NCBI RefSeq assembly: GCF_007860125.1
Contig: NZ_SJPW01000005.1
Span: 246,065 to 310,064 of the forward strand
Direction: 5' to 3'
Source of the DNA: Rubripirellula tenax
Lineage (GTDB): Bacteria > Planctomycetota > Planctomycetia > Pirellulales > Pirellulaceae
Length of the DNA stretch: 64,000 bases
In this document: positions 1 through 64,000 of the stretch, piece after piece
How the letters are laid out: every line of letters begins with the position of its first letter
How positions within the stretch are numbered: the stretch's first letter is position 1
The notes under the pieces: generated by a model
The model's input: only the letters and a program-made list of their open reading frames with translations
Database searches by the model: none
What the model was told of the DNA's origin: nothing
Made by a program: the position numbers and the translations under genes

Positions 1-204
1 GTTCAGCAAGCGCAAGCGGAAGTGTGACGTAACCCCAAAGAGCGTTGGGCCATCTGTGGCAGCAAGCGCGTCGAGCAGGCGAACCATGCTTGCGAGCATG
101 TCAGCGTTGGTGTCGGAACCACGATTGCGGTAACCATCGCTCTCGCGAGCGTAAAACTCGGTGAGAGTTCCGTTTTGCTGATCGGTGATGCGGATGATTT
201 CCAT
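1..204 (-). CDS. Partial cassette gene (first 68 codons), paralogue of cassette 25 gene
   Basis: The gene enters from the left edge and its ATG is at 204, 13 nt inside the cassette boundary; the stop and its attC lie outside the window. The visible protein (MEIIRITDQQNGTLTEF...) is nearly the same as the start of the cassette 25 product at 13377-13784, so two copies sit about 13.5 kb apart. Function unknown; soluble, no signal peptide seen. Confidence 0.8.
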   Translation of the reverse strand, partial: MEIIRITDQQNGTLTEFYARESDGYRNRGSDTNADMLASMVRLLDALAATDGPTLFGVTSHFRLRLLN

Positions 205-216
205 ACGGGAGTTGCC

Positions 217-353
217 GCACAACGGAAGGTTTTTACGACACCGCCCTAAACGAAGCGGTGGAGTTTGAATCACGATTGATTGTACCAATGCCAGCGCCCG
301 TTGCCAAACAAGCGAAGGTGTGCCGAAGGCCTAGCGTAAAAACCATGTTGGCG
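217..353 (-). repeat. attC recombination site of cassette 1 (class I)
   Basis: First of 78 sites. All share, read on plus, an outer RYYYAAC-like heptamer, a 4-nt spacer (GGAA), the L arm GGTTTTTACG, a variable centre, the complementary arm CGTAAAAACC, a 2-nt spacer (AT) and an outer GTTRRRY-like heptamer. The outer parts are complementary, as in integron attC sites; cleavage is expected after the G of GTT on the strand carrying the genes. Class I sites have GGTGGAGTTTGAATCAC and TGCCTACCAACGAAGG centres. 137 bp; ends GCACAAC / GTTGGCG. Confidence 0.93.
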
Positions 354-354
354 G

Positions 355-846
355 TCAATCTTGCGCTGCGATTGCGGCAAGCTTCAGGCTTAGCGATTCG
401 GCGAGAGAGAACGTGTCAGCGGGGAAGGCGTAGAGTTCAGCGTCCGTTTCTCTGTTGGCGTGCGTTGCCATGTGAGCAACCCATCGACCATCCGGTTGCT
501 TGAAGGATCGAACAGTAAAGTACGTGCCACCAAAGTCAAAAGCGTGTATCAATTCTTCGTAGCCATTTGGGTCGGAACGGTGGTTGACGGTGGTTCGACC
601 GCCGTCGAAGTATTGCGTTGAGAAAGTAGCGTCATCCTCGGTGCCAGCCCGACGCTCGATTGACCAAAGCAGTCGATCGCGGGGTACGTCGAGATATTGC
701 CAAGTGAAGTTGAAGCGAGGTATGCCGTCCTGTTCGTACGTTTCGTGTGTATCGACAGGGTCAAAGTACGATTCAGGCGTGAGCGAAAGGTGGCCATCCG
801 AGTCGGCGTCGCGGAGGCGGTACCAAATGTCGATTTTGATTGCCAC
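355..846 (-). CDS. Cassette 1 gene, uncharacterised 163-aa protein
   Basis: Soluble, acidic protein with no signal peptide or membrane segment. Aromatic, beta-type stretches (FNFTWQYLDVP, FDFGGTYFTVRSF) and a helical C-terminus (SLAESLSLKLAAIAAQD) suggest one compact alpha/beta domain. ATG at 846, 15 nt from the cassette edge; the stop abuts attC 1. The cassette ends are complementary over about 14 nt. I do not recognise the family. Confidence 0.82.
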   Translation of the reverse strand: MAIKIDIWYRLRDADSDGHLSLTPESYFDPVDTHETYEQDGIPRFNFTWQYLDVPRDRLLWSIERRAGTEDDATFSTQYFDGGRTTVNHRSDPNGYEELIHAFDFGGTYFTVRSFKQPDGRWVAHMATHANRETDAELYAFPADTFSLAESLSLKLAAIAAQD

Positions 847-854
847 TGATTGAC

Positions 855-991
855 CGCCAACGGAAGGTTTTTACGACACCGCCCTGAACGAAGCGAACGA
901 TGTTTGAATCACGAGAAATTGTACCAATACGAGCGCACGTTGCCTACCAACGAAGGTGTGCCGAAGGCCTAGCGTAAAAACCATGTTAGCC
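855..991 (-). repeat. attC of cassette 2 (class I)
   Basis: 137 bp; ends CGCCAAC / GTTAGCC. Confidence 0.93.
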
Positions 992-1480
992 GCCACTGGA
1001 GCGGGGAAAGTGTTGGTTCATGAGTGACACGCCCTGATCGCCACCGTAGAGAGTAAATGTGAAACCATCGCTTGATGATCCAGCGAGCATGTCGGGCAAG
1101 GAATCGGGCAGGATATCGCGAAACAAAGTACCAACGTTGCGGATGTGGGCAGCGACAGTGTCCGTGAATGCATCATCAGTCAGTCCTGCGTCATCGGCGT
1201 CGTACCACGCATCCTGAAGTGATTGCAAGCGAAGAGAGCAACCGTCAGCACGCCCAAGTGCGTGAGCATCAGCGGTCGTAAGTGCGAGTATCATGCGACC
1301 AGTATGGAGGCCGACCTCAAGCAGGAGAAGGTCGAACGATTCCGCATTGCCAGAACCAATGAATCGCGTCCGAACGAAGTCAAGCATTTGCCGAAGCGCA
1401 TCGGCGACGGACGGTTCGTCAGTGAAGGTGCCGTCGAAGAGAAGCGAGTCTCGATCAGAGATGTCGTTCCATTCGACCAA
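986..1480 (-). CDS. Cassette 2 gene, uncharacterised protein (about 164 aa)
   Basis: The frame is open from an ATG inside attC 3 (1624), through the whole attC, into this gene. The cassette itself offers only a TTG at 1480 (LVEWNDISDRD), which I use. So either TTG starts it or translation runs in from attC 3 as a 212-aa product. Helical, acidic, no membrane segment; contains DSLPDMLAGSSSDGFTFTLY near the end. Function unknown. Confidence 0.68.
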   Translation of the reverse strand: MVEWNDISDRDSLLFDGTFTDEPSVADALRQMLDFVRTRFIGSGNAESFDLLLLEVGLHTGRMILALTTADAHALGRADGCSLRLQSLQDAWYDADDAGLTDDAFTDTVAAHIRNVGTLFRDILPDSLPDMLAGSSSDGFTFTLYGGDQGVSLMNQHFPRSSGG

Positions 1481-1495
1481 GGGAAAACTCGTGGC

Positions 1496-1631
1496 GGCTA
1501 ACGGAAGGTTTTTACGACACCGCCCTAAACGAAGCGATGGAGTTTGAATCACGAAAAATTGTACCAATGCGAGCGCCCGTTGCCTACCAACGAAGGTGTG
1601 CCGAAGGCCTAGCGTAAAAACCATGTTGTGC
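1496..1631 (-). repeat. attC of cassette 3 (class I)
   Basis: 136 bp; ends GGCTAAC / GTTGTGC. Read on minus, it contains an ATG-started frame that stays open into cassette 2. Confidence 0.93.
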
Positions 1632-1635
1632 GGCG

Positions 1636-1908
1636 TTACTTCGGCTTATGGTCATGCTGAGCACCAATGATCTGGTTTCCGGAAACAGCCAGTGTCAGAC
1701 GATCGCCGTTATGGAGATCGTAGTGGAGGAACGCGCGACCGCTGCCGGTCAATGCGTCTGGGCGTCCGAGTCGTTGTTCTATCGCCGAAAACAGCGGGTC
1801 TTCCGGAAGAGCAACACCTTCAGGCAGACGAGAACGATCGACGTACCATCCGATCGCGAGTGCGACGATGACGATCAGCATAAGCAAGTGCGAAATGTTG
1901 AATTTCAT
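1636..1908 (-). CDS. Cassette 3 gene, small membrane-anchored protein (90 aa)
   Basis: ATG at 1908 gives MKFNISHLLMLIVIVALAIG, a short basic start followed by one hydrophobic helix (about residues 7-22), then a soluble domain of about 65 residues ending HDHKPK. A GTG at the cassette edge (1923) would add five residues. Likely an N-terminally anchored, periplasm-facing protein. Family not recognised. Confidence 0.8.
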   Translation of the reverse strand: MKFNISHLLMLIVIVALAIGWYVDRSRLPEGVALPEDPLFSAIEQRLGRPDALTGSGRAFLHYDLHNGDRLTLAVSGNQIIGAQHDHKPK

Positions 1909-1919
1909 TCGAGTGAGCC

Positions 1920-2056
1920 GCACAACGGAAGGTTTTTACGACACCGCCCTAAACGAAGCGGTCGACGTCTGAATTACGAGAAATTGTACCAATGCCAGCG
2001 CCCGTTGCCTACCAACGAAGGTGTGCCGAAGGCCTAGCGTAAAAACCATGTTGTGT
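1920..2056 (-). repeat. attC of cassette 4 (class I)
   Basis: 137 bp; ends GCACAAC / GTTGTGT. Confidence 0.93.
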
Positions 2057-2072
2057 GACGCTACGCGCGGGG

Positions 2073-2417
2073 TTACGTGAATTGAGGCGAATTGCGGATA
2101 AAGACAGGGCGCCCAAGGTTGGATGGCAATTGTATATGATCGCTGTGAACGTGGACCTCTGAATTGCAGGTCACATTTAATGGGTCAAGCTGGCCAGCCT
2201 CAAGCTCGAAGATAATGTCAGCAATCTCCTCACGATCCTCGGGCGTATCGGCGGAAAGGGCGAAGTGAACAGTAACGGTGTCTGGTGACGAGCAAGTTAC
2301 GAATACGGCACGCAGATTGGGCCTAACGGCGCCGGCAAGGGCGGAGACCAGAGTTAACACCTGATAGTTCTCAAACGCAAGCTCCTGTGTTTGAGCGATA
2401 ACGGAGTAATCAATCAT
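2073..2417 (-). CDS. Cassette 4 gene, uncharacterised 114-aa protein
   Basis: ATG at 2417 (MIDYSVIAQ); an in-frame GTG three codons upstream lies on the cassette edge. Soluble, alternating strands and helices (VLTLVSALAGAV, AVFVTC, TVTVHFAL, REEIADIIFELEAG), a pattern like small ferredoxin-like folds. No catalytic motif recognised. Confidence 0.78.
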   Translation of the reverse strand: MIDYSVIAQTQELAFENYQVLTLVSALAGAVRPNLRAVFVTCSSPDTVTVHFALSADTPEDREEIADIIFELEAGQLDPLNVTCNSEVHVHSDHIQLPSNLGRPVFIRNSPQFT

Positions 2418-2424
2418 CTGCGTC

Positions 2425-2564
2425 ACACAACGGAAGGTTTTTACGACACCGCCCTAAACGAAGCGAACGATGCTTGAACTACGGAAGATTGTACCAAGGC
2501 CATGGCCCGTTGCCAAAGAGCCAAGGTGTGCCCGAAGGGCCTTAGCGTAAAAACCATGTTATCC
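2425..2564 (-). repeat. attC of cassette 5 (class II)
   Basis: Class II sites have GAACGATGYCTGAACTACG and CCATGGCCCGTTGCCAAAG (or CAGCCCGCGTTGCCAAAC) centres. 140 bp; ends ACACAAC / GTTATCC. Confidence 0.93.
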
Positions 2565-2921
2565 GCCGCTACGCGCGGGCAGGAAGCGGCGTATGAAACC
2601 ACCTACGTAAACCATGACGAAGGCGGCAATCAATGGCGAGATTTGATTTGGGATCAGCGCATCAACACCGGCGATGACAAGTGGGAACGGAGAGAATGCC
2701 ACAACGTCCCATTTGTCGAAATTGCAAACGCCACGGTAGCGAGCGTAGAAAACGACGGGCAGCATCCCGATCGCAAACCAAACGATGTAGAGCCAGTCAA
2801 TGTTCGGGAAGATGAACTGCTGGACGGCTCCCGCGAAAGCGCACGCAACGACGAAGAGGACGAGACAGATAAGCACGTCCAGTGCGAGTTGCCGAAGTTC
2901 TCGTGCTACGGGAGAGTTCAT
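2559..2921 (-). CDS. Cassette 5 gene, small integral membrane protein (120 aa)
   Basis: Four hydrophobic segments: about residues 12-33 (LALDVLICLVLFVVACAFAG), 42-60 (WLYIVWFAIGMLPVVFYA), 76-90 and 94-110. Ends in a basic tail. ATG at 2921; the TAA stop is built from the TAAC of the cassette core site, so gene and attC overlap by design. Function unknown. Confidence 0.82.
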   Translation of the reverse strand: MNSPVARELRQLALDVLICLVLFVVACAFAGAVQQFIFPNIDWLYIVWFAIGMLPVVFYARYRGVCNFDKWDVVAFSPFPLVIAGVDALIPNQISPLIAAFVMVYVGGFIRRFLPARSGG

Positions 2922-2929
2922 CTGCGAGC

Positions 2930-3065
2930 GGATAACGGAAGGTTTTTACGACACCGCCCTGAACGAAGCGGTGGAGTTTGAATCACGAAAGATTGTACCA
3001 ATGCCAGCGCCCGTTGCCTACCAACGAAGGTGTGCCGAAGGCCTAGCGTAAAAACCATGTTATCC
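2930..3065 (-). repeat. attC of cassette 6 (class I)
   Basis: 136 bp; ends GGATAAC / GTTATCC. Confidence 0.93.
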
Positions 3066-3074
3066 GCCACGGAG

Positions 3075-3449
3075 CTACCCACGGCCGTCAACGAAGATGT
3101 CTTCTTCGCCGGTCTGAACAAGCGTGTTGAGGGGTTCGGTCAATTGAATCCGGCAATGAACCTGTTCGTCGGTATCGAGTAGACGGTCAAGCAGGAAATA
3201 AACAATTCGCTCCGCAGCGTCTGGAGTCGAGGCAACCACGACATCTAGCGAGCCGGTGACCATTGGCCAGTCATGAACGTCGCGGAACCAGAGATAACCA
3301 AGGTCAGCGGCCGGTGCGTGATTGTCGAGGCCGGACGTTGGGCCAGCGACATCTGGCGAAATGCGGATGATCGCATCGCGAGACTCGCCGTACAACGTTG
3401 CCAGCAGCGTAACGCCCAAGTCGGATTTGATCGTTACGTTTTTAGGCAT
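3075..3449 (-). CDS. Cassette 6 gene, uncharacterised 124-aa protein
   Basis: Soluble; begins MPKNVTIKSDLGVTLLATLY and has a helix AAERIVYFLLDRLL. No signal peptide, no Cys pairs. ATG at 3449, 19 nt from the cassette edge. Not recognised. Confidence 0.8.
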   Translation of the reverse strand: MPKNVTIKSDLGVTLLATLYGESRDAIIRISPDVAGPTSGLDNHAPAADLGYLWFRDVHDWPMVTGSLDVVVASTPDAAERIVYFLLDRLLDTDEQVHCRIQLTEPLNTLVQTGEEDIFVDGRG

Positions 3450-3461
3450 CTGCGGAGTGGC

Positions 3462-3599
3462 GGATAACGGAAGGTTTTTACGACACCGCCCTGAACGAAG
3501 CGAACGATGCCTGAATTACGATAGATTCTACCAATGCGAGCCCGCGTTGCCAAACATGGAAGGTGTGCCGAAGGCCTCAGCGTAAAAACCATGTTAGGC
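3462..3599 (-). repeat. attC of cassette 7 (class II)
   Basis: 138 bp; ends GGATAAC / GTTAGGC. Confidence 0.93.
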
Positions 3600-3908
3600 G
3601 ACCGGCCCACGCAGAATCAGGCCGGAATAATGCGCAATGAGCGATTGGTAGTCGTTGGACTTCTGTTCGTCGAGAATCGTACCAACGGATTCCGCATCCG
3701 GAACATCAGAGGCAACTGCGAGCATCCAGCCATTCGGGGCAGCCATTGCAGCAACAACGTCGACCGAGGAGTAGTCGCCATCCGGTGTTGTGCAACCGTG
3801 CCCGCATGCGGCGCACACGAAAAAGAGCGAGTCAGCATCAGCTGGGCGAGCGTAAAACAAGTCCTCAGCGCCGCAAAGGTTACACCAGCCGTGTAGAACA
3901 ATGTTCAC
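3594..3908 (-). CDS. Cassette 7 gene, zinc-ribbon-like protein (104 aa)
   Basis: The N-terminal 40 residues contain CNLCG and CAACGHGC, two Cys pairs about 20 residues apart, consistent with a zinc ribbon. The rest (residues 45-104) is a helical domain without motifs. GTG start at 3908, 13 nt from the cassette edge; the TAA stop comes from the core site of attC 7. Metal binding is inferred from the Cys spacing only. Confidence 0.78.
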   Translation of the reverse strand: MNIVLHGWCNLCGAEDLFYARPADADSLFFVCAACGHGCTTPDGDYSSVDVVAAMAAPNGWMLAVASDVPDAESVGTILDEQKSNDYQSLIAHYSGLILRGPVA

Positions 3909-3916
3909 TCTAGGTC

Positions 3917-4055
3917 GCCTAACGGAAGGTTTTTACGACACCGCCCTAAACGAAGCGAACGATGTCTTAACTACGGAAATTGTACCAAGGCCAGCCCGCG
4001 TTGCCAAACATGGAAGGTGTGCCCGAAGGGCCTCTGCGTAAAAACCATGTTGGGC
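3917..4055 (-). repeat. attC of cassette 8 (class II)
   Basis: 139 bp; ends GCCTAAC / GTTGGGC. Confidence 0.93.
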
Positions 4056-4065
4056 GACCGGTAAG

Positions 4066-4518
4066 CTACAGGGGGCGTCGGACAATGCGATCGCCGTGCA
4101 GACGCCCCAAGTTGGCGAGACGAGAATCGTCCAGCATCGACGAACTGTCGAATTTGTCGCGGATCATCGCGATCAGTGAATCGGAACCCTGTGCCAGCAA
4201 CGAAACCATTTCGGTTTCTGGGACGCCGCATCCATCCGCCAGATACGCCAGAAAGTTCTTGGCGATGACAGAACAGTCGTCCGAGTCCAAAGGAGAAACG
4301 TAAACAACCGGTGAATCATCTGTCACGCGACCTTCTTCGGTGAGGATAGCAGTGTGCACCCCGTCGACGCCCATGGTCGAGAACGTCAATGCATTCAGAG
4401 GCGTCGAGTGGTAGCCGTAGTCTGGGTTTGGCGGATTGATAAGGTAGTCGCCACCAAATAGGTCGTCATTGGGAGGAAGGTCGCGAACCGCCAAAAGAAA
4501 CTGGTCGAAGTGGGTCAC
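4066..4518 (-). CDS. Cassette 8 gene, SUKH/SMI1-like candidate (150 aa)
   Basis: Soluble. The run from ALTFSTMGVDGVHTAIL to VVYVSPLDSDD followed by a helix (IAKNFLAYLADGCG) resembles a family of small SMI1/SUKH-like proteins that I know from soil and marine bacteria, some of which act as toxin immunity proteins. That match is from memory and weak. GTG start at 4518. Confidence 0.72.
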   Translation of the reverse strand: MTHFDQFLLAVRDLPPNDDLFGGDYLINPPNPDYGYHSTPLNALTFSTMGVDGVHTAILTEEGRVTDDSPVVYVSPLDSDDCSVIAKNFLAYLADGCGVPETEMVSLLAQGSDSLIAMIRDKFDSSSMLDDSRLANLGRLHGDRIVRRPL

Positions 4519-4526
4519 GGTAGGTC

Positions 4527-4666
4527 GCCCAACGGAAGGTTTTTACGACACCGCCCTAAACGAAGCGAACGATGTCTGAACTACGAACGATTGTACCAAG
4601 ACCATGGCCCGTTGCCAAAGAGCCAAGGTGTGCCCGAAGGGCCTCAGCGTAAAAACCATGTTACGC
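4527..4666 (-). repeat. attC of cassette 9 (class II)
   Basis: 140 bp; ends GCCCAAC / GTTACGC. Confidence 0.93.
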
Positions 4667-4675
4667 GACTCTGCG

Positions 4676-5074
4676 CTACCATTGACGTCGCGAAATGCCC
4701 CGAGGCGTAAAGTGACCGGAGTCCAAGACGTGAATAAACCGAACGCTCCAGAGGACGTATTCATCATCAGCGGTCATGGTTAGTTCGCATTCCAAGGCGT
4801 CGCCGGTTTGACCAACACCGGAGGACAGCCAGCGGAGTTCCCAGTCAGTTGGCGGCGGAAGCGTGATACCCAGAGATTTTGAGATGTAATCGGCAGAAGA
4901 CGATTTGAGTTGTTCAAGGTTGTCAAGCGCCGAACCCGCGAGTTCAACGTGTTCTGTGAACGGGCCGTCAGAATTGCCTGCGATGTTCACTTCGAGGTCA
5001 GACGCAGGGTCGTGCCACCACCAAAAGTGCTGCTGTTCGTTGAAGGTCGGATTTTCGGGAACGACCAGCGTCAT
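4676..5074 (-). CDS. Cassette 9 gene, uncharacterised 132-aa protein
   Basis: Soluble, Trp-rich (HFWWWHDP, DWELRWL, YVLWSVRFIH), acidic in the middle. ATG at 5074. The aromatic and strand-rich C-terminal half suggests a beta sheet. Not recognised. Confidence 0.8.
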   Translation of the reverse strand: MTLVVPENPTFNEQQHFWWWHDPASDLEVNIAGNSDGPFTEHVELAGSALDNLEQLKSSSADYISKSLGITLPPPTDWELRWLSSGVGQTGDALECELTMTADDEYVLWSVRFIHVLDSGHFTPRGISRRQW

Positions 5075-5088
5075 GATTCGATTGAGTC

Positions 5089-5225
5089 GCGTAACGGAAG
5101 GTTTTTACGACACCGCCCTCAACGAAGCGAACGATGTTTGAATCACGAAAAAGTGTACCAATGCGAGCGCCCGTTGCCTACCAACGAAGGTGTGCCGAAG
5201 GCCTAGCGTAAAAACCATGTTGGGC
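5089..5225 (-). repeat. attC of cassette 10 (class I)
   Basis: 137 bp; ends GCGTAAC / GTTGGGC. The cassette 10 gene ends inside this site. Confidence 0.93.
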
Positions 5226-5667
5226 GGCGTTCGCTGATGTATTGCTGCCACGCGTCAGGATCACTACCGGCGTCGTGGTCAAAAATTGCGACCAAGATAT
5301 TTCGCGCGCTTTCGTCGCCGAGATAGCGTTCGTTGTCATCGGGATCGACATGCGGACGAAGGTTGTCCACTAATAGCAAGAGGTATTCGTCGGTCAAATA
5401 GCTATGAGTCGGTTTTGCGGGCGGGAATTCGTGAAATCGAGTAGGCGTAACAACCACCGTGCGGCGTTTTTCATCAACAATCCGAACAATGCCATCAACC
5501 CGGCGGCCCACCAGCCCGTCGATCTGTGCAACCTGTTGATCCGGCATCAACGACCGGGGAACGAACGCGGGGAGGCCAGCGTCAAGCAAAAGGCCGATGA
5601 CTGAGTTGTTGTCACGCTTCCGCACAACCTTTGCGACAACGCCGGATATTTCGTCGCCCACGTCCAA
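5203..5667 (-). CDS. Cassette 10 gene, S1-like RNA-binding protein (154 aa)
   Basis: Residues 1-75 read as an OB-fold of the S1 type: GDEISGVVAKVV, GLLLDAGLPAFVPRSLM, then VGRRVDGIVRIVDEKRRTVVV. The C-terminal half is acidic and helical. It reads into attC 10 and ends PTWFLR, so the last seven or so residues are encoded by the recombination site. TTG start at 5667, or GTG two codons later. RNA binding is inferred from the domain; target unknown. Confidence 0.78.
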   Translation of the reverse strand: MDVGDEISGVVAKVVRKRDNNSVIGLLLDAGLPAFVPRSLMPDQQVAQIDGLVGRRVDGIVRIVDEKRRTVVVTPTRFHEFPPAKPTHSYLTDEYLLLLVDNLRPHVDPDDNERYLGDESARNILVAIFDHDAGSDPDAWQQYISERRPTWFLR

Positions 5668-5677
5668 GATTTCGTCC

Positions 5678-5813
5678 GCCCAACGGAAGGTTTTTACGAC
5701 ACCGCCCCAATCGAAGCGGTGGAGTTTGAATCACGAAAAATTGTACCAATGAAAGCGCACGTTGCCTACCAACGAAGGTGTGCCGAAGGCCTAGCGTAAA
5801 AACCATGTTGTCG
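5678..5813 (-). repeat. attC of cassette 11 (class I)
   Basis: 136 bp; ends GCCCAAC / GTTGTCG. Confidence 0.93.
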
Positions 5814-5833
5814 GACCGTGCCCCGCCAAAACG

Positions 5834-6157
5834 CTATCCATTTCGTTTGGCCTCGTCGGCGGCATCCATCTGCTTACGCTGCAATTCACGTTGATCGTTT
5901 AATCGGTTCCGGCAGTCCCGGCATCGCACAGCAGTTGCGTAAAGCGATCCCTTGGCGACTTCGTAGAACCACTTTTGCTGTTCACCAGTCCAGACCTCGT
6001 CAGCACCGCAATCTTTGCACTTGAACGCTACGTCAACGTAGAACTTTTTGGCGGAGCCGTAAGGACTGACGTGGACCTGTTGGGTCGTGTCAGCAGCGAC
6101 AGCGCCGGGTGGCATTCCACCCTCTGCGATGTGGCGTTTCTCACGGCGGTGATTCAT
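5834..6157 (-). CDS. Cassette 11 gene, probable zinc-ribbon protein (107 aa)
   Basis: ATG at 6157 (MNHRREKRHIAEGG). Residues about 43-82 have CKDCGADEVWTGEQQKWFY followed by CRDCRNR, the layout of the 'probable zinc ribbon' family in which two CxxC pairs flank a W-T-x-x-E-Q segment. The C-terminal 25 residues are a charged helix. The frame stays open into attC 12, but the cassette ATG fits the family. DNA or RNA binding possible, not shown. Confidence 0.85.
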   Translation of the reverse strand: MNHRREKRHIAEGGMPPGAVAADTTQQVHVSPYGSAKKFYVDVAFKCKDCGADEVWTGEQQKWFYEVAKGSLYATAVRCRDCRNRLNDQRELQRKQMDAADEAKRNG

Positions 6158-6170
6158 GACGACTGAGGTC

Positions 6171-6307
6171 CGACAACGGAAGGTTTTTACGACACCGCCT
6201 ATAACGAAGCGAGCGATGCCTGAACTACGAGATATTCTACCAACGTCAGCGATCGTTGCCAAACAGCGAAGGTGTGCCGAAGGCCTAGCGTAAAAACCAT
6301 GTTGCAC
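6171..6307 (-). repeat. attC of cassette 12 (class II)
   Basis: 137 bp; ends CGACAAC / GTTGCAC. Confidence 0.93.
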
Positions 6308-6367
6308 GACCGCTGAATCGCGTGTGAAGCCTCCATTGCGTGACGGCTGCAAAGACAGCGCAATAGG

Positions 6368-6640
6368 TCACTGCCCGTCGTAACGGTCTCGAATCTCCTG
6401 TCTACGTCGTTCTCGTGAGGCTGCGAGCGGTTCTGCAATGGCCTTGTGGAACAGAAAAGCGACACCAACGAACAGCGCCCACGCAGTGACGGTGCCAACG
6501 GGAATGCCGATCAGCAAGCACGCCCAAAACGGTAGCGACGTGAACGATTTGAGAACCAGTCCCGCAGTGATGCCGCCAACGATTGGTAGAACCGTTGACA
6601 TCAGTAGGTCGATTAGCGTCTCGCCGCGTCGGTTTTGCAT
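6368..6640 (-). CDS. Cassette 12 gene, small membrane protein (90 aa)
   Basis: Two or three hydrophobic helices: residues 13-30 (MSTVLPIVGGITAGLVL), 38-65 (FWACLLIGIPVGTVTAWALF and on), then a basic, charged tail SRERRRQEIRDRYDGQ facing the cytoplasm by the positive-inside rule. ATG at 6640. About 60 nt between stop and attC 12 show nothing. Function unknown. Confidence 0.8.
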   Translation of the reverse strand: MQNRRGETLIDLLMSTVLPIVGGITAGLVLKSFTSLPFWACLLIGIPVGTVTAWALFVGVAFLFHKAIAEPLAASRERRRQEIRDRYDGQ

Positions 6641-6662
6641 GCGATCACATTCGACTGAGGTC

Positions 6663-6799
6663 GTGCAACGGAAGGTTTTTACGACACCGCCCTAACCGAA
6701 GCGGACGATGTCTGAACTACGAATGATCCTACCAACAGATGGAGGCTTGAACAAACGACAGCGGTGTGCCGAAGGCCTAGCGTAAAAACCATGTTGTCG
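6663..6799 (-). repeat. attC of cassette 13 (class III)
   Basis: Class III sites carry GGAGGCTTGAACAAACGACA in the centre. 137 bp; ends GTGCAAC / GTTGTCG. Confidence 0.93.
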
Positions 6800-6826
6800 G
6801 GCGATGCAGCGGAGATACTGTGTCCA

Positions 6827-7186
6827 TCAGGAATCGGCCGCAAGCGGGAATATGCGAATTGGAGGTCGGCGTTTACGTCGCATCTCGATAAACGTGAAAG
6901 ACGTCATTTGCAGTGGGTATTCACCGGAATCGCATGGGGAAAACGTACCATCAATCGTTGATGGTCCACCAAAGGCGAAGTTACCGCCACCACGCGGAGG
7001 AACGCCGGCAGCCGTGAGCGTGGCGAGAAAGTCAGGCGCGGTGACAAGAATCATCGCGGTGGGATCAAGTGACGTGTTCTCGCTATCGGTGATGATGAAG
7101 TGGTTGTCAAAGTTGCCAGCGATTACCGCGTCGATCCGCTTTGAGATGGTGCAGTCGGTCGAGGCGATCAGTTCGCGGGCATTCAT
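6827..7186 (-). CDS. Cassette 13 gene, uncharacterised 119-aa protein
   Basis: Soluble. N-terminal helix MNARELIASTDCTISKRIDAV, then FIITDSENTSLDP and a Gly/Pro loop GVPPRGGGNFAFGG, and a basic end (MRRKRRPP). ATG at 7186. Not recognised. Confidence 0.78.
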   Translation of the reverse strand: MNARELIASTDCTISKRIDAVIAGNFDNHFIITDSENTSLDPTAMILVTAPDFLATLTAAGVPPRGGGNFAFGGPSTIDGTFSPCDSGEYPLQMTSFTFIEMRRKRRPPIRIFPLAADS

Positions 7187-7197
7187 TAGTCTCGTCC

Positions 7198-7334
7198 CGA
7201 CAACGGAAGGTTTTTACGACACCGCCCTAAACGGAGCGAACGATGCCTGAACTATGGAAAATTCTACCACCAGAGGGCGGCTTGAACAAACGACAGCGGT
7301 GTGCCGAAGGCCTAGCGTAAAAACCATGTTAGCC
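7198..7334 (-). repeat. attC of cassette 14 (class III)
   Basis: 137 bp; ends CGACAAC / GTTAGCC. Confidence 0.93.
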
Positions 7335-7724
7335 GCCGCGGGCATCACGATCACGGTTTGCGATCAGGTTTGCCGACCGCACGAAAAAGAGAACGCAGGC
7401 GATGAACCCGACGAGTCCAAACCACCACGCGTTGTCCCAGCGTCCGCCCTTTCCGTTGATGAACCAACCGAACGTACAGGCCGGAATCGCAATGGCAGAT
7501 AACGCGACGACGGCCGAAACGCGACCGCGCATCCAGAGCCACGTGAGGACGCCGAACAGCAACCCGACGACCGCGAACCCTGCGCCGAGAAAGCCGATGG
7601 TGGGCCAGTAGTCGATTGGATTCCGAGGCGGATAGATCGCACCGAGCGCAACACCGACGCACGTGCCAACCAACGGCAGGCCAACGAGCGCAACAGTCGG
7701 AAGATGTTTGCGTTTAGAGAACAC
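7329..7724 (-). CDS. Cassette 14 gene, four-helix membrane protein (131 aa)
   Basis: Hydrophobic segments near residues 10-29, 41-64, 69-88 and 98-116 with short loops. N-terminus basic (FSKRKH). GTG start at 7724. The stop is formed by the core site TTAGCC. No family recognised. Confidence 0.8.
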   Translation of the reverse strand: MFSKRKHLPTVALVGLPLVGTCVGVALGAIYPPRNPIDYWPTIGFLGAGFAVVGLLFGVLTWLWMRGRVSAVVALSAIAIPACTFGWFINGKGGRWDNAWWFGLVGFIACVLFFVRSANLIANRDRDARGG

Positions 7725-7731
7725 TAGCGGC

Positions 7732-7871
7732 GGCTAACGGAAGGTTTTTACGACACCGCCCTAAACGAAGCGAACGATGCCTGAACTACGAGGAATTGCA
7801 CCAAGGCCATGGCCCGTTGCCAAAGAGCCAAGGTGTGCCCGAAGGGCCTCAGCGTAAAAACCATGTTGGGC
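7732..7871 (-). repeat. attC of cassette 15 (class II)
   Basis: 140 bp; ends GGCTAAC / GTTGGGC. Confidence 0.93.
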
Positions 7872-7881
7872 GTCACATGCG

Positions 7882-8340
7882 CTACAGAAGCGGTTTGCCA
7901 TCATTGTACGCGGCATCAAGATGCGTGAGTGCGGTTTCCATGGTTTCAAAGAGTAGATTGGTGGGGTCGGATTGCATTTCGTCAGCCACAAGCGAGGTGA
8001 GACCAACGCGGTTGAGGTCAGAAATCACCGCAACAACGGGTAGGTCGGCGTCAACGTAGTGTTTGTGTCCAGCAGCGAACGGATTGACCATCATGTCGCC
8101 CCATTCGTAGGCCAGTTCGCGTAAATCGAGGATCACGCCCACTGAGTCGAACGCAGTGATGCCGGCGCGAGTCATGGCCTCCATGTAGATGGCGTCGGAG
8201 TTGTTGGCGCAACCAAAGCCGGATTTGCCAGAGAAACGTACGACGAGAACGTCGAGGTGCGGAGGAGAGGGAAGCGACGTTTGGAAATACGCGTGCGTGA
8301 CAGACACGTCATCACGGATGTCGAGCGGTTTCAATTCCAT
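7882..8340 (-). CDS. Cassette 15 gene, uncharacterised 152-aa protein, paralogue of cassette 33
   Basis: Starts MELKPLDIRDDVSVTHAYFQ; conserved with cassette 33 are LDVLVVRFSG, GFGCANN, ILDLRELAYEWGDMM and a C-terminal FETMETAL helix. The alternation of strands and helices suggests an alpha/beta fold. ATG at 8340. Two diverged copies 10 kb apart imply selection for the protein. Function unknown. Confidence 0.85.
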   Translation of the reverse strand: MELKPLDIRDDVSVTHAYFQTSLPSPPHLDVLVVRFSGKSGFGCANNSDAIYMEAMTRAGITAFDSVGVILDLRELAYEWGDMMVNPFAAGHKHYVDADLPVVAVISDLNRVGLTSLVADEMQSDPTNLLFETMETALTHLDAAYNDGKPLL

Positions 8341-8351
8341 TTGTCTGTGAC

Positions 8352-8488
8352 GCCCAACGGAAGGTTTTTACGACACCGCCCTGAACGAAGCGAACGATGG
8401 CTGAACTAACAAGAATTGTACCAAGGTCAGCCCGCGTTGACAAAGTTGGAAGGTGTGCCGAAGGCCTAGCGTAAAAACCATGTTGTGC
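8352..8488 (-). repeat. attC of cassette 16 (class II)
   Basis: 137 bp; ends GCCCAAC / GTTGTGC. Confidence 0.93.
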
Positions 8489-8505
8489 GGCACTTGGGTG
8501 CAGGT

Positions 8506-8796
8506 TCAGTTCAATGACAGCAGGAGAGAATCAACAACCTTGCCATCGCGAACAAGCAAGATTCCGGAATTGCCCATATTACGATCCCATTCCTCTTGCG
8601 GTGCGGACGTGTACCAAAGCTCGTCGCCGTCAGCCATTTGCGAGATCATGGCGAGCCAGTGGTGATTGCTGAAGCCGAACGGCGTGCGTTTCCGCCACCA
8701 GAGCCAGCCGGTAACCACTACGTGCTCGGCTTCGGCCTCGGCGACAGTGTAACGCCGCAGAACACGGTAGCCATCAATGTATTGGTCTTCGGGCAT
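8506..8796 (-). CDS. Cassette 16 gene, uncharacterised 96-aa protein
   Basis: Soluble, Trp-rich (GWLWWRKRTPFGFSNHHW). Its C-terminus, WDRNMGNSGILLVRDGKVV, matches in layout the cassette 60 C-terminus (WDRLAGRSGFALVANGDV), so the two share a C-terminal motif although the N-terminal halves differ. ATG at 8796. Function unknown. Confidence 0.82.
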   Translation of the reverse strand: MPEDQYIDGYRVLRRYTVAEAEAEHVVVTGWLWWRKRTPFGFSNHHWLAMISQMADGDELWYTSAPQEEWDRNMGNSGILLVRDGKVVDSLLLSLN

Positions 8797-8812
8797 AGGT
8801 GGCAGCTGTGCC

Positions 8813-8948
8813 GCACAACGGAAGGTTTTTACGACACCGCCGTTACCGAAGCGGTGGAGTTTGAATCACGAGAAATTGTACCAAGGCCAACGCCCGTTGC
8901 CTACCAACGAAGGTGTGCCGAAGGCCTAGCGTAAAAACCATGTTGTAC
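8813..8948 (-). repeat. attC of cassette 17 (class I)
   Basis: 136 bp; ends GCACAAC / GTTGTAC. Confidence 0.93.
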
Positions 8949-8957
8949 GCCGTTGCA

Positions 8958-9320
8958 CTACGGATCATGCTCGCCACCATCAACATCGTAGGCCTCGCGT
9001 TCAAACGGATTGTCGCGGTAGAACCGGCGACCGGTCAGCCACATGAAGGCGGACGACAGGAAATAAGCAGGCAGCATGAAAGGCCCCCAGCGTTCATATT
9101 GGGCGACGTGAACCGCCTCGTGCTTGCGAGAGATGTCGAGCGACGCATCGGTTTGACCGAGAATGGTGTGGCCCAGCGTCAGCGCGAGAGTGAATTGGCC
9201 GTGAGGTAGTCGGTGGACGAACCATTTTGTGCCGCCACCGTAGAATTCGATCGCGCGGCCACGAATGCGAACACGGCCACCGAAGCAAAGGCCGACGCCG
9301 CCGATCAGCAAGCCAAGCAT
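8958..9320 (-). CDS. Cassette 17 gene, HExxH-like membrane-associated protein (at least 120 aa)
   Basis: Contains HEAVHVAQYERWG and, 40 residues on, NPFEREAY, a layout shared by small uncharacterised proteins with a possible zinc site (His, His, Glu). Hydrophobic stretch at the N-terminus and around ML PAYFLSSAFMWL. The first ATG is 9320, but the frame is open and looks coding for about 23 further codons upstream (...RVLWASPYT-M), with no ATG, GTG or TTG before attC 18. So the true start may be a rare codon such as ATT, or the start was lost. Catalysis not shown. Confidence 0.78.
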   Translation of the reverse strand: MLGLLIGGVGLCFGGRVRIRGRAIEFYGGGTKWFVHRLPHGQFTLALTLGHTILGQTDASLDISRKHEAVHVAQYERWGPFMLPAYFLSSAFMWLTGRRFYRDNPFEREAYDVDGGEHDP

Positions 9321-9387
9321 TGTGTACGGCGATGCCCAGAGAACGCGGATAAAAAATAGCAGGTGTGCAATCAGTGATACCTGAGGC

Positions 9388-9523
9388 GTACAACGGAAGG
9401 TTTTTACGACACCGCCGTTACCGAAGCGGTGGAGTTTGAATCACGAGAAATTGTACCAATGCCAGCGCCCGTTGCCTACCAACGAAGGTGTGCCGAAGGC
9501 CTAGCGTAAAAACCATGTTCTGC
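9388..9523 (-). repeat. attC of cassette 18 (class I)
   Basis: 136 bp; ends GTACAAC / GTTCTGC. Confidence 0.93.
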
Positions 9524-9796
9524 GACGCGTCGTATCGCCAATTCAGTCTCCATTTCGTGAGACATGCAAGCCGACCGCGCACCCCGCGCCGGAATCACGC
9601 GCAAAGTCGCGAGCCCGCAAATGTATCGCGCGCCGCTGCGCGGCGAACGTCAGCCCACCGACCGCGCGACCTCAGCGAACCACCAGTGGACGCCTCGAAT
9701 CACGGACAGACGAAAACACAACCGAAGCGATTGACGCCGAACTCCCAGTGGACGCTCCAAGTCGAGCGCCGCCTCCGCGCAACTTACGCCAGCGTC
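9524..9796. repeat. ORF-less cassette 18 body, homologous to cassette 34
   Basis: No convincing minus-strand gene. The sequence is clearly homologous to 18520-18794, with substitutions and small indels that would break any shared frame, so it is non-coding or a pseudogene. A GC-rich palindrome CGCCGCTGCGCGGCG sits near 9630-9646. Its ends are complementary over 12 nt, so it is a complete cassette. Confidence 0.75.
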
Positions 9797-9936
9797 GCAG
9801 AACGGAAGGTTTTTACGACACCGCCCTAAACGAAGCGAACGATGTCTGAACTACGAGAAATTGTACCAAGGCCAGCCCGCGTTGCCAAACGTGGAAGGTG
9901 TGCCCGAAGGGCCTCTGCGTAAAAACCATGTTGTGG
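9797..9936 (-). repeat. attC of cassette 19 (class II)
   Basis: 140 bp; ends GCAGAAC / GTTGTGG. Confidence 0.93.
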
Positions 9937-10264
9937 GACGCGTTGAAGTGCCAAAACGGTCTCCATCCGAGAAGACATACAAGGACAGCGCAACCGAGCA
10001 TGGCGAACCACGAAAGACGCGAAATACACGAAAGATGCGGGACAGGAAGTTCGCACAACGACGGCACAAAGAAAGTCGCTGCACGGAGATACGGGAACCG
10101 CACAGAAGTTGATGCCAGCGCCAGATGGATCAACGAGAGCAGTCCGTCACGGTCGCGGCCGCAGATCAGGCGTCATTGCATGGCGAATCACCAACCAACG
10201 CTCAAAGGCATTAACGGTCGAAACAACAAAAAGGGTTTACCGGAGGAGCCGAAAACCTAGCGTC
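9937..10264. repeat. ORF-less cassette 19 body, copy 1 of a four-copy unit
   Basis: Same unit as cassettes 30, 54 and 61; GTT-to-AAC length is exactly 339 nt in all four. It appears identical to copy 2. It contains CACGAAAGACGCGAAATACACG, close to a short dispersed repeat that I know from planctomycete genomes. A plus-strand frame stays open in all copies, but its composition looks like translated repeat, and it would be antisense to every other cassette gene. Confidence 0.78.
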
Positions 10265-10401
10265 CCACAACGGAAGGTTTTTACGACACCGCCCTGAACG
10301 AAGCGAACGATGTCTGAACTACGGGAAATTGTACCAAGGCCAGCCCGCGTTGACAAAGTTGGAAGGTGTGCCGAAGGCCTAGCGTAAAAACCATGTTGTG
10401 C
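10265..10401 (-). repeat. attC of cassette 20 (class II)
   Basis: 137 bp; ends CCACAAC / GTTGTGC. Confidence 0.93.
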
Positions 10402-10413
10402 GGCCACGGACCA

Positions 10414-10836
10414 CTAGATTCCGAGTTCTTCACAGAACGACTCGAATTCAGCGTCGATTTTCGCAGCGAGGTTGGCAGATGTGAAGAAGTAAAGATCAGG
10501 CGCGTCGATGTCATCCATGAACGCACGAATTACAAGCGGTGTTGATTGCCCGTCCGCGACAACCGATAGCGTCATTTCACGTTCATCCTCAACGTCGGTA
10601 TTGGCAACGAATTCAGCGACGGTCTTGATTTCAGCATCGGTGAAGCCAGATTCAATATGTTTGGCGATGCGCAGAAGAAATGGTTGCACGTTTTCGAGGT
10701 CGAAGTTCATCGACGATTCGGTCAAGCCAGCGGGATCGGTCATGACGTTACCAGTGGTTTCCTTGGGTGTTGGTTTGGTACAACCGGACGTAACCAACAG
10801 CGCGAGCAAGACAATAAAAGCTGGAGCGTAGTTCAC
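10414..10836 (-). CDS. Cassette 20 gene, probable lipoprotein (140 aa)
   Basis: GTG at 10836 gives MNYAPAFIVLLALLVTSGC, a signal peptide with a lipobox-like end (T-S-G-C; a hydrophobic residue would be more usual at -3), then a Thr-rich linker and a soluble helical domain (LLRIAKHIESGFTDAEIKTV, DAEFESFCEELGI). Expected to be lipid-anchored in the envelope. The frame is open upstream into attC 21, but only this start gives a clean signal sequence. Confidence 0.8.
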   Translation of the reverse strand: MNYAPAFIVLLALLVTSGCTKPTPKETTGNVMTDPAGLTESSMNFDLENVQPFLLRIAKHIESGFTDAEIKTVAEFVANTDVEDEREMTLSVVADGQSTPLVIRAFMDDIDAPDLYFFTSANLAAKIDAEFESFCEELGI

Positions 10837-10846
10837 GGTAGTGGCC

Positions 10847-10983
10847 GCACAACGGAAGGTTTTTACGACACCGCCCTGAACGAAGCGAGCGATGTCTGGA
10901 CTACCAGAAATTGTACCAAGGCCATGGCCCGTTGCCAAAGAGCCAAGGTGTGCCGAAGGCCTAGCGTAAAAACCATGTTAGGC
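10847..10983 (-). repeat. attC of cassette 21 (class II)
   Basis: 137 bp; ends GCACAAC / GTTAGGC. Confidence 0.93.
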
Positions 10984-10993
10984 GACCGGCAAC

Positions 10994-11743
10994 CTACCCA
11001 TGGACGATCGCATTGGCGGCAATGTAGTGCATTTTGCAGTGGTCAAGAATCATCGAATCGGTGTCACATGAAGCCGTAAGAGCAAACATCGGATAGACGG
11101 AGCTTAACAAAGCGGCAACGTCAACGCGTGGATCATTTGTCGTTACGGCTCGATGTATTTCAGTCACGACAGCGACGATGTCGGCAAGTGCCGAATCGGC
11201 AGGGCTTCGTGGCGGCTTCCACGATTTGTAGTATCGGAGCAGGCAATCGGTTGGTGATTCCGCATTGAACTTGGAAGCCTTTGCGGCTAGATAGAGCCGA
11301 ATCTCTTGTGAATCTGCCGTGGCTATGTCGCGTTTGAATACTTGCGACACCCAGCGTTCGTGAGCGGTACGGCAATCAGGGCAAAACTGAACGTCGGCAG
11401 TCGTTTGTTCGCCAACGCAACAGCCACCACCAGCCGCAAGCCCAGCACATGGGAAAAGCGTTTGGGGAACGTTTAGCTCTGCGTCAGTTGGAGTGATAGG
11501 TGTGCCGTAGATTATCGGCACAGTGTCGGTATCGAGGCGGCATCCGTGAACGTGGCACACAGCGCAACAGTCTTTGAGTGCAGGGAACTCAAGGTGAAGC
11601 GAATGTTCAGCGGCAAACGGTTCCCAAAGCTGTTCTTGCCAGTAACGCAAGCGGCCGGAGCGATGTGTTTCGACAACAAACTTGCAGTAACGGGCGGGGC
11701 CGACTGCGTCGCGGAATCGAGAGCGTATTTCGGCGTGATTCAT
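10994..11743 (-). CDS. Cassette 21 gene, Cys-rich probable zinc-binding protein (249 aa)
   Basis: The largest cassette product. Cys-containing motifs CCAVCHVHGC (about residue 59), CAGLAAGGGCC and CPDCRTAHERWV (about residue 121) suggest one or two zinc sites; the first half otherwise resembles small treble-clef proteins. The second half is helical. ATG at 11743. Name of the family not recognised. Confidence 0.83.
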   Translation of the reverse strand: MNHAEIRSRFRDAVGPARYCKFVVETHRSGRLRYWQEQLWEPFAAEHSLHLEFPALKDCCAVCHVHGCRLDTDTVPIIYGTPITPTDAELNVPQTLFPCAGLAAGGGCCVGEQTTADVQFCPDCRTAHERWVSQVFKRDIATADSQEIRLYLAAKASKFNAESPTDCLLRYYKSWKPPRSPADSALADIVAVVTEIHRAVTTNDPRVDVAALLSSVYPMFALTASCDTDSMILDHCKMHYIAANAIVHG

Positions 11744-11757
11744 CGAACGACTAGGTC

Positions 11758-11894
11758 GCCTAACGGAAGGTTTTTACGACACCGCCCTGAACGAAGCGAG
11801 CGATGTCTGAACTACGAAAGATTCTACCACCGGAAGGAGGCTTGAACAAACGACAGCGGTGTGCCGAAGGCCTAGCGTAAAAACCATGTTGTGC
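11758..11894 (-). repeat. attC of cassette 22 (class III)
   Basis: 137 bp; ends GCCTAAC / GTTGTGC. Confidence 0.93.
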
Positions 11895-11905
11895 GAACGG
11901 TGGAG

Positions 11906-12208
11906 CTAGAAGCACCATGGCCAGATGAAATGACGTTCATTGCACTTTGGGCAGTACGATCCCGGTCCGAAATTCCCAGAATCGCGATACCCACATCCGA
12001 GCAGTGAGCCAATGATGCACGCGAAAGCAAGCAGAAAGAACGGTATGCCAGCAAGTGGGTCAGCCCAGTATGTGAGTGCGACCGCGATGAGGACCACGGG
12101 GATCGCGCCGACAAGGTAGCCGGCAGGGGCCATTGATCCTCCGGGACCAGCTTGCCATGCGGCCGACCAACGAGTTTTGCATTTGCGGCACTTCACGGTA
12201 GTTCGCAC
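11906..12208 (-). CDS. Cassette 22 gene, zinc ribbon split by two membrane helices (100 aa)
   Basis: CRKCKTRW near the N-terminus and CPKCNERH near the C-terminus would together make one zinc ribbon, with two hydrophobic helices between them (GYLVGAIPVVLIAVALTYWA and IPFFLLAFACIIGSLLG). GTG start at 12208 lies in the core site; a second GTG five codons in is equally possible. Function unknown. Confidence 0.8.
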   Translation of the reverse strand: MRTTVKCRKCKTRWSAAWQAGPGGSMAPAGYLVGAIPVVLIAVALTYWADPLAGIPFFLLAFACIIGSLLGCGYRDSGNFGPGSYCPKCNERHFIWPWCF

Positions 12209-12340
12209 AACGGAAGGTTTTTACGACACCGCCTTAAACGAAGCGGTGGAGTTTGAATTACAAGAAAGTGTACCAATGCCAGCGCCCGTTGCCTACCAAC
12301 GAAGGTGTGCCGAAGGCCTAGCGTAAAAACCATGTTGGGC
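12205..12340 (-). repeat. attC of cassette 23 (class I)
   Basis: 136 bp; ends GCACAAC / GTTGGGC. Confidence 0.93.
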
Positions 12341-12351
12341 GGCAATACGCG

Positions 12352-12756
12352 CTAGTAGATCGCACTGCCACCGTGTGAAATCGTACCGGTCTTGCACGAA
12401 GGGCACGACGTGCCGTCGGCCAACCCAGCGGCGAGATTTGCGGAATCGCAGCGAGGGCATTGTAGATCGACGGACGTAGGAATGATACCGAAAGTTTGAT
12501 CGAGCGCTGCAGAGCGAATGACTGCAGCCCCGACCACGTCGCCAACGTCAACACCTTCTGGGGCGTCCGGCGATTCAAACACAAGCCGTACGTCGCACGG
12601 CTCGTCGTTCGGGCCGAATTCGCTTTCGGGTCGGCCGGTCAAGTCGATCTGTTGCCCGCAGTCGAGGCAAACAACGGCGACACCGGGGCCGTGGTGGTTC
12701 CATCCGGTGAGCATGTCGAAAGAGCACGAAGAGCAAACGAGGTGTATGCCAAACAT
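12352..12756 (-). CDS. Cassette 23 gene, double zinc-ribbon protein (134 aa)
   Basis: N-terminal ribbon CSSCSFDM ... CLDCGQQ and C-terminal ribbon CPRCDSAN ... CPSCKTGT flank an acidic middle (DAPEGVDVGDVVG). Each ribbon has the two CxxC pairs expected for four-Cys zinc binding. ATG at 12756. Soluble; possible nucleic-acid or protein adaptor, not shown. Confidence 0.84.
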   Translation of the reverse strand: MFGIHLVCSSCSFDMLTGWNHHGPGVAVVCLDCGQQIDLTGRPESEFGPNDEPCDVRLVFESPDAPEGVDVGDVVGAAVIRSAALDQTFGIIPTSVDLQCPRCDSANLAAGLADGTSCPSCKTGTISHGGSAIY

Positions 12757-12763
12757 CTTTGCC

Positions 12764-12899
12764 GCCCAACGGAAGGTTTTTACGACACCGCCCCAAACGA
12801 AGTGGTGGAGTTTGAATCATGAGAAATTGTACCAATGCCAGCGCCCGTTGCCTACCAACGAAGGTGTGCCGAAGGCCTAGCGTAAAAACCATGTTGTGC
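12764..12899 (-). repeat. attC of cassette 24 (class I)
   Basis: 136 bp; ends GCCCAAC / GTTGTGC. Confidence 0.93.
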
Positions 12900-12905
12900 G
12901 ACCGT

Positions 12906-13208
12906 TCACGGCAGCAGGTCTAACGCGGCGATAAATGACGCTAGTTCACCAGCCCATCCGGGAGGCTTGCCGAAAGACAGCGACACGTCGCGGTGGTCAT
13001 GAACGGCGCAGCCCCACGATTTATGCAGCGGAACATCGTTGCCCATCGCGTCAAAGCGATCGAACTGAATTTCGAGCTGCGCGTGGCCACGTTCGATCGT
13101 CCACGCGTGGGCGTCGCACGGAAAGTCGTCCAACGAGCGCGTCGAGACGATTGTCCAACCTCGTTGCGTTAGGGCGTGTGAAAGGGCGTCGATGTGGTGT
13201 TTCGGCAT
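12906..13208 (-). CDS. Cassette 24 gene, uncharacterised 100-aa protein
   Basis: ATG at 13208 (MPKHHIDALSHALTQRGW), preferred over a GTG in the core site (13226). N-terminal helix, then strands (WTIVST, WTIERGHAQLEIQFDRF, DVSLSFG) and a closing helix. Resembles small SMI1-sized alpha/beta proteins, but I cannot name the family. Confidence 0.8.
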   Translation of the reverse strand: MPKHHIDALSHALTQRGWTIVSTRSLDDFPCDAHAWTIERGHAQLEIQFDRFDAMGNDVPLHKSWGCAVHDHRDVSLSFGKPPGWAGELASFIAALDLLP

Positions 13209-13222
13209 AGTGCGGTTAGGTC

Positions 13223-13359
13223 GCACAACGGAAGGTTTTTACGACACCGCCCTAAACGAAGCGAACGATGTCTGAACTACGGTAGATTCTACCAAAGCCA
13301 TGGCCCGTTGCCAAAGAGCCAAGGTGTGCCGAAGGCCTAGCGTAAAAACCATGTTGTGC
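13223..13359 (-). repeat. attC of cassette 25 (class II)
   Basis: 137 bp; ends GCACAAC / GTTGTGC. The only cassette whose two end heptamers do not match perfectly (GTTGTGC here, GCCCAAC at the other end). Confidence 0.93.
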
Positions 13360-13376
13360 GGCAACACGAGCATGGG

Positions 13377-13784
13377 CTACGCGTTGTTTGCTGAGTGACG
13401 GATCGCCGAAAGCACCATTGGAACGGCCATTTCAGCGTCGAATGCAAGCCCACGAACCCACGCGTTGTCCCAAGGTGAGTCACTGTTGGGCATAGGATAG
13501 GCGATGTCGAAGCCGAATGTCTTTGGCCCGTCGATCACAGGTTGGATTGTGGCAACCGTTGGAGCACGATAGTCGTCAATGTTCAGCAAACGCAAGCGGA
13601 AGTGTGACGTGACCCCAAAGAGCGTTGGGCCATCAACGCCAGCAAGCGCGTCGAGCAGGCGAACCATGTTTGCGAGCATGTCAGCGTTGGTGTCGGAACC
13701 ACCATTGCGGTAACCATCGCTCTCGCGAGCGTAAAACTCGGTGAGAGTTCCGTTTCGTTGATCGGTGATGCGAATGATTTCCAT
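13377..13784 (-). CDS. Cassette 25 gene, uncharacterised 135-aa protein
   Basis: ATG at 13784 (MEIIRITDQRNGTLTEFY). The same gene starts at the left edge of the window (1-204). The frame extends upstream to a TTG in the core site, which I reject. Contains VTSHFRLRLLNIDDY and a C-terminal helix. Soluble; unknown function. Confidence 0.83.
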   Translation of the reverse strand: MEIIRITDQRNGTLTEFYARESDGYRNGGSDTNADMLANMVRLLDALAGVDGPTLFGVTSHFRLRLLNIDDYRAPTVATIQPVIDGPKTFGFDIAYPMPNSDSPWDNAWVRGLAFDAEMAVPMVLSAIRHSANNA

Positions 13785-13796
13785 ACGGGAGTTGCC

Positions 13797-13932
13797 GCCC
13801 AACGGAAGGTTTTTACGACACCGCCCTGAACGAAGCGAACGATGCCTGAACTACGGAAATTGTACCAACGCCAGCCCGCGTGACCAACCAAGGAAGGTGT
13901 GCCGAAGGCCTAGCGTAAAAACCATGTTGTAT
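13797..13932 (-). repeat. attC of cassette 26 (class II)
   Basis: 136 bp; ends GCCCAAC / GTTGTAT. Confidence 0.93.
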
Positions 13933-13953
13933 GTCGCTGAAGCGGCGGATAGG

Positions 13954-14418
13954 TCACCATGCCAGAACGTGGCCTGAGCGATGGTGGTACAGTTCGGCAT
14001 CCCAATAGTGTGGGTCTCCGATGTCGCGCCGGTCGATCCCAGCGGGCGTATCGGTGGTGACAGGACGCTGCAACCGTATAAACACGGATGATTCACGCGG
14101 CCACCCGACAGAAGATTCTGCAATTACGTTGCCATTCTCAATTTCGGCGGAAAGCACGACCTTCAGTTCAGGGCAAAGCAAGTACGCGTGGTAAGCGTTG
14201 GCGAGAGAACGTGCGACATGGTCGCAATGTGGTGGGTTTGGCGTCAGTCCCATTGAAGTTGATAGTAGGCGATTAAGGTATCGGCCGATTGTTGGACTGT
14301 CGTCACCGGCGGAGAGCATCGCAGTGACACGGTTGGCGTAGTTGTCGTATTCGTCGTCAACGTGATCCCGGACACCAATGGGGTCCCATTCCCGGTTGAG
14401 GACATCGCGGACGATCAA
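13954..14418 (-). CDS. Cassette 26 gene, EWDPIGV-motif protein (154 aa)
   Basis: The first 55 residues carry VLNREWDPIGV ... DEYDNYA, a signature I know from a widespread family of small bacterial proteins of unknown function (DUF1871-like). The remaining 100 residues form a strand-rich second part. Start is a TTG at 14418; no ATG or GTG lies between the cassette edge and the motif. No signal peptide. Confidence 0.78.
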   Translation of the reverse strand: MIVRDVLNREWDPIGVRDHVDDEYDNYANRVTAMLSAGDDSPTIGRYLNRLLSTSMGLTPNPPHCDHVARSLANAYHAYLLCPELKVVLSAEIENGNVIAESSVGWPRESSVFIRLQRPVTTDTPAGIDRRDIGDPHYWDAELYHHRSGHVLAW

Positions 14419-14456
14419 AAAGAGCGTTTGGTCAGCCAGAGTGATTCACCTGCGAC

Positions 14457-14594
14457 ATACAACGGAAGGTTTTTACGACACCGCCCTGAACGAAGCGAAC
14501 GATGCCTGAACTACGAGAAATTGTACCAAGTCTATGGCCCGTTGCCAAAGAGCCAAGGTGTGCCGAAGGCCCTTGCGCAAAAACCATGTTACAC
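14457..14594 (-). repeat. attC of cassette 27 (class II)
   Basis: 138 bp; ends ATACAAC / GTTACAC. The L-side centre reads CCCTTGCGCAAAAACC, one change in the otherwise invariant arm (CGCAAAAACC). Confidence 0.92.
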
Positions 14595-14600
14595 GCCCCG

Positions 14601-15194
14601 TCAGACCCGCGATTCGATGCTGCCATCAACGACGCGGAAGAGTTCCGTAGCATTTGCGTCCATGCCGGACATGATTGATATGCGAAAAGTCTGTCCAGCC
14701 ACAGACGAAGCAAATTCGGGTGACGATGCAGTTAAGGTGTCGAACACGGATTGAGCATGGTCGGCGATTTCGCGAGCCTCGGTTTCATTGATGTTGGGCG
14801 ATTGCGCCACAACACCGCATGCAATTTCGTTGTCTGGGCGGAAGCCAAATGCGACACCGTCGTACATGAGTGTTGCACCGTTGGAAAATCGCTCCAGAGC
14901 ATTGGAGTACGCCTCGCCCTTGGAGTTGAGCAACCGCGAATCAAGGACGACATAGTCTTCGGGTTTGACGCCAGCAAGAGACGGAAGGACGTATGCACCG
15001 AGTGATGCAGCGCCAGCGAGACCGAAGCCAATCCAGCCAACGGTTGGCGAAACGATGTTGAACCAGCTGCCAGCAATCAGTGCAGTGCCGATCCACCACG
15101 CGGGCCAATAGAGTCGGTAGAAAAGCACGTACCAATATGGCGATGCTTGAGCGTGTTGCGTCGTCTTCGTTGGGGATTGGTACGGATTTGCCAT
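14601..15194 (-). CDS. Cassette 27 gene, two-helix membrane protein with cytosolic domain (197 aa)
   Basis: Begins MANPYQSPT, a start typical of planctomycete small membrane proteins. Two hydrophobic helices at about residues 27-48 and 53-74, then a soluble C-terminal domain of about 120 residues (VLDSRLLNSKGEAYSNALERF ... IADHAQSVFDTLTASS). ATG at 15194. Possibly a sensor or regulator of the envelope; not recognised. Confidence 0.82.
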   Translation of the reverse strand: MANPYQSPTKTTQHAQASPYWYVLFYRLYWPAWWIGTALIAGSWFNIVSPTVGWIGFGLAGAASLGAYVLPSLAGVKPEDYVVLDSRLLNSKGEAYSNALERFSNGATLMYDGVAFGFRPDNEIACGVVAQSPNINETEAREIADHAQSVFDTLTASSPEFASSVAGQTFRISIMSGMDANATELFRVVDGSIESRV

Positions 15195-15205
15195 TAACTA
15201 GGGGC

Positions 15206-15342
15206 GTGTAACGGAAGGTTTTTACGACACCGCCCTAAACGAAGCGAGCGATGTCTGAACTAGCGGAAATTGTACCAAGGCCAGCGAGCGTTGCAAAACG
15301 ACGAAGGTGTGCCGCAGGCCTAGCGTAAAAACCATGTTAGGC
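15206..15342 (-). repeat. attC of cassette 28 (class II)
   Basis: 137 bp; ends GTGTAAC / GTTAGGC. Confidence 0.93.
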
Positions 15343-15363
15343 GACCGGAACCCTATGGTGAGG

Positions 15364-15693
15364 TCAGCCATCCCGCTTGGGTTCAAGTTCGTCGCAGTGT
15401 TCGTCGAGTTCGAGTGACGTCAGTCGAGACAGTACGGATGAATCGGAACCGCCATAACGGATGCAACCCAAATCCTGCACGTGCATGGCGTTGATGGCCC
15501 GTTGCAATTCCGCGTCGGTTTCTGGCTGACGCTTGAAGTAGCAATGGTAGCCGCATTCGTTGGGATCGTCAGACTCATGCATTGCCATGAGGTCGGGTGC
15601 CTCCGTCAGGGGAATCTCGCAGGCAGTGCAGCATTCGTAGAGCACGTAAAACGGCCCATCAGCACCAAGCGGGAAACGCTTGCGATCACTCAT
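15364..15693 (-). CDS. Cassette 28 gene, Cys-rich ferredoxin-like candidate (109 aa)
   Basis: FYVLYECCTACEIPLTEAPD followed by NECGYHCYFKRQP resembles small proteins sometimes annotated as ferredoxins (CCxxC plus a distal Cys pair). Whether a metal centre forms is unknown. C-terminal helix AELQRAINAM and an acidic tail. ATG at 15693. Confidence 0.78.
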   Translation of the reverse strand: MSDRKRFPLGADGPFYVLYECCTACEIPLTEAPDLMAMHESDDPNECGYHCYFKRQPETDAELQRAINAMHVQDLGCIRYGGSDSSVLSRLTSLELDEHCDELEPKRDG

Positions 15694-15702
15694 CGGTAGG
15701 TC

Positions 15703-15838
15703 GCCTAACGGAAGGTTTTTACGACACCGCCCTAAACGAAGCGAACGATGCCTGAACTACTGGAATTGTACCAAGGCCAGCGAATGTTGCCAAACATCGA
15801 AGGTGTGCCGAAGGCCTAGCGTAAAAACCATGTTATGT
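15703..15838 (-). repeat. attC of cassette 29 (class II)
   Basis: 136 bp; ends GCCTAAC / GTTATGT. Confidence 0.93.
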
Positions 15839-15848
15839 GACCGGCAAC

Positions 15849-16094
15849 CTACGGCAGATCGTCCACTGCGGATGAATCAACGGCCCCGCCAGCGTCCGCG
15901 TCGCTGCCCACGGAATCAGAATGGCCGTTTGCGGCAGGGACACCGTTGGGAAAGTAATAGTCATTGACCGCGCGGTCGATCCCGAGCGGGTCGCGGACTG
16001 ATTCAGGCGACGCCTGTGATGCAGGCGACGAACATCCGGCCAGCACGATGGACGCCAACCCAGTCACGGCGAACGATTGCAGTGTGAATTTCAT
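15849..16094 (-). CDS. Cassette 29 gene, small lipoprotein (81 aa)
   Basis: ATG at 16094 gives a classic lipoprotein signal, MKFTLQSFAVTGLASIVLAGC, with lipobox LAGC; the mature part is Ser/Asp/Ala-rich and probably disordered. The upstream frame to 16130 would spoil the signal, so I reject that start. Role unknown. Confidence 0.83.
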   Translation of the reverse strand: MKFTLQSFAVTGLASIVLAGCSSPASQASPESVRDPLGIDRAVNDYYFPNGVPAANGHSDSVGSDADAGGAVDSSAVDDLP

Positions 16095-16128
16095 TGAGCG
16101 TTCCGTCGCGAGGCGTTTCCGGTAGGTC

Positions 16129-16268
16129 ACATAACGGAAGGTTTTTACGACACCGCCCTAAACGAAGCGAGCGACGTCTGAACTACGAAAGATTATACCA
16201 AGGCCAGCCCGCGTTGCCAAACGTGGAAGGTGTGCCCGAAGGGCCTCTGCGTAAAAACCATGTTGTGG
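16129..16268 (-). repeat. attC of cassette 30 (class II)
   Basis: 140 bp; ends ACATAAC / GTTGTGG. Confidence 0.93.
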
Positions 16269-16596
16269 GACGCGTTGAAGTGCCAAAACGGTCTCCATCC
16301 GAGAAGACATACAAGGACAGCGCAACCGAGCATGGCGAACCACGAAAGACGCGAAATACACGAAAGATGCGGGACAGGAAGTTCGCACAACGACGGCACA
16401 AAGAAAGTCGCTGCACGGAGATACGGGAACCGCACAGAAGTTGATGCCAGCGCCAGATGGATCAACGAGAGCAGTCCGTCACGGTCGCGGCCGCAGATCA
16501 GGCGTCATTGCATGGCGAATCACCAACCAACGCTCAAAGGCATTAACGGTCGAAACAACAAAAAGGGTTTACCGGAGGAGCCGAAAACCTAGCGTC
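16269..16596. repeat. ORF-less cassette 30 body, copy 2 of the four-copy unit
   Basis: Appears identical to copy 1 (9937-10264), about 6.3 kb away, which indicates recent duplication or ongoing cassette shuffling. Confidence 0.8.
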
Positions 16597-16734
16597 CCAC
16601 AACGGAAGGTTTTTACGACACCGCCCTAAACGAAGCGAGCGATGTCTGAATTACGAGTGATTCTACCAAGGCCAGCCCGCGACGCCAAACATGGAAGGTG
16701 TGCCGAAGGCCCCTGCGTAAAAACCATGTTAGGC
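16597..16734 (-). repeat. attC of cassette 31 (class II)
   Basis: 138 bp; ends CCACAAC / GTTAGGC. Confidence 0.93.
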
Positions 16735-16745
16735 GACGATGCGGC

Positions 16746-17102
16746 TCAGCGGACGAGGAATTCTCTCGCCATCATCCGAATGCGGTCCCAATCAGGATGA
16801 TCTGCGAACGCCTTATTCGTCCAAAAGTACTCGTCGAATTGGGCGCTGCCCCGGCTTCGCTCGGAGAGAATTGAGTCAACGCGGGCGACCACCTGCATCA
16901 GCTCAAGTTCTGCTGCGTCCGGGTAATTGGCAAGGACAGTCGTCCGAAAATTGTGTAGCTCATTGGCTTGATCGTCGGGGACCGATATGCGTCCCCCACC
17001 AATTCGGCTGATGGTGTTTGAGGGATCATCAGCAAACGCTGCAAGAACAGCGTAGAGCTGCCCAAAGCACCAGAAGTCGCGAGCAGCAATTTGGTCAATC
17101 AT
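16746..17102 (-). CDS. Cassette 31 gene, uncharacterised helical protein (118 aa)
   Basis: Largely helical and soluble (AARDFWCFGQLYAVLAAFAD, AELELMQVVARVDSILSERS, DWDRIRMMAREFLVR). ATG at 17102. No motif recognised. Confidence 0.78.
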   Translation of the reverse strand: MIDQIAARDFWCFGQLYAVLAAFADDPSNTISRIGGGRISVPDDQANELHNFRTTVLANYPDAAELELMQVVARVDSILSERSRGSAQFDEYFWTNKAFADHPDWDRIRMMAREFLVR

Positions 17103-17117
17103 GGAAACCGGTAAGTC

Positions 17118-17253
17118 GCCTAACGGAAGGTTTTTACGACACCGCCCTGAACGAAGCGAGCGATGCCTGAATCAAGGAAATTGTACCAATGCCAGCCCGC
17201 GTTGCCAAACATGGAAGGTGTGCCGAAGGCCTAGCGTAAAAACCATGTTATCC
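17118..17253 (-). repeat. attC of cassette 32 (class II)
   Basis: 136 bp; ends GCCTAAC / GTTATCC. Confidence 0.93.
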
Positions 17254-17269
17254 GCCCGCCGCGCTGGCG

Positions 17270-17743
17270 TTACGCTCTGCTGTCGTAGGGGTTGGTAAAG
17301 AAATAGAGATGGCTACCGATTGTTGAGTCGAGTTTGGTTATTCGACCGGCTGTCGCCAATTGGGATAAGTGTTGTTGGGCGATGTCCACATCGGAGAATT
17401 GTTGGAATTCAGGGAGCGACTCTGCGAGCAGGTGCAATCGCCAAGCGTCAAACCCGTCGAATCGTTGATCGGGGCCAAAGTCGAAATCGACCATGTGATC
17501 GCCGAATTCAAGTCGGCATCCGATGCCGTGGAATGAGTATGTGATGTTCCGGTCCGCGTCCAGTATTCCGCGTTGGGGAATGGCGGGGCCATCATCAGCA
17601 TCGGCCGGGTCGGGTGGCAGTGAGGAACGGCGCCAAGCGCGAAGAAGGTGACCACGAACACCAAGGTTGTTGCGAAAGAGAGCGATTGCTTCGGCGACGT
17701 GCCGCTGATATGTGTGAATGAGCGGAATTATGTCGGAGTCCAT
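17270..17743 (-). CDS. Cassette 32 gene, DUF6896-like candidate (157 aa)
   Basis: The core YSFHGIGCRLEF ... VDFDFGPDQRFDGFDAWRL has the H-G-x-G, D-F-D-F-G and F-D-x-W-R-L signature that I recall for the DUF6896 family of small proteins. An N-terminal helix (LIHTYQRHVAEAIALF) precedes it. ATG at 17743. Biological role unknown. Confidence 0.78.
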   Translation of the reverse strand: MDSDIIPLIHTYQRHVAEAIALFRNNLGVRGHLLRAWRRSSLPPDPADADDGPAIPQRGILDADRNITYSFHGIGCRLEFGDHMVDFDFGPDQRFDGFDAWRLHLLAESLPEFQQFSDVDIAQQHLSQLATAGRITKLDSTIGSHLYFFTNPYDSRA

Positions 17744-17757
17744 ATTCGACTCGGAGC

Positions 17758-17894
17758 GGATAACGGAAGGTTTTTACGACACCGCCCCAAACGAAGCGGT
17801 GGAGGTTGAATCACGAACAGCTAATGATACGCCAGCCCCGCTTGAAGTGCAAAGGAAGGTGTGCCGAAGGCCTAGCGTAAAAACCATGTTGGGC
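17758..17894 (-). repeat. attC of cassette 33 (class I, divergent centre)
   Basis: 137 bp; ends GGATAAC / GTTGGGC. The centre (GAACAGCTAATGATACGCC...) departs from other class I sites while both arms are intact. Confidence 0.92.
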
Positions 17895-17905
17895 GACCGG
17901 CGACG

Positions 17906-18370
17906 TTACAATCGAGAGTCCAAGGCATTATTTGCCTTGTCGAGTTGCACAATCGCAGCCTCTGTAGTCTCAAAAAGAACGGATGCAGGATCGACGCTGT
18001 GCATTCCGTCGGTAACCAAAGAGGTCAGGCCTTCGCGGTTAAGGTCGGAGACAACAACGGCGAGTGGCAAATCAGAACCGTCAGCGTAATGGCGAAAACC
18101 GGCGCAGAGTGGATTGGCCATCATGTCGCCCCATTCGTAGGCCATTTCGCGTAGGTCGAGCAGGATTGCAGATGGGTCCCAAGCCACGATGCCCGCGTGA
18201 ATCATCGCAGCCATGTAGTTTGCGTCGTCGTTGTTTGCACAACCGAAGCCGGAAACGCCATTAAACCGAACAACCAAAACATCTAGATGTGGCGGAGTGG
18301 GAAGGGGCGTTTGGAAGTACGCGTGTTGTATCGACACGTCTTCGCGAATGTCGAGCGGTTTCAATTCCAT
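17906..18370 (-). CDS. Cassette 33 gene, uncharacterised 154-aa protein, paralogue of cassette 15
   Basis: Shares MELKPLDIREDVS, HLDVLVVRFNG, GFGCANN and LDLREMAYEWGDMM with the cassette 15 product, with many conservative changes and one inserted residue. ATG at 18370. The two attC sites differ in class, so this is not a simple tandem duplication. Confidence 0.85.
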   Translation of the reverse strand: MELKPLDIREDVSIQHAYFQTPLPTPPHLDVLVVRFNGVSGFGCANNDDANYMAAMIHAGIVAWDPSAILLDLREMAYEWGDMMANPLCAGFRHYADGSDLPLAVVVSDLNREGLTSLVTDGMHSVDPASVLFETTEAAIVQLDKANNALDSRL

Positions 18371-18382
18371 TTATTCTAGGTC

Positions 18383-18519
18383 GCCCAACGGAAGGTTTTT
18401 ACGACACCGCCCCAAACGAAGCGGTGGAGTTTGAATCACGAAAAATTGTACCAATGCCAACGCCCGTTGCCTACCAACGAAGGTGTGCCGAAGGCCCTTG
18501 CGTAAAAACCATGTTCTGC
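18383..18519 (-). repeat. attC of cassette 34 (class I)
   Basis: 137 bp; ends GCCCAAC / GTTCTGC. Confidence 0.93.
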
Positions 18520-18794
18520 GACGCGTCGAATCGCCAATGCAGCCTCCATTTCGGAAGACATGCAAGCCGACCGCGCACCCCGCGCTGGAATCGCACGCAA
18601 AGTCGCCACGCCGCAAATGTATAGCGCGCCGCTGCGCGGCGAACGTCAGCGCACCGTCCGCGCTATCTCAGCGAACCACCAGTGGACGTAACGTATCATG
18701 GACAGACGAAAATACAAACGAAGCGATTGACGCCGAACTCCCAATGGACGCTCCAAGTCGAGCGCCCCCCGTCCGCGCAACTTACGCCAGCGTC
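18520..18794. repeat. ORF-less cassette 34 body, homologous to cassette 18
   Basis: Diverged copy of 9524-9796, keeping the GC-rich palindrome GCGCCGCTGCGCGGCG and the cassette ends. No intact gene on the minus strand. Confidence 0.75.
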
Positions 18795-19001
18795 GCAGAA
18801 CGGAAGGTTTTTACGACGCCGGTTCTGATCGAAGCGGAAAACGTCGCACACCAAACATTGTACCAACAGAACGCACGTTGCCAAAGATCGTAGGCGTTCG
18901 CGGGCTGGCACCAGAAGGAACGCGACCGAAGCGATAGATTTTACCCACCGAACGATTCTCCAAAGACGACAGCCGCGACTAGCGTAAAAACCATGTTAGG
19001 C
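18795..19001 (-). repeat. attC of cassette 35 (long class IV)
   Basis: About 207 bp, 70 bp longer than the rest. Ends GCAGAAC / GTTAGGC and both arms are intact, but the centre carries an extra block (GCGGGCTGGCACCAGAAGG ... ACCGAACGATTCTCCAAAG) shared with attC 43. Confidence 0.88.
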
Positions 19002-19011
19002 GACCGGCGAA

Positions 19012-19284
19012 CTACGGATCACGTTCTACCTGCCATTCAGCACTCGGCGGAAGCGGTGTGCCGTCCTCAAAGCTCTGAAGCTCCGTTTCGCTGTACGGCA
19101 GCAGCCAGTTGAGCACGTCGTCAGTGACACGGCGCGACCAGCAGGTTACGACAATTGAGTTGTCGGCGTCGCAACGGAAGACCTCAGCGACGATTTCGCC
19201 ATTGAATCCAAGCAGTTCGACGCCAAGACCATCACGATGAATGTCGGATGCGATCTGAGTGTTCCATCCGTTGTTGTGCTTCAT
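19012..19284 (-). CDS. Cassette 35 gene, uncharacterised 90-aa protein
   Basis: Soluble; VELLGFNGEIVAEVFRCD and SIVVTCWSRRV form a likely sheet, followed by a helix (DDVLNWLLPYSETEL). ATG at 19284. Not recognised. Confidence 0.8.
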   Translation of the reverse strand: MKHNNGWNTQIASDIHRDGLGVELLGFNGEIVAEVFRCDADNSIVVTCWSRRVTDDVLNWLLPYSETELQSFEDGTPLPPSAEWQVERDP

Positions 19285-19297
19285 GAAACGGTAGGTC

Positions 19298-19434
19298 GCC
19301 TAACGGAAGGTTTTTACGACACCGCCCTGAACGAAGCGAACGATGCCTGAACTACGAAAGATTGTACCAAGGCCAGCCCGCGTCGCCAAACATGGAAGGT
19401 GTGCCGCAGGCCTAGCGTAAAAACCATGTTGTAG
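19298..19434 (-). repeat. attC of cassette 36 (class II)
   Basis: 137 bp; ends GCCTAAC / GTTGTAG. Confidence 0.93.
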
Positions 19435-19452
19435 GGCACGGGGGTGCGAGAT

Positions 19453-19818
19453 TCAGCGTTGCGACCAGTGAAGACCGCGATCCATCACGTCACGGAGGCG
19501 GTCGGCATCATCAAGGTCATCGTTTTCAAGAGCGGCGGTCATCACCGCGAAAACGTCATCAGCCAAGGCGCTCCCGGATGTCACGAACGCGGCATCATCG
19601 CTGGTCTCGTTGGTCGCACCATAGCACAATCGACCGAGGAAGCGTTCAAAGAAAAACGGGAAGACGTTGCCGTCAGCGTCAACGATGTCAACGTAGTGGG
19701 TGCAATACGGATTTGGGTCGCGATAGAAGCCGTGCGATTGAAGCGACAAAGGCAACGCGGGTGGTGTCGGCCAGTCAGAGATTTCGGAGAAGCCGGGAAT
19801 TGGAGTCGAGTCATCCAT
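19453..19818 (-). CDS. Cassette 36 gene, uncharacterised 121-aa protein
   Basis: Soluble, acidic. Contains FYRDPNPYCTHYVDIVDADG and FPFFFERFLGRLCYG, then an acidic helical end. ATG at 19818. No family recognised. Confidence 0.8.
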   Translation of the reverse strand: MDDSTPIPGFSEISDWPTPPALPLSLQSHGFYRDPNPYCTHYVDIVDADGNVFPFFFERFLGRLCYGATNETSDDAAFVTSGSALADDVFAVMTAALENDDLDDADRLRDVMDRGLHWSQR

Positions 19819-19840
19819 CGGAATCCAAAACGCTAGTGCC

Positions 19841-19976
19841 CTACAACGGAAGGTTTTTACGACACCGCCGTTACCGAAGCGGTGGAGTTTGAATTACGAC
19901 GAAGTGTACCAATGCCAACGCCCGTTGCCTACCAACGAAGGTGTGCCGAAGGCCTAGCGTAAAAACCATGTTAGGC
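19841..19976 (-). repeat. attC of cassette 37 (class I)
   Basis: 136 bp; ends CTACAAC / GTTAGGC. Confidence 0.93.
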
Positions 19977-19986
19977 GACCAATGCG

Positions 19987-20460
19987 CTACGATTCGCGTA
20001 ACACTTGAAAGAGCGTTTGAAGGGCAGTCGTGACATCGGTTTCATGTTTGGTCTCAGCGTTGAGCATCCAACGGTCGGAAGCGTCCATGATCGACGGAAG
20101 GACGTCGCCGCGAATTCCGAGTACGCCAAATGGAATGATCTTGCGAACGCGATTGACGTACGATTGCACGAATTTCTTAGCGAGTTTCTGAGACGAAAAG
20201 AACGGCAAGGTCCGCGTGCTATCAACGGTGTATGTGAACGGGGTGAAGCCCTTGTCGTCACGCCCCAATTCGGTGGCGGATGCTTCAACGATTGCGGCCA
20301 GTTCTTCGGCGGTCATCGTTTCGGGGTCGACGTCAGTGTCAAAAGGGACGGTGAGAACGTGGATGTCCGAAGACGCCAGTTCGCGGATGAAACCGGACTG
20401 GTCAGGGTATTGGGCGAGTTTCGTCAGGCGGTCACGACCGCCAAAGAGTGCGGATAGCAT
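19987..20460 (-). CDS. Cassette 37 gene, SseB-like candidate (157 aa), close paralogue of cassette 44
   Basis: Contains HVLTVPFDTDVDP, then FTPFTYTVDSTRTLPFFSSQ and KLAKKFVQSYV; the 'value, F-S/T-S, aKfV' layout resembles the SseB N-terminal domain, a tentative match. The C-terminal half (IPFGVLGIRGDVLPSIMDAS) is predicted mixed. ATG at 20460. Nearly the same protein is encoded by cassette 44. Confidence 0.83.
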   Translation of the reverse strand: MLSALFGGRDRLTKLAQYPDQSGFIRELASSDIHVLTVPFDTDVDPETMTAEELAAIVEASATELGRDDKGFTPFTYTVDSTRTLPFFSSQKLAKKFVQSYVNRVRKIIPFGVLGIRGDVLPSIMDASDRWMLNAETKHETDVTTALQTLFQVLRES

Positions 20461-20476
20461 TTGATTGGTCTTGGTC

Positions 20477-20613
20477 GCCTAACGGAAGGTTTTTACGACA
20501 CCGCCCTGAACGAAGCGAACGATGCCTGAACTACGAGAAATTGTACCAAAGCCAGCGATCGTTGCCAAAAGACGAAGGTGTGCCGCAGGCCTAGCGTAAA
20601 AACCATGTTATGT
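20477..20613 (-). repeat. attC of cassette 38 (class II)
   Basis: 137 bp; ends GCCTAAC / GTTATGT. Confidence 0.93.
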
Positions 20614-20916
20614 GCCACTGGAGCTACGAGAACGCTGAACCAACAAATCTGCGAGTTCTGCCTGCGCAAGTTCGGCGAATCCCTCGGATTCAGTTAGGGC
20701 ATCACGTTCGGATTGAAGGTCTGACGCGAGACGTGCGTTGCCGGCGTCGTTGGTTTCAACGAACCCATGCGTTGAGGCAATGCCAATGGCGTCGCGGGCA
20801 AATTGTGGTGAGACGGCAGCCATGCGCTGCGAGAAAGAATGCGCGCGGATTGCATAGTCGATGTCGCAAAACACGTCTGGAAGACAGGCGACAAAGAGTG
20901 CTTGGGCGTCAGTCAT
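20608..20916 (-). CDS. Cassette 38 gene, uncharacterised helical protein (102 aa)
   Basis: Helical, acidic protein (DAQALFVACLPDVF, ERDALTESEGFAELAQAELA). I use the ATG at 20916 (MTDAQALF); another ATG created by the core site GTTATGTGC at 20946 would add ten residues. The stop TAA overlaps attC 38. Unknown function. Confidence 0.77.
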   Translation of the reverse strand: MTDAQALFVACLPDVFCDIDYAIRAHSFSQRMAAVSPQFARDAIGIASTHGFVETNDAGNARLASDLQSERDALTESEGFAELAQAELADLLVQRSRSSSGT

Positions 20917-20942
20917 GGGCTGAATCACCAGTCGGCCGTGGC

Positions 20943-21078
20943 ACATAACGGAAGGTTTTTACGACACCGCCGTTACCGAAGCGGTGGAGTTTGAATCACG
21001 GGAAATTGTACCAATGCCAACGCCCGTTGCCTACTAACGAAGGTGTGCCGAAGGCCTAGCGTAAAAACCATGTTATGT
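20943..21078 (-). repeat. attC of cassette 39 (class I)
   Basis: 136 bp; ends ACATAAC / GTTATGT. Confidence 0.93.
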
Positions 21079-21106
21079 GACCGTTGTGCCGCGAAAACAG
21101 GAACCA

Positions 21107-21382
21107 TCAGGGGGCAGTATCCCCGTCCGCGCAATCCGGTTTTGGCAGCAGGACTTTGATTGAACCGCTGAAACGCTCTTGAGGGCGTTTTGCAGGATCA
21201 TGCAGCTGGAGAATCTGGAATCGCACTGTGTCACCAACAGCTGCAATGTCGGATGGGTGCGAGATGCGGGCCCAAGTTAAATCAACGACACGTAGCAATC
21301 CGGGTACGCCATCGACGTCAACGAACATGCCGAAATGTTCGAGTCGCGTCACCACGCCGTCGCAAACGTCGCCGACATTCAT
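21107..21382 (-). CDS. Cassette 39 gene, S1-domain RNA-binding protein (91 aa)
   Basis: A single S1 / OB-fold domain covering almost the whole protein: VGDVCDGVVTRLEHFGMFVD, then VPGLLRVVDLTWARISHPSD and VGDTVRFQILQLHD. The 'G-x-V-x-x-x-x-x-F-G-x-F-V' opening and the 'H/S P' loop are those of S1 repeats in ribosomal protein S1 and related factors. ATG at 21382. RNA binding likely; target unknown. Confidence 0.88.
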   Translation of the reverse strand: MNVGDVCDGVVTRLEHFGMFVDVDGVPGLLRVVDLTWARISHPSDIAAVGDTVRFQILQLHDPAKRPQERFSGSIKVLLPKPDCADGDTAP

Positions 21383-21393
21383 TAGTTGAGGTC

Positions 21394-21531
21394 ACATAAC
21401 GGAAGGTTTTTACGTCACCGCCGTGAACGAAGCGGTTGACTCTGAGTTACGAGAAATTGTACCAATGCGAACGCCCGTTGCCAAAGAGCGAAGGTGATCG
21501 CGCAGCGACTAGCGTAAAAGCCATGTTGCAC
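21394..21531 (-). repeat. attC of cassette 40 (class IV-like, short)
   Basis: 138 bp; ends ACATAAC / GTTGCAC. The arm reads GTAAAAGCC (one change) and the centre GAGCGAAGGTGATCGCGCAGCG is shared with the long class IV sites, without their extra block. Confidence 0.9.
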
Positions 21532-21599
21532 GACGCGGGAATCGCCAGAGGATGCCCCATCCGGAAGAACATGCAAGCCGACCGCGCAATGGCGAGAAG

Positions 21600-21857
21600 T
21601 TATGGTGAGTCTGGACGCTGGAACCCGCACGGAAGTTCAACGCCATCGCGACACACAGTTGCACCACCGGCACCCTCGACGTAAACCTGAATCGCGTCGC
21701 CAGAGTGAACCACGTGAAGATGGAAGTCATCAGCCGCATCAGCGGCGGGCACAACGTCGAAAATGTCGCCGGTCAGAAGCCAGTAGTCCATGCCCCAAGG
21801 TTCGAGGTAGAGCGCCAGTGGATGCTCGGACGTGTTTTCGAATCGGGTTGGGTGCAT
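21600..21857 (-). CDS. Cassette 40 gene, uncharacterised 85-aa protein
   Basis: Starts MHPTRFENTSEHPLALYLEP and continues WGMDYWLLTGDIFDVV, the pattern of a small beta-sandwich family that I have seen in many bacteria without a function. ATG at 21857. About 70 nt between stop and attC 40 show nothing. Confidence 0.82.
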   Translation of the reverse strand: MHPTRFENTSEHPLALYLEPWGMDYWLLTGDIFDVVPAADAADDFHLHVVHSGDAIQVYVEGAGGATVCRDGVELPCGFQRPDSP

Positions 21858-21871
21858 GAAAGACTAGCGTC

Positions 21872-22007
21872 GTGCAACGGAAGGTTTTTACGACACCGCC
21901 GTTACCGAAGCGGTGGAGTTTGAATCACGAGAAATTGTACCAACGCCAGCGCCCGTTGCCTACCAACGAAGGTGTGCCGAAGGCCTAGCGTAAAAACCAT
22001 GTTGTGC
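21872..22007 (-). repeat. attC of cassette 41 (class I)
   Basis: 136 bp; ends GTGCAAC / GTTGTGC. Confidence 0.93.
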
Positions 22008-22019
22008 GACCATTGGCTG

Positions 22020-22316
22020 CTACACAAGGTCTACGTCGCGTGAGATACGGATTTCGTCGAACTCAAGTGTGTCGTCACGGTCATCACCGTAGCCCAGCAG
22101 GCTAACCGCTAGGTTGTTGAGCAACGCAGTCTGGGCCAATTGAAGCATGTTGTCTGAGTGCGATACGGAACGGTCTAGTCGGCAAGTCAGCCGCGAGTCG
22201 CTGTTGGCGGACGATTTTTCGGATTTGTCGACGACCAGCTCAATCCCGCGTTTGCTAACGTAGATTGCGTGAATGAATCCCGATGTTTTTGCATCATAGT
22301 TTCCGTCATCGGACAT
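22020..22316 (-). CDS. Cassette 41 gene, uncharacterised 98-aa protein
   Basis: ATG at 22316 (MSDDGNYDAKTSGFIHAIY). The frame is open to a GTG in the core site (22388), which would add 24 residues; the added part looks less protein-like. Strand-rich, acidic. Not recognised. Confidence 0.74.
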   Translation of the reverse strand: MSDDGNYDAKTSGFIHAIYVSKRGIELVVDKSEKSSANSDSRLTCRLDRSVSHSDNMLQLAQTALLNNLAVSLLGYGDDRDDTLEFDEIRISRDVDLV

Positions 22317-22384
22317 GGGTAACTCACAATCAAAATTGGGGGTAGCGGTCTGCGTACGAAGATTGAATCGCGGTTGGTTTGGTC

Positions 22385-22521
22385 GCACAACGGAAGGTTT
22401 TTACGACACCGCCCTAAACGAAGCGAGAGATGCCTGAACTACGACAAATCGTACCAAAGCCAGCCCGCGTTGACAAAGTTGGAAGGTGTGCCGAAGGCCT
22501 AGCGTAAAAACCATGTTGTCC
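22385..22521 (-). repeat. attC of cassette 42 (class II)
   Basis: 137 bp; ends GCACAAC / GTTGTCC. Confidence 0.93.
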
Positions 22522-22548
22522 GCCCATTGCGGTCTCCATTGGCAACAG

Positions 22549-22866
22549 TCATTCGGTAACGGCATTGCGGCGGACTTCGCGTGCAAGTTCGGCGAGCTGA
22601 GATCGGAGCGAATCCAAGCGATCGTTGACGTCGCGGTAGTCGGAATCGGAGACAGAGTGTCCATTCGCGGACATCAAGATCAGGTCGTTGAAGCTGCCCA
22701 TGCCGCCAAACGCGCCAAGCAGATGATCGACGCCAGACAGGTCACTGTTCTCGATGCGACGAAGTGACGTATCCATCCATTTCGCCCAGTGAGTCTCACC
22801 AGCGGCACGAAGCAACGCAGATATCTCACGGAGACGTTCGCAAAGTTCGGTGGTTTTTGGACCCAT
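22549..22866 (-). CDS. Cassette 42 gene, DUF6966-like candidate (105 aa)
   Basis: Helical protein with ALLRAAGETHWAKWM and LLGAFGGMGSFNDLILMS, the 'GE-x-x-W ... FGGMGSxNDL' signature I recall for a small uncharacterised family (DUF6966-like). C-terminal helix LDSLRSQLAELAREVRR. ATG at 22866. Confidence 0.82.
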   Translation of the reverse strand: MGPKTTELCERLREISALLRAAGETHWAKWMDTSLRRIENSDLSGVDHLLGAFGGMGSFNDLILMSANGHSVSDSDYRDVNDRLDSLRSQLAELAREVRRNAVTE

Positions 22867-22880
22867 GGCAAACTTGGAGC

Positions 22881-23088
22881 GGACAACGGAAGGTTTTTAC
22901 GTCACCGCCGTTACCGAAGCGAGTGACTTTGTGTTGCGAAAGATTATACCAATGCCAGCGCCAGTTGCCAAAGAGCGAAGGTGATCGCGGGCCTGCGCCA
23001 GAGGGAGCGTGACCGCAGCGATTGACTTTGCGCACCGAACGATTCTCCAACGACGACAGCCGCGACTAGCGTAAAAACCATGTTGTGC
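22881..23088 (-). repeat. attC of cassette 43 (long class IV)
   Basis: About 208 bp; ends GGACAAC / GTTGTGC. Shares the extra central block with attC 35. Confidence 0.88.
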
Positions 23089-23392
23089 GGCACTTGCGCG
23101 GGGATTGCGTGGTCGATTGGCAGAAAGATGGGGGGCAAGAAAATGAAGGATAGCAGCGAATTTGGCACGCAAAGGCGCAAAGACGCGAAGGAAAAAGCTT
23201 GAGATCGATGTGGCAAAGGTTGACAATCGCGTTAGTCGCACGACGCGCAGCCAGCGGTGAATCATGACGTTCGAGCGCTGGCTGCGGCTCGCGCGACCAT
23301 CGGATTGGCCGGTGATCGGTTGAGCCACAGAGGACACCGAGAACACAGAGGAGAGCCACGGATGCACACGGATGCATCTGTCTGCCTGTGCC
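23089..23392. repeat. ORF-less cassette 43 body carrying dispersed-repeat sequences
   Basis: Contains GGCGCAAAGACGCGAAGG (near 23165) and CCACAGAGGACACCGAGAAC (near 23325), phrases close to short repeats that I know as dispersed in planctomycete and other genomes. Minus frames translate to repeat-like text and no plausible protein. A captured intergenic repeat is the simplest reading. Confidence 0.7.
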
Positions 23393-23529
23393 GCACAACG
23401 GAAGGTTTTTACGACACCGCCCTAAACGAAGCGAGCGACGTCTGAAGTACGAAAGATTCTACCACCGGAGGGAGGCTTGAACAAACGTCAGCGGTGTGCC
23501 GAAGGCTTAGCGTAAAAACCATGTTAGGC
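23393..23529 (-). repeat. attC of cassette 44 (class III)
   Basis: 137 bp; ends GCACAAC / GTTAGGC. Confidence 0.93.
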
Positions 23530-23539
23530 GACCAATGCG

Positions 23540-24013
23540 CTACGGTTCGCGTAACACTTGGAAGAGCGTCTGCAAGGCAGTTGTAACATCGGTTTCATGC
23601 TTGGTTCCAGCGTTGAGTAACCAACGGTCAGCAGCGTCCATGACCGACGGGAGAGCGTCACCACGGATTTCGAGAACACCAAAGGGGATGATCTTACGAA
23701 CGCGATTGACGTACGATTGAACGAATTTCTGCGCAAGTTTCTGCGAGGTGAAAAACGGAAGAGTTTTGGCGCCATCGGCGGTGTAGGTGAACGGTGAAAA
23801 GCCCTTGTCGTCCCGTGCGAGTTCAGTTGCAGAGGCCTCAACGATAGCTGCAAGTTCGTCAGCGGTCATCGTTTCAGGATCAACGTCGGTATCAAAGGGC
23901 ACGGTGAGAACGTGAACGTCCGACGTGGCTAGTTCGCGGATAAAACCGGACTGGTCAGGGTATTGTGCAAGTTTCGTCAGGCGGTCACGACCGCCAAAGA
24001 GTGCGGATAGCAT
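23540..24013 (-). CDS. Cassette 44 gene, SseB-like candidate (157 aa), close paralogue of cassette 37
   Basis: Same length as the cassette 37 product and closely similar throughout (e.g. FSPFTYTADGAKTLPFFTSQ, IPFGVLEIRGDALPSVMDAA). Only substitutions separate the two, mostly conservative, which argues for a functional protein. The attC classes differ (III here, I there). ATG at 24013. Confidence 0.83.
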   Translation of the reverse strand: MLSALFGGRDRLTKLAQYPDQSGFIRELATSDVHVLTVPFDTDVDPETMTADELAAIVEASATELARDDKGFSPFTYTADGAKTLPFFTSQKLAQKFVQSYVNRVRKIIPFGVLEIRGDALPSVMDAADRWLLNAGTKHETDVTTALQTLFQVLREP

Positions 24014-24029
24014 TTGATTGGTCTTGGTC

Positions 24030-24166
24030 GCCTAACGGAAGGTTTTTACGACACCGCCCTAAACGAAGCGAGCGATGTCTGAACGACGGAAATTGTACCA
24101 AGGCCAGCCCGCGTTGCCAAAGTGGGAAGGTGTGCCGAAGGCCTCAGCGTAAAAACCATGTTGCAC
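24030..24166 (-). repeat. attC of cassette 45 (class II)
   Basis: 137 bp; ends GCCTAAC / GTTGCAC. Confidence 0.93.
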
Positions 24167-24215
24167 GACCGCTGCACAACGGTAGAAGCCTCCATTCCGA
24201 GCGATATGTAAGTCG

Positions 24216-24545
24216 TCAGCATGAATCACGCGACACGGAGAGCAATCGGACGTTAAAGTGCAGTACAGCATTCGGTGGGATTACGCCCTCTACGCCAACG
24301 TCGCGATAACCGAGATGCGGGCCAGCGTGGAAGCATCGACGGCCACCAACCGCCATGCCCTCGACGCCATAGGTTAGCACGGCGATCACATCACGCGCAC
24401 CGAGCGTGAACGTGTAGGCGTCATGCGATTGGACGACATCGCCCCGGTTGAGCATCAGGTGGTACGAGATCGTAACAGTGTCGCCGCGAGTGGCAACGCG
24501 GCCATCGCCAACGGTTTCGGAATCGAGTTTGACACCAGCGCGCAT
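24216..24545 (-). CDS. Cassette 45 gene, FKBP-type peptidyl-prolyl isomerase (109 aa)
   Basis: One complete FKBP domain: ATRGDTVTISYHLMLNRGDVV, FTLGARDVIAVLTYGVEGMA, VGGRRCFHAGPHLGYRDVG, VIPPNAVLHFNVRLLSV. These line up with the G-x-x-V-x-V-x-Y, l-G-x-x-x-V-I, GM-x-x-G-x-x-R and PP-x-x-x-L-x-F blocks of the family. Usual I-P-G-W-x-x-g residues of the active site are altered (VIAVLTYG), so isomerase activity may be weak. Cytoplasmic, no signal peptide. ATG at 24545. Confidence 0.88.
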   Translation of the reverse strand: MRAGVKLDSETVGDGRVATRGDTVTISYHLMLNRGDVVQSHDAYTFTLGARDVIAVLTYGVEGMAVGGRRCFHAGPHLGYRDVGVEGVIPPNAVLHFNVRLLSVSRDSC

Positions 24546-24561
24546 TGGGTAAACTGAGGTC

Positions 24562-24697
24562 GTGCAACGGAAGGTTTTTACGACACCGCCCTAAACGAAG
24601 CGGTGGAGTTTTAATCACGAGAAATTGTACCAATGCCAACGCACGTTGCCTACCAACGAAGGTGTGCCGAAGGCCTAGCGTAAAAACCATGTTGTGG
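24562..24697 (-). repeat. attC of cassette 46 (class I)
   Basis: 136 bp; ends GTGCAAC / GTTGTGG. Confidence 0.93.
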
Positions 24698-24754
24698 GAC
24701 GCGAGAACGACCAGAAACGCATCCATATGAGAAGACGTGCAAGCCGTCCGCGCA

Positions 24755-25063
24755 TCAGGCCAGCCACAGCGAGACAGTTTTAATTAAGCAAACAACCAAA
24801 ACACCAAAAATGACCGCCAAACCAGTCAGGGCGACGATCCCGTTGAGAACGCCGGGCATCGGAGGCGGGCCGAGATATGCCCACGCGATCATCGCAAGAA
24901 TCGCGGCCAAAACCCCCGCAGCGGGATGAACCCACGCAGCAACAAGAAGTGGAGCAGCGATGCACGCGCCGAGCAACAGGACGACGATCACGAAGAAAAG
25001 AATCAGCTGCAGGTTTTCGCGAGACGCGTTCGTGCTGTGCAGAGATTCAGGATCATCGGGCAT
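24755..25063 (-). CDS. Cassette 46 gene, small membrane protein (102 aa)
   Basis: ATG at 25063 (MPDDPESLHSTNASRENLQ) gives a short soluble start, then three hydrophobic helices (LILFFVIVVLLLGACIAAPL; VHPAAGVLAAILAMIAWAYL; GIVALTGLAVIFGVLVVCLI). Not recognised. Confidence 0.8.
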   Translation of the reverse strand: MPDDPESLHSTNASRENLQLILFFVIVVLLLGACIAAPLLVAAWVHPAAGVLAAILAMIAWAYLGPPPMPGVLNGIVALTGLAVIFGVLVVCLIKTVSLWLA

Positions 25064-25078
25064 CGAAAGGCTAGCGTC

Positions 25079-25217
25079 CCACAACGGAAGGTTTTTACGA
25101 CACCGCCCTGAACGAAGCGAACGATGCCTGAACTACGAGAGATTATACCAATGCCAGCCCGCGTTGCCAAACGAGGAAGGTGTGCCCGAAGGGCCTAGCG
25201 TAAAAACCATGTTGGCC
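25079..25217 (-). repeat. attC of cassette 47 (class II)
   Basis: 139 bp; ends CCACAAC / GTTGGCC. The cassette 47 gene ends inside it. Confidence 0.93.
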
Positions 25218-25641
25218 GCCGTACGCTGGGAAATACGCCAGCCACATCAGACCAAAGTTGGCCCTTGATCTCCAGTGATTTGATCGCGGCGATACGTTCG
25301 AGTGCAACTTCGGGGGTGATGTCGAGATGGCATGCGAGCGCATAGGCGGCAATTGTGGGCGAACGCGACATACCAGCGGAACAGGCAACGATCGTGCGAG
25401 TTTCCGAGTGGAGCAAGTCGACGAGCGATTGAACCGCAAACCGAAGAACGGACGGCTCATTGCCGCCACCGTCATTGAGCGGGAAGCGGAGGTAGAGCAA
25501 TTGCCGTGGTAGTTGAGCGGGTGGCTCCTCAAAGGCGACGTCAACAACAGCGGTGATGCCAGCGTCGAACAACGGACGAGGTTCGCGAACGTCAAACGCG
25601 TGGCCTAGCCAGAGCAGATTGGGGTGAAGCTCGTGCAACAA
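25195..25641 (-). CDS. Cassette 47 gene, dual-specificity-type protein phosphatase (148 aa)
   Basis: The P-loop VACSAGMSRSPTIAAYAL contains the C-x5-R active site (Cys, then Arg after five residues) followed by S, as in dual-specificity phosphatases. The upstream VVDVAFEEPPAQLP ... FPLNDGGGNEP segment supplies the usual acid loop with Asp. Length is right for a minimal DSP. TTG start at 25641; the C-terminus (RRPTWFLR) is encoded by attC 47. Substrate unknown. Confidence 0.87.
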   Translation of the reverse strand: MLHELHPNLLWLGHAFDVREPRPLFDAGITAVVDVAFEEPPAQLPRQLLYLRFPLNDGGGNEPSVLRFAVQSLVDLLHSETRTIVACSAGMSRSPTIAAYALACHLDITPEVALERIAAIKSLEIKGQLWSDVAGVFPSVRRPTWFLR

Positions 25642-25652
25642 TGATCTCGTGC

Positions 25653-25788
25653 GGCCAACGGAAGGTTTTTACGACACCGCCGTTACCGAAGCGGTGGTGT
25701 TTGAATCACGAAAAATTGTACCAACGCGAGCGCCCGTTGCCTACCAACGAAGGTGTGCCGAAGGCCTAGCGTAAAAACCATGTTAGCC
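25653..25788 (-). repeat. attC of cassette 48 (class I)
   Basis: 136 bp; ends GGCCAAC / GTTAGCC. Confidence 0.93.
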
Positions 25789-25799
25789 GCCCCGTTGTG

Positions 25800-26339
25800 C
25801 TACGTGAATTGCCAAGTGAACAGTTGGCGGTCGCAAGTAGTGCAACGAAAAAGGCTGATCTCACGTAGGGACTCAGGTCGAAGTGCGTAGTCGGATGTCC
25901 AATCACGCGGTTCCCGTTCCCAATAGTGAAAGCGTTGCGGAACAGCTTCGGATTCGTCCGCAGTTTGAGGAATGCCAAAGAACTCAGCCCAGTCTCCGCA
26001 GCACATGGGCCAGTCGTTGTATTGCAGGAAAAGGGGAATGCTAGGCGTCCTGCAAAAGGATGCTCGTGCGGAATCATTGTCAGCCGCGAAGCGGTTGATG
26101 GTCTTTTGGATTTCGGGGGTGATGTCCTTGCGAATGTTGCCACCAAGAATGCATCCAGCACAGAGTTCGGACACCTCCGGTTCGTCGCGGGCGAACTGTG
26201 GGTTGGCAGCCAATTTCGCGTCGATGATCTCACCGTCGAAGTTGAAGATCGGAGCGGATTCGGTCTCGCAGTGATGGCATTGCGTGCCGCCACACGGAAA
26301 CAACGCTGCATCGTCGATGTAGGTGAACAGAGAACCCAT
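25800..26339 (-). CDS. Cassette 48 gene, CbrC/UPF0167-like protein (179 aa)
   Basis: ATG at 26339 (MGSLFTYIDD). CGGTQCHHCETES and SELCAGCILGGNI supply two Cys pairs, and TPSIPLFLQYNDWPMCCGDW matches the 'P-x-F-x-x-W ... C-x-D' segment of the CbrC family (linked in E. coli to colicin E2 tolerance). A further FRCTTCDRQ pair lies near the C-terminus. The frame is open through attC 49 to an ATG at 26480, giving a possible 226-aa fusion. Confidence 0.84.
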   Translation of the reverse strand: MGSLFTYIDDAALFPCGGTQCHHCETESAPIFNFDGEIIDAKLAANPQFARDEPEVSELCAGCILGGNIRKDITPEIQKTINRFAADNDSARASFCRTPSIPLFLQYNDWPMCCGDWAEFFGIPQTADESEAVPQRFHYWEREPRDWTSDYALRPESLREISLFRCTTCDRQLFTWQFT

Positions 26340-26351
26340 TGGACTAGGGGC

Positions 26352-26487
26352 GGCTAACGGAAGGTTTTTACGACACCGCCCTGAACGAAGCGGTGGAGTT
26401 TGAATCGCGATAAATTGTACCAATGCCAGCGCCCGTTGCCTACCAACGAAGGTGTGCCGAAGGCCTAGCGTAAAAACCATGTTGGGC
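26352..26487 (-). repeat. attC of cassette 49 (class I)
   Basis: 136 bp; ends GGCTAAC / GTTGGGC. Confidence 0.93.
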
Positions 26488-26498
26488 GACCCTCTGCG

Positions 26499-26849
26499 CT
26501 ACTGGACAAGGGGAAGTAGAGCAAAGAAGTGTGCACAGACGACACAGGCGTCAACGGCAATAACGAGTGTCCGACGCAATTGCGAAAGAGATGAGCGAAG
26601 CGTGTAGTGAAGAACGACAGCGGGGCAAACGAACATCGCTAACAGACATGGATACATCATCGAGTACGCGAACGCTTCGCTGGGTCCGGGTAGGTCAAGC
26701 ATCCCAGCGTCGATCCGTGACACAACGATTGATGCACCAACGACGAAAAGGTGAGCGCAAATTGCAGCACGCAGATGCCACGACTTCGGTGGCAAGCTAG
26801 ACCGCTCGCTAGATGTCAGGCCAGTTGGTTCGTATGGGTTCGCATTCAA
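26499..26849 (-). CDS. Cassette 49 gene, small membrane protein (about 116 aa)
   Basis: Only TTG starts are available (26849, giving MNANPYEPTG, or 26867 in the core site). The NPYEP opening is typical of small planctomycete membrane proteins. Three hydrophobic helices follow (LRAAICAHLFVVGASIVV; MMYPCLLAMFVCPAVVLHY; LVIAVDACVVCAHFFALLPL). Unknown function. Confidence 0.75.
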   Translation of the reverse strand: MNANPYEPTGLTSSERSSLPPKSWHLRAAICAHLFVVGASIVVSRIDAGMLDLPGPSEAFAYSMMYPCLLAMFVCPAVVLHYTLRSSLSQLRRTLVIAVDACVVCAHFFALLPLVQ

Positions 26850-26861
26850 CTGATCTGGGTC

Positions 26862-27001
26862 GCCCAACGGAAGGTTTTTACGACACCGCCCTAAACGAAG
26901 CGGACAATGCCTGAACTACGAGAAATTGTACCAAGGCCAGCCCGCGTCGCCAAACACGGAAGGTGTGCCCGCAGGGCCTCTGCGTAAAAACCATGTTGTG
27001 C
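26862..27001 (-). repeat. attC of cassette 50 (class II)
   Basis: 140 bp; ends GCCCAAC / GTTGTGC. Confidence 0.93.
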
Positions 27002-27011
27002 GACCGGTGAA

Positions 27012-27407
27012 TTACGTAAGCCATTGCCACACTCGATAGGCGATGTAACTGACCAGCAGCACACGGACGGCTATACTGAACCATGAGTACCCGATCCGGG
27101 CCGAATCCCGTTCGCAGTCAAAGGGCAATTCGCCCTTCCAGTATTTGCCGGGATTGAGACCAAACTGATAGATTTGATTGCCTGCTCTAACGCGGAGCAC
27201 ATAGCCGGGGAAAATCGCGCCGCGAAGTGAGAACAGCACTGCATCGGAAATGTCCGAGTACGGGATGTGCCAATCACCACAAACCAAGGCGTCAGTGGTA
27301 ACCTTCAGAGTGCCGCGACGGGACAGAACCCAGCTAAGGCCGCGGCGAACGTCATCGCCCTCAGCGGTAGTCGCTTTCGTCATGCAGCGGTGCAGGATTT
27401 CACTCAT
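27012..27407 (-). CDS. Cassette 50 gene, PH-like domain with C-terminal membrane helix (131 aa)
   Basis: ATG at 27407. SRRGTLKVTTDALVCGDWHI, ISDAVLFSLRG and YVLRVRAGNQIYQFGLNP form a run of strands like bacterial PH-type domains; the end IAVRVLLVSYIAYRVWQWL is a membrane helix. The match to a PH fold is by pattern only. Likely a tail-anchored protein. Confidence 0.78.
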   Translation of the reverse strand: MSEILHRCMTKATTAEGDDVRRGLSWVLSRRGTLKVTTDALVCGDWHIPYSDISDAVLFSLRGAIFPGYVLRVRAGNQIYQFGLNPGKYWKGELPFDCERDSARIGYSWFSIAVRVLLVSYIAYRVWQWLT

Positions 27408-27418
27408 AGCGGTAGGTC

Positions 27419-27555
27419 GCACAACGGAAGGTTTTTACGACACCGCCCCAAACGAAGCGGTGGAGTTTGAATTGCGATTGATTGTACCAATGCCAACGCC
27501 CGTTGCCAAACAAACGAAGGTGTGCCGAAGGCCTAGCGTAAAAACCATGTTAGTG
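27419..27555 (-). repeat. attC of cassette 51 (class I)
   Basis: 137 bp; ends GCACAAC / GTTAGTG. Confidence 0.93.
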
Positions 27556-27556
27556 G

Positions 27557-28060
27557 TCACGGGCCATCAGTTTTGGGCTGCAAGCCACGATAGAACGATT
27601 GCAGGAGCGTTGCAATTTTCGGGCCGGGTAATGCAAGTTGAGCAGCATCCATTCCGGCGCAGTTGAATTGGGAGAACCCGCACCAACCATCCGTCCCATT
27701 TGCCACAGTGACAACGCACCAAGTACCGTCGAGAACAAAATGTTCAACGTCGATGAGGGTGTCCGGTGTGACATTTTGCAAGGCAGAAACCAACGATTCG
27801 GTCTGCGCGTCGGTTAGTAGCGTTGAAACGGGTGAATCGACGGGATTGCCCTCAACGTCCATGGTGACGTCAACATCGACAACGATGCGAGTCCGTGAGC
27901 GATACCACATTGCAGATTCGTCCAGAGTGACGATCCAGTTTGGCGGCGCATCAGAATCGAGCATTGCCTGCGTCGATTTCATGGCGACGCGAATGGAGTC
28001 GCGATATTCCGGCTCGAAGTCAGATTCGGCGATCCAAGGATGGTCGAGCGGAGTTGGCAT
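27557..28060 (-). CDS. Cassette 51 gene, uncharacterised 167-aa protein
   Basis: Soluble, acidic. RTRIVVDVDVTMDVEG and WCVVTVANGTDGWCGFSQFN look like strands; C-terminal helix GPKIATLLQSFYRGL. ATG at 28060. Not recognised. Confidence 0.8.
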   Translation of the reverse strand: MPTPLDHPWIAESDFEPEYRDSIRVAMKSTQAMLDSDAPPNWIVTLDESAMWYRSRTRIVVDVDVTMDVEGNPVDSPVSTLLTDAQTESLVSALQNVTPDTLIDVEHFVLDGTWCVVTVANGTDGWCGFSQFNCAGMDAAQLALPGPKIATLLQSFYRGLQPKTDGP

Positions 28061-28077
28061 CGGTGAAAACTAGTGAC

Positions 28078-28213
28078 CACTAACGGAAGGTTTTTACGAC
28101 ACCGCCGTTACCGAAGCGGTGGAGTTTGAATCACGGGAAATTGTACCAATGCCAACGCACGTTGCCTACCAACGAAGGTGTGCCGAAGGCCTAGCGTAAA
28201 AACCATGTTGTCC
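28078..28213 (-). repeat. attC of cassette 52 (class I)
   Basis: 136 bp; ends CACTAAC / GTTGTCC. Confidence 0.93.
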
Positions 28214-28281
28214 GGCGATGAAGTGCCGGAAGGGTATCCATCGCAACCCGCCCGCAAGCGACCGCGCATCAAGCGCGCGGG

Positions 28282-28482
28282 TCAGAACAGGCAGTCGTCA
28301 ATCGAGTCCAGCTTGGATTTGTGTTCAGCTTCCAAGCGTTCGATTTCAGCGTCAAGTTCCAAACGTTCAGTGTCGTCAGCGTCATTGCGGTGTTTGCGCA
28401 GTTCATCCAGTCGCGGTTTGTAGTGTTCGCGAAGGCCATCGGCGTAAGCGTCCGGGCCGCCAGTCCAGAATGAATCGGTCAT
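28282..28482 (-). CDS. Cassette 52 gene, short coiled-coil protein (66 aa)
   Basis: ATG at 28482 (MTDSFWTGGPDAYADGL). Almost the whole chain from residue 18 is a charged heptad-rich helix (LDELRKHRNDADDTERLELD ...). The frame runs upstream into attC 53. Function unknown; about 65 nt between stop and attC 52 show nothing. Confidence 0.78.
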   Translation of the reverse strand: MTDSFWTGGPDAYADGLREHYKPRLDELRKHRNDADDTERLELDAEIERLEAEHKSKLDSIDDCLF

Positions 28483-28500
28483 TTTCGTGAGGCCTCGTCC

Positions 28501-28637
28501 GGACAACGGAAGGTTTTTACGACACCGCCCTAAACGAAGCGGTGGAGTTTGAATCACGAGAAATTATACCAATGCCAGCGCACGTTGCCAAACGAGCGAA
28601 GGTGTGCCGAAGGCCTAGCGTAAAAACCATGTTGTGC
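28501..28637 (-). repeat. attC of cassette 53 (class I)
   Basis: 137 bp; ends GGACAAC / GTTGTGC. Confidence 0.93.
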
Positions 28638-28642
28638 GAACC

Positions 28643-29092
28643 CTAACCCGCGTTTTCAGCCTGCCATTCGTCGAGTTTCTTACAGGCCATCGTGTCATCG
28701 GGGTCGATCTCAACGGCCCGTTTGAAATGAAAATCGGCGTTGTCAAAGTCGTCGACCTTGCGGTATTGGTCACCAAGGCACCAGTGCGGGCACGCGACGT
28801 CAGGCAAGAAATCGGCAGCGTAGTGAAAGTGAGTCAATGCGTCGTCGTTGCAACCGAGCCCCGCCAGAAGGTTGGCCCAATACAAGTGCGACCAACCATC
28901 ATAAGGGTCAAGTTTCAGGGCGCGGGCGTAGTACTCGCGGCAGTTGTCCAAGTCGTGCGATTTGAAGTAACGCATCCCGATGCGGATAAGTAGATCGACA
29001 TCATCGGGGCGGTCAGGCTCAAGTGCCAGCAAACCATCGAGGTCAAGCGTTTCGTAATGGTCGATGCGGGCGTTTCGTTCGTCACTAAGCAT
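28643..29092 (-). CDS. Cassette 53 gene, TPR protein (149 aa)
   Basis: Three tetratricopeptide-like repeats: about residues 37-65 (RIGMRYFKSHDLDNCREYYA-RALKLDP), 66-100 (HLYWANLLAGLGCNDDALTH) and 101-135 (CLGDQYRKVDDFDNADFHFK-RAVEIDP). The A-x-x-x-x-P endings are typical. ATG at 29092 rather than the upstream ATG in the core region. Likely a protein-protein adaptor. Confidence 0.86.
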   Translation of the reverse strand: MLSDERNARIDHYETLDLDGLLALEPDRPDDVDLLIRIGMRYFKSHDLDNCREYYARALKLDPYDGWSHLYWANLLAGLGCNDDALTHFHYAADFLPDVACPHWCLGDQYRKVDDFDNADFHFKRAVEIDPDDTMACKKLDEWQAENAG

Positions 29093-29125
29093 GTAAGAGT
29101 GACACCACAAGGACACGCTGGGTTC

Positions 29126-29265
29126 GCACAACGGAAGGTTTTTACGACACCGCCCTAAACGAAGCGAGCGACGTCTGAACTACGAAAGATTATACCAAGG
29201 CCAGCCCGCGTTGCCAAACGTGGAAGGTGTGCCCGAAGGGCCTCTGCGTAAAAACCATGTTGTGG
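29126..29265 (-). repeat. attC of cassette 54 (class II)
   Basis: 140 bp; ends GCACAAC / GTTGTGG. Confidence 0.93.
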
Positions 29266-29593
29266 GACGCGTTGAAGTGCCAAAACGGTCGCCATCCGAG
29301 AAGACATACAAGGACAGCGCAACAAAGCATGGCGAACCACGAAAGACGCGAAATACACGAAAGATGCGGGACAGGAAGTTCGCACAACGACGGCACAAAG
29401 AAAGTCGCTGCACGGAGATACGGGAACCGCACAGAAGTTGATGCCAGCGCCAGATTGAGCAACGAGAGCAGTCCATCAGGGTCGCGGCCGCAGATCAGGC
29501 GTCATTGCATGGCGAATCACCAACCAACGCTCAAAGGCATTAACGGTCGAAACAACAAAAAGGGTTTACCGGAGGAGCCGAAAACCTAGCGTC
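29266..29593. repeat. ORF-less cassette 54 body, copy 3 of the four-copy unit
   Basis: Same length as copies 1 and 2, with a handful of substitutions (for example GGTCGCCATCC for GGTCTCCATCC) and no indels. Confidence 0.8.
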
Positions 29594-29733
29594 CCACAAC
29601 GGAAGGTTTTTACGACACCGCCCTAAACGAAGCGGACGGTGCCTCAACTACGAGAAATTGTACCAAGACCAGCCCGCGTTGCCAAACATGGAAGGTGTGC
29701 CCGAAGGGCCTCAGCGTAAAAACCATGTTGGGC
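29594..29733 (-). repeat. attC of cassette 55 (class II)
   Basis: 140 bp; ends CCACAAC / GTTGGGC. Confidence 0.93.
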
Positions 29734-29735
29734 GA

Positions 29736-30134
29736 CTATGCGGTTGGATTTGGCAGGACTGTGTCGGGACTGTTGTATAACGGCCACCACCACGCACGAT
29801 CTTCAGCGACGTGAATCCAGAGTATGTCAAACCGCTCAGCCTCATCGGGGGTTTGCACGAAAAGCGGCTTCGATTTCAGGTCATCCCAGATATCGCCCCA
29901 TTCGTCGATGTGATCGTCGTCCTCGGATTCAAGCAGTGCCAATTCGCGATCAAACAGCGAACGCACGTCGTCGAACGCCGGGGTTGGGGTAAATGTACCC
30001 TCGATGCACGGATAATCGGCATGTTGCCAGTTATCGACGGGCCGCAAATCAGCAAGGACTACGCCACCACGAGTGAGCTGGTAGTGCCATTTCGCTTTGA
30101 GCGAGTGCGTGATTGAGGCGGGTACATCAGCCAT
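29736..30134 (-). CDS. Cassette 55 gene, uncharacterised 132-aa protein
   Basis: Soluble, acidic; begins MADVPASITHSLKAKWHYQL, then DYPCIEGTFTPTPAFDDVRS and an acidic helix ELALLESEDDDHIDEW, ending AEDRAWWWPLYNSPD. ATG at 30134. Not recognised. Confidence 0.82.
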   Translation of the reverse strand: MADVPASITHSLKAKWHYQLTRGGVVLADLRPVDNWQHADYPCIEGTFTPTPAFDDVRSLFDRELALLESEDDDHIDEWGDIWDDLKSKPLFVQTPDEAERFDILWIHVAEDRAWWWPLYNSPDTVLPNPTA

Positions 30135-30144
30135 TCGACCTGTC

Positions 30145-30281
30145 GCCCAACGGAAGGTTTTTACGACACCGCCCTAAACGAAGCGAACGATGTCCGAAGT
30201 ACGGAAGATTGTACCAAGGCCAGCGCCCGTTGCCAAAGGACGAAGGTGTGCCGAAGGCCTAGCGTAAAAACCATGTTGGGC
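30145..30281 (-). repeat. attC of cassette 56 (class II)
   Basis: 137 bp; ends GCCCAAC / GTTGGGC. Confidence 0.93.
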
Positions 30282-30285
30282 GACC

Positions 30286-30744
30286 CTACGCGCTAGGCTG
30301 GAACAATGATTCGTGTTTTTCGCAGAGTGTAGGGATGAGGTTTTCGATGTCGCTCTCAAGCGCGAAGTAGTCATCCTCAAGCGTTTCGAGCGATTTGTCC
30401 CAATCTGATGGCATGTCATCAAAGTAGCCGTCAGGGATGCGGCGTTTCAGTTTCGATCGGCCCTTGGCGTGATAGTAGTAGACGATCTCGCGTAGGACTT
30501 GAGCGACCGCAGGGACGTTAGCAGCCTTTGCGCCGTCGATCGCGTCAAGAATGAGACACCACGACGAGTTGCCGTGCAGTTGGGAGATGCCACCATTGAA
30601 GATGTCCGCGTGGACGTAATGAATCGCGAAGCAATACGCGAATCCCGGCGGAATCTCGCGCAAGTCTTCGAGTGCGCGCTTGTAGCTGTCAAACGGCTCG
30701 ATCACAGAGTCAATGCGGTCGAAAACTTCGGTTTCGGTTGGCAT
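30286..30744 (-). CDS. Cassette 56 gene, DMP19 / DUF4375-like protein (152 aa)
   Basis: The segment HYVHADIFNGGISQLHGNSS followed by an amphipathic helical region matches the 'E/D-x-x-N-G-G-x-x-Q-x-x-x-N' signature of DMP19 / DUF4375 proteins. DMP19 of Neisseria is described as a DNA mimic; activity here is not shown. Acidic C-terminus (LETLEDDYFALESDIENL) fits an acidic protein. ATG at 30744. Confidence 0.84.
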   Translation of the reverse strand: MPTETEVFDRIDSVIEPFDSYKRALEDLREIPPGFAYCFAIHYVHADIFNGGISQLHGNSSWCLILDAIDGAKAANVPAVAQVLREIVYYYHAKGRSKLKRRIPDGYFDDMPSDWDKSLETLEDDYFALESDIENLIPTLCEKHESLFQPSA

Positions 30745-30751
30745 CTGGGTC

Positions 30752-30888
30752 GCCCAACGGAAGGTTTTTACGACACCGCCCTAAACGAAGCGAACGCTGC
30801 CTGAACTACGGATGATTCTACCACCAGAGGGCGGCTTGAACAAACGACAGCGGTGTGCCGAAGGCCTAGCGTAAAAACCATGTTGGCC
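30752..30888 (-). repeat. attC of cassette 57 (class III)
   Basis: 137 bp; ends GCCCAAC / GTTGGCC. Confidence 0.93.
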
Positions 30889-30898
30889 GACCCGGGCA

Positions 30899-31252
30899 CT
30901 ACGTTTCCGCTACGCCCTCGGAGAGGTGTTTGCAGTGAATCCGAATCTGGCCAAAGTATTCCAAGTCAACGAACACGTGAATGTCGCCATCCTTGGACGG
31001 TTTTTTGGCATCGAGCTGAAGTGTATTGCAACGCGCGAGGTACGAGTCGTCGTCAAGCGGCTCTGCGTTGATGGACGCGACGAAACGCGAAGTGGCGTCA
31101 TCGTTGAACAACCCGCCAAACCGAATCGTGACAGTGGTTGGTTCCGGGTAGAAGATTGGATAGAGCGCAAATACGAGCGACGCTTCGCGTCGAGGGCCGA
31201 ACGAAGCAGAGACAAGGTTGGCGTCGTGGTATTCGTATTGGAGTGCGATCAC
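30899..31252 (-). CDS. Cassette 57 gene, uncharacterised 117-aa protein
   Basis: Strand-rich and soluble (MIALQYEYHDANLVSASFG, TTVTIRFGGLF, DIHVFVDLEYFGQIRIHCKH). GTG start at 31252. The all-beta look resembles small immunity-type proteins, but there is no firm match. Confidence 0.78.
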   Translation of the reverse strand: MIALQYEYHDANLVSASFGPRREASLVFALYPIFYPEPTTVTIRFGGLFNDDATSRFVASINAEPLDDDSYLARCNTLQLDAKKPSKDGDIHVFVDLEYFGQIRIHCKHLSEGVAET

Positions 31253-31266
31253 GAAAAGTTAGGGTC

Positions 31267-31402
31267 GGCCAACGGAAGGTTTTTACGACACCGCCCTAAA
31301 CGAAGCGAACGATGCATGAACTACGGAAATTGTACCAAAGCCATCGCCCGTTGCCAAAAAGCGAAGGTGTGCCGAAGGCCTAGCGTAAAAACCATGTTGG
31401 TG
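31267..31402 (-). repeat. attC of cassette 58 (class II)
   Basis: 136 bp; ends GGCCAAC / GTTGGTG. Confidence 0.93.
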
Positions 31403-31412
31403 GACACTGGCG

Positions 31413-31808
31413 CTACATTTGATCTTCGCGTTCGAGTGCTTCGCCCCAGATGTTGATCTGGGTGTTGAACTCGCGGGGTTCCCACGCGCGTATATTGATT
31501 GCCATCGGGATAAAACTATCGCCTCGGTACTCAGGTTCAGCGGCGTATTGTGTTATGGAGCCATCGGCCGCAAGCGGCCCGATGACGTTAGTGTCGATGC
31601 CGTGCTTGATGTCAGCGATTCCGACGGGGACGTACAGAATGTTTGGAGGGATGTCTTGCCCGCCGAAATCGAGCGGCATTAGATAGAGCTTTTCTAGTGT
31701 GCCATCAGCGCAAAGCTTTTGAGCCTTTGCGAGGCTGTCAACGTCGGAAAAGTCGGGGCCAGTTGTCGGCGGCGCGAGTTTGGGTTTGCGTTTCTTCCAG
31801 AACGACAT
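31413..31808 (-). CDS. Cassette 58 gene, uncharacterised 131-aa protein
   Basis: ATG at 31808 gives a basic start (MSFWKKRKPKL), then LAKAQKLCADGTLEKLYLMP and GQDIPPNILYVPVGIADIK, a pattern of a small family I have seen but cannot name. Soluble, C-terminus acidic. An upstream TTG in the core region is less likely. Confidence 0.8.
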   Translation of the reverse strand: MSFWKKRKPKLAPPTTGPDFSDVDSLAKAQKLCADGTLEKLYLMPLDFGGQDIPPNILYVPVGIADIKHGIDTNVIGPLAADGSITQYAAEPEYRGDSFIPMAINIRAWEPREFNTQINIWGEALEREDQM

Positions 31809-31829
31809 GAGTAACCTATGATCTGTGTC

Positions 31830-31966
31830 CACCAACGGAAGGTTTTTACGACACCGCCCTAAACGAAGCGAACGATGCCTGAACTACGAGAAATTATACC
31901 AAGGCCATGGCCCGTTGCCAAAGAGCCAAGGTGTGCCGAAGGCCTAGCGTAAAAACCATGTTGCAC
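31830..31966 (-). repeat. attC of cassette 59 (class II)
   Basis: 137 bp; ends CACCAAC / GTTGCAC. Confidence 0.93.
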
Positions 31967-32021
31967 GACCGGTGAATCGCCAGAAAAGTCTCCATCCGTT
32001 GACGGCCGCAAGGTCAGCGCA

Positions 32022-32375
32022 TCACGCACGGTAGAGTTCAACGGTGCGACCATCGGGATCGGCAACCAACGCCATGTAGCCCCACGGCGTGTCACGCCCC
32101 GGTTTGATGGCGCGACCACCGAGTGACGCCGCAGATTCGACGGCGGCGTCAGGGTCAACGACCGCGAAACCGAGCCGCGTAGTCGAATCGACCGCTTGAT
32201 CGTCAGGTAGCGGATAGATTTCGATGATGCCATCACCAAGTGGGGCCGAATGATGCAGCGGCCCCTTGCCGTGTTGCTCTTCGGTGAAAGTCAAGCCCAG
32301 CGAACCGTAGAACGCGCAAGCGGCGGGAACGTCGTGAGTCTTGAGGACGAGCAATCGCAGGGAAACGTCGGCCAC
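32022..32375 (-). CDS. Cassette 59 gene, VOC (glyoxalase/bleomycin-resistance) family protein (117 aa)
   Basis: Two babbab modules: SLRLLVLKTHDVPAACAFYG-SLGL and TTRLGFAVVDPDAAVESAA, with the closing TPWGYMALVADPDGRTVELY that is diagnostic of VOC proteins. Candidate metal ligands are the final Glu (VELY) and the His pair HHS. GTG start at 32375; a TTG in the core site would add nine residues. Could be a glyoxalase or a resistance/binding protein; substrate not deducible. Confidence 0.9.
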   Translation of the reverse strand: MADVSLRLLVLKTHDVPAACAFYGSLGLTFTEEQHGKGPLHHSAPLGDGIIEIYPLPDDQAVDSTTRLGFAVVDPDAAVESAASLGGRAIKPGRDTPWGYMALVADPDGRTVELYRA

Positions 32376-32396
32376 GGGAGTCCTTGCGGTTAGGTC

Positions 32397-32532
32397 GTGC
32401 AACGGAAGGTTTTTACGACACCGCCGTTACCGAAGCGGTGGAGTTTGAATCGCGAGAAAGTGTACCAATGCCAGCGCCCGTTGCCTACCAACGAAGGTGT
32501 GCCGAAGGCCTAGCGTAAAAACCATGTTGTGG
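32397..32532 (-). repeat. attC of cassette 60 (class I)
   Basis: 136 bp; ends GTGCAAC / GTTGTGG. Confidence 0.93.
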
Positions 32533-32565
32533 GACGCTGAACCACCGGAAGGCGTTGCGTTAGAT

Positions 32566-32931
32566 TCAGCTCATGAGCGTCACCAATACGTCGGTAACAT
32601 CGCCATTGGCAACAAGCGCAAAGCCAGAGCGCCCCGCCAACCGATCCCAGTCGGCTTGAGGCGAGGAAAACGCCCAGCACTCGTGGGCAGGCGTGGCATT
32701 CGAGACGAACGCATCCAATTCCGCGAGAAATTCGGGAAGCGCGTCGGGTGTAGTGAATTCACGTTGCAGCCCCTCTAGCTCGACGCGACGTTCGAGCCAG
32801 CCAGCGACGCGCCGGAGAAAGTCGGCGCGTGCAACGTCATTCGGATCGGGCGGAACGTCGATGGGGGTGAACGGTGGCGGATCGCCGATCAAGTCCGTAA
32901 TGTCGTCGTCAGTCAGGTCCGAATCACTCAT
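32566..32931 (-). CDS. Cassette 60 gene, uncharacterised 121-aa protein
   Basis: ATG at 32931 (MSDSDLTDDDITDLIGDPPP). Acidic N-terminus, central helix (FLRRVAGWLERRVELEGL), and a C-terminal motif WDRLAGRSGFALVANGDV related to that of cassette 16. The frame is open upstream through attC 61 into cassette 61, a 222-codon ORF that I regard as accidental. Confidence 0.8.
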   Translation of the reverse strand: MSDSDLTDDDITDLIGDPPPFTPIDVPPDPNDVARADFLRRVAGWLERRVELEGLQREFTTPDALPEFLAELDAFVSNATPAHECWAFSSPQADWDRLAGRSGFALVANGDVTDVLVTLMS

Positions 32932-32941
32932 AGCCTGCGTC

Positions 32942-33078
32942 CCACAACGGAAGGTTTTTACGACACCGCCCTGAACGAAGCGAGCGACGTCTGAACTACG
33001 AGAATTGTACCAAGGCCAGCCCGCGTTGCCAAACAAGGAAGGTGTGCCGAAGGCCTCAGCGTAAAAACCATGTTGTGG
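32942..33078 (-). repeat. attC of cassette 61 (class II)
   Basis: 137 bp; ends CCACAAC / GTTGTGG. Confidence 0.93.
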
Positions 33079-33406
33079 GACGCGTTGAAGTGCCAAGACG
33101 GCCTCCATCCGAGAAGACATACAAGGACAGCGCAACCGAGCATGGCGAACCACGAAAGACGCGAAATACACGAAAGATGCCGGACAGGAAGTCCGAACAA
33201 CGACGGCACAAAGAAAGTCGCTGCACGGAAACACGGAAACCGCACAGAAGTTGATGCCAGCGCCAGATGGAGCAACGAGATCAGTCCGTCACGGTCGCGA
33301 CCGCAGATCAGGCGTCATTGCATGGCGAATCACCAGCGAACGCTCAAAGGCATTAACGGTCGAAACAACAAAAAGGGTTTACCGGAGGAGCCGAAAACTT
33401 AGCGTC
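33079..33406. repeat. ORF-less cassette 61 body, copy 4 (most diverged) of the four-copy unit
   Basis: Same 339-nt length as the other copies, with the most substitutions (for example AAGACGGCCTCC, GGAAACACGGAAACCG) but still no indels. Confidence 0.8.
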
Positions 33407-33546
33407 CCACAACGGAAGGTTTTTACGACACCGCCCTGAACGAAGCGAACGATGCCTGAATTAAGGGAGATTGTACCAAGGCCTTGGCCCGTTGCCAAAG
33501 AGCCAAGGTGTGCCCGAAGGGCCTCAGCGTAAAAACCATGTTATCG
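33407..33546 (-). repeat. attC of cassette 62 (class II)
   Basis: 140 bp; ends CCACAAC / GTTATCG. Confidence 0.93.
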
Positions 33547-33598
33547 GACCGTTGCGCTACGAGCTGGCGTGATATTCAGAGAAGACACCCCCGAGCAT

Positions 33599-33898
33599 CT
33601 ACGCGATTTCGCGAGCGGCCACAGCCATCAATTCGCGACAACCTTCCGAGCAAGTCGCAATCACCGCAGCAGAGTCATCCTGTGCCCAAGAGAAGGCCCC
33701 CAAGTTGGATTCGTCACGAATCAGTTGCACGGCGTCAGCAGGTGGATGGGCTTCGATTGGTTGGCCCGTTGCTGGGTTGCGAACCATGCGCGATGGAGCG
33801 CGAACCAAGTCTGGACGCTGAGCGATGAATTCGAGCCAGCCATCGCGTGTAAGCGGGACGCTGCCAGCAGGCGCCTCGATGTGGCCGATGTATTCCAT
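33599..33898 (-). CDS. Cassette 62 gene, uncharacterised 99-aa protein
   Basis: ATG at 33898 (MEYIGHIEAPAGSVPLTRD). The layout 'EAP-x-G ... PLTRDGWLEFI ... NPATGQPIEAHPPADAVQLI' is that of a recurrent small bacterial family of unknown role. Cys pair CSEGC near the end. The frame is open into attC 63. Confidence 0.82.
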   Translation of the reverse strand: MEYIGHIEAPAGSVPLTRDGWLEFIAQRPDLVRAPSRMVRNPATGQPIEAHPPADAVQLIRDESNLGAFSWAQDDSAAVIATCSEGCRELMAVAAREIA

Positions 33899-33905
33899 TG
33901 AGGTC

Positions 33906-34042
33906 CGATAACGGAAGGTTTTTACGACACCGCCCTGAACGAAGCGAACAATGTCTGAACTACGGAAGATTCTACCACCTGAGGGAGGCTTGAACAAACG
34001 ACAGCGGTGTGCCGAAGGCCTAGCGTAAAAACCATGTTACGC
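33906..34042 (-). repeat. attC of cassette 63 (class III)
   Basis: 137 bp; ends CGATAAC / GTTACGC. Confidence 0.93.
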
Positions 34043-34046
34043 GACC

Positions 34047-34616
34047 CTAACGCGGTGAAATCGTGAATTCGAGTACAAGCATCAGGATCAAAGCACCAAG
34101 CAGCGTGTAGGCCAGTACCGGATCGACCAATGATGGATCGCCGAAGAATTTTTTGACGGAGCCGAGCCGATGCCACAAGTAGAAGCCGAGTGGGATTGTG
34201 AGCAAACCGAAAGCGAGAAGTGTCCAGAGAGGCGAACCGTGTTGAAGCATGACGCCACAGTCACCTACGCGGTCAAAGGAGCCGATCGCGATGTACGCTC
34301 CATTTGCGAGCAGGCAAAAACCAGCGAAGAATGCCGCGATGTTGCGAGCCGAGGTGTAGCGATGCGGAATGAACCGCCAAATGGCAACAGGGATGATGCA
34401 GCCGAGGATTGGGCCAAGCCAAACGACGAGCGAAGGGTTGGGATTCGGGGAAACGTCGGTACGGGAGATCGTCAGTGGATGCAGCACAACACGTTCGACG
34501 GTTCCGCCGGTGGTCATTGCACCGATGACGTGACCGAACTCGTGGACGGCCATCATTGCGAACCAGCTCAGCGCCAAGAGAGAGGCGACGAAAATGCACT
34601 GGTGAAAACGTTTCAT
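34047..34616 (-). CDS. Cassette 63 gene, M50-like membrane metalloprotease candidate (189 aa)
   Basis: HEFGHVIG at about residue 25, inside the first hydrophobic helix (ALSWFAMMAVHEFGHVIGAM), is the HExxH motif placed as in site-2 proteases (M50). Four further hydrophobic segments follow (VVWLGPILGCIIPVAIW; ARNIAAFFAGFCLLANGAYI; LWTLLAFGLLTIPLGFYLW; YTLLGALILMLVLEF). The second M50 motif (L-D-G-like, here perhaps ANGAY) is not clear, so the protein may be inactive or divergent. ATG at 34616. Confidence 0.85.
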   Translation of the reverse strand: MKRFHQCIFVASLLALSWFAMMAVHEFGHVIGAMTTGGTVERVVLHPLTISRTDVSPNPNPSLVVWLGPILGCIIPVAIWRFIPHRYTSARNIAAFFAGFCLLANGAYIAIGSFDRVGDCGVMLQHGSPLWTLLAFGLLTIPLGFYLWHRLGSVKKFFGDPSLVDPVLAYTLLGALILMLVLEFTISPR

Positions 34617-34633
34617 AAGCGAAAGACTGGGTC

Positions 34634-34769
34634 GCGTAACGGAAGGTTTTTACGACACCGCCGTTACCGAAGCGGTGGAGTTTGAATCACGAGAAATTGT
34701 ACCAATGCCAACGCCCGTTGCCTACCAACGAAGGTGTGCCGAAGGCCTAGCGTAAAAACCATGTTGGGC
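34634..34769 (-). repeat. attC of cassette 64 (class I)
   Basis: 136 bp; ends GCGTAAC / GTTGGGC. Confidence 0.93.
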
Positions 34770-34772
34770 GAC

Positions 34773-35153
34773 CTACGGGCGTTGGAGCCAAATCGCGTTG
34801 GATGGAGCCTCGTCCTTGTAGGTGACGAGTTTACCCGGAACGAATGAGACGACAATGCCGAATGCGGCCGATGCGAGAATGTCAGACACGTCCGAAGCGG
34901 GGACGAATCTGCCATCCAGTTCGTGTTCCGATGCGATGATGTAGCAAACGGTGTCCAGCGGCGGCATCGTCGGCGAATCGCAAATGCAGCGATCGTCGAG
35001 ATCACGCTGGAAGCGATGATTTAGGCGATCAAGAAACGATCCGCGTTTCTTGGGAAGTTGCAACTGAGACAGGTATCGGTCTCGGCGTTCGCGGATGATG
35101 AACGAACGAACGAAGCCAGTTTCGTGTGCGAGGATTAGTTCGTCGCGTTCCAT
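34773..35153 (-). CDS. Cassette 64 gene, uncharacterised 126-aa protein
   Basis: ATG at 35153 (MERDELILAHETGFVRSFII). A basic middle (RERRDRYLSQLQLPKKRG) is followed by CICDSP and strand-rich sequence. Upstream frame continues into attC 65. Not recognised. Confidence 0.8.
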   Translation of the reverse strand: MERDELILAHETGFVRSFIIRERRDRYLSQLQLPKKRGSFLDRLNHRFQRDLDDRCICDSPTMPPLDTVCYIIASEHELDGRFVPASDVSDILASAAFGIVVSFVPGKLVTYKDEAPSNAIWLQRP

Positions 35154-35168
35154 TTGATTGAGTAGGTC

Positions 35169-35305
35169 GCCCAACGGAAGGTTTTTACGACACCGCCCCA
35201 AACGGAGCGAACGATGTCTGAATCACGAAAAAGTGTACCAATACGAGCGCCCGTTGCCTACCAACGAAGGTGTGCCGAAGGCCTAGCGTAAAAACCATGT
35301 TGTGC
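35169..35305 (-). repeat. attC of cassette 65 (class I)
   Basis: 137 bp; ends GCCCAAC / GTTGTGC. Confidence 0.93.
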
Positions 35306-35319
35306 GACGGTTGCAGCGG

Positions 35320-35637
35320 TCAGTCGTCAGCCTCGGGCAGTACGTCGAAAATCGCCCGGTCAGTAACAAAGGTGGACGTCCAGACAATGGAGTTGCAGCC
35401 ATTGGTGCAACCGCCATACCGCTCCGTGACGGTGAGAGGCGTTCCGCACTTCGGGCATGGAACCACGACACCTCGCGACGCAAACGCAAGCAATGTGGAA
35501 CGGCAATCGTCGCCAGCGATGAGAGCATCGAGGAACTCGGCTGGAGCGTCAGCGACCCAACGACGGCAGTCAGTAACGGGTAAACCAGTGCTCGAACGTA
35601 AGGTCGCGATTCGGTCAAGTTCGTGGCGATCAATCAT
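35320..35637 (-). CDS. Cassette 65 gene, EF-Ts-like helix plus zinc ribbon (105 aa)
   Basis: Residues 8-40 (IATLRSSTGLPVTDCRRWVA) resemble the UBA-like N-terminal helix of EF-Ts ('LR-x-x-T-G-x-x-x-x-D-C'). Residues 60-85 hold CPKCGTPL and CTNGCNS, a zinc ribbon. The combination suggests a small adaptor. ATG at 35637. Family assignment tentative. Confidence 0.8.
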   Translation of the reverse strand: MIDRHELDRIATLRSSTGLPVTDCRRWVADAPAEFLDALIAGDDCRSTLLAFASRGVVVPCPKCGTPLTVTERYGGCTNGCNSIVWTSTFVTDRAIFDVLPEADD

Positions 35638-35647
35638 TCGGTGAGTC

Positions 35648-35787
35648 GCACAACGGAAGGTTTTTACGACACCGCCCTAAACGAAGCGGACGATGCCTGA
35701 ATTACAAGAAATTTTACCAAGGGCATGGCCCGTTGCCAAAGAGCCAAGGTGTGCCCGGAGGGCCTCAGCGTAAAAACCATGTTAGCC
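35648..35787 (-). repeat. attC of cassette 66 (class II)
   Basis: 140 bp; ends GCACAAC / GTTAGCC. Confidence 0.93.
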
Positions 35788-36177
35788 GCCCGGTGCGTTG
35801 GCATTCGGGTCTGGCAGTGTTTTGAGATAATCAAGAATCATTGTGTTTGGTTCACGGCCAGACCAATGAGCGTCCGAGCCGTTACGCAGCCAGATAACGC
35901 GCAGATTGACAGCAGAATCGTCTGAGAATGGCAGCAGTTCAATGGGGTCAGCATCCCAGTCGACCTCGACGCGTGAGGACAGTTCATCGAACGTCCAAGG
36001 CTGGCCAGATCGCGCTACACAGGTTTGGTAGTCGTCGCGCAGGTCGTCCCAGTTGCGTGGCCAATCGCCATCGTTGGCCTTCATGTGCTCGATGCACATG
36101 TCAGCGACCCACCAAATGGCGTATGAGCCACGGATCGTGTTGTTGATGCCGAGCATTGTGGAAACGGCAAATGACAC
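35782..36177 (-). CDS. Cassette 66 gene, secreted or anchored protein (at least 131 aa) without a good start
   Basis: First canonical start is GTG at 36177, but in frame just upstream the sequence reads ISDSDRKPFRFRIRTLLILV-AVAAVV, a basic stretch plus hydrophobic helix that is clearly part of the protein. No ATG, GTG or TTG precedes it before the in-frame stop near the core site. A rare start such as ATC at 36252 is possible. The soluble part has WPRNWDDLRDDYQTCVARSG and LRVIWLRNGSDAHWSG. Stop overlaps attC 66. Confidence 0.75.
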   Translation of the reverse strand: MSFAVSTMLGINNTIRGSYAIWWVADMCIEHMKANDGDWPRNWDDLRDDYQTCVARSGQPWTFDELSSRVEVDWDADPIELLPFSDDSAVNLRVIWLRNGSDAHWSGREPNTMILDYLKTLPDPNANAPGG

Positions 36178-36262
36178 GACAGCAGCAACCGCGACGAGAA
36201 TAAGTAACGTCCGGATGCGAAATCGAAATGGTTTACGGTCTGAATCAGAGATATCTAGGAGC

Positions 36263-36399
36263 GGCTAACGGAAGGTTTTTACGACACCGCCCTGAACGAA
36301 GCGAACGATGCCTGAACTACGAAAGATTGTACCAATGCCAGCCCGCGTGACCAACCAAGGAAGGTGTGCCGTAGGCCTAGCGTAAAAACCATGTTGTCT
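36263..36399 (-). repeat. attC of cassette 67 (class II)
   Basis: 137 bp; ends GGCTAAC / GTTGTCT. Confidence 0.93.
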
Positions 36400-36419
36400 G
36401 ACATTGAAGCGGCGAAAGA

Positions 36420-36752
36420 CTATCCATCCCCTGACGCAAGCAAGGACAGCGCATCCGACACGTCTGGATCAGAAATCGCAGCCTGAACTGCGTTGTCGAC
36501 GGCACGATAGGCATAAGGGTGGGTGTAGCCGAATTCGTCACCAGCGTCGATCAGGAATTGTCGCCACGCAGCCGCGTCGTACCCGTAGTCAGCATTGGTT
36601 GCACGTTTGAGCGCGTGCGCACCGGCCATCATTGCACGTTTTCGAGCATTGCCAGTTGCAGGCTCCATCTCGAAGCCGGAGTCCGAGTAACCAACGAGTT
36701 GAAGCAGCGCGATATGAATGGGCACAACGCGCCCGAATGGTCGAACTGTCAT
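36420..36752 (-). CDS. Cassette 67 gene, uncharacterised 110-aa protein
   Basis: Helical, Ala-rich (RKRAMMAGAHALKRATNADY, YAYRAVDNAVQAAISDPDVS). ATG at 36752. Soluble; not recognised. Confidence 0.8.
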   Translation of the reverse strand: MTVRPFGRVVPIHIALLQLVGYSDSGFEMEPATGNARKRAMMAGAHALKRATNADYGYDAAAWRQFLIDAGDEFGYTHPYAYRAVDNAVQAAISDPDVSDALSLLASGDG

Positions 36753-36763
36753 TGGTCTATGTC

Positions 36764-36903
36764 AGACAACGGAAGGTTTTTACGACACCGCCCTAAACGA
36801 AGCGAACGATGTCTGATATACGGAAAATTGTACCAAGGCCATGGCCCGTTGCCAAAGAGCCAAGGTGTGCCCGAAGGGCCTCAGCGTAAAAACCATGTTG
36901 TAC
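36764..36903 (-). repeat. attC of cassette 68 (class II)
   Basis: 140 bp; ends AGACAAC / GTTGTAC. Confidence 0.93.
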
Positions 36904-36922
36904 GCCACGACACGCGCTGTGA

Positions 36923-37255
36923 TCACAGTCCGGCGCTGTATTCAGGAGTTTCGCCAACGAATGGTCTGGTTTCACCATCAAAACACATGCTGAGAATGTG
37001 GTTTACATGGTGGCCGATGACAGGTGTGGGCGACAATGGCGGAACCCAAAGACGTAGTGGGCGTTCTGAGTTTTGTATGCCGGGGAACTCAAGCCCATGC
37101 ACTACCAGCAGACTGGAATCACCGATCAAGAGGTAGCCAACGATAAATTGCTTGTCGTCAGAAGCGATCCGAAGATGGACATCACCCTCGATCCACCAGA
37201 CGAAGGGACGCCCCTTAAAGTCGAATTTCGCTCGCCCTTTTTTGCGGATGCCCAT
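36923..37255 (-). CDS. Cassette 68 gene, uncharacterised 110-aa protein, relative of cassettes 69 and 77
   Basis: ATG at 37255 (MGIRKKGRAKFDFKGRPFVW). Shares with cassettes 69/77 the opening 'MGI-x-KKGR-x-x-FDF-x-G-x-P-(F/Y)-VWW' and the following strands, then diverges. The frame is open through attC 69 to an ATG at 37396, a possible 157-aa fusion. Function unknown. Confidence 0.84.
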   Translation of the reverse strand: MGIRKKGRAKFDFKGRPFVWWIEGDVHLRIASDDKQFIVGYLLIGDSSLLVVHGLEFPGIQNSERPLRLWVPPLSPTPVIGHHVNHILSMCFDGETRPFVGETPEYSAGL

Positions 37256-37267
37256 TTTGTTTGTGGC

Positions 37268-37403
37268 GTACAACGGAAGGTTTTTACGACACCGCCCTAA
37301 ACGAAGCGGTGGAGTTTGAATCACGAGAAATTGTACCAATGCCAGCGCCCGTTGCCTACCAACGAAGGTGTGCCGAAGGCCTAGCGTAAAAACCATGTTG
37401 GGC
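37268..37403 (-). repeat. attC of cassette 69 (class I)
   Basis: 136 bp; ends GTACAAC / GTTGGGC. Confidence 0.93.
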
Positions 37404-37413
37404 GACCGGTGAG

Positions 37414-37764
37414 CTATGGGTGCTTGAGCCCCAGATAGTTAACAGTATCGGCGAGCTGCGAATGATCGCGGAACCATTCGAGCAATTGACGAACGTTGCG
37501 TGGCGTGAACGCGGAAGCAGTGCCGAAGAGTGGACAACGCAATCGCCGCCAAGGTCCGGGTGGGTCACCATTCTTGATGACGAGGTGCGAAGTTGCCTCA
37601 TCCTGCCCTAACTGATACGTGACAAGTAGCGATTTGTCGTCCTTGCAGATGTTCGCATGGAAGTACGTGCCCGGCGAAAATACCTCGTAGTCCTCGGCAA
37701 CCCACCAAACGTATGGGTCGCCATCGAAGTCGAAAGCGTTTCGGCCTTTCTTTGCGATGCCCAT
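37414..37764 (-). CDS. Cassette 69 gene, uncharacterised 116-aa protein, identical to cassette 77
   Basis: MGIAKKGRNAFDFDGDPYVW, then SLLVTYQLGQDEATSHLVIK and RNVRQLLEWFRDHSQL. The whole cassette body appears identical to cassette 77, 4.4 kb to the right, so one is a recent copy. Adjacent to its diverged relative, cassette 68. ATG at 37764, 14 nt from the cassette edge. Confidence 0.86.
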   Translation of the reverse strand: MGIAKKGRNAFDFDGDPYVWWVAEDYEVFSPGTYFHANICKDDKSLLVTYQLGQDEATSHLVIKNGDPPGPWRRLRCPLFGTASAFTPRNVRQLLEWFRDHSQLADTVNYLGLKHP

Positions 37765-37773
37765 GACTAGGTC

Positions 37774-37910
37774 GCCCAACGGAAGGTTTTTACGACACCG
37801 CCCCAAACGAAGCGGTGGAGTTTGAATCATGAGTGATTGTACCAATGCCAGCGCCCGTTGCCAAACAAGCGAAGGTGTGCCGAAGGCCTAGCGTAAAAAC
37901 CATGTTATGT
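37774..37910 (-). repeat. attC of cassette 70 (class I)
   Basis: 137 bp; ends GCCCAAC / GTTATGT. Confidence 0.93.
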
Positions 37911-38330
37911 GCCCCGCGGCTCAGAATCGAATGCAGCAGCCCATACATCGCGCATTCTCGGAGTCAGTGTGTGCATCTCGTCTTCGCAGGTAGCGTCGGG
38001 GCAGCACCAGTCGTGAATTGTAAAGGCGTGGAGCGTACGGTTTGCGATCAAGATCGAGCAAATGCGGCTCCACTGGTCATCAGTTAACGTGCCGCTGTCA
38101 AGTGCGTCGTGGGCGGATGCAACGCACAACGCCATAAGCGCGAATCGGTCATCGTCGGTTAGAGCGGGCGCGTTGTAGGCGGCCAGAAACTCACTGAGGC
38201 GTGAGGCGTCGGCGTGTTCGAGCTCCCAGTCTTGCGTGTACGGATTCGTATTGAAACCGAACATCGCTTCCAGCGTTACTGGCGAGCCAACGAAACGGTC
38301 TGGAACAACAGCGTCTCTGAAGCTGACCAT
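37905..38330 (-). CDS. Cassette 70 gene, uncharacterised 141-aa protein
   Basis: ATG at 38330 (MVSFRDAVVPDRFVGSPVTL). Helical middle (RLSEFLAAYNAPALTDDDRF, ALCVASAHDALDSGT) and WCCPDATCED near the end, which may bind metal. Stop overlaps attC 70. Not recognised. Confidence 0.8.
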   Translation of the reverse strand: MVSFRDAVVPDRFVGSPVTLEAMFGFNTNPYTQDWELEHADASRLSEFLAAYNAPALTDDDRFALMALCVASAHDALDSGTLTDDQWSRICSILIANRTLHAFTIHDWCCPDATCEDEMHTLTPRMRDVWAAAFDSEPRGT

Positions 38331-38343
38331 TTGCAATAGGGGC

Positions 38344-38480
38344 ACATAACGGAAGGTTTTTACGACACCGCCCCAAACGAAGCGAACGATGTTTGAATAA
38401 CGGAAAATTGTACCAATGCCAGCGCCCGTTGCCTACCAACGAAGGTGTGCCGAAGGCCTAGCGTAAAAACCATGTTGGCA
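38344..38480 (-). repeat. attC of cassette 71 (class I)
   Basis: 137 bp; ends ACATAAC / GTTGGCA. Confidence 0.93.
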
Positions 38481-38490
38481 GACACTGGCG

Positions 38491-38889
38491 CTACGATTGA
38501 TCTTTGGGGTGCATTGCAGCATGCTCGGCCTGCCGATAAGCCTCGCAATGGTGAATGTCCGAAAGCAAGAATCCGTCATGCGCAGGTTGCTCGACACCAT
38601 TGCGGCGCAATCCAAGGTCATTTTTGGCGACAAAAGCGATAAATCGCGAGACGTGGCCGAATGCGACACCGTTCCGTTCGGGGGCGGGAATCACCGTGCC
38701 ATCAAGTGAGACGTAGCCCGCAGTGCGATCGTCGTTGAATTTGATGCGGTAGATGGAGCCGGTCTCGTCAGCGAATTCAAGCGGGTTCGACGTGCCGTCG
38801 TCGGCAGCAACAGCGCCGCGAGATTGTACGAATTCGAGGAAGACGTCAGTGGGGCAAGGTCGGATTGTGGTCAGTTTGTAGAAGGTCAC
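38491..38889 (-). CDS. Cassette 71 gene, uncharacterised 132-aa protein
   Basis: GTG at 38889 (MTFYKLTTIRPCPTDVFLEF); the frame is open upstream into attC 72. Soluble, with SIYRIKFNDDRTAGYVSLDG and HVSRFIAFVAKNDLGLR; His-rich C-terminus. Function unknown. Confidence 0.76.
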   Translation of the reverse strand: MTFYKLTTIRPCPTDVFLEFVQSRGAVAADDGTSNPLEFADETGSIYRIKFNDDRTAGYVSLDGTVIPAPERNGVAFGHVSRFIAFVAKNDLGLRRNGVEQPAHDGFLLSDIHHCEAYRQAEHAAMHPKDQS

Positions 38890-38908
38890 AATCTGATTGA
38901 TCTGTGTC

Positions 38909-39047
38909 TGCCAACGGAAGGTTTTTACGACACCGCCCAAAACGAAGCGAGCGATGCCTGAACTACGGGAATTGTACCAAGGCCAGCGATCGTTGCCAAA
39001 GGACGAAGGTGTGCCCGAAGGGCCTCAGCGTAAAAACCATGTTAGCC
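38909..39047 (-). repeat. attC of cassette 72 (class II)
   Basis: 139 bp; ends TGCCAAC / GTTAGCC. Confidence 0.93.
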
Positions 39048-39392
39048 GTCCCCGACCCCGCGATTAAGGCCATCCAACAGGTCAGCAACAAGAACGGCAA
39101 GCCGTCCGCATGCGTCACGATCAGTTTTTGATGGGTATGCGATCACCACGATTTCCGGAGCATCATCGGTCGTCAAACCAGCGTCCAGCAGATCGTCATG
39201 GCAGTCTGGGCGACCATGTGTCTCGAAGACGGTCAGAGTTGCGCGCGATCTGCCGTCGGTAAAGTCCCAGTGGCGACCTTTGCGAGTCTCGGTGACGTCG
39301 GATGCGCGGTCATGGAGCAGCTGCGAAACCAAACCGGTTTGAGCAACCGTGAACGGCGAACGAAGGATCACACTGGCGATTGCGCCGCTCAT
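39042..39392 (-). CDS. Cassette 72 gene, uncharacterised 116-aa protein
   Basis: Soluble; SVILRSPFTVAQTGLVSQLL, RATLTVFETHGRPDC and EIVVIAYPSKTDRDA give a strand-helix alternation. ATG at 39392; the stop is formed with the core site. Not recognised. Confidence 0.8.
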   Translation of the reverse strand: MSGAIASVILRSPFTVAQTGLVSQLLHDRASDVTETRKGRHWDFTDGRSRATLTVFETHGRPDCHDDLLDAGLTTDDAPEIVVIAYPSKTDRDACGRLAVLVADLLDGLNRGVGDG

Positions 39393-39409
39393 GGGAAACG
39401 CTAGGGGAC

Positions 39410-39545
39410 GGCTAACGGAAGGTTTTTACGACACCGCCGTTACCGAAGCGGTGGAGTTTGAATCACGAAAAATTCTACCACCGCCAGCCCACGTTGCCAA
39501 ACAGGGAAGGTGTGCCGAAGGCCTAGCGTAAAAACCATGTTATGT
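39410..39545 (-). repeat. attC of cassette 73 (class I, mixed centre)
   Basis: 136 bp; ends GGCTAAC / GTTATGT. The left half is class I, while the right half (CCAGCCCACGTTGCCAAACAGG) is class II-like. Confidence 0.93.
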
Positions 39546-39555
39546 GACCGTTGCA

Positions 39556-40008
39556 CTACGTTTGATCGTCCACTTCGCGAAGCACCGACACATGGGCATG
39601 GCAACCGTGTGACTGCGCGTTGCATTTCCCGCAATTTGGGCAGGTGATTGGATGAGTGTCCATCGAGCCCTCGATTAGGGGTGTGTCACATGGAGGGCAG
39701 TAAAGTTGTGACCACAGGGAATCGAGTGGTAAGAGATATCCCGGTGTCGAATCACAGATTGCGGCAATTAAGCCGATGTTGTGCGACAGAAATTCCGAAG
39801 CCGACAATGAGTGTTGGTGTCCATGAAGCCAGTTGCGGAATGAACTACGATCAAAGTCAGTTGCGATGGAAACGTGTGTAACGCAATTCGGGCAGAAGAA
39901 ACGCCGGACGGGAGTGTCGGACGTGGAGTGGCCGATCCACTCGGTGAATGTGTGAGCCTCCCATTCGTGAGAGCAGTCAGGACAAGAGGCGCGGAATTCC
40001 CACGGCAT
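39556..40008 (-). CDS. Cassette 73 gene, multi-zinc-ribbon protein (150 aa)
   Basis: ATG at 40008 (MPWEFRASCPDCSHEWEAHT). Cys pairs CPDC, CPNC, CPPC and CPNCGKC spread along the chain suggest two zinc ribbons separated by a helical segment. A GTG in the core site would add six residues. Metal binding inferred from Cys spacing. Confidence 0.84.
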   Translation of the reverse strand: MPWEFRASCPDCSHEWEAHTFTEWIGHSTSDTPVRRFFCPNCVTHVSIATDFDRSSFRNWLHGHQHSLSASEFLSHNIGLIAAICDSTPGYLLPLDSLWSQLYCPPCDTPLIEGSMDTHPITCPNCGKCNAQSHGCHAHVSVLREVDDQT

Positions 40009-40024
40009 TGGTTCACCTGAGGTC

Positions 40025-40161
40025 ACATAACGGTAGGTTTTTACGACACCGCCCTAAACGAAGCGAGTGATGCCTGAACTACGAAAGATTGTACCAAAGC
40101 GAGCGAACGTCGCCAAACATGGAAGGTGTGCCGAAGGCCTAGCGTAAAAACCATGTTGTCC
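40025..40161 (-). repeat. attC of cassette 74 (class II)
   Basis: 137 bp; ends ACATAAC / GTTGTCC. Outer spacer reads GGTA instead of GGAA. Confidence 0.92.
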
Positions 40162-40165
40162 GCCG

Positions 40166-40561
40166 CTACCTGCGAGTGCGACCGTATTCCACGTAGGGCG
40201 AAACATCACTCCAGAGTTCCATGAGTTCTGCACGGGGTACCGTGATGGTCGCAATAAATCGATCAAGAATTTGAGCCGGGATTAGCACGGTGTGACTGCC
40301 AGTGAAACGCAATTCCCAGTCCCATTGGTCGTTCGCGTACCCAACCATCATGCGAAACAGGAGCGTACCATCGGCCCACAGAGTTACGTATAGGTGCCCA
40401 CCGAATGAATCCGCCGCCGCGAGTAGCCATTCTCCGTCATGATCAACAAGCGACCGCGTAATCGTCCAATGCGAGTACTGCTTGATGCGGCGTGAGTTTT
40501 CACAGAACGTCTCAGCAACGCTCATTAGTTTCGGGTCGTCGAAGTGAGTTAAGATTGCCAT
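40166..40561 (-). CDS. Cassette 74 gene, uncharacterised 131-aa protein
   Basis: N-terminal helix MSVAETFCENSRRIKQY, then strands (EWLLAAADSFGGHLYVTLWA, LLFRMMVGYANDQWDWELRF) and a closing helix. ATG at 40561. Not recognised. Confidence 0.82.
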   Translation of the reverse strand: MAILTHFDDPKLMSVAETFCENSRRIKQYSHWTITRSLVDHDGEWLLAAADSFGGHLYVTLWADGTLLFRMMVGYANDQWDWELRFTGSHTVLIPAQILDRFIATITVPRAELMELWSDVSPYVEYGRTRR

Positions 40562-40577
40562 TTCGATCGACTGCGGC

Positions 40578-40713
40578 GGACAACGGAAGGTTTTTACGAC
40601 ACCGCCCTAAACGAAGCGGTGGAGTTTGAATCACGAGAAATTGTACCAATGCGAGCGCACGTTGCCTACCAACGAAGGTGTGCCGAAGGCCTAGCGTAAA
40701 AACCATGTTAGTG
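40578..40713 (-). repeat. attC of cassette 75 (class I)
   Basis: 136 bp; ends GGACAAC / GTTAGTG. Confidence 0.93.
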
Positions 40714-40724
40714 GCCACGGGGCG

Positions 40725-41108
40725 TTAGTAATGGGCGTCCATTGCCAGAGCAGCCCAGTCCAGTTGCGCGATGAGCGGCGCGACGAATTGTGCAATCGGC
40801 ACGGCAATGTCATTGGCAAACCAACAGCAGGTCAGCGCGGAATAGTGGGCATTGGGCGAAAGTGGATCGACGCACTGGAGTTCACAGACAACGATCCACG
40901 TAGGATTGTCGTCACCGTCTGGGCACGGCGCGATGAAAACGCCGGATTTGGCGGGAAAAATGCCACGTACTCGGTCGGGGAGCGAGTCCATCACGAAATC
41001 GCGGATAATGTCGGGTTCACCAGCATAGATGCCGCGGGCAAAGTGATCGAAGTGGACGCCGTGAATGTAGACGCTGCGGTCACATTGCGTTTTGAATGCA
41101 TCATTCAT
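40725..41108 (-). CDS. Cassette 75 gene, uncharacterised 127-aa protein
   Basis: Soluble. SVYIHGVHFDHFARGIYAGE, then GVFIAPCPDGDDNPTWIVVC and a helical end AQFVAPLIAQLDWAALAM. ATG at 41108. Not recognised. Confidence 0.8.
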   Translation of the reverse strand: MNDAFKTQCDRSVYIHGVHFDHFARGIYAGEPDIIRDFVMDSLPDRVRGIFPAKSGVFIAPCPDGDDNPTWIVVCELQCVDPLSPNAHYSALTCCWFANDIAVPIAQFVAPLIAQLDWAALAMDAHY

Positions 41109-41116
41109 CTAGTGGC

Positions 41117-41253
41117 CACTAACGGAAGGTTTTTACGACACCGCCCAAAACGAAGCGAACGATATCTGAACTACGAGAGATTTTACCAGCAGAGAGCGGC
41201 TTGAACAATCGACAGCGGTGTGCCGAAGGCCTAGCGTAAAAACCATGTTGTTG
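41117..41253 (-). repeat. attC of cassette 76 (class III)
   Basis: 137 bp; ends CACTAAC / GTTGTTG. Confidence 0.93.
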
Positions 41254-41283
41254 GTCACTGAAGTGCGAGGAGAGTCACCATTG

Positions 41284-41643
41284 TTATAGAGCCTCCTCGG
41301 AAACGCTCCAATCGGATTCCGCGTCGGTTAATCGCAGAACGTGAACGAAGTAAGCCGCCATGAAGTCTGCGAGTGCGGGCAACGAACCGTCCGCGCCATG
41401 AGAGAAGGTTACGAAAGTGTTCGGTTCCCACGACGCGATGTCAAGGAGAGGAACATCCGGAAGTGATGCGAGAGCCGATGCGGGATCATCCGCCGACGGA
41501 TACGCGAGATTGATGTGCTCCCACGTGATCTGCGCCCAACGGTCAGCACCCGCGGTTGACTGCAGGTTAACGCACCAATCGCCGAAACCGTCGGCAGTTT
41601 GGGAAATGGCACGTTCGATATGTCTAGCGATCCACGAAGCCAT
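41284..41643 (-). CDS. Cassette 76 gene, uncharacterised 119-aa protein
   Basis: Helical N-terminus (WIARHIERAISQTADGFGDW), WAQITWEHINLAYPSADDP in the middle and a helix ALADFMAAYFVHVLRL. ATG at 41643. Not recognised. Confidence 0.8.
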   Translation of the reverse strand: MASWIARHIERAISQTADGFGDWCVNLQSTAGADRWAQITWEHINLAYPSADDPASALASLPDVPLLDIASWEPNTFVTFSHGADGSLPALADFMAAYFVHVLRLTDAESDWSVSEEAL

Positions 41644-41654
41644 TTGCCTGTGAC

Positions 41655-41790
41655 CAACAACGGAAGGTTTTTACGACACCGCCCTAAACGAAGCGGTGGA
41701 GTTTGAATCACGAGAAATTGTACCAATGCCAGCGCCCGTTGCCTACCAACGAAGGTGTGCCGAAGGCCTAGCGTAAAAACCATGTTGGGC
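41655..41790 (-). repeat. attC of cassette 77 (class I)
   Basis: 136 bp; ends CAACAAC / GTTGGGC. Confidence 0.93.
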
Positions 41791-41800
41791 GACCGGTGAG

Positions 41801-42151
41801 CTATGGGTGCTTGAGCCCCAGATAGTTAACAGTATCGGCGAGCTGCGAATGATCGCGGAACCATTCGAGCAATTGACGAACGTTGCGTGGCGTGAACGCG
41901 GAAGCAGTGCCGAAGAGTGGACAACGCAATCGCCGCCAAGGTCCGGGTGGGTCACCATTCTTGATGACGAGGTGCGAAGTTGCCTCATCCTGCCCTAACT
42001 GATACGTGACAAGTAGCGATTTGTCGTCCTTGCAGATGTTCGCATGGAAGTACGTGCCCGGCGAAAATACCTCGTAGTCCTCGGCAACCCACCAAACGTA
42101 TGGGTCGCCATCGAAGTCGAAAGCGTTTCGGCCTTTCTTTGCGATGCCCAT
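41801..42151 (-). CDS. Cassette 77 gene, uncharacterised 116-aa protein, identical to cassette 69
   Basis: Second copy of the cassette 69 gene, in array position 2 from the attI end. ATG at 42151. Being near attI fits a recent insertion of a duplicate. Confidence 0.86.
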   Translation of the reverse strand: MGIAKKGRNAFDFDGDPYVWWVAEDYEVFSPGTYFHANICKDDKSLLVTYQLGQDEATSHLVIKNGDPPGPWRRLRCPLFGTASAFTPRNVRQLLEWFRDHSQLADTVNYLGLKHP

Positions 42152-42160
42152 GACTAGGTC

Positions 42161-42296
42161 GCCCAACGGAAGGTTTTTACGACACCGCCGTTACCGAAGC
42201 GGTGGAGTTTGAATCACGAAAGATCGTACCAATGCCAGCGCCCGTTGCCTACCAACGAAGGTGTGCCGAAGGCCTAGCGTAAAAACCATGTTAGGC
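42161..42296 (-). repeat. attC of cassette 78 (class I)
   Basis: 136 bp; ends GCCCAAC / GTTAGGC. Last attC before attI. Confidence 0.93.
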
Positions 42297-42341
42297 GACG
42301 CTGAGCTACCGAATCGCGTTCCAACGCGATTGGGCCGCAAG

Positions 42342-42593
42342 TCACGCACCCAAGATCGAACCATCGTCGGTCATGCGTTGATGCCGACCAACAGCGTTGT
42401 TGTATCGTGCGATAAACGCATCACGCAGCGGCCAGTCAACGAAGCAGGGGCGATGCATGCCAGAGTCAGAGAATCGCCAAAGCGGATCATCGGGATCAGC
42501 GATAAAGTGAGATGTACCAACGACGTCATCACCATCCGCGAGAATTTCGCCGCAGATTGAGCATTGAGTCTTGCCGCGAAAGATCAGAGCCAC
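42342..42593 (-). CDS. Cassette 78 gene, small Cys/His protein (83 aa), first in the array
   Basis: GTG at 42593 (MALIFRGKTQCSICGEILAD) fits a family that I recall beginning this way. CSICG plus the later MHRPCF suggests a treble-clef-type zinc site. The frame is open further upstream to an ATG at 42626 that lies in the attI-side sequence, so insertion at attI may supply an alternative start. About 45 nt between stop and attC 78 show nothing. Confidence 0.8.
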   Translation of the reverse strand: MALIFRGKTQCSICGEILADGDDVVGTSHFIADPDDPLWRFSDSGMHRPCFVDWPLRDAFIARYNNAVGRHQRMTDDGSILGA

Positions 42594-42617
42594 TCTGCCA
42601 CCACAATTGATTGAGTC

Positions 42618-42640
42618 GCCTAACATGACTTTATGCGACA
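42618..42640 (-). other. attI-like insertion site at the array head
   Basis: Read on minus, ...CATAAAGTCATGTTAGGCGAC: a GTTAGGC simple-site heptamer (42618-42624) marks where cassette 78 begins. The cassette side is complementary to the right end of attC 78 (GTTAGGCGAC). To the right there is no attC arm, only a short imperfect inverted repeat (GTCGC at 42616-42620, GCGAC at 42635-42639), as expected for an attI rather than an attC. Exact extent of attI unknown. Confidence 0.72.
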
Positions 42641-42915
42641 CCCCCCACCAAACTAGTGGGTGATGGGTTCGCTTGGGGGACTAAGGTTAGCATCTTTGGG
42701 AGGGAATGCAAAATTTTTGCCGTTTGCTTTTTTGATGTGGCCGATTCGACGAGGCTGGGGCGCTGAACTTGTTTGGTTTGCGCGTATTCGTTTCCGTCGC
42801 GCTGTGTGGAGCGTTGATGGTAGGGGCAATGTCGAGGTGGCTGCGGTTTCAGGCTATGGCGGTGGGGCCACCATTATTCGCGAACCTGAATTCACCGTCG
42901 TGCTTGGGCATGCTG
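42641..42915. other. Spacer between attI and integrase stop
   Basis: About 275 nt, no gene recognised. It should contain the rest of attI and perhaps an array promoter (minus strand), but I see no convincing -35/-10 pair. GCAAAATTTTTGC near 42708 is a small AT-rich palindrome next to a T/A run and could be the integrase terminator. Confidence 0.4.
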
Positions 42916-44388
42916 TTAGGGCGGAGAGTGCTTCGTCGCGGGGTTCGTTGGGTGGGCCGGCGTTGCGACTGCGGTTTGAGAGCTTGGGATGCTGGAAAGG
43001 CACAGCATGCGGCGGGTAATCAATTGCTGGATGATCTCATAAAATTCGGCTTCCTGGATTCTTGATACAACGGCTTGGCCAAGCCGGTTCGCGATTGGTT
43101 TCCATTGTTCAATCGGTGGGATCTCGATCGTGACGAGGCCTGGTCTGGGAGTATGTGCGACAATGCCGGTCAAGAATTCGCGGCGATTGCCGCGGATGAG
43201 CTCGATCGTAAATTGCGTTCGATGCTCGGCGCGATAGGTTGCGTCGCCCGTGCTTGGGTCACGGCGGTGGTGCAGCCTGAGGCGTCCTACCGTTGCCTTT
43301 GTCGTCGTTTGCGATCTTGGCTGCGATGATTCTGTGGTTGCATTATTGGGTTGGCGATGATGAAGTTGGTCCAGCGGGCTGGGGAAATTTGTTTGTTCTT
43401 TGGCGACATGCACATATAGAGTTGTTGTTTCTAAACGCACGTGACCAAGCACCTTTTGGATGCGGCGTATATCGCATCCTTGTTCAAAAGAGTGTGTGGC
43501 GAAAGCGTGGCGTAGCGAGTGTGGGGTGATCTGCTTTTTGAGTCCTCCGACCCGGCAAGCTCGTTGCAGGATGCGCTGAACCGTGCGAGGCGAAAGGTGC
43601 CGATTCGATTGGCTACGATGACCGGACTCGGTGCGAAAGATGAAGTCGGCTCCTTGCACGCTTGGCGTCGGCGACTTCCTGTTGGTGCCACTGGGTGAAA
43701 TCGTGTCGGCCGCCGATGGAGTCAACAAATCGCGGTATTGAATCGGAAGCTGGACGTGCCGGTCAGCGTTTCCCTTGCCTTGTTGGACAAAAATCTGTTG
43801 CCTATCAGCATCGATGTCGCACCATCGCAACCGCGTCACCTCGCTCACTCGCAGACCGGCGCCATACATCAATCCGATCAGCAACTTGTCTCGCCGCGAC
43901 GGGGCGGCGGCCAGCAGTGTACAGACTTCTTCGCGACTGCATACGACGAATCGTTGTCGTGGACGCCGCGGGGTTGCGAGACCTAGCGTAACGTCTCGGA
44001 AGCACATCTTGTCCCAAGTCGTACGTATCGCTGAGAGCGCAACCGATATCGATGACGCGCTCTGACCAGCATCGACTAGGTATTCCAGGTAACGCCTCAC
44101 ATGCTCGCGAGCAAGCAAGTGAGGCGCGCGTCCAAACCATCGCAGAAGGGATCTTACACTTGCTAGATAGGACTTGACCGTACGCCGAGTGTAGAACCGA
44201 ATTTTCATTTCTTGGTGCATGCGTTGCATGAAATGCATCGCGGACGGTTTTTCAATGTCCAACGCGATCACCGCAAGATGGTCGGTCAGGTGATCGACGA
44301 CCGGCCCGCAGGGCGCGTCACGCCCGGCGGCCAAACGATAGGGTTGCCCAGAAATGTATCGATGAATCGTTGCGTTTTTCGTCGCCAT
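42916..44388 (-). CDS. Tyrosine recombinase, probable atypical integron integrase (490 aa)
   Basis: Catalytic set complete: R180 (GAGLRVSEV), K205 (GKGNADR), H290-x-x-R293 (PHSLRHAFATH), H316 (LGH) and Y325 (TTLYVHV). An SAM-like N-terminal domain spans about 50-130. The end of the catalytic domain, SPLD (337-340), is IntI-like. However, the stretch between K205 and H290 lacks the extra 'patch' segment that marks IntI, and about 150 C-terminal residues are added. It reads toward the array, like the cassettes. ATG at 44388 has GAGGGAG 8 nt upstream (44397-44403). A XerC/D-type recombinase unrelated to the array is the alternative. Confidence 0.85.
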   Translation of the reverse strand: MATKNATIHRYISGQPYRLAAGRDAPCGPVVDHLTDHLAVIALDIEKPSAMHFMQRMHQEMKIRFYTRRTVKSYLASVRSLLRWFGRAPHLLAREHVRRYLEYLVDAGQSASSISVALSAIRTTWDKMCFRDVTLGLATPRRPRQRFVVCSREEVCTLLAAAPSRRDKLLIGLMYGAGLRVSEVTRLRWCDIDADRQQIFVQQGKGNADRHVQLPIQYRDLLTPSAADTISPSGTNRKSPTPSVQGADFIFRTESGHRSQSNRHLSPRTVQRILQRACRVGGLKKQITPHSLRHAFATHSFEQGCDIRRIQKVLGHVRLETTTLYVHVAKEQTNFPSPLDQLHHRQPNNATTESSQPRSQTTTKATVGRLRLHHRRDPSTGDATYRAEHRTQFTIELIRGNRREFLTGIVAHTPRPGLVTIEIPPIEQWKPIANRLGQAVVSRIQEAEFYEIIQQLITRRMLCLSSIPSSQTAVATPAHPTNPATKHSPP

Positions 44389-44733
44389 CGCAGTAACTCC
44401 CTCAACAGCGTGGATACCGTAAACGGGTGGTGGCTCGCCATGTTAGGCCGATCCAGCCCGGGCAATCACAGTGACGAATGGTGAAGTCAATTTCAATCAG
44501 ATTTGATAAAACGACACTTCGACCATTAGCTAGCACGACGGGTAGAGCTAGCAAAGAGCGCGCGATGGCAAACGCAAATCGTACTCACTGCTGGCCCTCA
44601 AACGAGCGAGGCCTGTTGAGTCTCGGCAATTTCGCTATTTGACTTTCAGCGCTGCGGCGCCGACTCTAACGAAGCCGAGACTCTGCTTCGGGTTGGATCC
44701 GACGCGAAAGGTTGAAGCACGGACGATGACTGA
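44389..44733. other. Intergenic region upstream of the integrase
   Basis: 345 nt. It holds the integrase ribosome binding site. On minus, TTGACT near 44486-44491 could be a -35 box but no good -10 follows. A plus-strand CCATGTTAGGCC (44438-44449) looks like an isolated core site. An inverted repeat GAGTCTCGGC (44618-44627) / GCCGAGACTC (44674-44683) lies downstream of the next operon and may be its terminator region. No gene seen. Confidence 0.45.
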
Positions 44734-47436
44734 CTACTCGGCCGTTTCTTCGTAGATCGGCAGGTGACGATAGTAGACTTCTAGGTTTAGCAGGTTCATT
44801 GTCGTGACGTACAAGCGGCCCGCGTGGACGCTCCATCGATCCGGCACCGGATTGATAGGATCCCAACTGCCTGCTTCGGCACCTTCGTTCAGTTGGCTTT
44901 CCAACAACACCGGGTTGAGCGATTGGTTCCAACGTTTCCAGTAGTCGCCGCCCATGTGGAACATCACTTGAGTCGCGTAGTACCAATAGTATGCGTCTCG
45001 TTGGGGCGATTTTGCGCTGCCCATTTGGGGCGGGTACTCTAGCAAGTACTCGGCCGCCGATTGCATCGCCGGCGTGTCACGTCGCCAACCGGCGTACATC
45101 CGCATCAACATGCCCACGGACGTCATGGTCGGTGTTGGCAAGCGTCCGTGGCGTTGGCTTGGCGTATCAGGCGCGTAGGGGTTGTATCGATAACGGTCTT
45201 CGCGATCGGGACTCTGTGCCAAATCCAACCATCGATTGATACCCTCATACGTTTTGGCCGAGACTTCTAAGCCGGACAGTTGACCACTCTTGAGCGCCAT
45301 CATCATCCATCCACTCACGCTGGTATCGCTGCTGACTTGCGGCACATAACGCCAACCACCGCGCGAACGATTCTGAGTTCCGGCGATGAAGTTCAAACAG
45401 CCCTGTGCGGGCTCCTTCAATTCCTCATCTTGCGTCATGCCATAGGCTTCACACATCGCAAGCGAAGCGATGCCGTGCGAGTAGAACGCGACGTTCTGGT
45501 CACTGAGCGGATCTTCGCTGCGAAACAAGTCGCCATTGGTGCGTTGATTGTCGATCAAGAACTTCAAACCAAGGCTAACCGTATCGGCGTACTGGTGTTC
45601 GAGGTGGGTGTAACCGGCGCCTTGAAAGGCGAGCAAACACAAACCCGTCGCCGCGGTATCACTTTTGAGAACGACTTCCGTGCCGTGACCTTGCAGCGAC
45701 CAACTGCCATCTTTGTTTTGGATACTGGCCAAGTACGCCAAGCCTCGTTCGATCGCCTCTTCCGTTGCCGGGCCGACCATGCCCGCCGGCGTTGGCACCT
45801 GACCGCCTTCGGTTCGCATGACGCGTCGGCTGAACGATTCGACGGCGGCGATCTTGCTGCCGACGGGGACGACGGGGCCGCCTACGTCGCGCCGTCGGCG
45901 CGATCCCGACGTCAGATCAACCGATGCGATCGAGAGGGCTTCGATCGAAGGAACAACGCCGGTGCTTCGACTGCGTAAATCGGCTAGTCCGATCGGCCCC
46001 TCTTCGATCGGTAAATCGATCGTCGGACCTGCCATCGACGACGCCGATAGCTCTCGAGTCGTATCGCGCGACGACGGGGAACGGGTCGGCATGGTCGAAA
46101 GGCTCCGTTCGCTGACTTCGGACGACGGCGACTCGACCGCCGAACGAATATCTGCAGTCGCGAAATCGCCGCTGGCGTCGGGGACGCCGGCCGGCGAAAA
46201 ACCGGTCGCCGGACCGCTCAGTCGAGATGCCCCGGAAGCCCGCATCGCATTGCCGGCGGTGACGTTGGGACCCCCCGCCGCGACAGCCAAGTCGTTTCCC
46301 GTGCGACGTTGGCCCGCCAAATCGTTTTCGGATGAACTGGTGGACGCAACCGAGGGCGTTTCACCGAGAGTCAATTGAGCACCGACGGCTTCGCCTTGAC
46401 GCGACAACGGTGACTCGACCGGCGAGATCATTCGATCCGCAGCATCCACCAACTTTGCAACAGCGACCGTCGGCGGCGCCGGCGCCGATCCGGCGGGCGT
46501 GGGTCGTCGCATTTCGGATCGATCGCGACGCTGGCGCATGACACCGGAATCCCCGACACGAGGCAACGCTTCGCTCCGCTGTCTTGCGCCGGCGAGTGCT
46601 GGCGCGTTTACGGAATTGGGCTTGGACGTGTCTGGCAACATCGCGGGCGAAGGAATTTGGCGTGTGACCTTCGTGGGCGAGCGGCGCGTCGGATTGTCGA
46701 CGGGTCGGTCCACACTTGCCGAATCGACTTCTGCCGCCATCGGAACATCCGGAACGACGGGCGAAGCAGCGGCAACGTCGACGTTCTCGGGCGCCGTAAT
46801 CGATCGACGCGCGAGCTTTGCCGGCGAATCGCTTGGCTGGGGCAACGATTCAGCGGGCTTCTCACGCTCGACCAAATGTTTCTGAATCGGCCGCTGAACG
46901 GGGTCTTTTAAGTTGGGCATCTCCAGCAGCGGTGCCGTGTGCTCGACCGGCGGCAATTGCCGCTGCTGTTGCGGGATCACCGGCGACGCGGTTTCTGTTT
47001 CCGTCGGTTTGGACCAATCGGGCTGTGTCGACCGAGTCTCAGATGTCTTGAACAAGTACTCCGGAACCGTCCGACGCACGGGCGAACGTTCCGGCTTCAC
47101 GCCGGTAAACGCATCTGGAAAATAGCGACTAAAAATGATCACGTTGACGGCCAGCGTCAACAGCATCAGGTGAACGAGTACGCTAAACAGAAACCCCAAC
47201 TGAATCGACTTGTGGACATAGTTGGATGCGATTCCACGTACAAACAAGTCTAACACTAACGCGACCAACGGCACCGCGATCACGTAAGTCCAAGCGTTGT
47301 ACTGCCACCGCTGGTCATCGAACGAAAACTGGCTGAGCACCAAATACAACACCAAAGTCGCAAGTGCTGCGATCGATAGATCCAGTGGCCACATTCGCTC
47401 GGTCGGCGCGTCCGATGCTTGGGTTACGGTGGTCAC
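44734..47436 (-). CDS. Membrane protein with prenyltransferase/squalene-oxidase-type repeats (900 aa)
   Basis: Three hydrophobic helices near the N-terminus (about residues 18-40, 48-67 and 78-105), a long Ser/Pro/Thr-rich linker to about 540, then an alpha/alpha-barrel-like repeat domain starting AIERGLAYLASIQNKDGSWS, with further 'G-x-x-FLI-x-x-Q' and 'GGWRYVPQ' repeats. Such domains occur in terpenoid cyclases and in many planctomycete envelope proteins; catalysis here is doubtful. Last gene of the TPR-ExbB-ExbD operon, with its start overlapping the exbD-like stop by 4 nt. Confidence 0.87.
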   Translation of the reverse strand: MTTVTQASDAPTERMWPLDLSIAALATLVLYLVLSQFSFDDQRWQYNAWTYVIAVPLVALVLDLFVRGIASNYVHKSIQLGFLFSVLVHLMLLTLAVNVIIFSRYFPDAFTGVKPERSPVRRTVPEYLFKTSETRSTQPDWSKPTETETASPVIPQQQRQLPPVEHTAPLLEMPNLKDPVQRPIQKHLVEREKPAESLPQPSDSPAKLARRSITAPENVDVAAASPVVPDVPMAAEVDSASVDRPVDNPTRRSPTKVTRQIPSPAMLPDTSKPNSVNAPALAGARQRSEALPRVGDSGVMRQRRDRSEMRRPTPAGSAPAPPTVAVAKLVDAADRMISPVESPLSRQGEAVGAQLTLGETPSVASTSSSENDLAGQRRTGNDLAVAAGGPNVTAGNAMRASGASRLSGPATGFSPAGVPDASGDFATADIRSAVESPSSEVSERSLSTMPTRSPSSRDTTRELSASSMAGPTIDLPIEEGPIGLADLRSRSTGVVPSIEALSIASVDLTSGSRRRRDVGGPVVPVGSKIAAVESFSRRVMRTEGGQVPTPAGMVGPATEEAIERGLAYLASIQNKDGSWSLQGHGTEVVLKSDTAATGLCLLAFQGAGYTHLEHQYADTVSLGLKFLIDNQRTNGDLFRSEDPLSDQNVAFYSHGIASLAMCEAYGMTQDEELKEPAQGCLNFIAGTQNRSRGGWRYVPQVSSDTSVSGWMMMALKSGQLSGLEVSAKTYEGINRWLDLAQSPDREDRYRYNPYAPDTPSQRHGRLPTPTMTSVGMLMRMYAGWRRDTPAMQSAAEYLLEYPPQMGSAKSPQRDAYYWYYATQVMFHMGGDYWKRWNQSLNPVLLESQLNEGAEAGSWDPINPVPDRWSVHAGRLYVTTMNLLNLEVYYRHLPIYEETAE

Positions 47437-47855
47437 GCGCCCGGCCCTTCTTGGGTTGTAACGCTATAGTCGGTGACGCCGGTTCGATTGCAGATGTCCA
47501 TCACGCTGACCACGGGCTGGAATGCCGTTTCGCGATCGGCACGGATCACGACCGTTTGATTGGTCGGATTGCTGGCAACCGCGCGTTCAAGCAGTCCCTG
47601 CAAACCCTCCAGCGACGTGACTTCGCCGCCAAGATAAATCACTCCTTCGGCATCGACGTCGATGATTACTTCACGCGGCTTGCCCGTCATCGGTACTGCG
47701 CTGGTTGCCGATGGCAGCACGATGTTCAAGCGTCGCTCCTCGTCTTCAAACTCGCTGGTCACCAAGAAGAAGATCAGCAGCAAGAAAACGACATCGATGA
47801 GCGGCGTCAAACTCAACGTGCTAGCGATATTGGAACGTTTGATTTCAACGGCCAT
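47433..47855 (-). CDS. ExbD/TolR family protein (140 aa)
   Basis: One membrane helix near the N-terminus, LTPLIDVVFLLLIFFLVTSE, with the conserved Asp (LIDVVF) that carries protons in ExbD/TolR. The periplasmic part ends in a typical strand-helix domain (TVVIRADRETAFQPVVSVMD). Partner of the upstream ExbB/TolQ-like protein, 3 nt away. Energises an envelope process through the proton gradient. Confidence 0.93.
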   Translation of the reverse strand: MAVEIKRSNIASTLSLTPLIDVVFLLLIFFLVTSEFEDEERRLNIVLPSATSAVPMTGKPREVIIDVDAEGVIYLGGEVTSLEGLQGLLERAVASNPTNQTVVIRADRETAFQPVVSVMDICNRTGVTDYSVTTQEGPGA

Positions 47856-47858
47856 CGA

Positions 47859-48809
47859 TTACCCCATCTTCGCTTCGTCGCGTGCCTTGCCGGATGTTCG
47901 GGGCGGCGGAGGTGGTGGCGGTGGATTACCTTGACCAAATGGCGCGTCCATTTTGGCCATCGTTCCGTCGGACAACATCTGGCGACGTCCGGCGAACCGA
48001 GCGATGCCGGGTGCAACGTTGAACGCCAATTGTTCGACACGGTGAAACAACTTGATCAAGCGATTCTCCAAATACAAGGCCAACATCGCCGCGGGAATCG
48101 CAACAACCAACCCGGCCAACGTCGTTACCAATGCCGTGTAGATGCCTTCGGACAATTGCTCGCTGCGACTACGATCGGCAGTCAACGTGGTCGATTCGTG
48201 GAACGCTACGATCATGCCCCAAACCGTTCCTAGCAAACCCATCAACGGCGTCGCGGCGGCCGCGAGCGTCAACCAACGGATGGGGGACGCGTGTTGGTCC
48301 GCTTCACGCTCGATCGCTTCGGTTGCGGCTCGCTCGATATCTGCGAGCGGCTGACCGGTCCGCTGCAACATCGCGTGAACGACGCGGGCGGCGGGTGACG
48401 GAAAGTCCAAACATGATTGATGCGCCAAGCTTGGATCGAATTGGTCCATCGGATCCAACATGGTTTCCAAGCGGACCTTCAACCGCGGCGGGATGATGCG
48501 TCGGCGGCGCAAACTGACAAACCGTTCGACCGCAAGAGCAACGACCAAGAAGCTCATGATGCCGATCGGGATCATGAACGCACCGCCACGCGAAATCAGC
48601 GTCAACAGATCGATGCCCGACGGCGTCGCATCCTCAGTCGCGGCGGCAACCGGCTGATCCGTCATGATCGACTCAATCTCGGCTGCGTCGATCTGGCCAA
48701 AGCCACCGTCGCCCCCTTGACCGAACACATCGTTCTGGCCCGACATCGCTAAGGAACCAAGGAAAACAAGTGCAACGATCGCGAAGCGGAATCCGATCCG
48801 ATTCTTCAT
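47859..48809 (-). CDS. MotA/TolQ/ExbB proton channel family protein (316 aa)
   Basis: ATG at 48809 starts a signal peptide, MKNRIGFRFAIVALVFLGSL; a GTG at 48857, overlapping the TPR stop by 4 nt, would add 16 residues. Three TolQ-type helices: FMIPIGIMSFLVVALAVERF, LTLAAAATPLMGLLGTVWGM (with the family T-x-x-G-L-L-G-T-V-x-G-M motif) and TTLAGLVVAIPAAMLALYL. Ends in a Gly/Pro run. Forms a proton channel with the ExbD-like protein. Confidence 0.92.
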   Translation of the reverse strand: MKNRIGFRFAIVALVFLGSLAMSGQNDVFGQGGDGGFGQIDAAEIESIMTDQPVAAATEDATPSGIDLLTLISRGGAFMIPIGIMSFLVVALAVERFVSLRRRRIIPPRLKVRLETMLDPMDQFDPSLAHQSCLDFPSPAARVVHAMLQRTGQPLADIERAATEAIEREADQHASPIRWLTLAAAATPLMGLLGTVWGMIVAFHESTTLTADRSRSEQLSEGIYTALVTTLAGLVVAIPAAMLALYLENRLIKLFHRVEQLAFNVAPGIARFAGRRQMLSDGTMAKMDAPFGQGNPPPPPPPPRTSGKARDEAKMG

Positions 48810-48853
48810 GATCACAGTCGTCGCGATGGTCGTGGTCGCGGTCTTGAAACAGA

Positions 48854-51800
48854 TCACTTTGGTTGGGCCTCTAGACGCTCTCGTGACTTGGCAGCGAGTT
48901 CATGGTCAGGATGTTTTTCGGCGACGTAATTATAGAAGCCAGCTGCAATCTGAGCCGCTTTTTCTTTGGCCGCAGCCGTTTTTGTCATCTGGGCGAGTAA
49001 CTCGCTACATCGCCCTGCTTCGAAACCGCTCTTGGCTTGCCAATTTTTGATCCCCTCGGGTGCCTTGTCGGCGCCGAAACCGAACATCACGCGTTGGAAC
49101 TCGGGAATTGCTTTGTCGAACTTTCGGTCGCCAAAATAGATTTCACCCATCATGAAACGAGCCCTCGCGGCCAGTTCGTTTCGATAGTTGTCCGCCACCT
49201 CGCCAAAGAACTTCAGCGATTGGTCGTTCTCTTGTTTTTGTTGATAAGCAAATCCGGTTTCGTAAAACACTTGCGGCAGATAGTCAGACGACGGAAACCG
49301 TTTTCGCATTTCGTCGTACCACTGAATTGCGACGTCCCATTGCTTCAACTGCGCCGCGCTCTGGCCTCCGTGCAGCAACGTCAGCTCACGAACCTGACGT
49401 TCGGCGCCGTCTCGAATTTTCTTGGAGGTGTCATCATTCGCGACGATGCGTTGGCGGGCAACTTCGTAACCGGCAAGTGCGTTTGCGTAGTCAGCCTGTT
49501 TGAATCGCGATTCGCCGACCATCATCAGAGCATCGAAACTTAGCCGACCCTCGGGATACTGTTTGGCTTGCTCGGCGAACGCCTTTTCGGATCGATCGTA
49601 GTCGGCCGATTTGAATCGCGACCACCCCAATCGATAGAGCGACTTCTCGCCCAGTTCCGGCGATGCCGATTTCTTCGCCGCGATCTCGAACCGCTTGGAA
49701 GCTTCGTCCCAGTTTCCGGTTGAGTAATTTTGTTGGCCGATGAAAAATGAAGCATCGGCCACCAATGACGTATCGGGATACTTCGTCACAAGGTCCGTGA
49801 AGTGCTTGACGGCCGCGTCATCGTCACCCGCTTCTTGAAGCGACCAACCGAGTTCGTACAACACTTTGTCCATCGACGGGTAACCGGGCACTTCAGCAAC
49901 TAACCGATTCAGTTTTTCAGCCGCCTTCGCGGGCTCTTTTTCGGCTTGATCGATTAGCGCCAACTCATAAAGCGCGTGCCCCAAATTCGTACCGCGAGGC
50001 GGGATGGCGAGAAACGTTTCCAAATCGGTTCGCGCGTCGTCGTACCGCTTCAAGTTGCGTAGCGTGATCCCGCGTGTCAGCATCGCGTCGCCTCGAAGCG
50101 GATGACTTTTGTACTTGTCGATCAAAGTTTCGACGGACGCCAAGGCGGATGTGTGGTCCCCGGACTGAAGCAGCGCGAATGCTTTTCCGTACAGCGCATA
50201 CGGCAACAATCCCGGGTCACGGTCCGATGCCAAAATCTCATCAAACCAGCCGACCGCTCGGTCGAACTCTTCCTCGCTGCTTGCGGCCTGTGCCAACTTG
50301 TATCGAGCCTGGTCGGCCATCCGAGTATTCGGCGACGACTGGATCATCTTGGCCCAAGTCGCAATCGCCGATCCAGAATCACCGTCCGCCAATTTCGCCT
50401 GACCGACCATCAACGTCGCCTCTTCGGCACGCGGCCCCCTGGGATCGGCTTTGGCCGCCGTCGCGAAGGCTTCCGCAGCCTTACCGGGACGCTTCGCCAT
50501 CATGTGAGCTTGGCCGATCAACATGGCGGCCTCTGCTTTCTGTGACGTCTGGGGCAATGAGTCTATTTCCGCACCCAGCATTTTGATCGCTTCATCGAAC
50601 TTACCCGATGCATTTGCGGTCGTCGCCGCGCGAAGAACCCACACCGGACGCTGGACATTGTCCGGCTTGGTCGACGCAATCAGTTCACGATACGTTTGGG
50701 CTGCTTCATCCGTTTTGCCTGTCAATAGCTGGCCTTCCGCGGCAACAAACTTGACGTCTGGCAACAGTGTATCGCTCGGAAATTTGCTAATGAATTCGCC
50801 CGCGAGTGCAAGCGCCTTGGCAGGATCATTGACTTGAAGCGCCGAAAACGCAGCGTTGTAAAGCGCGCGAGGCGCAAGCTTGTCACCGGGCAATTCTCGA
50901 TAGGCTTGCTCGAACAGCGACAACGATTCGGCAACCGTCTTCGGATTCATCGATAACGATTCGGCCAAATCCAGTCGCACGTCCATCGCGAACTCGCCTT
51001 CGAGCCCCTTCTTGATTTGAGCACGAGCGACTTCGGCGGCTATTTCTGGCTTTCCACGATCGATCGCGATCCGCGATAACCAGTGCGTCGCTTCGGTTGC
51101 AGCGACGGCGTTGTTTTGATCAAGCACCTTGGCGAACCGCTTTCCGGCTTCATCGATGTCGCCGCTGCGGTAGATACTTTGGGCGGATGCCAACGTGGCC
51201 GCTGCGGCGTATTCGGTATCCGGATAGTCCGACAACAGCAATTCGTACTTGGACGCCGCTTCGGCCGGTCGCTCGGCTTGAACTAACGCAAACGCTTGTC
51301 GAAAGATGGCGTACGACTTGTCCTCACTTGACTCGGTGGACTCGACCGCTCGGTCAAAAGACGCAACCGCTTTATTGTGTTCGCCTCGCAATATCGCCAG
51401 GTCACCTAAACGCAGATGAACATCGGTAACCAGATCGTTTTTTTCGCAACTGCTAAGCAATTGCTGAAACGAAGCCATCGCTTCTTCGAACTGATCGAGA
51501 TCCTCCTGCGCAACACCGCGAGCATACAAGGCATCGCACCGGAGCGGCGATTCCTTCGCATCGGGCATCGCCATCAGTTCGTTGTAGTATGCGATCGCCT
51601 TCGCCGCGTCACCCAAGCCGTAAGCCGCTTCGCCACAGTAGAAAATGGCTCGATCCAGAAACCGTGATTTCGGAAATTCTTTGCGAAGCGTTTCGTAGAC
51701 GTTGATCGATTCTTTCAACTTCTTTGCATCGCGTTTGTCTCGTTCGCCGGCCGACGCGTACAAACACCAACCTCGGTTGGCGAGACTCTCTTCGCGAAGG

Positions 51801-52231
51801 TCATACTTTTTGTCCTTCAGCGCTCTGGCAAACGCATCCGATGCAGCCGGGTAATTAGGCTTTTCGGCCTGCATGTAACAAACGCCCAAATAGTGCGCCG
51901 CCCGCGAAGCCATCTCGTGATCGGGGTGCTGTTTCAAATACGCCTGCCAACCTTGGATCGCCAAATCGATCGCGCCACCGGTCTGAAAGTTGGCGGCGTC
52001 TGCGTAGGCGGCCATCGCGGCCTCGGCTTTTTCATCAATCCCGCCGTCGCTCTTCTTTTGCTTGTCCTGAGCCGCCGCGGTAAAACCCGCCAAGACGATT
52101 GATATCCAAATCAACGCAGCGATCAATCTTTGGCCAATCACAGACGGGTGTTGGCCAACAACAGACAAGAAAGATGGCCGGGGTGATACGTCAGACGTCC
52201 AAATCACAAACTCTCTCCGAAGCCATTGCAT
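48854..52231 (-). CDS. Large secreted TPR protein (1125 aa)
   Basis: N-terminal signal sequence (QRLIAALIWISIVLAGFTAA), then about 25 tetratricopeptide-type repeats to the end (for example HYLGVCYMQAEKPNYPAASD-AFARALKD, SLANRGWCLYA). The repeats often end K/A-Y-P, as in the YbgF/CpoB-type TPR of Tol systems. GTG at 52141 would start directly at the signal peptide and is an equal candidate. First gene of the ExbB/ExbD operon; a periplasmic scaffold is likely. Confidence 0.9.
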   Translation of the reverse strand: MQWLRREFVIWTSDVSPRPSFLSVVGQHPSVIGQRLIAALIWISIVLAGFTAAAQDKQKKSDGGIDEKAEAAMAAYADAANFQTGGAIDLAIQGWQAYLKQHPDHEMASRAAHYLGVCYMQAEKPNYPAASDAFARALKDKKYDLREESLANRGWCLYASAGERDKRDAKKLKESINVYETLRKEFPKSRFLDRAIFYCGEAAYGLGDAAKAIAYYNELMAMPDAKESPLRCDALYARGVAQEDLDQFEEAMASFQQLLSSCEKNDLVTDVHLRLGDLAILRGEHNKAVASFDRAVESTESSEDKSYAIFRQAFALVQAERPAEAASKYELLLSDYPDTEYAAAATLASAQSIYRSGDIDEAGKRFAKVLDQNNAVAATEATHWLSRIAIDRGKPEIAAEVARAQIKKGLEGEFAMDVRLDLAESLSMNPKTVAESLSLFEQAYRELPGDKLAPRALYNAAFSALQVNDPAKALALAGEFISKFPSDTLLPDVKFVAAEGQLLTGKTDEAAQTYRELIASTKPDNVQRPVWVLRAATTANASGKFDEAIKMLGAEIDSLPQTSQKAEAAMLIGQAHMMAKRPGKAAEAFATAAKADPRGPRAEEATLMVGQAKLADGDSGSAIATWAKMIQSSPNTRMADQARYKLAQAASSEEEFDRAVGWFDEILASDRDPGLLPYALYGKAFALLQSGDHTSALASVETLIDKYKSHPLRGDAMLTRGITLRNLKRYDDARTDLETFLAIPPRGTNLGHALYELALIDQAEKEPAKAAEKLNRLVAEVPGYPSMDKVLYELGWSLQEAGDDDAAVKHFTDLVTKYPDTSLVADASFFIGQQNYSTGNWDEASKRFEIAAKKSASPELGEKSLYRLGWSRFKSADYDRSEKAFAEQAKQYPEGRLSFDALMMVGESRFKQADYANALAGYEVARQRIVANDDTSKKIRDGAERQVRELTLLHGGQSAAQLKQWDVAIQWYDEMRKRFPSSDYLPQVFYETGFAYQQKQENDQSLKFFGEVADNYRNELAARARFMMGEIYFGDRKFDKAIPEFQRVMFGFGADKAPEGIKNWQAKSGFEAGRCSELLAQMTKTAAAKEKAAQIAAGFYNYVAEKHPDHELAAKSRERLEAQPK

Positions 52232-52572
52232 TGAAGGAAAACAGGGATCCGGTGAAAATACGTTCCCTAAAACCTTGACGGCTTATTCTAGCGGCCTCGC
52301 AAGATGGTCGATAGTTCGCAGGCACGGCTTACCCAGACCTCAAAACTCACCAAACTTCGCGAATTACCTAATCGGTTGCTCGTCGACCGGCTCGGATCGA
52401 ACCGTTCCCTGCTCTGTTTCGTAACGGTCCACCAATGGTGTGGTAGCGTCACCACCATCAACGAGGCTTGATTTCCCCTCAACGCCAGATGACGGAATCG
52501 CGGCGATCCGTTAGCGTCTATGAACGTTGTGCTCTTTGCCTAAATTCACTTCCATCATTCTTCGGTTCACCT
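52232..52572. other. Divergent intergenic region
   Basis: About 340 nt between the TPR operon (minus) and the epimerase gene (plus). Both promoters should lie here. I see no distinct operator, RNA gene or repeat. Confidence 0.4.
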
Positions 52573-53571
52573 GTGTCTGCGAAAAATTGTCTTATCACTG
52601 GCGGCGCCGGCTTCATTGGTTCCCATCTTGCCGAAAATTTGCTTGCGTCGGGGCACAAGGTCATCGTCGTTGATGACCTTTCGACCGGACGCGCAACGAA
52701 TCTCGCAGCGGTGATCGATCATGAAAATCTTGAGTACATCGAGGGCACCGTCGAGGACGAGGACTTGGTGGCCGAAGTGGTCGATCGAGCTGACCGCGTG
52801 TACCACTTGGCCGCAGCCGTCGGCGTTGCGTTGATCGCGGCCCAGCCGATTCAGACGATCGAGCGAAACATCTACCCGACGCAACTGATTCTCAATCGCC
52901 TCGGCGAACGCGCCGTCAAGGGCGACCTTGTCCCCTGTTTCATCGCCAGCACGAGCGAAGTGTACGGAAAGAATCCCAAAGAAGTTTGGACCGAGGAAGA
53001 CGACCTGGTTTTCGGCGCCACGACGAAACCTCGCTGGAGCTACGGCGTATCGAAGGCGATCGACGAGTTCTTGGCGCTGGCGTTCTATAAAGAGAAAGCG
53101 CTACCCGCCGTCGTCGGCCGTTTCTTCAACGTCGTCGGTCCACGGCAAACGGGCGCCTACGGCATGGTCCTCCCTCGATTCGTCGACGCCGCCCTGCGTG
53201 GCGAATCCCTTGTCGTTCATGATGACGGAAAGCAAATCCGATGCTTCGCCCACGTTGATGACGTCGTCGGCGCGGTCGCCAAGTTGGTGGACACCCCCGA
53301 AGCCGCGGGTCGCGTCTACAACATCGGCAGCGACGTGCCGATTTCGATTCTGCAACTCGCCGAGCGGGTCATCGCACGCGTCAACCCAAAGGCGACGATC
53401 GACTTTCAATCGTACTCCGAAGCGTACGACGATTCATTCGAAGACATTCGCCGTCGCGTACCCGACCTGACGCGCATCAGCAACACGATCGGCTACAAGC
53501 CAACCCATCACCTGGATGCGATCATCGATTCGGTGGCAGCGTTTCAACGCAAACAACTCGGCGGACAATAA
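52573..53571 (+). CDS. NAD-dependent epimerase/dehydratase (332 aa)
   Basis: Short-chain dehydrogenase fold of the extended type: NAD-binding GGAGFIG at residues about 9-15, active-site S-E-V-Y-G (ASTSEVYG), and Y-x-x-x-K in WSYGVSK. RFFNVVGPRQ and the later DDGKQIRCFAHVDD match UDP-glucuronate decarboxylase / UDP-glucose epimerase-like enzymes. GTG start at 52573 places GGAGFIG at the usual distance; the longer frame from 52468 is less likely. Probable role in nucleotide-sugar synthesis for surface glycans; substrate not decided. Confidence 0.92.
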   Translation: MSAKNCLITGGAGFIGSHLAENLLASGHKVIVVDDLSTGRATNLAAVIDHENLEYIEGTVEDEDLVAEVVDRADRVYHLAAAVGVALIAAQPIQTIERNIYPTQLILNRLGERAVKGDLVPCFIASTSEVYGKNPKEVWTEEDDLVFGATTKPRWSYGVSKAIDEFLALAFYKEKALPAVVGRFFNVVGPRQTGAYGMVLPRFVDAALRGESLVVHDDGKQIRCFAHVDDVVGAVAKLVDTPEAAGRVYNIGSDVPISILQLAERVIARVNPKATIDFQSYSEAYDDSFEDIRRRVPDLTRISNTIGYKPTHHLDAIIDSVAAFQRKQLGGQ

Positions 53572-53640
53572 GTGTCCGACCCCTTTTGTGCGAAGCACCC
53601 GCAGGACCGGTTCCCGGCAAAGGGGGTCGGACACTTTTTT
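53571..53640 (+). terminator. Strong hairpin, probable terminator
   Basis: AGTGTCCGACCCCTTTTG at 53571-53588 pairs with CAAAGGGGGTCGGACACT at 53618-53635 with one mismatch over 18, followed by T6. It starts one nucleotide before the end of the epimerase stop. The GTCCGACCCC phrase is also common as a dispersed repeat in planctomycetes, so it may be a captured repeat serving as a terminator. Confidence 0.75.
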
Positions 53641-53676
53641 GCTCGCCCACTTTTTTCTCGCCTAAGGAAGTTTGGA

Positions 53677-54168
53677 ATGGACCTGAAAGATCTCGTACGA
53701 CAGACGATCGCGACGACCGACCATGTCTGCATGATGTACCTTGGCGATTTGACGGACGCCGACTTGCTGCATCGACCTGTAGAGGGTGCCAACCACATCA
53801 ACTGGCAACTCGGGCACTTGATTTCGTCGGAACACATGCTCGGCGAGATGGTCCAGTCCGGCGCGATGCCTGCACTGCCAGACGGATTTTCCGGAAAGTA
53901 CGGCAGCGAATCGGCCAGCGGCGATGATGCGACAAAGTTCGCAACGAAAGACGAACTATTGGCCGCCAAGTCCACTCAGCGTGAGGGGCTGCTGAACCTT
54001 TTGGACACGCTGCCCATGGAGAAACTTTCGGACACGGCACCCGAAAGCATGCGTTCGTTCTTTCCCAATATGGCTGCATTGATTTTGTCCGCCGACAGCC
54101 ACTGGATGATGCACGCCGGACAGTGGGCAATCGTGCGACGGTCACTCGGAAAGCCAGCGATTTTCTAG
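53677..54168 (+). CDS. DinB-family protein (163 aa)
   Basis: ATG at 53677 (MDLKDLVRQTIATTDHVCMM). Four-helix-bundle pattern; the His of NWQLGHLI and the two His of DSHWMMHAGQW are placed as the three metal ligands of DinB/YfiT-like proteins. Preceded by a good purine-rich stretch (AAGGAAG). These proteins are thiol transferases or stress proteins in some bacteria; the role here is unknown. Confidence 0.85.
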   Translation: MDLKDLVRQTIATTDHVCMMYLGDLTDADLLHRPVEGANHINWQLGHLISSEHMLGEMVQSGAMPALPDGFSGKYGSESASGDDATKFATKDELLAAKSTQREGLLNLLDTLPMEKLSDTAPESMRSFFPNMAALILSADSHWMMHAGQWAIVRRSLGKPAIF

Positions 54169-54254
54169 GCCCGCTTTCAACGCAAACCCGACGGGCCGCC
54201 GCTGGTTAAGCCGCCGACGGTCTGGCGAATCCACCAAAAGCGACTTACCGCCGG

Positions 54255-55253
54255 CTAGGTATCATCATGGTCGCGCAGTCGACGTAGCTTGTTGATCTGT
54301 CGCTGGACGAACCTTGCTTCGGATTCAATATCGGCGAGCCGCCTTTCCAGCTTTTCAATCGCGCGATCGGGATCGCGATGAATGTATCTTTGAAAACCGT
54401 CCAACAGCACGACCGCGCGAAGTGCTTTGACCGCCGTGCCGCGAAGTCGGTATACCCGGGCAAGCTTGGTCAGTTGCTGAATCTTCAACAACTTCGTCAG
54501 CCGCGTTGACTGGACCATCTGCAACGATCGAAGAAACGAAAAGAACGGCAATGAAATGATCGCCAAGTCGATCCAGTGTTTCTTGCAATACGCCAACTTC
54601 TTTTCGGCGACTGAGACTTTCAAGATGAATTCGAAAGCGAAAGCGAACCAGATGACCCCCGTCCCGATGTGCAATATCGTACGCAACCACGTGTACTCGG
54701 CGACCTGAGCTTTCATAAAAAACTCGATCACTAAGACTGGCAAGATCAACAGCGCGATTGCGATCATAGGAATGCTGAAGCTTCGCTCCAAACGACTCCT
54801 CAATCGCCGATTCGCTTGTCGCCAACCCAGCCCCGGCAACCACAACCGACAATTCATTTCGGGGCTTCGCGCGCACAACCGCAGACTGGGGCTGATGCAA
54901 AACAGCAACGCAAAGAAGTGGTACTTACGGTTCGCAGCGTTCCATGGCCGAGTCAACCAATGCCAAACGGACTCGACCACGACAATCGGCCAGATCAGAA
55001 ACATCGCCCAACCGGCAAAATCGATGAAGCGATGGTCAATCACGTCATCGGTGTACATCGACCGCAATCGCGTTGCATCGGGACTGGCGGGGTCGATCGT
55101 CGTCAGCGCATTTTCCGACAAGTTCGGAACGTCGACCCAGACCACAACCAGAATCGCCTGGCAGACCAAAAACACTAACGACAATGTGAACATCAGGGCT
55201 GCCGTGTGAACGGCAATCCAGCGTCGCAAATCGTTTCGGTGGAGTTGGTTCAT
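54255..55253 (-). CDS. Membrane protein with ion-channel-like region (332 aa)
   Basis: Start at ATG 55253 (MNQLHRNDLRRWIAVHTAAL); an ATG four codons earlier is also possible. Hydrophobic helices at about 17-42, 80-105, 160-180 and 195-225. Then LRSLQMVQSTRLTKLLKIQQ-LTKLARVYRLRG, a basic S3b-S4-like stretch, as in voltage-sensor/K-channel-type proteins, and a C-terminal coiled coil (AIEKLERRLADIESEARFVQ). No selectivity filter (GYG) seen, so a bare sensor or other membrane protein is as likely. Confidence 0.82.
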   Translation of the reverse strand: MNQLHRNDLRRWIAVHTAALMFTLSLVFLVCQAILVVVWVDVPNLSENALTTIDPASPDATRLRSMYTDDVIDHRFIDFAGWAMFLIWPIVVVESVWHWLTRPWNAANRKYHFFALLFCISPSLRLCARSPEMNCRLWLPGLGWRQANRRLRSRLERSFSIPMIAIALLILPVLVIEFFMKAQVAEYTWLRTILHIGTGVIWFAFAFEFILKVSVAEKKLAYCKKHWIDLAIISLPFFSFLRSLQMVQSTRLTKLLKIQQLTKLARVYRLRGTAVKALRAVVLLDGFQRYIHRDPDRAIEKLERRLADIESEARFVQRQINKLRRLRDHDDT

Positions 55254-55333
55254 GCCGTATTCCAAGGCCGAAACGACGCCCTATCAGGGCGCGAAAAAAC
55301 AGGCCGATTGCGAAACAGCGAATTCGCTCGCGA

Positions 55334-55750
55334 TCACGACTGCTTGACGCTGACGTAAGCCATTCGCATCGCGTGCAGGGCTTCGGAGTGCATTTTTTTT
55401 TCCTGGTCGCTCAGGTTGCCCTTGGTCTTTTCACCCAGCATTTCCAACACATCGATGAAGTGTTTCGCGTAGGGTTTGTTGACGGTCGGCTGGCCGGTCG
55501 CCGGATCGGGAATTTGCCCAAGCATCGCCATCGATTGCGTAAAGAGCATCGAAAGCAGTGCCTCAAACGTGGCCGGCGGCGGAGGCATTTCGCCCGATGG
55601 CTGTTCCTTGGCGACGGCATCCGTTCCACCCTCACCGACTTTGATGTCCGCGTCGATCTTTTCCGCGCCGATCTTTTCCGCGTTAGTGCTTTCGGGTTCC
55701 TTGACGTTTTCCGCTTCCGTGCTGTCGTTTTTGTTTTCGTTTTCGCTCAT
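55334..55750 (-). CDS. DUF1844 protein (138 aa)
   Basis: Acidic, disordered N-terminal 60 residues, then the DUF1844 helices: FEALLSMLFTQSMAMLGQIP and YAKHFIDVLEMLGEKTKGNL, closing SEALHAMRMAYV. Function unknown; common in planctomycetes. ATG at 55750, 71 nt downstream of the pyrG stop. Confidence 0.9.
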   Translation of the reverse strand: MSENENKNDSTEAENVKEPESTNAEKIGAEKIDADIKVGEGGTDAVAKEQPSGEMPPPPATFEALLSMLFTQSMAMLGQIPDPATGQPTVNKPYAKHFIDVLEMLGEKTKGNLSDQEKKMHSEALHAMRMAYVSVKQS

Positions 55751-55821
55751 CGGTTGCTCCAGGTGCGCGGCGAATGTTGATCGCCCACTGACTTTATGTT
55801 TTTATTCTAGTGCCTGCTCGC

Positions 55822-57459
<1,638 letters not shown>

Positions 57460-57522
57460 TCATAGCGAACCGCTCTCGAAATGGGACCGGGTCAAAAACC
57501 GGGTTTTTGGCGAAACGGCGTT

Positions 57523-59598
57523 CTAAAACAGATTCCCGACGATGTGCGCTGACTCCACCCCATCGGCGTCCCAATCCGACGCAGATCGGATCGCCGCATC
57601 GATCGATTCGAAACTTGTGGGCAGAACATTGCGGCGGCGGCCGACCTCGTTGATGACCCTCAGTGCGTCCAGGGCTGTAATCGCGGTGTCGCCGCTGACG
57701 TTGTAAAAATACGCTTGGTTGAGCGTTGTTACGGCCCCAGGCTGCAGGTCAAAACCGGGCAGCTCGATGGTGCCGCCAGCCCGGCCGAGCACGTTGATGA
57801 TCAACAACGCATCGAACGCCGTCACCGCCCCGTTGGCGTCCACATCGAAAGCGTCTTGAGGGTTCAAGTACCGCGACGTGACGGTGATCTCGAAGTCCTC
57901 ATCACGAACGTTTCCTGCCACGTCGGTCAATTGCACGACGACAGTTTGTGGGCCGCGAAGCGGTGAACCGGTGACCCAAGTCAATTCGCCCGAGTCGCCG
58001 TCGATCTCGGCACCTTCGACCAAACCAGCCAACGACCAACGCGTTGCCGATTCGTCCGAAGTCAAAACACGTGTGAAAGCTTCACCCGCGAACACATGAA
58101 CCACATCGTTGTCGCGGACAAGCGTCGGCGCGATCCGGTCCAATGTGATCGCCAATTCGGCCGTCGGGTCACTCGATTGGCCGCCACTCGTCGCGCGTGC
58201 CGCCAACGTCACAAGCCCGGTTCGATCGGCGACATCGATCGTCAGTGATACGGTCGCCTCCGTCGCGGTTGCCGATGCCAGCACTTCATCGGTCGCAACG
58301 TCGAACACTTCGACGGTCGTACCGACACTGACGCCATCGACGACCAACAAAAGCGAAGTCGCATTGGTGACGTTGTCATCATCGGCGGAACCCGAATCAC
58401 TGGTCGCGTCGAGCGCTAGCGACCCGACGAACGGCGTGGGTGCAAACGTGATCGTCAAGGACTGGGTATCGAAAGCACCATTTCCGGTTGCGGTTGTGAC
58501 ACCTAACAAGAATTCAATGGAACCAACAAAGTCTGCCGCAGGGATCAATACGAACCTTCCGGTCACCGAATCCAAGCTCGCCTGGCTGTCAAAACTCTCA
58601 CTTACGTACTGGCCTGCGTAAGCGACCGCATCCGACTCTAAGTCGAATGCGCGCAAGTCCAATTCAACCGTCTCGCCGGCCGTTGCGATGATCGGTGAAA
58701 CGAATGGCAATAGATACGGATTCGCGTTGACTTGATCGTCAATTGTGCTGACCGTGAATGTCTGGCTTGTCGCGTTGCCTTCGGCGTCGGTGACAGTCAC
58801 GGTCGCCGTGGTTTCAATGTTCGGCGCGAGCGCCCGCAACATCACCAGCGAGTTTTCGGTGTCACTAAAGATCTCGGCATGGGTGATCACGACATCGCTG
58901 ACCGGGCTCTCGTCGCCGCCGCCGACGATGGGAGTCTCGCTGATCGCCTCGCGCACATCGAACCCTTCGATCAATTGACCAAAGATGGAGTGATTGAAAT
59001 CCAAAAAACGAGGATCGGCTTCCGTCACAAAGAACTGCGAATCGTTGGTGTCGTCGGTGCTTTTTGCGAACGACAAGATACCTTCCCGATTGTGCTGTAA
59101 GTCAGGATGAAACTCATCGTCGAACGCACCCAATCCCGAGCCTTCGTTCGTCGTGCCGGCCGCAATACCGGCTTGAATCACGAAGTCACTGTCGACCCGG
59201 TGGAACAAGACGCCGTCATAGAAACCGGCTTCCGCCAACGCGATAACTCGCCCCGATGCCCGCGGCGCCCGCTGTTCGAACATCTGAAACACCATGGCAC
59301 CGAAATCGGCAACCGATAGCCGCATGGAACGGTTACCGGTGATCACGATCGCTTCGACCAAGTCAGGATCGGCGACCGTGATCATCGTCGTCAGCGGCCC
59401 GCCGTTCTGATCGGCCGCGTCGATCGGCACATGCAGGGGGCTGCCGACCTCGACCGTTTGCGCATCGATGGAAACAAAGGTCGGCGCATCGCCGGCCAGC
59501 AATCGCCGCGATTCAAGCGACTCGATCCGGAGGGCGTTGGAACGCGACGAAATCCGGGAGTGTCGGCGGCGGCTTGGAAGAGTCATAGATTCAGTCAC
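57523..59598 (-). CDS. Secreted cyclophilin-type isomerase with dockerin-like domain (691 aa)
   Basis: The N-terminus has LRIESLESRRLLAGD, the planctomycete LEPR-type sorting motif. Residues about 105-245 are a cyclophilin domain (YDGVLFHRVDSDFVIQAG, GILSFAKSTDDTNDSQFFVT). Three or four beta-sandwich or cadherin-like modules follow (about 250-590). The end holds a dockerin-type pair of calcium loops, FDVDANGAVTAFDALLIINV and NVSGDTAITALDALRVINEV. Likely exported and surface-bound. ATG at 59598 or at 59586. Confidence 0.9.
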   Translation of the reverse strand: MTESMTLPSRRRHSRISSRSNALRIESLESRRLLAGDAPTFVSIDAQTVEVGSPLHVPIDAADQNGGPLTTMITVADPDLVEAIVITGNRSMRLSVADFGAMVFQMFEQRAPRASGRVIALAEAGFYDGVLFHRVDSDFVIQAGIAAGTTNEGSGLGAFDDEFHPDLQHNREGILSFAKSTDDTNDSQFFVTEADPRFLDFNHSIFGQLIEGFDVREAISETPIVGGGDESPVSDVVITHAEIFSDTENSLVMLRALAPNIETTATVTVTDAEGNATSQTFTVSTIDDQVNANPYLLPFVSPIIATAGETVELDLRAFDLESDAVAYAGQYVSESFDSQASLDSVTGRFVLIPAADFVGSIEFLLGVTTATGNGAFDTQSLTITFAPTPFVGSLALDATSDSGSADDDNVTNATSLLLVVDGVSVGTTVEVFDVATDEVLASATATEATVSLTIDVADRTGLVTLAARATSGGQSSDPTAELAITLDRIAPTLVRDNDVVHVFAGEAFTRVLTSDESATRWSLAGLVEGAEIDGDSGELTWVTGSPLRGPQTVVVQLTDVAGNVRDEDFEITVTSRYLNPQDAFDVDANGAVTAFDALLIINVLGRAGGTIELPGFDLQPGAVTTLNQAYFYNVSGDTAITALDALRVINEVGRRRNVLPTSFESIDAAIRSASDWDADGVESAHIVGNLF

Positions 59599-59698
59599 GA
59601 GGGCGGAAGATCGAGCGTCTAGTTTACCTCAACTTTTTTACGGCACAGCCCGTAAACACCGCACGCCGCATTCCCGGTCTTCATCCGTCATTTCGAGC

Positions 59699-60469
59699 TC
59701 ATTCGATCCTGATCCGAAACGCTTCCAAGTCCGCCAAGGTGTCGATACCGGGTGCGGCGTGCTCTGCCCGCGCGACAACAACTCGCTTTCCCGCCTCGAT
59801 CGCACGAAGCTGTTCCAGCTTTTCGGTCGCCTCCAAGAGACTGACGGACTGGCCCGAAAACCAATTCAAGAAGGCTCGGCGATAAGCGTATAGTCCGATA
59901 TGGTGCCAAAAGAGGGGCGGTTCAACGGCAAGAGAATCGGCGGTCACGCCATCGCGGACATGGGGCACCGAGGATCGGCTGAAGTACACTGCCCTGCCCT
60001 GCCCTGCCTCGTTCATTCCGGCCATCACGATCTTGACCTTCGCGGGGTCATCCAGCGAAGCGGCGTCGCGGATCGGAACACCGGCCGTCGAAAGATCGGC
60101 ATTCGCATCGTCGATCAAGCACCTTGCGACACGGTCGATGATCGCGGGATCGATCTCCGGTTCATCGCCTTGTACATTAACGAAAACGTCGACGTCGGGC
60201 ATCGCCGCGGCGACTTCTGCGATCCGATCGGTTCCGCTGGCGTGATCCACGCGAGTCATGAACCAACGCCCGCCGAACGACTCGACTTCATCAGCGATTC
60301 GAACATCGTCGACGGCAACGACGACGTTCTCGGCGACATCGGACCGCATTGCCGCTTCGTACGTGAACTGCAACACGGTTTTGCCAGCCACCCGGCGCAA
60401 CAGCTTTTCGGGCAACCGTGTCGATGCGAGTCGGGCGGGAATGACGATTTGACAGCGGGGTGCGGACAT
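59699..60469 (-). CDS. kdsB: 3-deoxy-manno-octulosonate cytidylyltransferase (256 aa)
   Basis: Activates Kdo with CTP for LPS core. Key motifs: PARLASTRLPEKLL near the N-terminus, FVNVQGDEPEIDP, and HHIGLYAYRRAFL. ATG at 60469 gives the usual length of about 250; the frame extends to 60733 but that part overlaps the divergent riboswitch and is rejected. GCCCT repeated three times at 59991-60008 lies inside the coding sequence. Divergent from the cobalamin riboswitch. Confidence 0.95.
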   Translation of the reverse strand: MSAPRCQIVIPARLASTRLPEKLLRRVAGKTVLQFTYEAAMRSDVAENVVVAVDDVRIADEVESFGGRWFMTRVDHASGTDRIAEVAAAMPDVDVFVNVQGDEPEIDPAIIDRVARCLIDDANADLSTAGVPIRDAASLDDPAKVKIVMAGMNEAGQGRAVYFSRSSVPHVRDGVTADSLAVEPPLFWHHIGLYAYRRAFLNWFSGQSVSLLEATEKLEQLRAIEAGKRVVVARAEHAAPGIDTLADLEAFRIRIE

Positions 60470-60589
60470 GGCGTGGCTACCGAAACGGGATCGTTGGACC
60501 AAAATCGAGGACCGAGTGACGTTAAATTTAGGGTTTTTGGGTTCGTTTGACACGCTGGCACCCCGTCGATAAACTCGCGACAACGATGC

Positions 60590-60810
60590 ACGGTGACGCT
60601 CGGCGGATTGCTCCGATCGAGCGTACACAGGGAACTTCGGTGAAATTCCGAGACGGCCCGGCCGCTGTAACTGATGTGGATGAGTTGTTCGATTTGAACA
60701 GTTGGCCCACCACCCCTTCATTCTGTTTGCCATTGGGAGACTCGAAAGAGCCCCCTCCCGAGAAGGCTGAAATGGGTGGGAACGTCAGGAGTCAGAAGAC
60801 CTACCGCGTT
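60590..60810 (+). promoter_or_regulatory. Cobalamin riboswitch
   Basis: Conserved blocks in order: AGGGAACTTCGGTGAAATTCC (60629-60649), then GACGGCC and GCTGTAAC, CCATTGGG (about 60730), CCCGAGAAGGCTGAAATG, and GGAGTCAGAAGACCTACC. They match the B12 riboswitch (RF00174), including the B12 box (GCTGTAAC is a variant of CUGUAA). CGGT near 60590 and ACCG near 60803 close P1. A GACACG/CGTGTC hairpin (60815-60849) follows. It precedes the pseudopilin-like gene by about 160 nt. Confidence 0.9.
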
Positions 60811-60972
60811 ATCGGACACGAAGTGACCTTCTTGGGTGAGGTCCGTGTCGAGAGCTGAGTTGACACGATGCCAACGCGCGGAATCCGAAATTCCGTTCGA
60901 GCTTGCGTTCGTTCGTTAAAATCCGTTGCGACGCCAATCGGCGCACGTATTGGAAAACACCGAGTCGATCCA

Positions 60973-61806
60973 ATGACCGCTTCCCCAACACGACGTAATG
61001 CGGATGCCTGCGCGTCCGTCATTCGAGCTCGAAAAGCGTTTACGTTGGTCGAGTTGTTGGTGGTGATTGCGATCGTTGGCGTTCTAGTCGGATTGCTGTT
61101 GCCGGCCGTGCAATTCGCGAGAGAGGCGGCTCGGCAGACGACTTGCCGAAATCACTTGAAGCAAATCGGTCTTGCGATACACGCCTACCACGGCACCCAC
61201 CGGGCACTGCCGGTTGGCTGCGTTGATTCGCGAGTGGTGAGTCGTTCGCTGCGTTCGAAGAACTATGCCTGGTCGGCGCTGCTGCTGCCGTTCATCGAAC
61301 AACAGCCACTGCACGAGTCCATCGATTTCGGTATCCCCTTCGATCACGCAAACAATGCCGACGCAGCATCGAAACAGCTAGCCATTTACCTTTGCCCGAC
61401 CGTCACGCCTCAATACTCCGTTCGTGGTCCGACGCACTATGGCGGGCTGTATGGCGAAACCTTGGTCGATCCGGCCAATGATGACGGCTTGTTTCTTTAC
61501 AACCGACGCTTGGCGTTCCGCGATTGCGGCGATGGACTCAGTCATACCATGGCGGTCAGCGAGGACGTGATCGGCCCCCATGGCGAGTGGATCAACGGCA
61601 ACAACATTTTTGTCCAATCGCACGGAATCAACGACGAAACGGCCTGGATATTCGACAACGAAATTCGATCACTTCATCCCGCCGGCGCGATGGCGCTGTT
61701 CATCGATGGGTCGGTCCACATCGTGAACGAATCGCTCGATCGCAAATTGCTTGGTGCGATGATCACGCGAAATGGCCACGAAGTATTGGAACAAGGCGAT
61801 CTGTAA
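60973..61806 (+). CDS. DUF1559 pseudopilin-like protein (277 aa)
   Basis: Type IV pilin-like N-terminus: ARKAFTLVELLVVIAIVGVL with F-T-L-V-E-L prepilin cleavage site, then LLLPAVQFAREAARQTTCRN and HLKQIGLAIHAYHGTHRALP, the DUF1559 signature. H-x-G/D-G-S-V segment near the end (MALFIDGSVHIVNESLD) is typical too. ATG at 60973 leaves a short leader; an earlier ATG at 60868 is possible. First gene downstream of the cobalamin riboswitch, hence probably B12-repressed. Confidence 0.9.
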   Translation: MTASPTRRNADACASVIRARKAFTLVELLVVIAIVGVLVGLLLPAVQFAREAARQTTCRNHLKQIGLAIHAYHGTHRALPVGCVDSRVVSRSLRSKNYAWSALLLPFIEQQPLHESIDFGIPFDHANNADAASKQLAIYLCPTVTPQYSVRGPTHYGGLYGETLVDPANDDGLFLYNRRLAFRDCGDGLSHTMAVSEDVIGPHGEWINGNNIFVQSHGINDETAWIFDNEIRSLHPAGAMALFIDGSVHIVNESLDRKLLGAMITRNGHEVLEQGDL

Positions 61807-61873
61807 CGAACGTGATTTTTGAAACAACTTGAATACAACCTAACTTGAACTCAACCCCACTTTGACGAACACC

Positions 61874-62782
61874 ATGAAGACACGACTCAATCCGGTTTCT
61901 AAGCTACTCCTCGCCCTGGCGTGCGTTTCACCAGCGGCTGCAAGTGCCGCAACCCTCGTCGACTTTGAATCACTGCCGATCGCGTTCGACGCCAACAACG
62001 TCAACGTCGGCCCCTTTGTGGATAATGTTTCTATCCAGCCGGGGATCTTCGGTGGCAACGACATCAGCAGCACGTTCAGCGCTGGTGGCGTCGCATTCAA
62101 CAACACCTTCAACGACGCCTTCGCATCGTTTCAAGGCTTCGCACTGTCACAGCGGGGCTTGAGTCAGTGGTCGAGCGGCAGCTTTGCCGAGTTCTTCAAT
62201 GGCAACGATACGGTCAGCGCGAACGGCATTGGCAATTTCGCGTCGAGTCGCTGGGTCGTTGCGTTCGGCGACTACTCGGGGCCCGACGATCCGCTTGCCA
62301 ACATCGCGTCGATCATGGAAGCACCCGCAAACTCGGTCTTCGATTCTCTTTATGTGAACAACACCCGGACGACCACTCACGTGTTGACGACCGGGAACTC
62401 GAGTGCCCGCGCTTTTGGAAGCATCAACCAGGACGAGAAATTCACGGCACGATTCATTGACCTGTCGCCGGGCTCGAACGGGTCGAACTTTGTGGAGGTC
62501 GAGCTCGCAAGTTTTGTGAATGCCACCAGCACGCTTTCGATCGTCGACGATTGGATGCGAGTGGACTTGAGCGGATTGGGTGGCGCCACCCGAATTGGTA
62601 TCGACTTCACATCGACCGACGAGGGTGCGTTCGGACTCAACACCCCCGCCTACGTCGCCGTAGACAACATATTGGTTGTGTCGGTTCCCGAACCTTCGAC
62701 ATGGTTGATGCTAGCCATGGGATGCGGAATGCTGGGATGGCGAATCAAACGTCGCCAAGAGAATCTGACAAAGTTGGTCTAG
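61874..62782 (+). CDS. DUF4465-like PEP-CTERM protein (302 aa)
   Basis: Signal peptide MKTRLNPVSKLLLALACVSP. The core has the DUF4465 layout: FSAGGVAFNNTFNDAFASFQ-GFALS, FDSLYVNNTRTTTHVLTTG, FVEVELASF, VDDWMRVDLSGLGGATRIGI and GAFGLNTPAYVAVDNI. The end is a PEP-CTERM sorting signal: VPEPSTW, hydrophobic helix, RIKRR. ATG at 61874 (a TTG four codons earlier rejected). 67 nt after the DUF1559 gene, so probably co-transcribed under the riboswitch. Surface location inferred. Confidence 0.88.
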   Translation: MKTRLNPVSKLLLALACVSPAAASAATLVDFESLPIAFDANNVNVGPFVDNVSIQPGIFGGNDISSTFSAGGVAFNNTFNDAFASFQGFALSQRGLSQWSSGSFAEFFNGNDTVSANGIGNFASSRWVVAFGDYSGPDDPLANIASIMEAPANSVFDSLYVNNTRTTTHVLTTGNSSARAFGSINQDEKFTARFIDLSPGSNGSNFVEVELASFVNATSTLSIVDDWMRVDLSGLGGATRIGIDFTSTDEGAFGLNTPAYVAVDNILVVSVPEPSTWLMLAMGCGMLGWRIKRRQENLTKLV

Positions 62783-62869
62783 AAGTCCAAATACCGGTCT
62801 CTGCAGACGGCGAGATTCCGCTAAATTGTCGCGGCGAAATTGCTCCGATCACTCTAGCCTCGCACGCTC

Positions 62870-64000
62870 ATGCCAACCGAATCCGCATTGCCACCGGGGA
62901 TGGAAAACATCTTCGCCGGCGCCCTGGTGATTTACCTTGTCGTCTTGTACGTCATCGGTTTTATCGCCCAGCGGCGCGTCAAGAACGTCGAAGACTTTGT
63001 CCTTGCCGGACGCCGGCTACCGACGTCGTTGGCAACCATCACGATCATCGCGACGTGGTTCGGCGCCGAGTCGTTGATGACGACGGCGGACGAAGTCGGC
63101 AACGAAGGGCTACGCAAAGCGATGCTTGATCCGATCGGGATCGCGCTATGTTTGTTTTTGGCGGGCCTGTTTGTGGCTGGCCCGATGTGGCGGATGGGTA
63201 TCTTGACGGTTCCCGATTTCTTTGGTCGCCGCTACGGCAAAACGGCCGAGGTCCTTTCGTCGCTGATCATCGTGCCCAGCTACTTTGGTTGGGTTGCGGC
63301 CCAGTTTGTGGCGCTGGCCCAATTGCTGGACGTATTCTTTGGCGTGCCCAAGGAATGGGGCATCATGGCGGTGGCGACGTTGGGAACCGGCTACACGCTG
63401 TTGGGCGGAATGTGGACGATCACGTGGACGGATGCGATCCAAATGAGTTTCATTTTGCTCGGCCTGATCTTGCTCGGCCATGCGATTTTGGTGCAACTGG
63501 GCGATGGCAGCATCTCGGCGGGCCTAACAGCCATGCAAAACGATATTCCGGCCGAGCGTTGGCGGATCGCCGACCCACCGACGTTCTGGCGAGACACGCT
63601 GACGGCGATCAGCGCGTTGGCGATCGGCGCGCTTGGCAACCTTCCGATGCAAGACTTGATGCAGCGGATCTTCTCGGCCAAAAGCGACCGTGTCGCCTCG
63701 CGAGCCTGCTTGTGGGCGTCCGCCGGTTACATACTGATGGGCATCCTGCCGGTGGGTGCTGGCATGGCGGCGCATTTACTGCTGCCGCAACAGGAAGGCG
63801 ACATGGACGGCGTCGTTTTGTTGATCGCAGGGAAACTGCTCAACCCGATGCTGTTGTTGGTGTTCTTCTTGGCGATCGTTTCGGCGGTCTTGTCAACGAT
63901 CGTCAGCGCGGTGATGGCACCGGCTGCGGTCATGGCCCACAACTTGGTGGAACCTGTGTGGCGCCGGTCGCAAACGATTCCGCCGTCCCAAGAAGGACTG
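62870..64000 (+). CDS. Sodium:solute symporter, SSS family (C-terminus cut by window end)
   Basis: ATG at 62870; open for 377 codons to the window end. Begins MPTESALPPGMENIFAGALV and has many hydrophobic helices. VEDFVLAGRRLPTSLA and ATWFGAESLMTTADEVGNEG are the SSS signature region of helices 1-2; GGMWTITWTDAIQM and LSTIVSAVMAP are further family blocks. 87 nt after the PEP-CTERM gene and co-directional. Substrate not deducible. Confidence 0.9.
   Translation, partial: MPTESALPPGMENIFAGALVIYLVVLYVIGFIAQRRVKNVEDFVLAGRRLPTSLATITIIATWFGAESLMTTADEVGNEGLRKAMLDPIGIALCLFLAGLFVAGPMWRMGILTVPDFFGRRYGKTAEVLSSLIIVPSYFGWVAAQFVALAQLLDVFFGVPKEWGIMAVATLGTGYTLLGGMWTITWTDAIQMSFILLGLILLGHAILVQLGDGSISAGLTAMQNDIPAERWRIADPPTFWRDTLTAISALAIGALGNLPMQDLMQRIFSAKSDRVASRACLWASAGYILMGILPVGAGMAAHLLLPQQEGDMDGVVLLIAGKLLNPMLLLVFFLAIVSAVLSTIVSAVMAPAAVMAHNLVEPVWRRSQTIPPSQEGL

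Follow-up and report, generated by a model that had tools for sequence, protein, structure and literature searches.

A cobalamin riboswitch preceding DUF1559 pilin-like and DUF4465 PEP-CTERM genes suggests a surface vitamin B12 acquisition operon in Rubripirellula tenax

The results presented herein point towards a surface operon for B12 acquisition, repressed by the vitamin, in a Rubripirellula-like planctomycete, a reading to which we assign a probability of about 0.7, and this capture operon most likely stands in for BtuB. The locus lies in a 64,000-nucleotide stretch of DNA of the water-dwelling R. tenax (NZ_SJPW01000005.1, positions 246,065 to 310,064, forward strand; hereafter the window) and consists of a cobalamin riboswitch followed by two genes, one for a DUF1559 pilin-like protein and one for a DUF4465 PEP-CTERM protein (Table 1). 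Two questions meet in it: the route of B12 uptake in planctomycetes that lack BtuB, and the function of DUF1559 proteins. These proteins number dozens per genome, and the locus bears on the role of at least one of them.

Table 1. Features of the R. tenax locus (positions within the window).
Feature	Position	Strand	Details
Sigma-70-like promoter candidate TTGACA-17-TAAACT	60547..60575	+	10/12 match; just 5' of the aptamer
Cobalamin riboswitch aptamer (RF00174)	60575..60822	+	full length (1-189), 64.1 bits, E 1.6e-13
DUF1559 (PF07596) type IV pilin-like protein	60973..61806	+	277 aa from ATG 60973
Prepilin N-terminal methylation motif (PF07963, N_methyl)	61024..61101	+	residues 18-43 of the 277-aa form
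DUF4465 PEP-CTERM protein, predicted BtuJ-like fold	61874..62782	+	302 aa, second gene
DUF4465 domain (PF14717)	62120..62671	+	residues 83-266, 84.1 bits, cut-off 25
HI-loop motif NTPAY	62639..62653	+	residues 256-260, tyrosine = 260
PEP-CTERM sorting signal (PF07589)	62681..62755	+	residues 270-294, 28.8 bits, cut-off 20.7

The original prediction of a cobalamin riboswitch was confirmed by covariance-model search, in which the aptamer scored well above the RF00174 gathering cut-off of 31.5 bits. It is the sole Rfam match at the gathering threshold within the window and the sole RF00174 match in the whole R. tenax genome; it starts 15 bases ahead of the interval originally proposed (60590-62782), the remainder lying within it. 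Since one promoter candidate was found against 0.9 expected in shuffled sequences, what supports this candidate is its position. A transcription terminator was dropped as the expression platform, as no terminator-like site was found on the + strand between the aptamer and the pilin gene. Single-strand folding of 60575-61000 gave an uninformative z of -1.47. The terminator scan and the folding of this segment revealed no recognisable expression platform, which counts against the main reading.

The Pfam matches of both genes all exceeded their cut-offs, in agreement with the original claim that the first genes encode a DUF1559 protein and a DUF4465 PEP-CTERM protein. The first gene 3' of the riboswitch matched PF07596 with 168.6 bits (cut-off 23.3) and the N-methylation motif with 27.8-28.0 bits (cut-off 21.2). 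An alternative start at ATG 60868 gives the longest frame (312 aa), and ATG 60973 gives the usual short prepilin leader. The predicted structure (pLDDT 90.6) has a single long N-terminal helix and a globular head, so that the two marks of a type IV pilin-like protein, motif and helix, are both present; they are shared with type II pseudopilins and type IV pilins of the GspG kind. Unlike in these, the head could not be assigned to a known fold: Foldseek against the PDB gave no match at E 0.001 or better, its top matches being pilins alone and the best one having an E of 0.25 over 83 alignment columns. Also unlike GspG-like systems, the stretch from the riboswitch to the DUF4465 gene holds no pilus assembly gene. 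To our knowledge, no transport role has been described for any DUF1559 protein, and there are 67 PF07596 matches in the R. tenax genome; both points count against the main reading.

The second gene product is probably, judging from its sequence and predicted fold, a surface B12 binder. Its model (pLDDT 87.7) shows the augmented jellyroll fold, and its nine best PDB matches in Foldseek are all DUF4465 chains, among them the B12 complex 9hmu (E 1.1e-14) and, in fifth place, 9qpm, which is BtuJ1 with cyanocobalamin (E 4.2e-12). The HI-loop tyrosine (Y245 in BtuJ1) is kept as Tyr260; in PMC13398666, this residue is given as conserved in 97% of homologs and NTPAY as a conserved motif of the DUF4465 family. 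Two observations count against the assignment. The protein is a weak member of its family, with 85.5 bits in the family-wide search against 207.6 for the best relatives. Furthermore, the second of two conserved tyrosines that contact B12, the DE-loop tyrosine common to all three solved B12 complexes, is replaced by Thr166, which counts against B12 binding. We identified the tyrosine of the BtuJ1 NTTY motif as Y146 because it lies 99 residues ahead of the HI tyrosine when chain 9qpm is aligned. Among the single-domain DUF4465 proteins encoded in the fetched loci, 37 of 41 have this tyrosine, as do 29 of 32 rows of a smaller alignment (34 rows, two of them not DUF4465) that took in 33 of 43 other candidate proteins. 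It is also lost in L116 and L117, the near relatives of the window protein in the alignment. The DE-loop tyrosine is a contact residue and not a feature that defines the family. At position 168, a tyrosine in BtuJ1, BtuJ2 and 9hmu, the window protein again has threonine, and tyrosine occurs in 9 of the 41.

The arrangement recurs within the family. RF00174 was found upstream and on the same strand in 58 of 59 fetched DUF4465 loci, at 287-2889 bases from the DUF4465 domain, as judged from PF14717 coordinates with strand and order checked. A pilin gene was nearby in 49 of these 58 loci, so the trio does occur in other planctomycetes, where a search for it had originally been suggested, and the pilin gene was first in 42 of the 49, where first gene means a frame resembling the window pilin (phmmer E <= 1e-3) that starts no more than 700 bases from the aptamer. 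The 49 include the pilin of L084, which may not belong: it lies 2.5 kb downstream, on a very long branch outside the pilin clade described below. The nine loci where no pilin was found nearby count against the main reading. Among 70 other examined riboswitches, two of whose loci (L197 and L206) end within 250 bases 3' of the riboswitch, a DUF1559 gene was first behind 41. The first genes of L092, L093 and L106, which are PEP-CTERM genes, were rejected as DUF4465, as a whole-protein profile matched their C-terminal ends alone; no PF14717 match was found in them, and in the L106 copy PEP-CTERM alone exceeded its cut-off. In two genomes (G098 and G059), DUF4465 and pilin each stand behind separate riboswitches. 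Five DUF4465 genomes outside the fetched set (G050, G084, G108, G118 and G144) gave three cases with the riboswitch just upstream on the same contig and strand and two with riboswitch and DUF4465 on different contigs. The trio was also found in named records, which overlap in part with the genomes of the family set.

Phylogenetic analysis placed 61 riboswitch-linked pilins in one clade (97% SH-aLRT) that included 0 of 45 other R. tenax DUF1559 proteins, its exclusiveness being measured against R. tenax paralogs only. This second tree includes 45 proteins from the 50 R. tenax PF07596 matches that were retrieved, out of 67; the remaining 17 are lower-scoring matches and two fragments of the window pilin itself. 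A group of 10 CobQ-linked pilins fell outside the clade, with two paralogs joining in between; in a first tree, with 28 paralogs, CobQ-linked pilins were inside a riboswitch clade of 71 rows (97%). Both were quick trees without bootstrap, and were built without L073 and L179, whose motif was unmatched by the pattern, and without the paralogs L152, L155, L320, L321 and L333.

Vitamin B12 is too large for ordinary porins, and in the classical Gram-negative scheme it enters through BtuB, a TonB-dependent receptor. In R. tenax, the B12-dependent MetH is the only type of methionine synthase found, with no match for MetE, and no TonB Plug domain was matched in the whole genome; this is the genome whose sole recognised B12 riboswitch precedes genes for a pilin and for a member of a B12-binding family. 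Nor was a true FecCD permease found in it: the two FecCD matches were not counted as BtuC because their ABC-3 family scores are far stronger. As for B12 synthesis, judged from one marker family, the genome gave a weak match to GATase_3 (PF07685, the CobQ/CobB marker; E 2.8e-5). Among the matches listed for 149 genomes of the family, a riboswitch-linked TonB plug, from which btuB was inferred, was present in 34. It co-occurred with DUF4465 in two genomes, DUF4465 being alone in 57, the plug alone in 32 and neither present in 58 (Fisher p 1.8e-6, counting genomes as independent and ignoring kinship). By genus, again among the matches listed, both were present in 3, one alone in 22 and 16, and neither in 27 (p 0.03). 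TonB plugs of any kind, among the same matches, are no rarer in DUF4465 genomes (31/59) than in others (55/90; p 0.31), and this counts against the main reading.

Taken together, these results suggest the following course of events. When cobalamin is scarce, the riboswitch, if it behaves as RF00174 elements do, would permit expression of the operon. The DUF4465 protein would be exported, undergo processing by the PEP-CTERM system and remain at the outer membrane or beyond it, there to capture cobamides in a BtuJ-like jellyroll pocket, a role suggested by the predicted fold and by the binding known for relatives. The DUF1559 protein would be a dedicated pilin-like subunit, made together with the binder, which it may present on an envelope-spanning pilin structure, or whose ligand it may help through such a structure; this structure would then do the job for which no TonB-dependent receptor was found in the genome. 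The acquired vitamin would serve at least MetH. That the pilin itself carries B12 across the outer membrane is a tentative part of this proposal, with the odds against it. The locus hints at an undescribed way of bringing B12 into the cell, because the sole riboswitch fronts a pilin and a probable binder and no TonB-type receptor was found. It is tempting to speculate, although we consider it rather unlikely, that many Pirellulaceae take up B12 without a TonB receptor, by means of a riboswitch-controlled DUF1559 clade forming or decorating an envelope-spanning fibre, which would pass cobamides through the outer membrane from interchangeable binders on the surface, be they DUF4465 proteins, triple-DUF4465 giants or other PEP-CTERM proteins. 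If true, this would be the first molecular role for a DUF1559 protein.

Other explanations differ in what they make of the pilin. The DUF4465 protein might do no more than concentrate B12, whether at the cell surface, in the matrix or on vesicles, in the way known for Bacteroides BtuJ. The vitamin would then enter by some non-dedicated route, for example a large porin, and the pilin would be an anchoring or export partner of the PEP-CTERM protein, not itself involved in uptake. This is quite possible, if short of even odds: BtuJ proteins act on extracellular vesicles according to PMC12751083, the nine pilin-free loci fit it, and several clade pilins adjoin other PEP-CTERM proteins. However, some riboswitch-linked pilins directly precede CobQ-like genes with no PEP-CTERM gene in between, and five riboswitch-DUF4465 loci from other phyla have no DUF1559 match in the fetched stretch, which speak against it. 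The loss of the DE-loop tyrosine in the window protein, L116 and L117 would also suit a B12-dependent adhesion: shortage of the vitamin would switch on a pilin and a surface protein by which the cell fastens itself to algae or B12 producers, and the window protein would no longer bind B12. Attachment is a common role of pilins, but the window protein has kept NTPAY and its whole predicted fold, DUF4465 genes follow the riboswitch family-wide and most single-domain proteins retain the DE tyrosine, so that we regard this explanation as improbable. Besides, with 67 DUF1559 matches, about 1% of genes would be of this type by chance (the gene number being assumed), and the riboswitch might be a relic or a chance neighbour of two ordinary DUF1559 and PEP-CTERM genes; we rejected this very unlikely explanation, since the arrangement recurs in many genera and the pilins group apart in a separate clade.

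In the literature, DUF4465 is the BtuJ B12-binding domain, and eight members have been reported to bind, one of them planctomycetal, namely 'Pan' (A0A518BTS0; PMC13398666) of Mucisphaera calidilacus. PMC12751083 and PMC13398666 bear out the link of DUF4465 to Bacteroides B12 loci that had been made originally. 'Pan' is, like the window protein, a planctomycete DUF4465 protein, but from another class of the phylum. BtuJ1 and BtuJ2 (IPR027828, PF14717) share with the window protein the domain, the predicted fold, the HI-loop NTPAY and riboswitch control. Unlike them, it is a PEP-CTERM protein and not a lipoprotein, has the DE-loop threonine, and is encoded next to a pilin partner with no BtuB or BtuG neighbour, whereas a Bacteroides-type BtuB/BtuG locus encodes a TonB-dependent BtuB together with the binder. 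We take IPR013424 to be the PEP-CTERM signature. It is present in 88 of 824 DUF4465-family members according to PMC12751083. In other genomes of the family, btuB-like genes also have the same type of riboswitch before a surface B12 gene, which there encodes a TonB-dependent receptor. The notion of an undescribed planctomycete module thus stands in part: DUF4465 was already published as B12-binding, a planctomycete member included, and what looks new is the recurrent pairing of riboswitch and pilin with DUF4465. The occurrence of this pairing in a genome with no TonB plug match, which the original prediction had not weighed, is the more unusual part. On its 3' side, the locus is followed by a sodium symporter gene at 62870, a candidate operon member left out of Table 1, on the same strand and 87 bases from the DUF4465 gene.

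The original prediction had placed a cobalamin riboswitch ahead of a DUF1559 pilin-like gene and a DUF4465 PEP-CTERM gene, and this observation is confirmed: the covariance search with RF00174 returned a full-length aptamer, followed first by a DUF1559 gene whose product has the prepilin methylation motif and then by a DUF4465 gene whose product ends in a PEP-CTERM signal, the signature of which we take to be IPR013424. The aptamer is the sole Rfam match at the gathering threshold in the window and the only RF00174 match in the whole 8.0-Mb assembly (42 contigs, 99.91% complete). A sodium:solute symporter gene lies 87 bases past the DUF4465 gene, and a kdsB-like gene stands upstream of the riboswitch on the opposite strand. 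Elsewhere in the window, cyclophilin, bacterial Ig-like and dockerin domains are joined in one protein.

Features of the window, of fetched loci (L numbers) and of named records
Feature	Location or record	Strand	Remark
Cobalamin riboswitch aptamer, full length	window 60575-60822	+	RF00174, 64.1 bits, E 1.6e-13
DUF1559 gene	window 60973-61806	+	
DUF4465 PEP-CTERM gene	window 61874-62782	+	
Cyclophilin, Ig-like, dockerin protein	window 57523-59598	-	
Giant DUF4465 proteins	L102:4857-10973; L066:7054-13113		
PEP-CTERM-only proteins behind riboswitch and pilin	L067:5494-6234; L189:1817-2545, 2596-3417		
PEP-CTERM-only protein ahead of pilin	L106:6263-7150		
DUF1289-DUF1559 fusion	L106:5130-6260	-	
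Stand-alone DUF1289 frame	L176:5075-5353	-	
Helix-turn-helix, B12-binding protein	L127:1438-2514	-	
Riboswitch, DUF1559 and DUF4465	Rhodopirellula rubra		pilin ~1 kb past aptamer
Riboswitch, DUF1559 and DUF4465	Stieleria tagensis, Roseiconus nitratireducens, Roseimaritima sediminicola, a Mariniblastus MAG		
Riboswitch, DUF1559 and DUF4465	Zavarzinella formosa		presumably another family than the window organism's
Riboswitch and DUF4465	Phycisphaerae MAG, L258		pilin downstream of DUF4465 match
Riboswitch and DUF4465	R. europaea, L255		no pilin match

The expectation that the same trio would recur in other planctomycetes was borne out, both within the family of the window organism and in named records. 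DUF4465 is present in 59 of the 149 family genomes and, across a sample of the phylum, in 11 of 392 (window genome included). Of the 59 DUF4465 loci fetched from 54 of these 59 family genomes, all but one (L111) have RF00174 upstream of the domain, in the same orientation and at a distance of 287-2889 bases. A DUF1559 frame was found in 49 of the 58 riboswitch-DUF4465 loci and none in the other nine; it stands ahead of the DUF4465 gene at the operon front in 43 (starting within 700 bases of the aptamer in 42 of them), between a PEP-CTERM gene and the DUF4465 gene in three (L092, L093 and L106), and downstream of the DUF4465 gene in three (L080, L084 and L090). In 17/58 loci a giant DUF4465 protein, about 1500-2000 residues long, is encoded behind this riboswitch and pilin, that of L063 being counted though an unknown stretch leaves it in two pieces; each of the two giants scanned carries three DUF4465 domains, one dockerin domain and a weak extracellular signal of the planctomycete type.

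Named DUF4465 records were tested at 17 of 80 loci, ten planctomycete and seven other. Of the ten planctomycete loci, eight carry the riboswitch and seven gave a DUF1559 match; two of the names, Stieleria tagensis and Roseimaritima sediminicola, correspond to genomes already included in the family count (G127 and G109). Neither riboswitch nor pilin was seen in the fetched stretches of Neorhodopirellula pilleata (L278) and R. sallentina (L301); a longer stretch (L105), from a G115 contig equal in length to that of R. sallentina, has both. The pair of riboswitch and DUF4465 is widespread, the riboswitch being found in five of the seven loci outside planctomycetes, and since none of these seven gave a DUF1559 match, the pilin looks like a planctomycete addition to the pair.

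The tie between DUF4465 and B12, which the original prediction had pointed to, proved right, but the binding function is not new, as DUF4465 is already published as a B12-binding domain. B12 is reported to be bound by BtuJ1 and BtuJ2 of Bacteroides thetaiotaomicron (2025-2026; PMC12751083), as well as by further members, one of them from the planctomycete Mucisphaera calidilacus (2025-2026; PMC13398666). IPR013424 occurs in 88 of 824 DUF4465 family members (PMC12751083), and in the main text of PMC13398666 the words planctomycet, PEP-CTERM, DUF1559 and pseudopilin are all absent.

The predicted model of the window DUF4465 protein (pLDDT 87.7) matches DUF4465 crystal structures above all else, the top match being the B12 complex 9hmu (E 1.1e-14, 20% identity). 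The HI-loop motif NTPAY with Tyr260 is kept, and the DE-loop tyrosine is missing, its column being occupied by Thr166. In BtuJ1 (chain 9qpm), the NTTY tyrosine lies 99 residues before the HI-loop tyrosine Y245 and is thus Y146, that of the DE-loop. Among the 41 single-domain DUF4465 proteins of the fetched loci, the DE-loop tyrosine is present in 37 (threonine in the window protein, L116 and L117; leucine in L087) and the HI tyrosine in 38, the other three having phenylalanine. With the fold and the HI tyrosine kept and the DE tyrosine lost, B12 binding by the window protein is likely by family yet not secure for the protein itself. It adds a new member to a B12-binding family that is already known, one contact residue being the caveat.

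As regards B12 need, the window genome encodes MetH (Met_synt_B12, 390.8 bits) and gave no match to MetE. Its GATase_3 match (PF07685, the CobQ/CobB marker) is weak (E 2.8e-5, the twelve best relatives reaching 3.8e-57 to 2.4e-50), so that on this single marker de novo B12 synthesis seems to be absent. A search for the TonB plug domain, positive in 3 of 14 control genomes, gave no match in the window genome. Two FecCD matches were rejected as BtuC permease, both being ABC-3 permeases. The membrane protein DUF6580 has one copy (L304), on another contig than the sole riboswitch; because it lies behind a cobalamin riboswitch in three relatives (L211, L213 and L176), it is a candidate carrier of B12 at the inner membrane. 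Another protein of this genome combines a helix-turn-helix with two B12-binding domains, presumably the make-up of CarH-type light sensors.

The window operon would most likely stand in for BtuB. Among the matches listed, 2 of the 149 family genomes have both DUF4465 and a riboswitch-linked TonB plug, 57 have DUF4465 alone, 32 the linked plug alone and 58 neither; the same tally by genus, with genera counted by hand, gives 3 with both, 22 and 16 with a single one and 27 with neither (p 0.03). Five of the six genomes of the window's genus have no plug match and the sixth (G131) has two, again among the matches listed. Plugs of any kind, within the same matches, are present in 31/59 DUF4465 genomes versus 55/90 others; TonB receptors are thus not generally absent alongside DUF4465, which counts against a replacement of BtuB.

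Quick trees without bootstrap were built for the pilins. Among 133 pilin-like proteins, 61 riboswitch-linked ones form one clade (97% SH-aLRT), which takes in 47 of the 48 pilins from DUF4465 loci and none of 45 further DUF1559 paralogs from the window genome, against which its exclusiveness is shown. Two more all-riboswitch groups, of 16 and 10 members, lie apart from it, the group of 10 having fallen inside the clade in an earlier tree with 28 paralogs (71 rows, 97%). The pilin head gave no confident PDB match in the structure search.

The riboswitch, the gene order, the predicted folds, the conservation and the lack of a match to BtuB-/BtuC-type families are established. We propose that B12 would repress the operon through the riboswitch, that the DUF4465 protein would be placed at the cell surface and bind cobamides, and that the pilin may have some part in B12 transport. 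The latter is the bold part, open to experiment. For the idea that a fibre might bring a ligand inward there is a precedent in the phylum, as labelled dextran binds pili-like fibres on crateriform structures in Planctopirus and Gemmata (PMC5394234). DUF1559 was formerly termed a solute-binding family (PMC2754498), and two of the 68 DUF1559 paralogs of Planctopirus limnophila are essential (PMC10632474); B12 transport is shown by none of these observations. With its riboswitch, pilin and binder, and with no TonB plug match in the genome, the operon represents a new variant among B12 acquisition loci. In the open-access literature we found nothing tying planctomycetes to a cobalamin riboswitch or to PEP-CTERM plus B12, nor DUF1559 to a riboswitch, and cobalamin riboswitch and pseudopilin came together in a single paper, apparently on Klebsiella; planctomycetes are co-mentioned there with vitamin B12 and riboswitch, or with BtuB and cobalamin.

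The pairing of riboswitch and pilin extends to loci without DUF4465. A DUF1559 frame comes first after the riboswitch in 41 of 70 further family loci, none of which lies beside any of the DUF4465 or TonB plug matches listed. Given a DUF1559 background of about 1% of genes in the window genome (67 matches, gene number assumed), this pairing is no accident, although the loci are not independent. Next after those pilins are CobQ-like genes (GATase_3 matches), small lipoprotein-like frames or PEP-CTERM proteins, and pilins head B12 synthesis operons as well. The scanned PEP-CTERM partners have no second Pfam domain above cut-off (L205 excepted), and such proteins are possible further B12-binder families; G142, of the same genus and without DUF4465, has the riboswitch, a pilin and a different PEP-CTERM protein (L067). 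Other loci in this set carry genes that look by eye like ribonucleotide reductase or MetE, and DUF6580 (Pfam).

The order riboswitch, DUF1559 pilin, CobQ-like gene was seen in L171, L180, L190, L191, L192, L195, L196 and L219, with a cobalamin adenosyltransferase frame next in most (by eye). A second riboswitch-pilin group has a small lipoprotein-like frame next (L200, L220, L221 and L222), followed in L222 by a periplasmic binding protein (PF01497, 70.7 bits). Finally, one riboswitch-linked DUF1559 protein carries a DUF1289 domain fused ahead of its prepilin motif, in the usual place of a short leader peptide, and a second genome has DUF1289 as a frame of its own behind the riboswitch.
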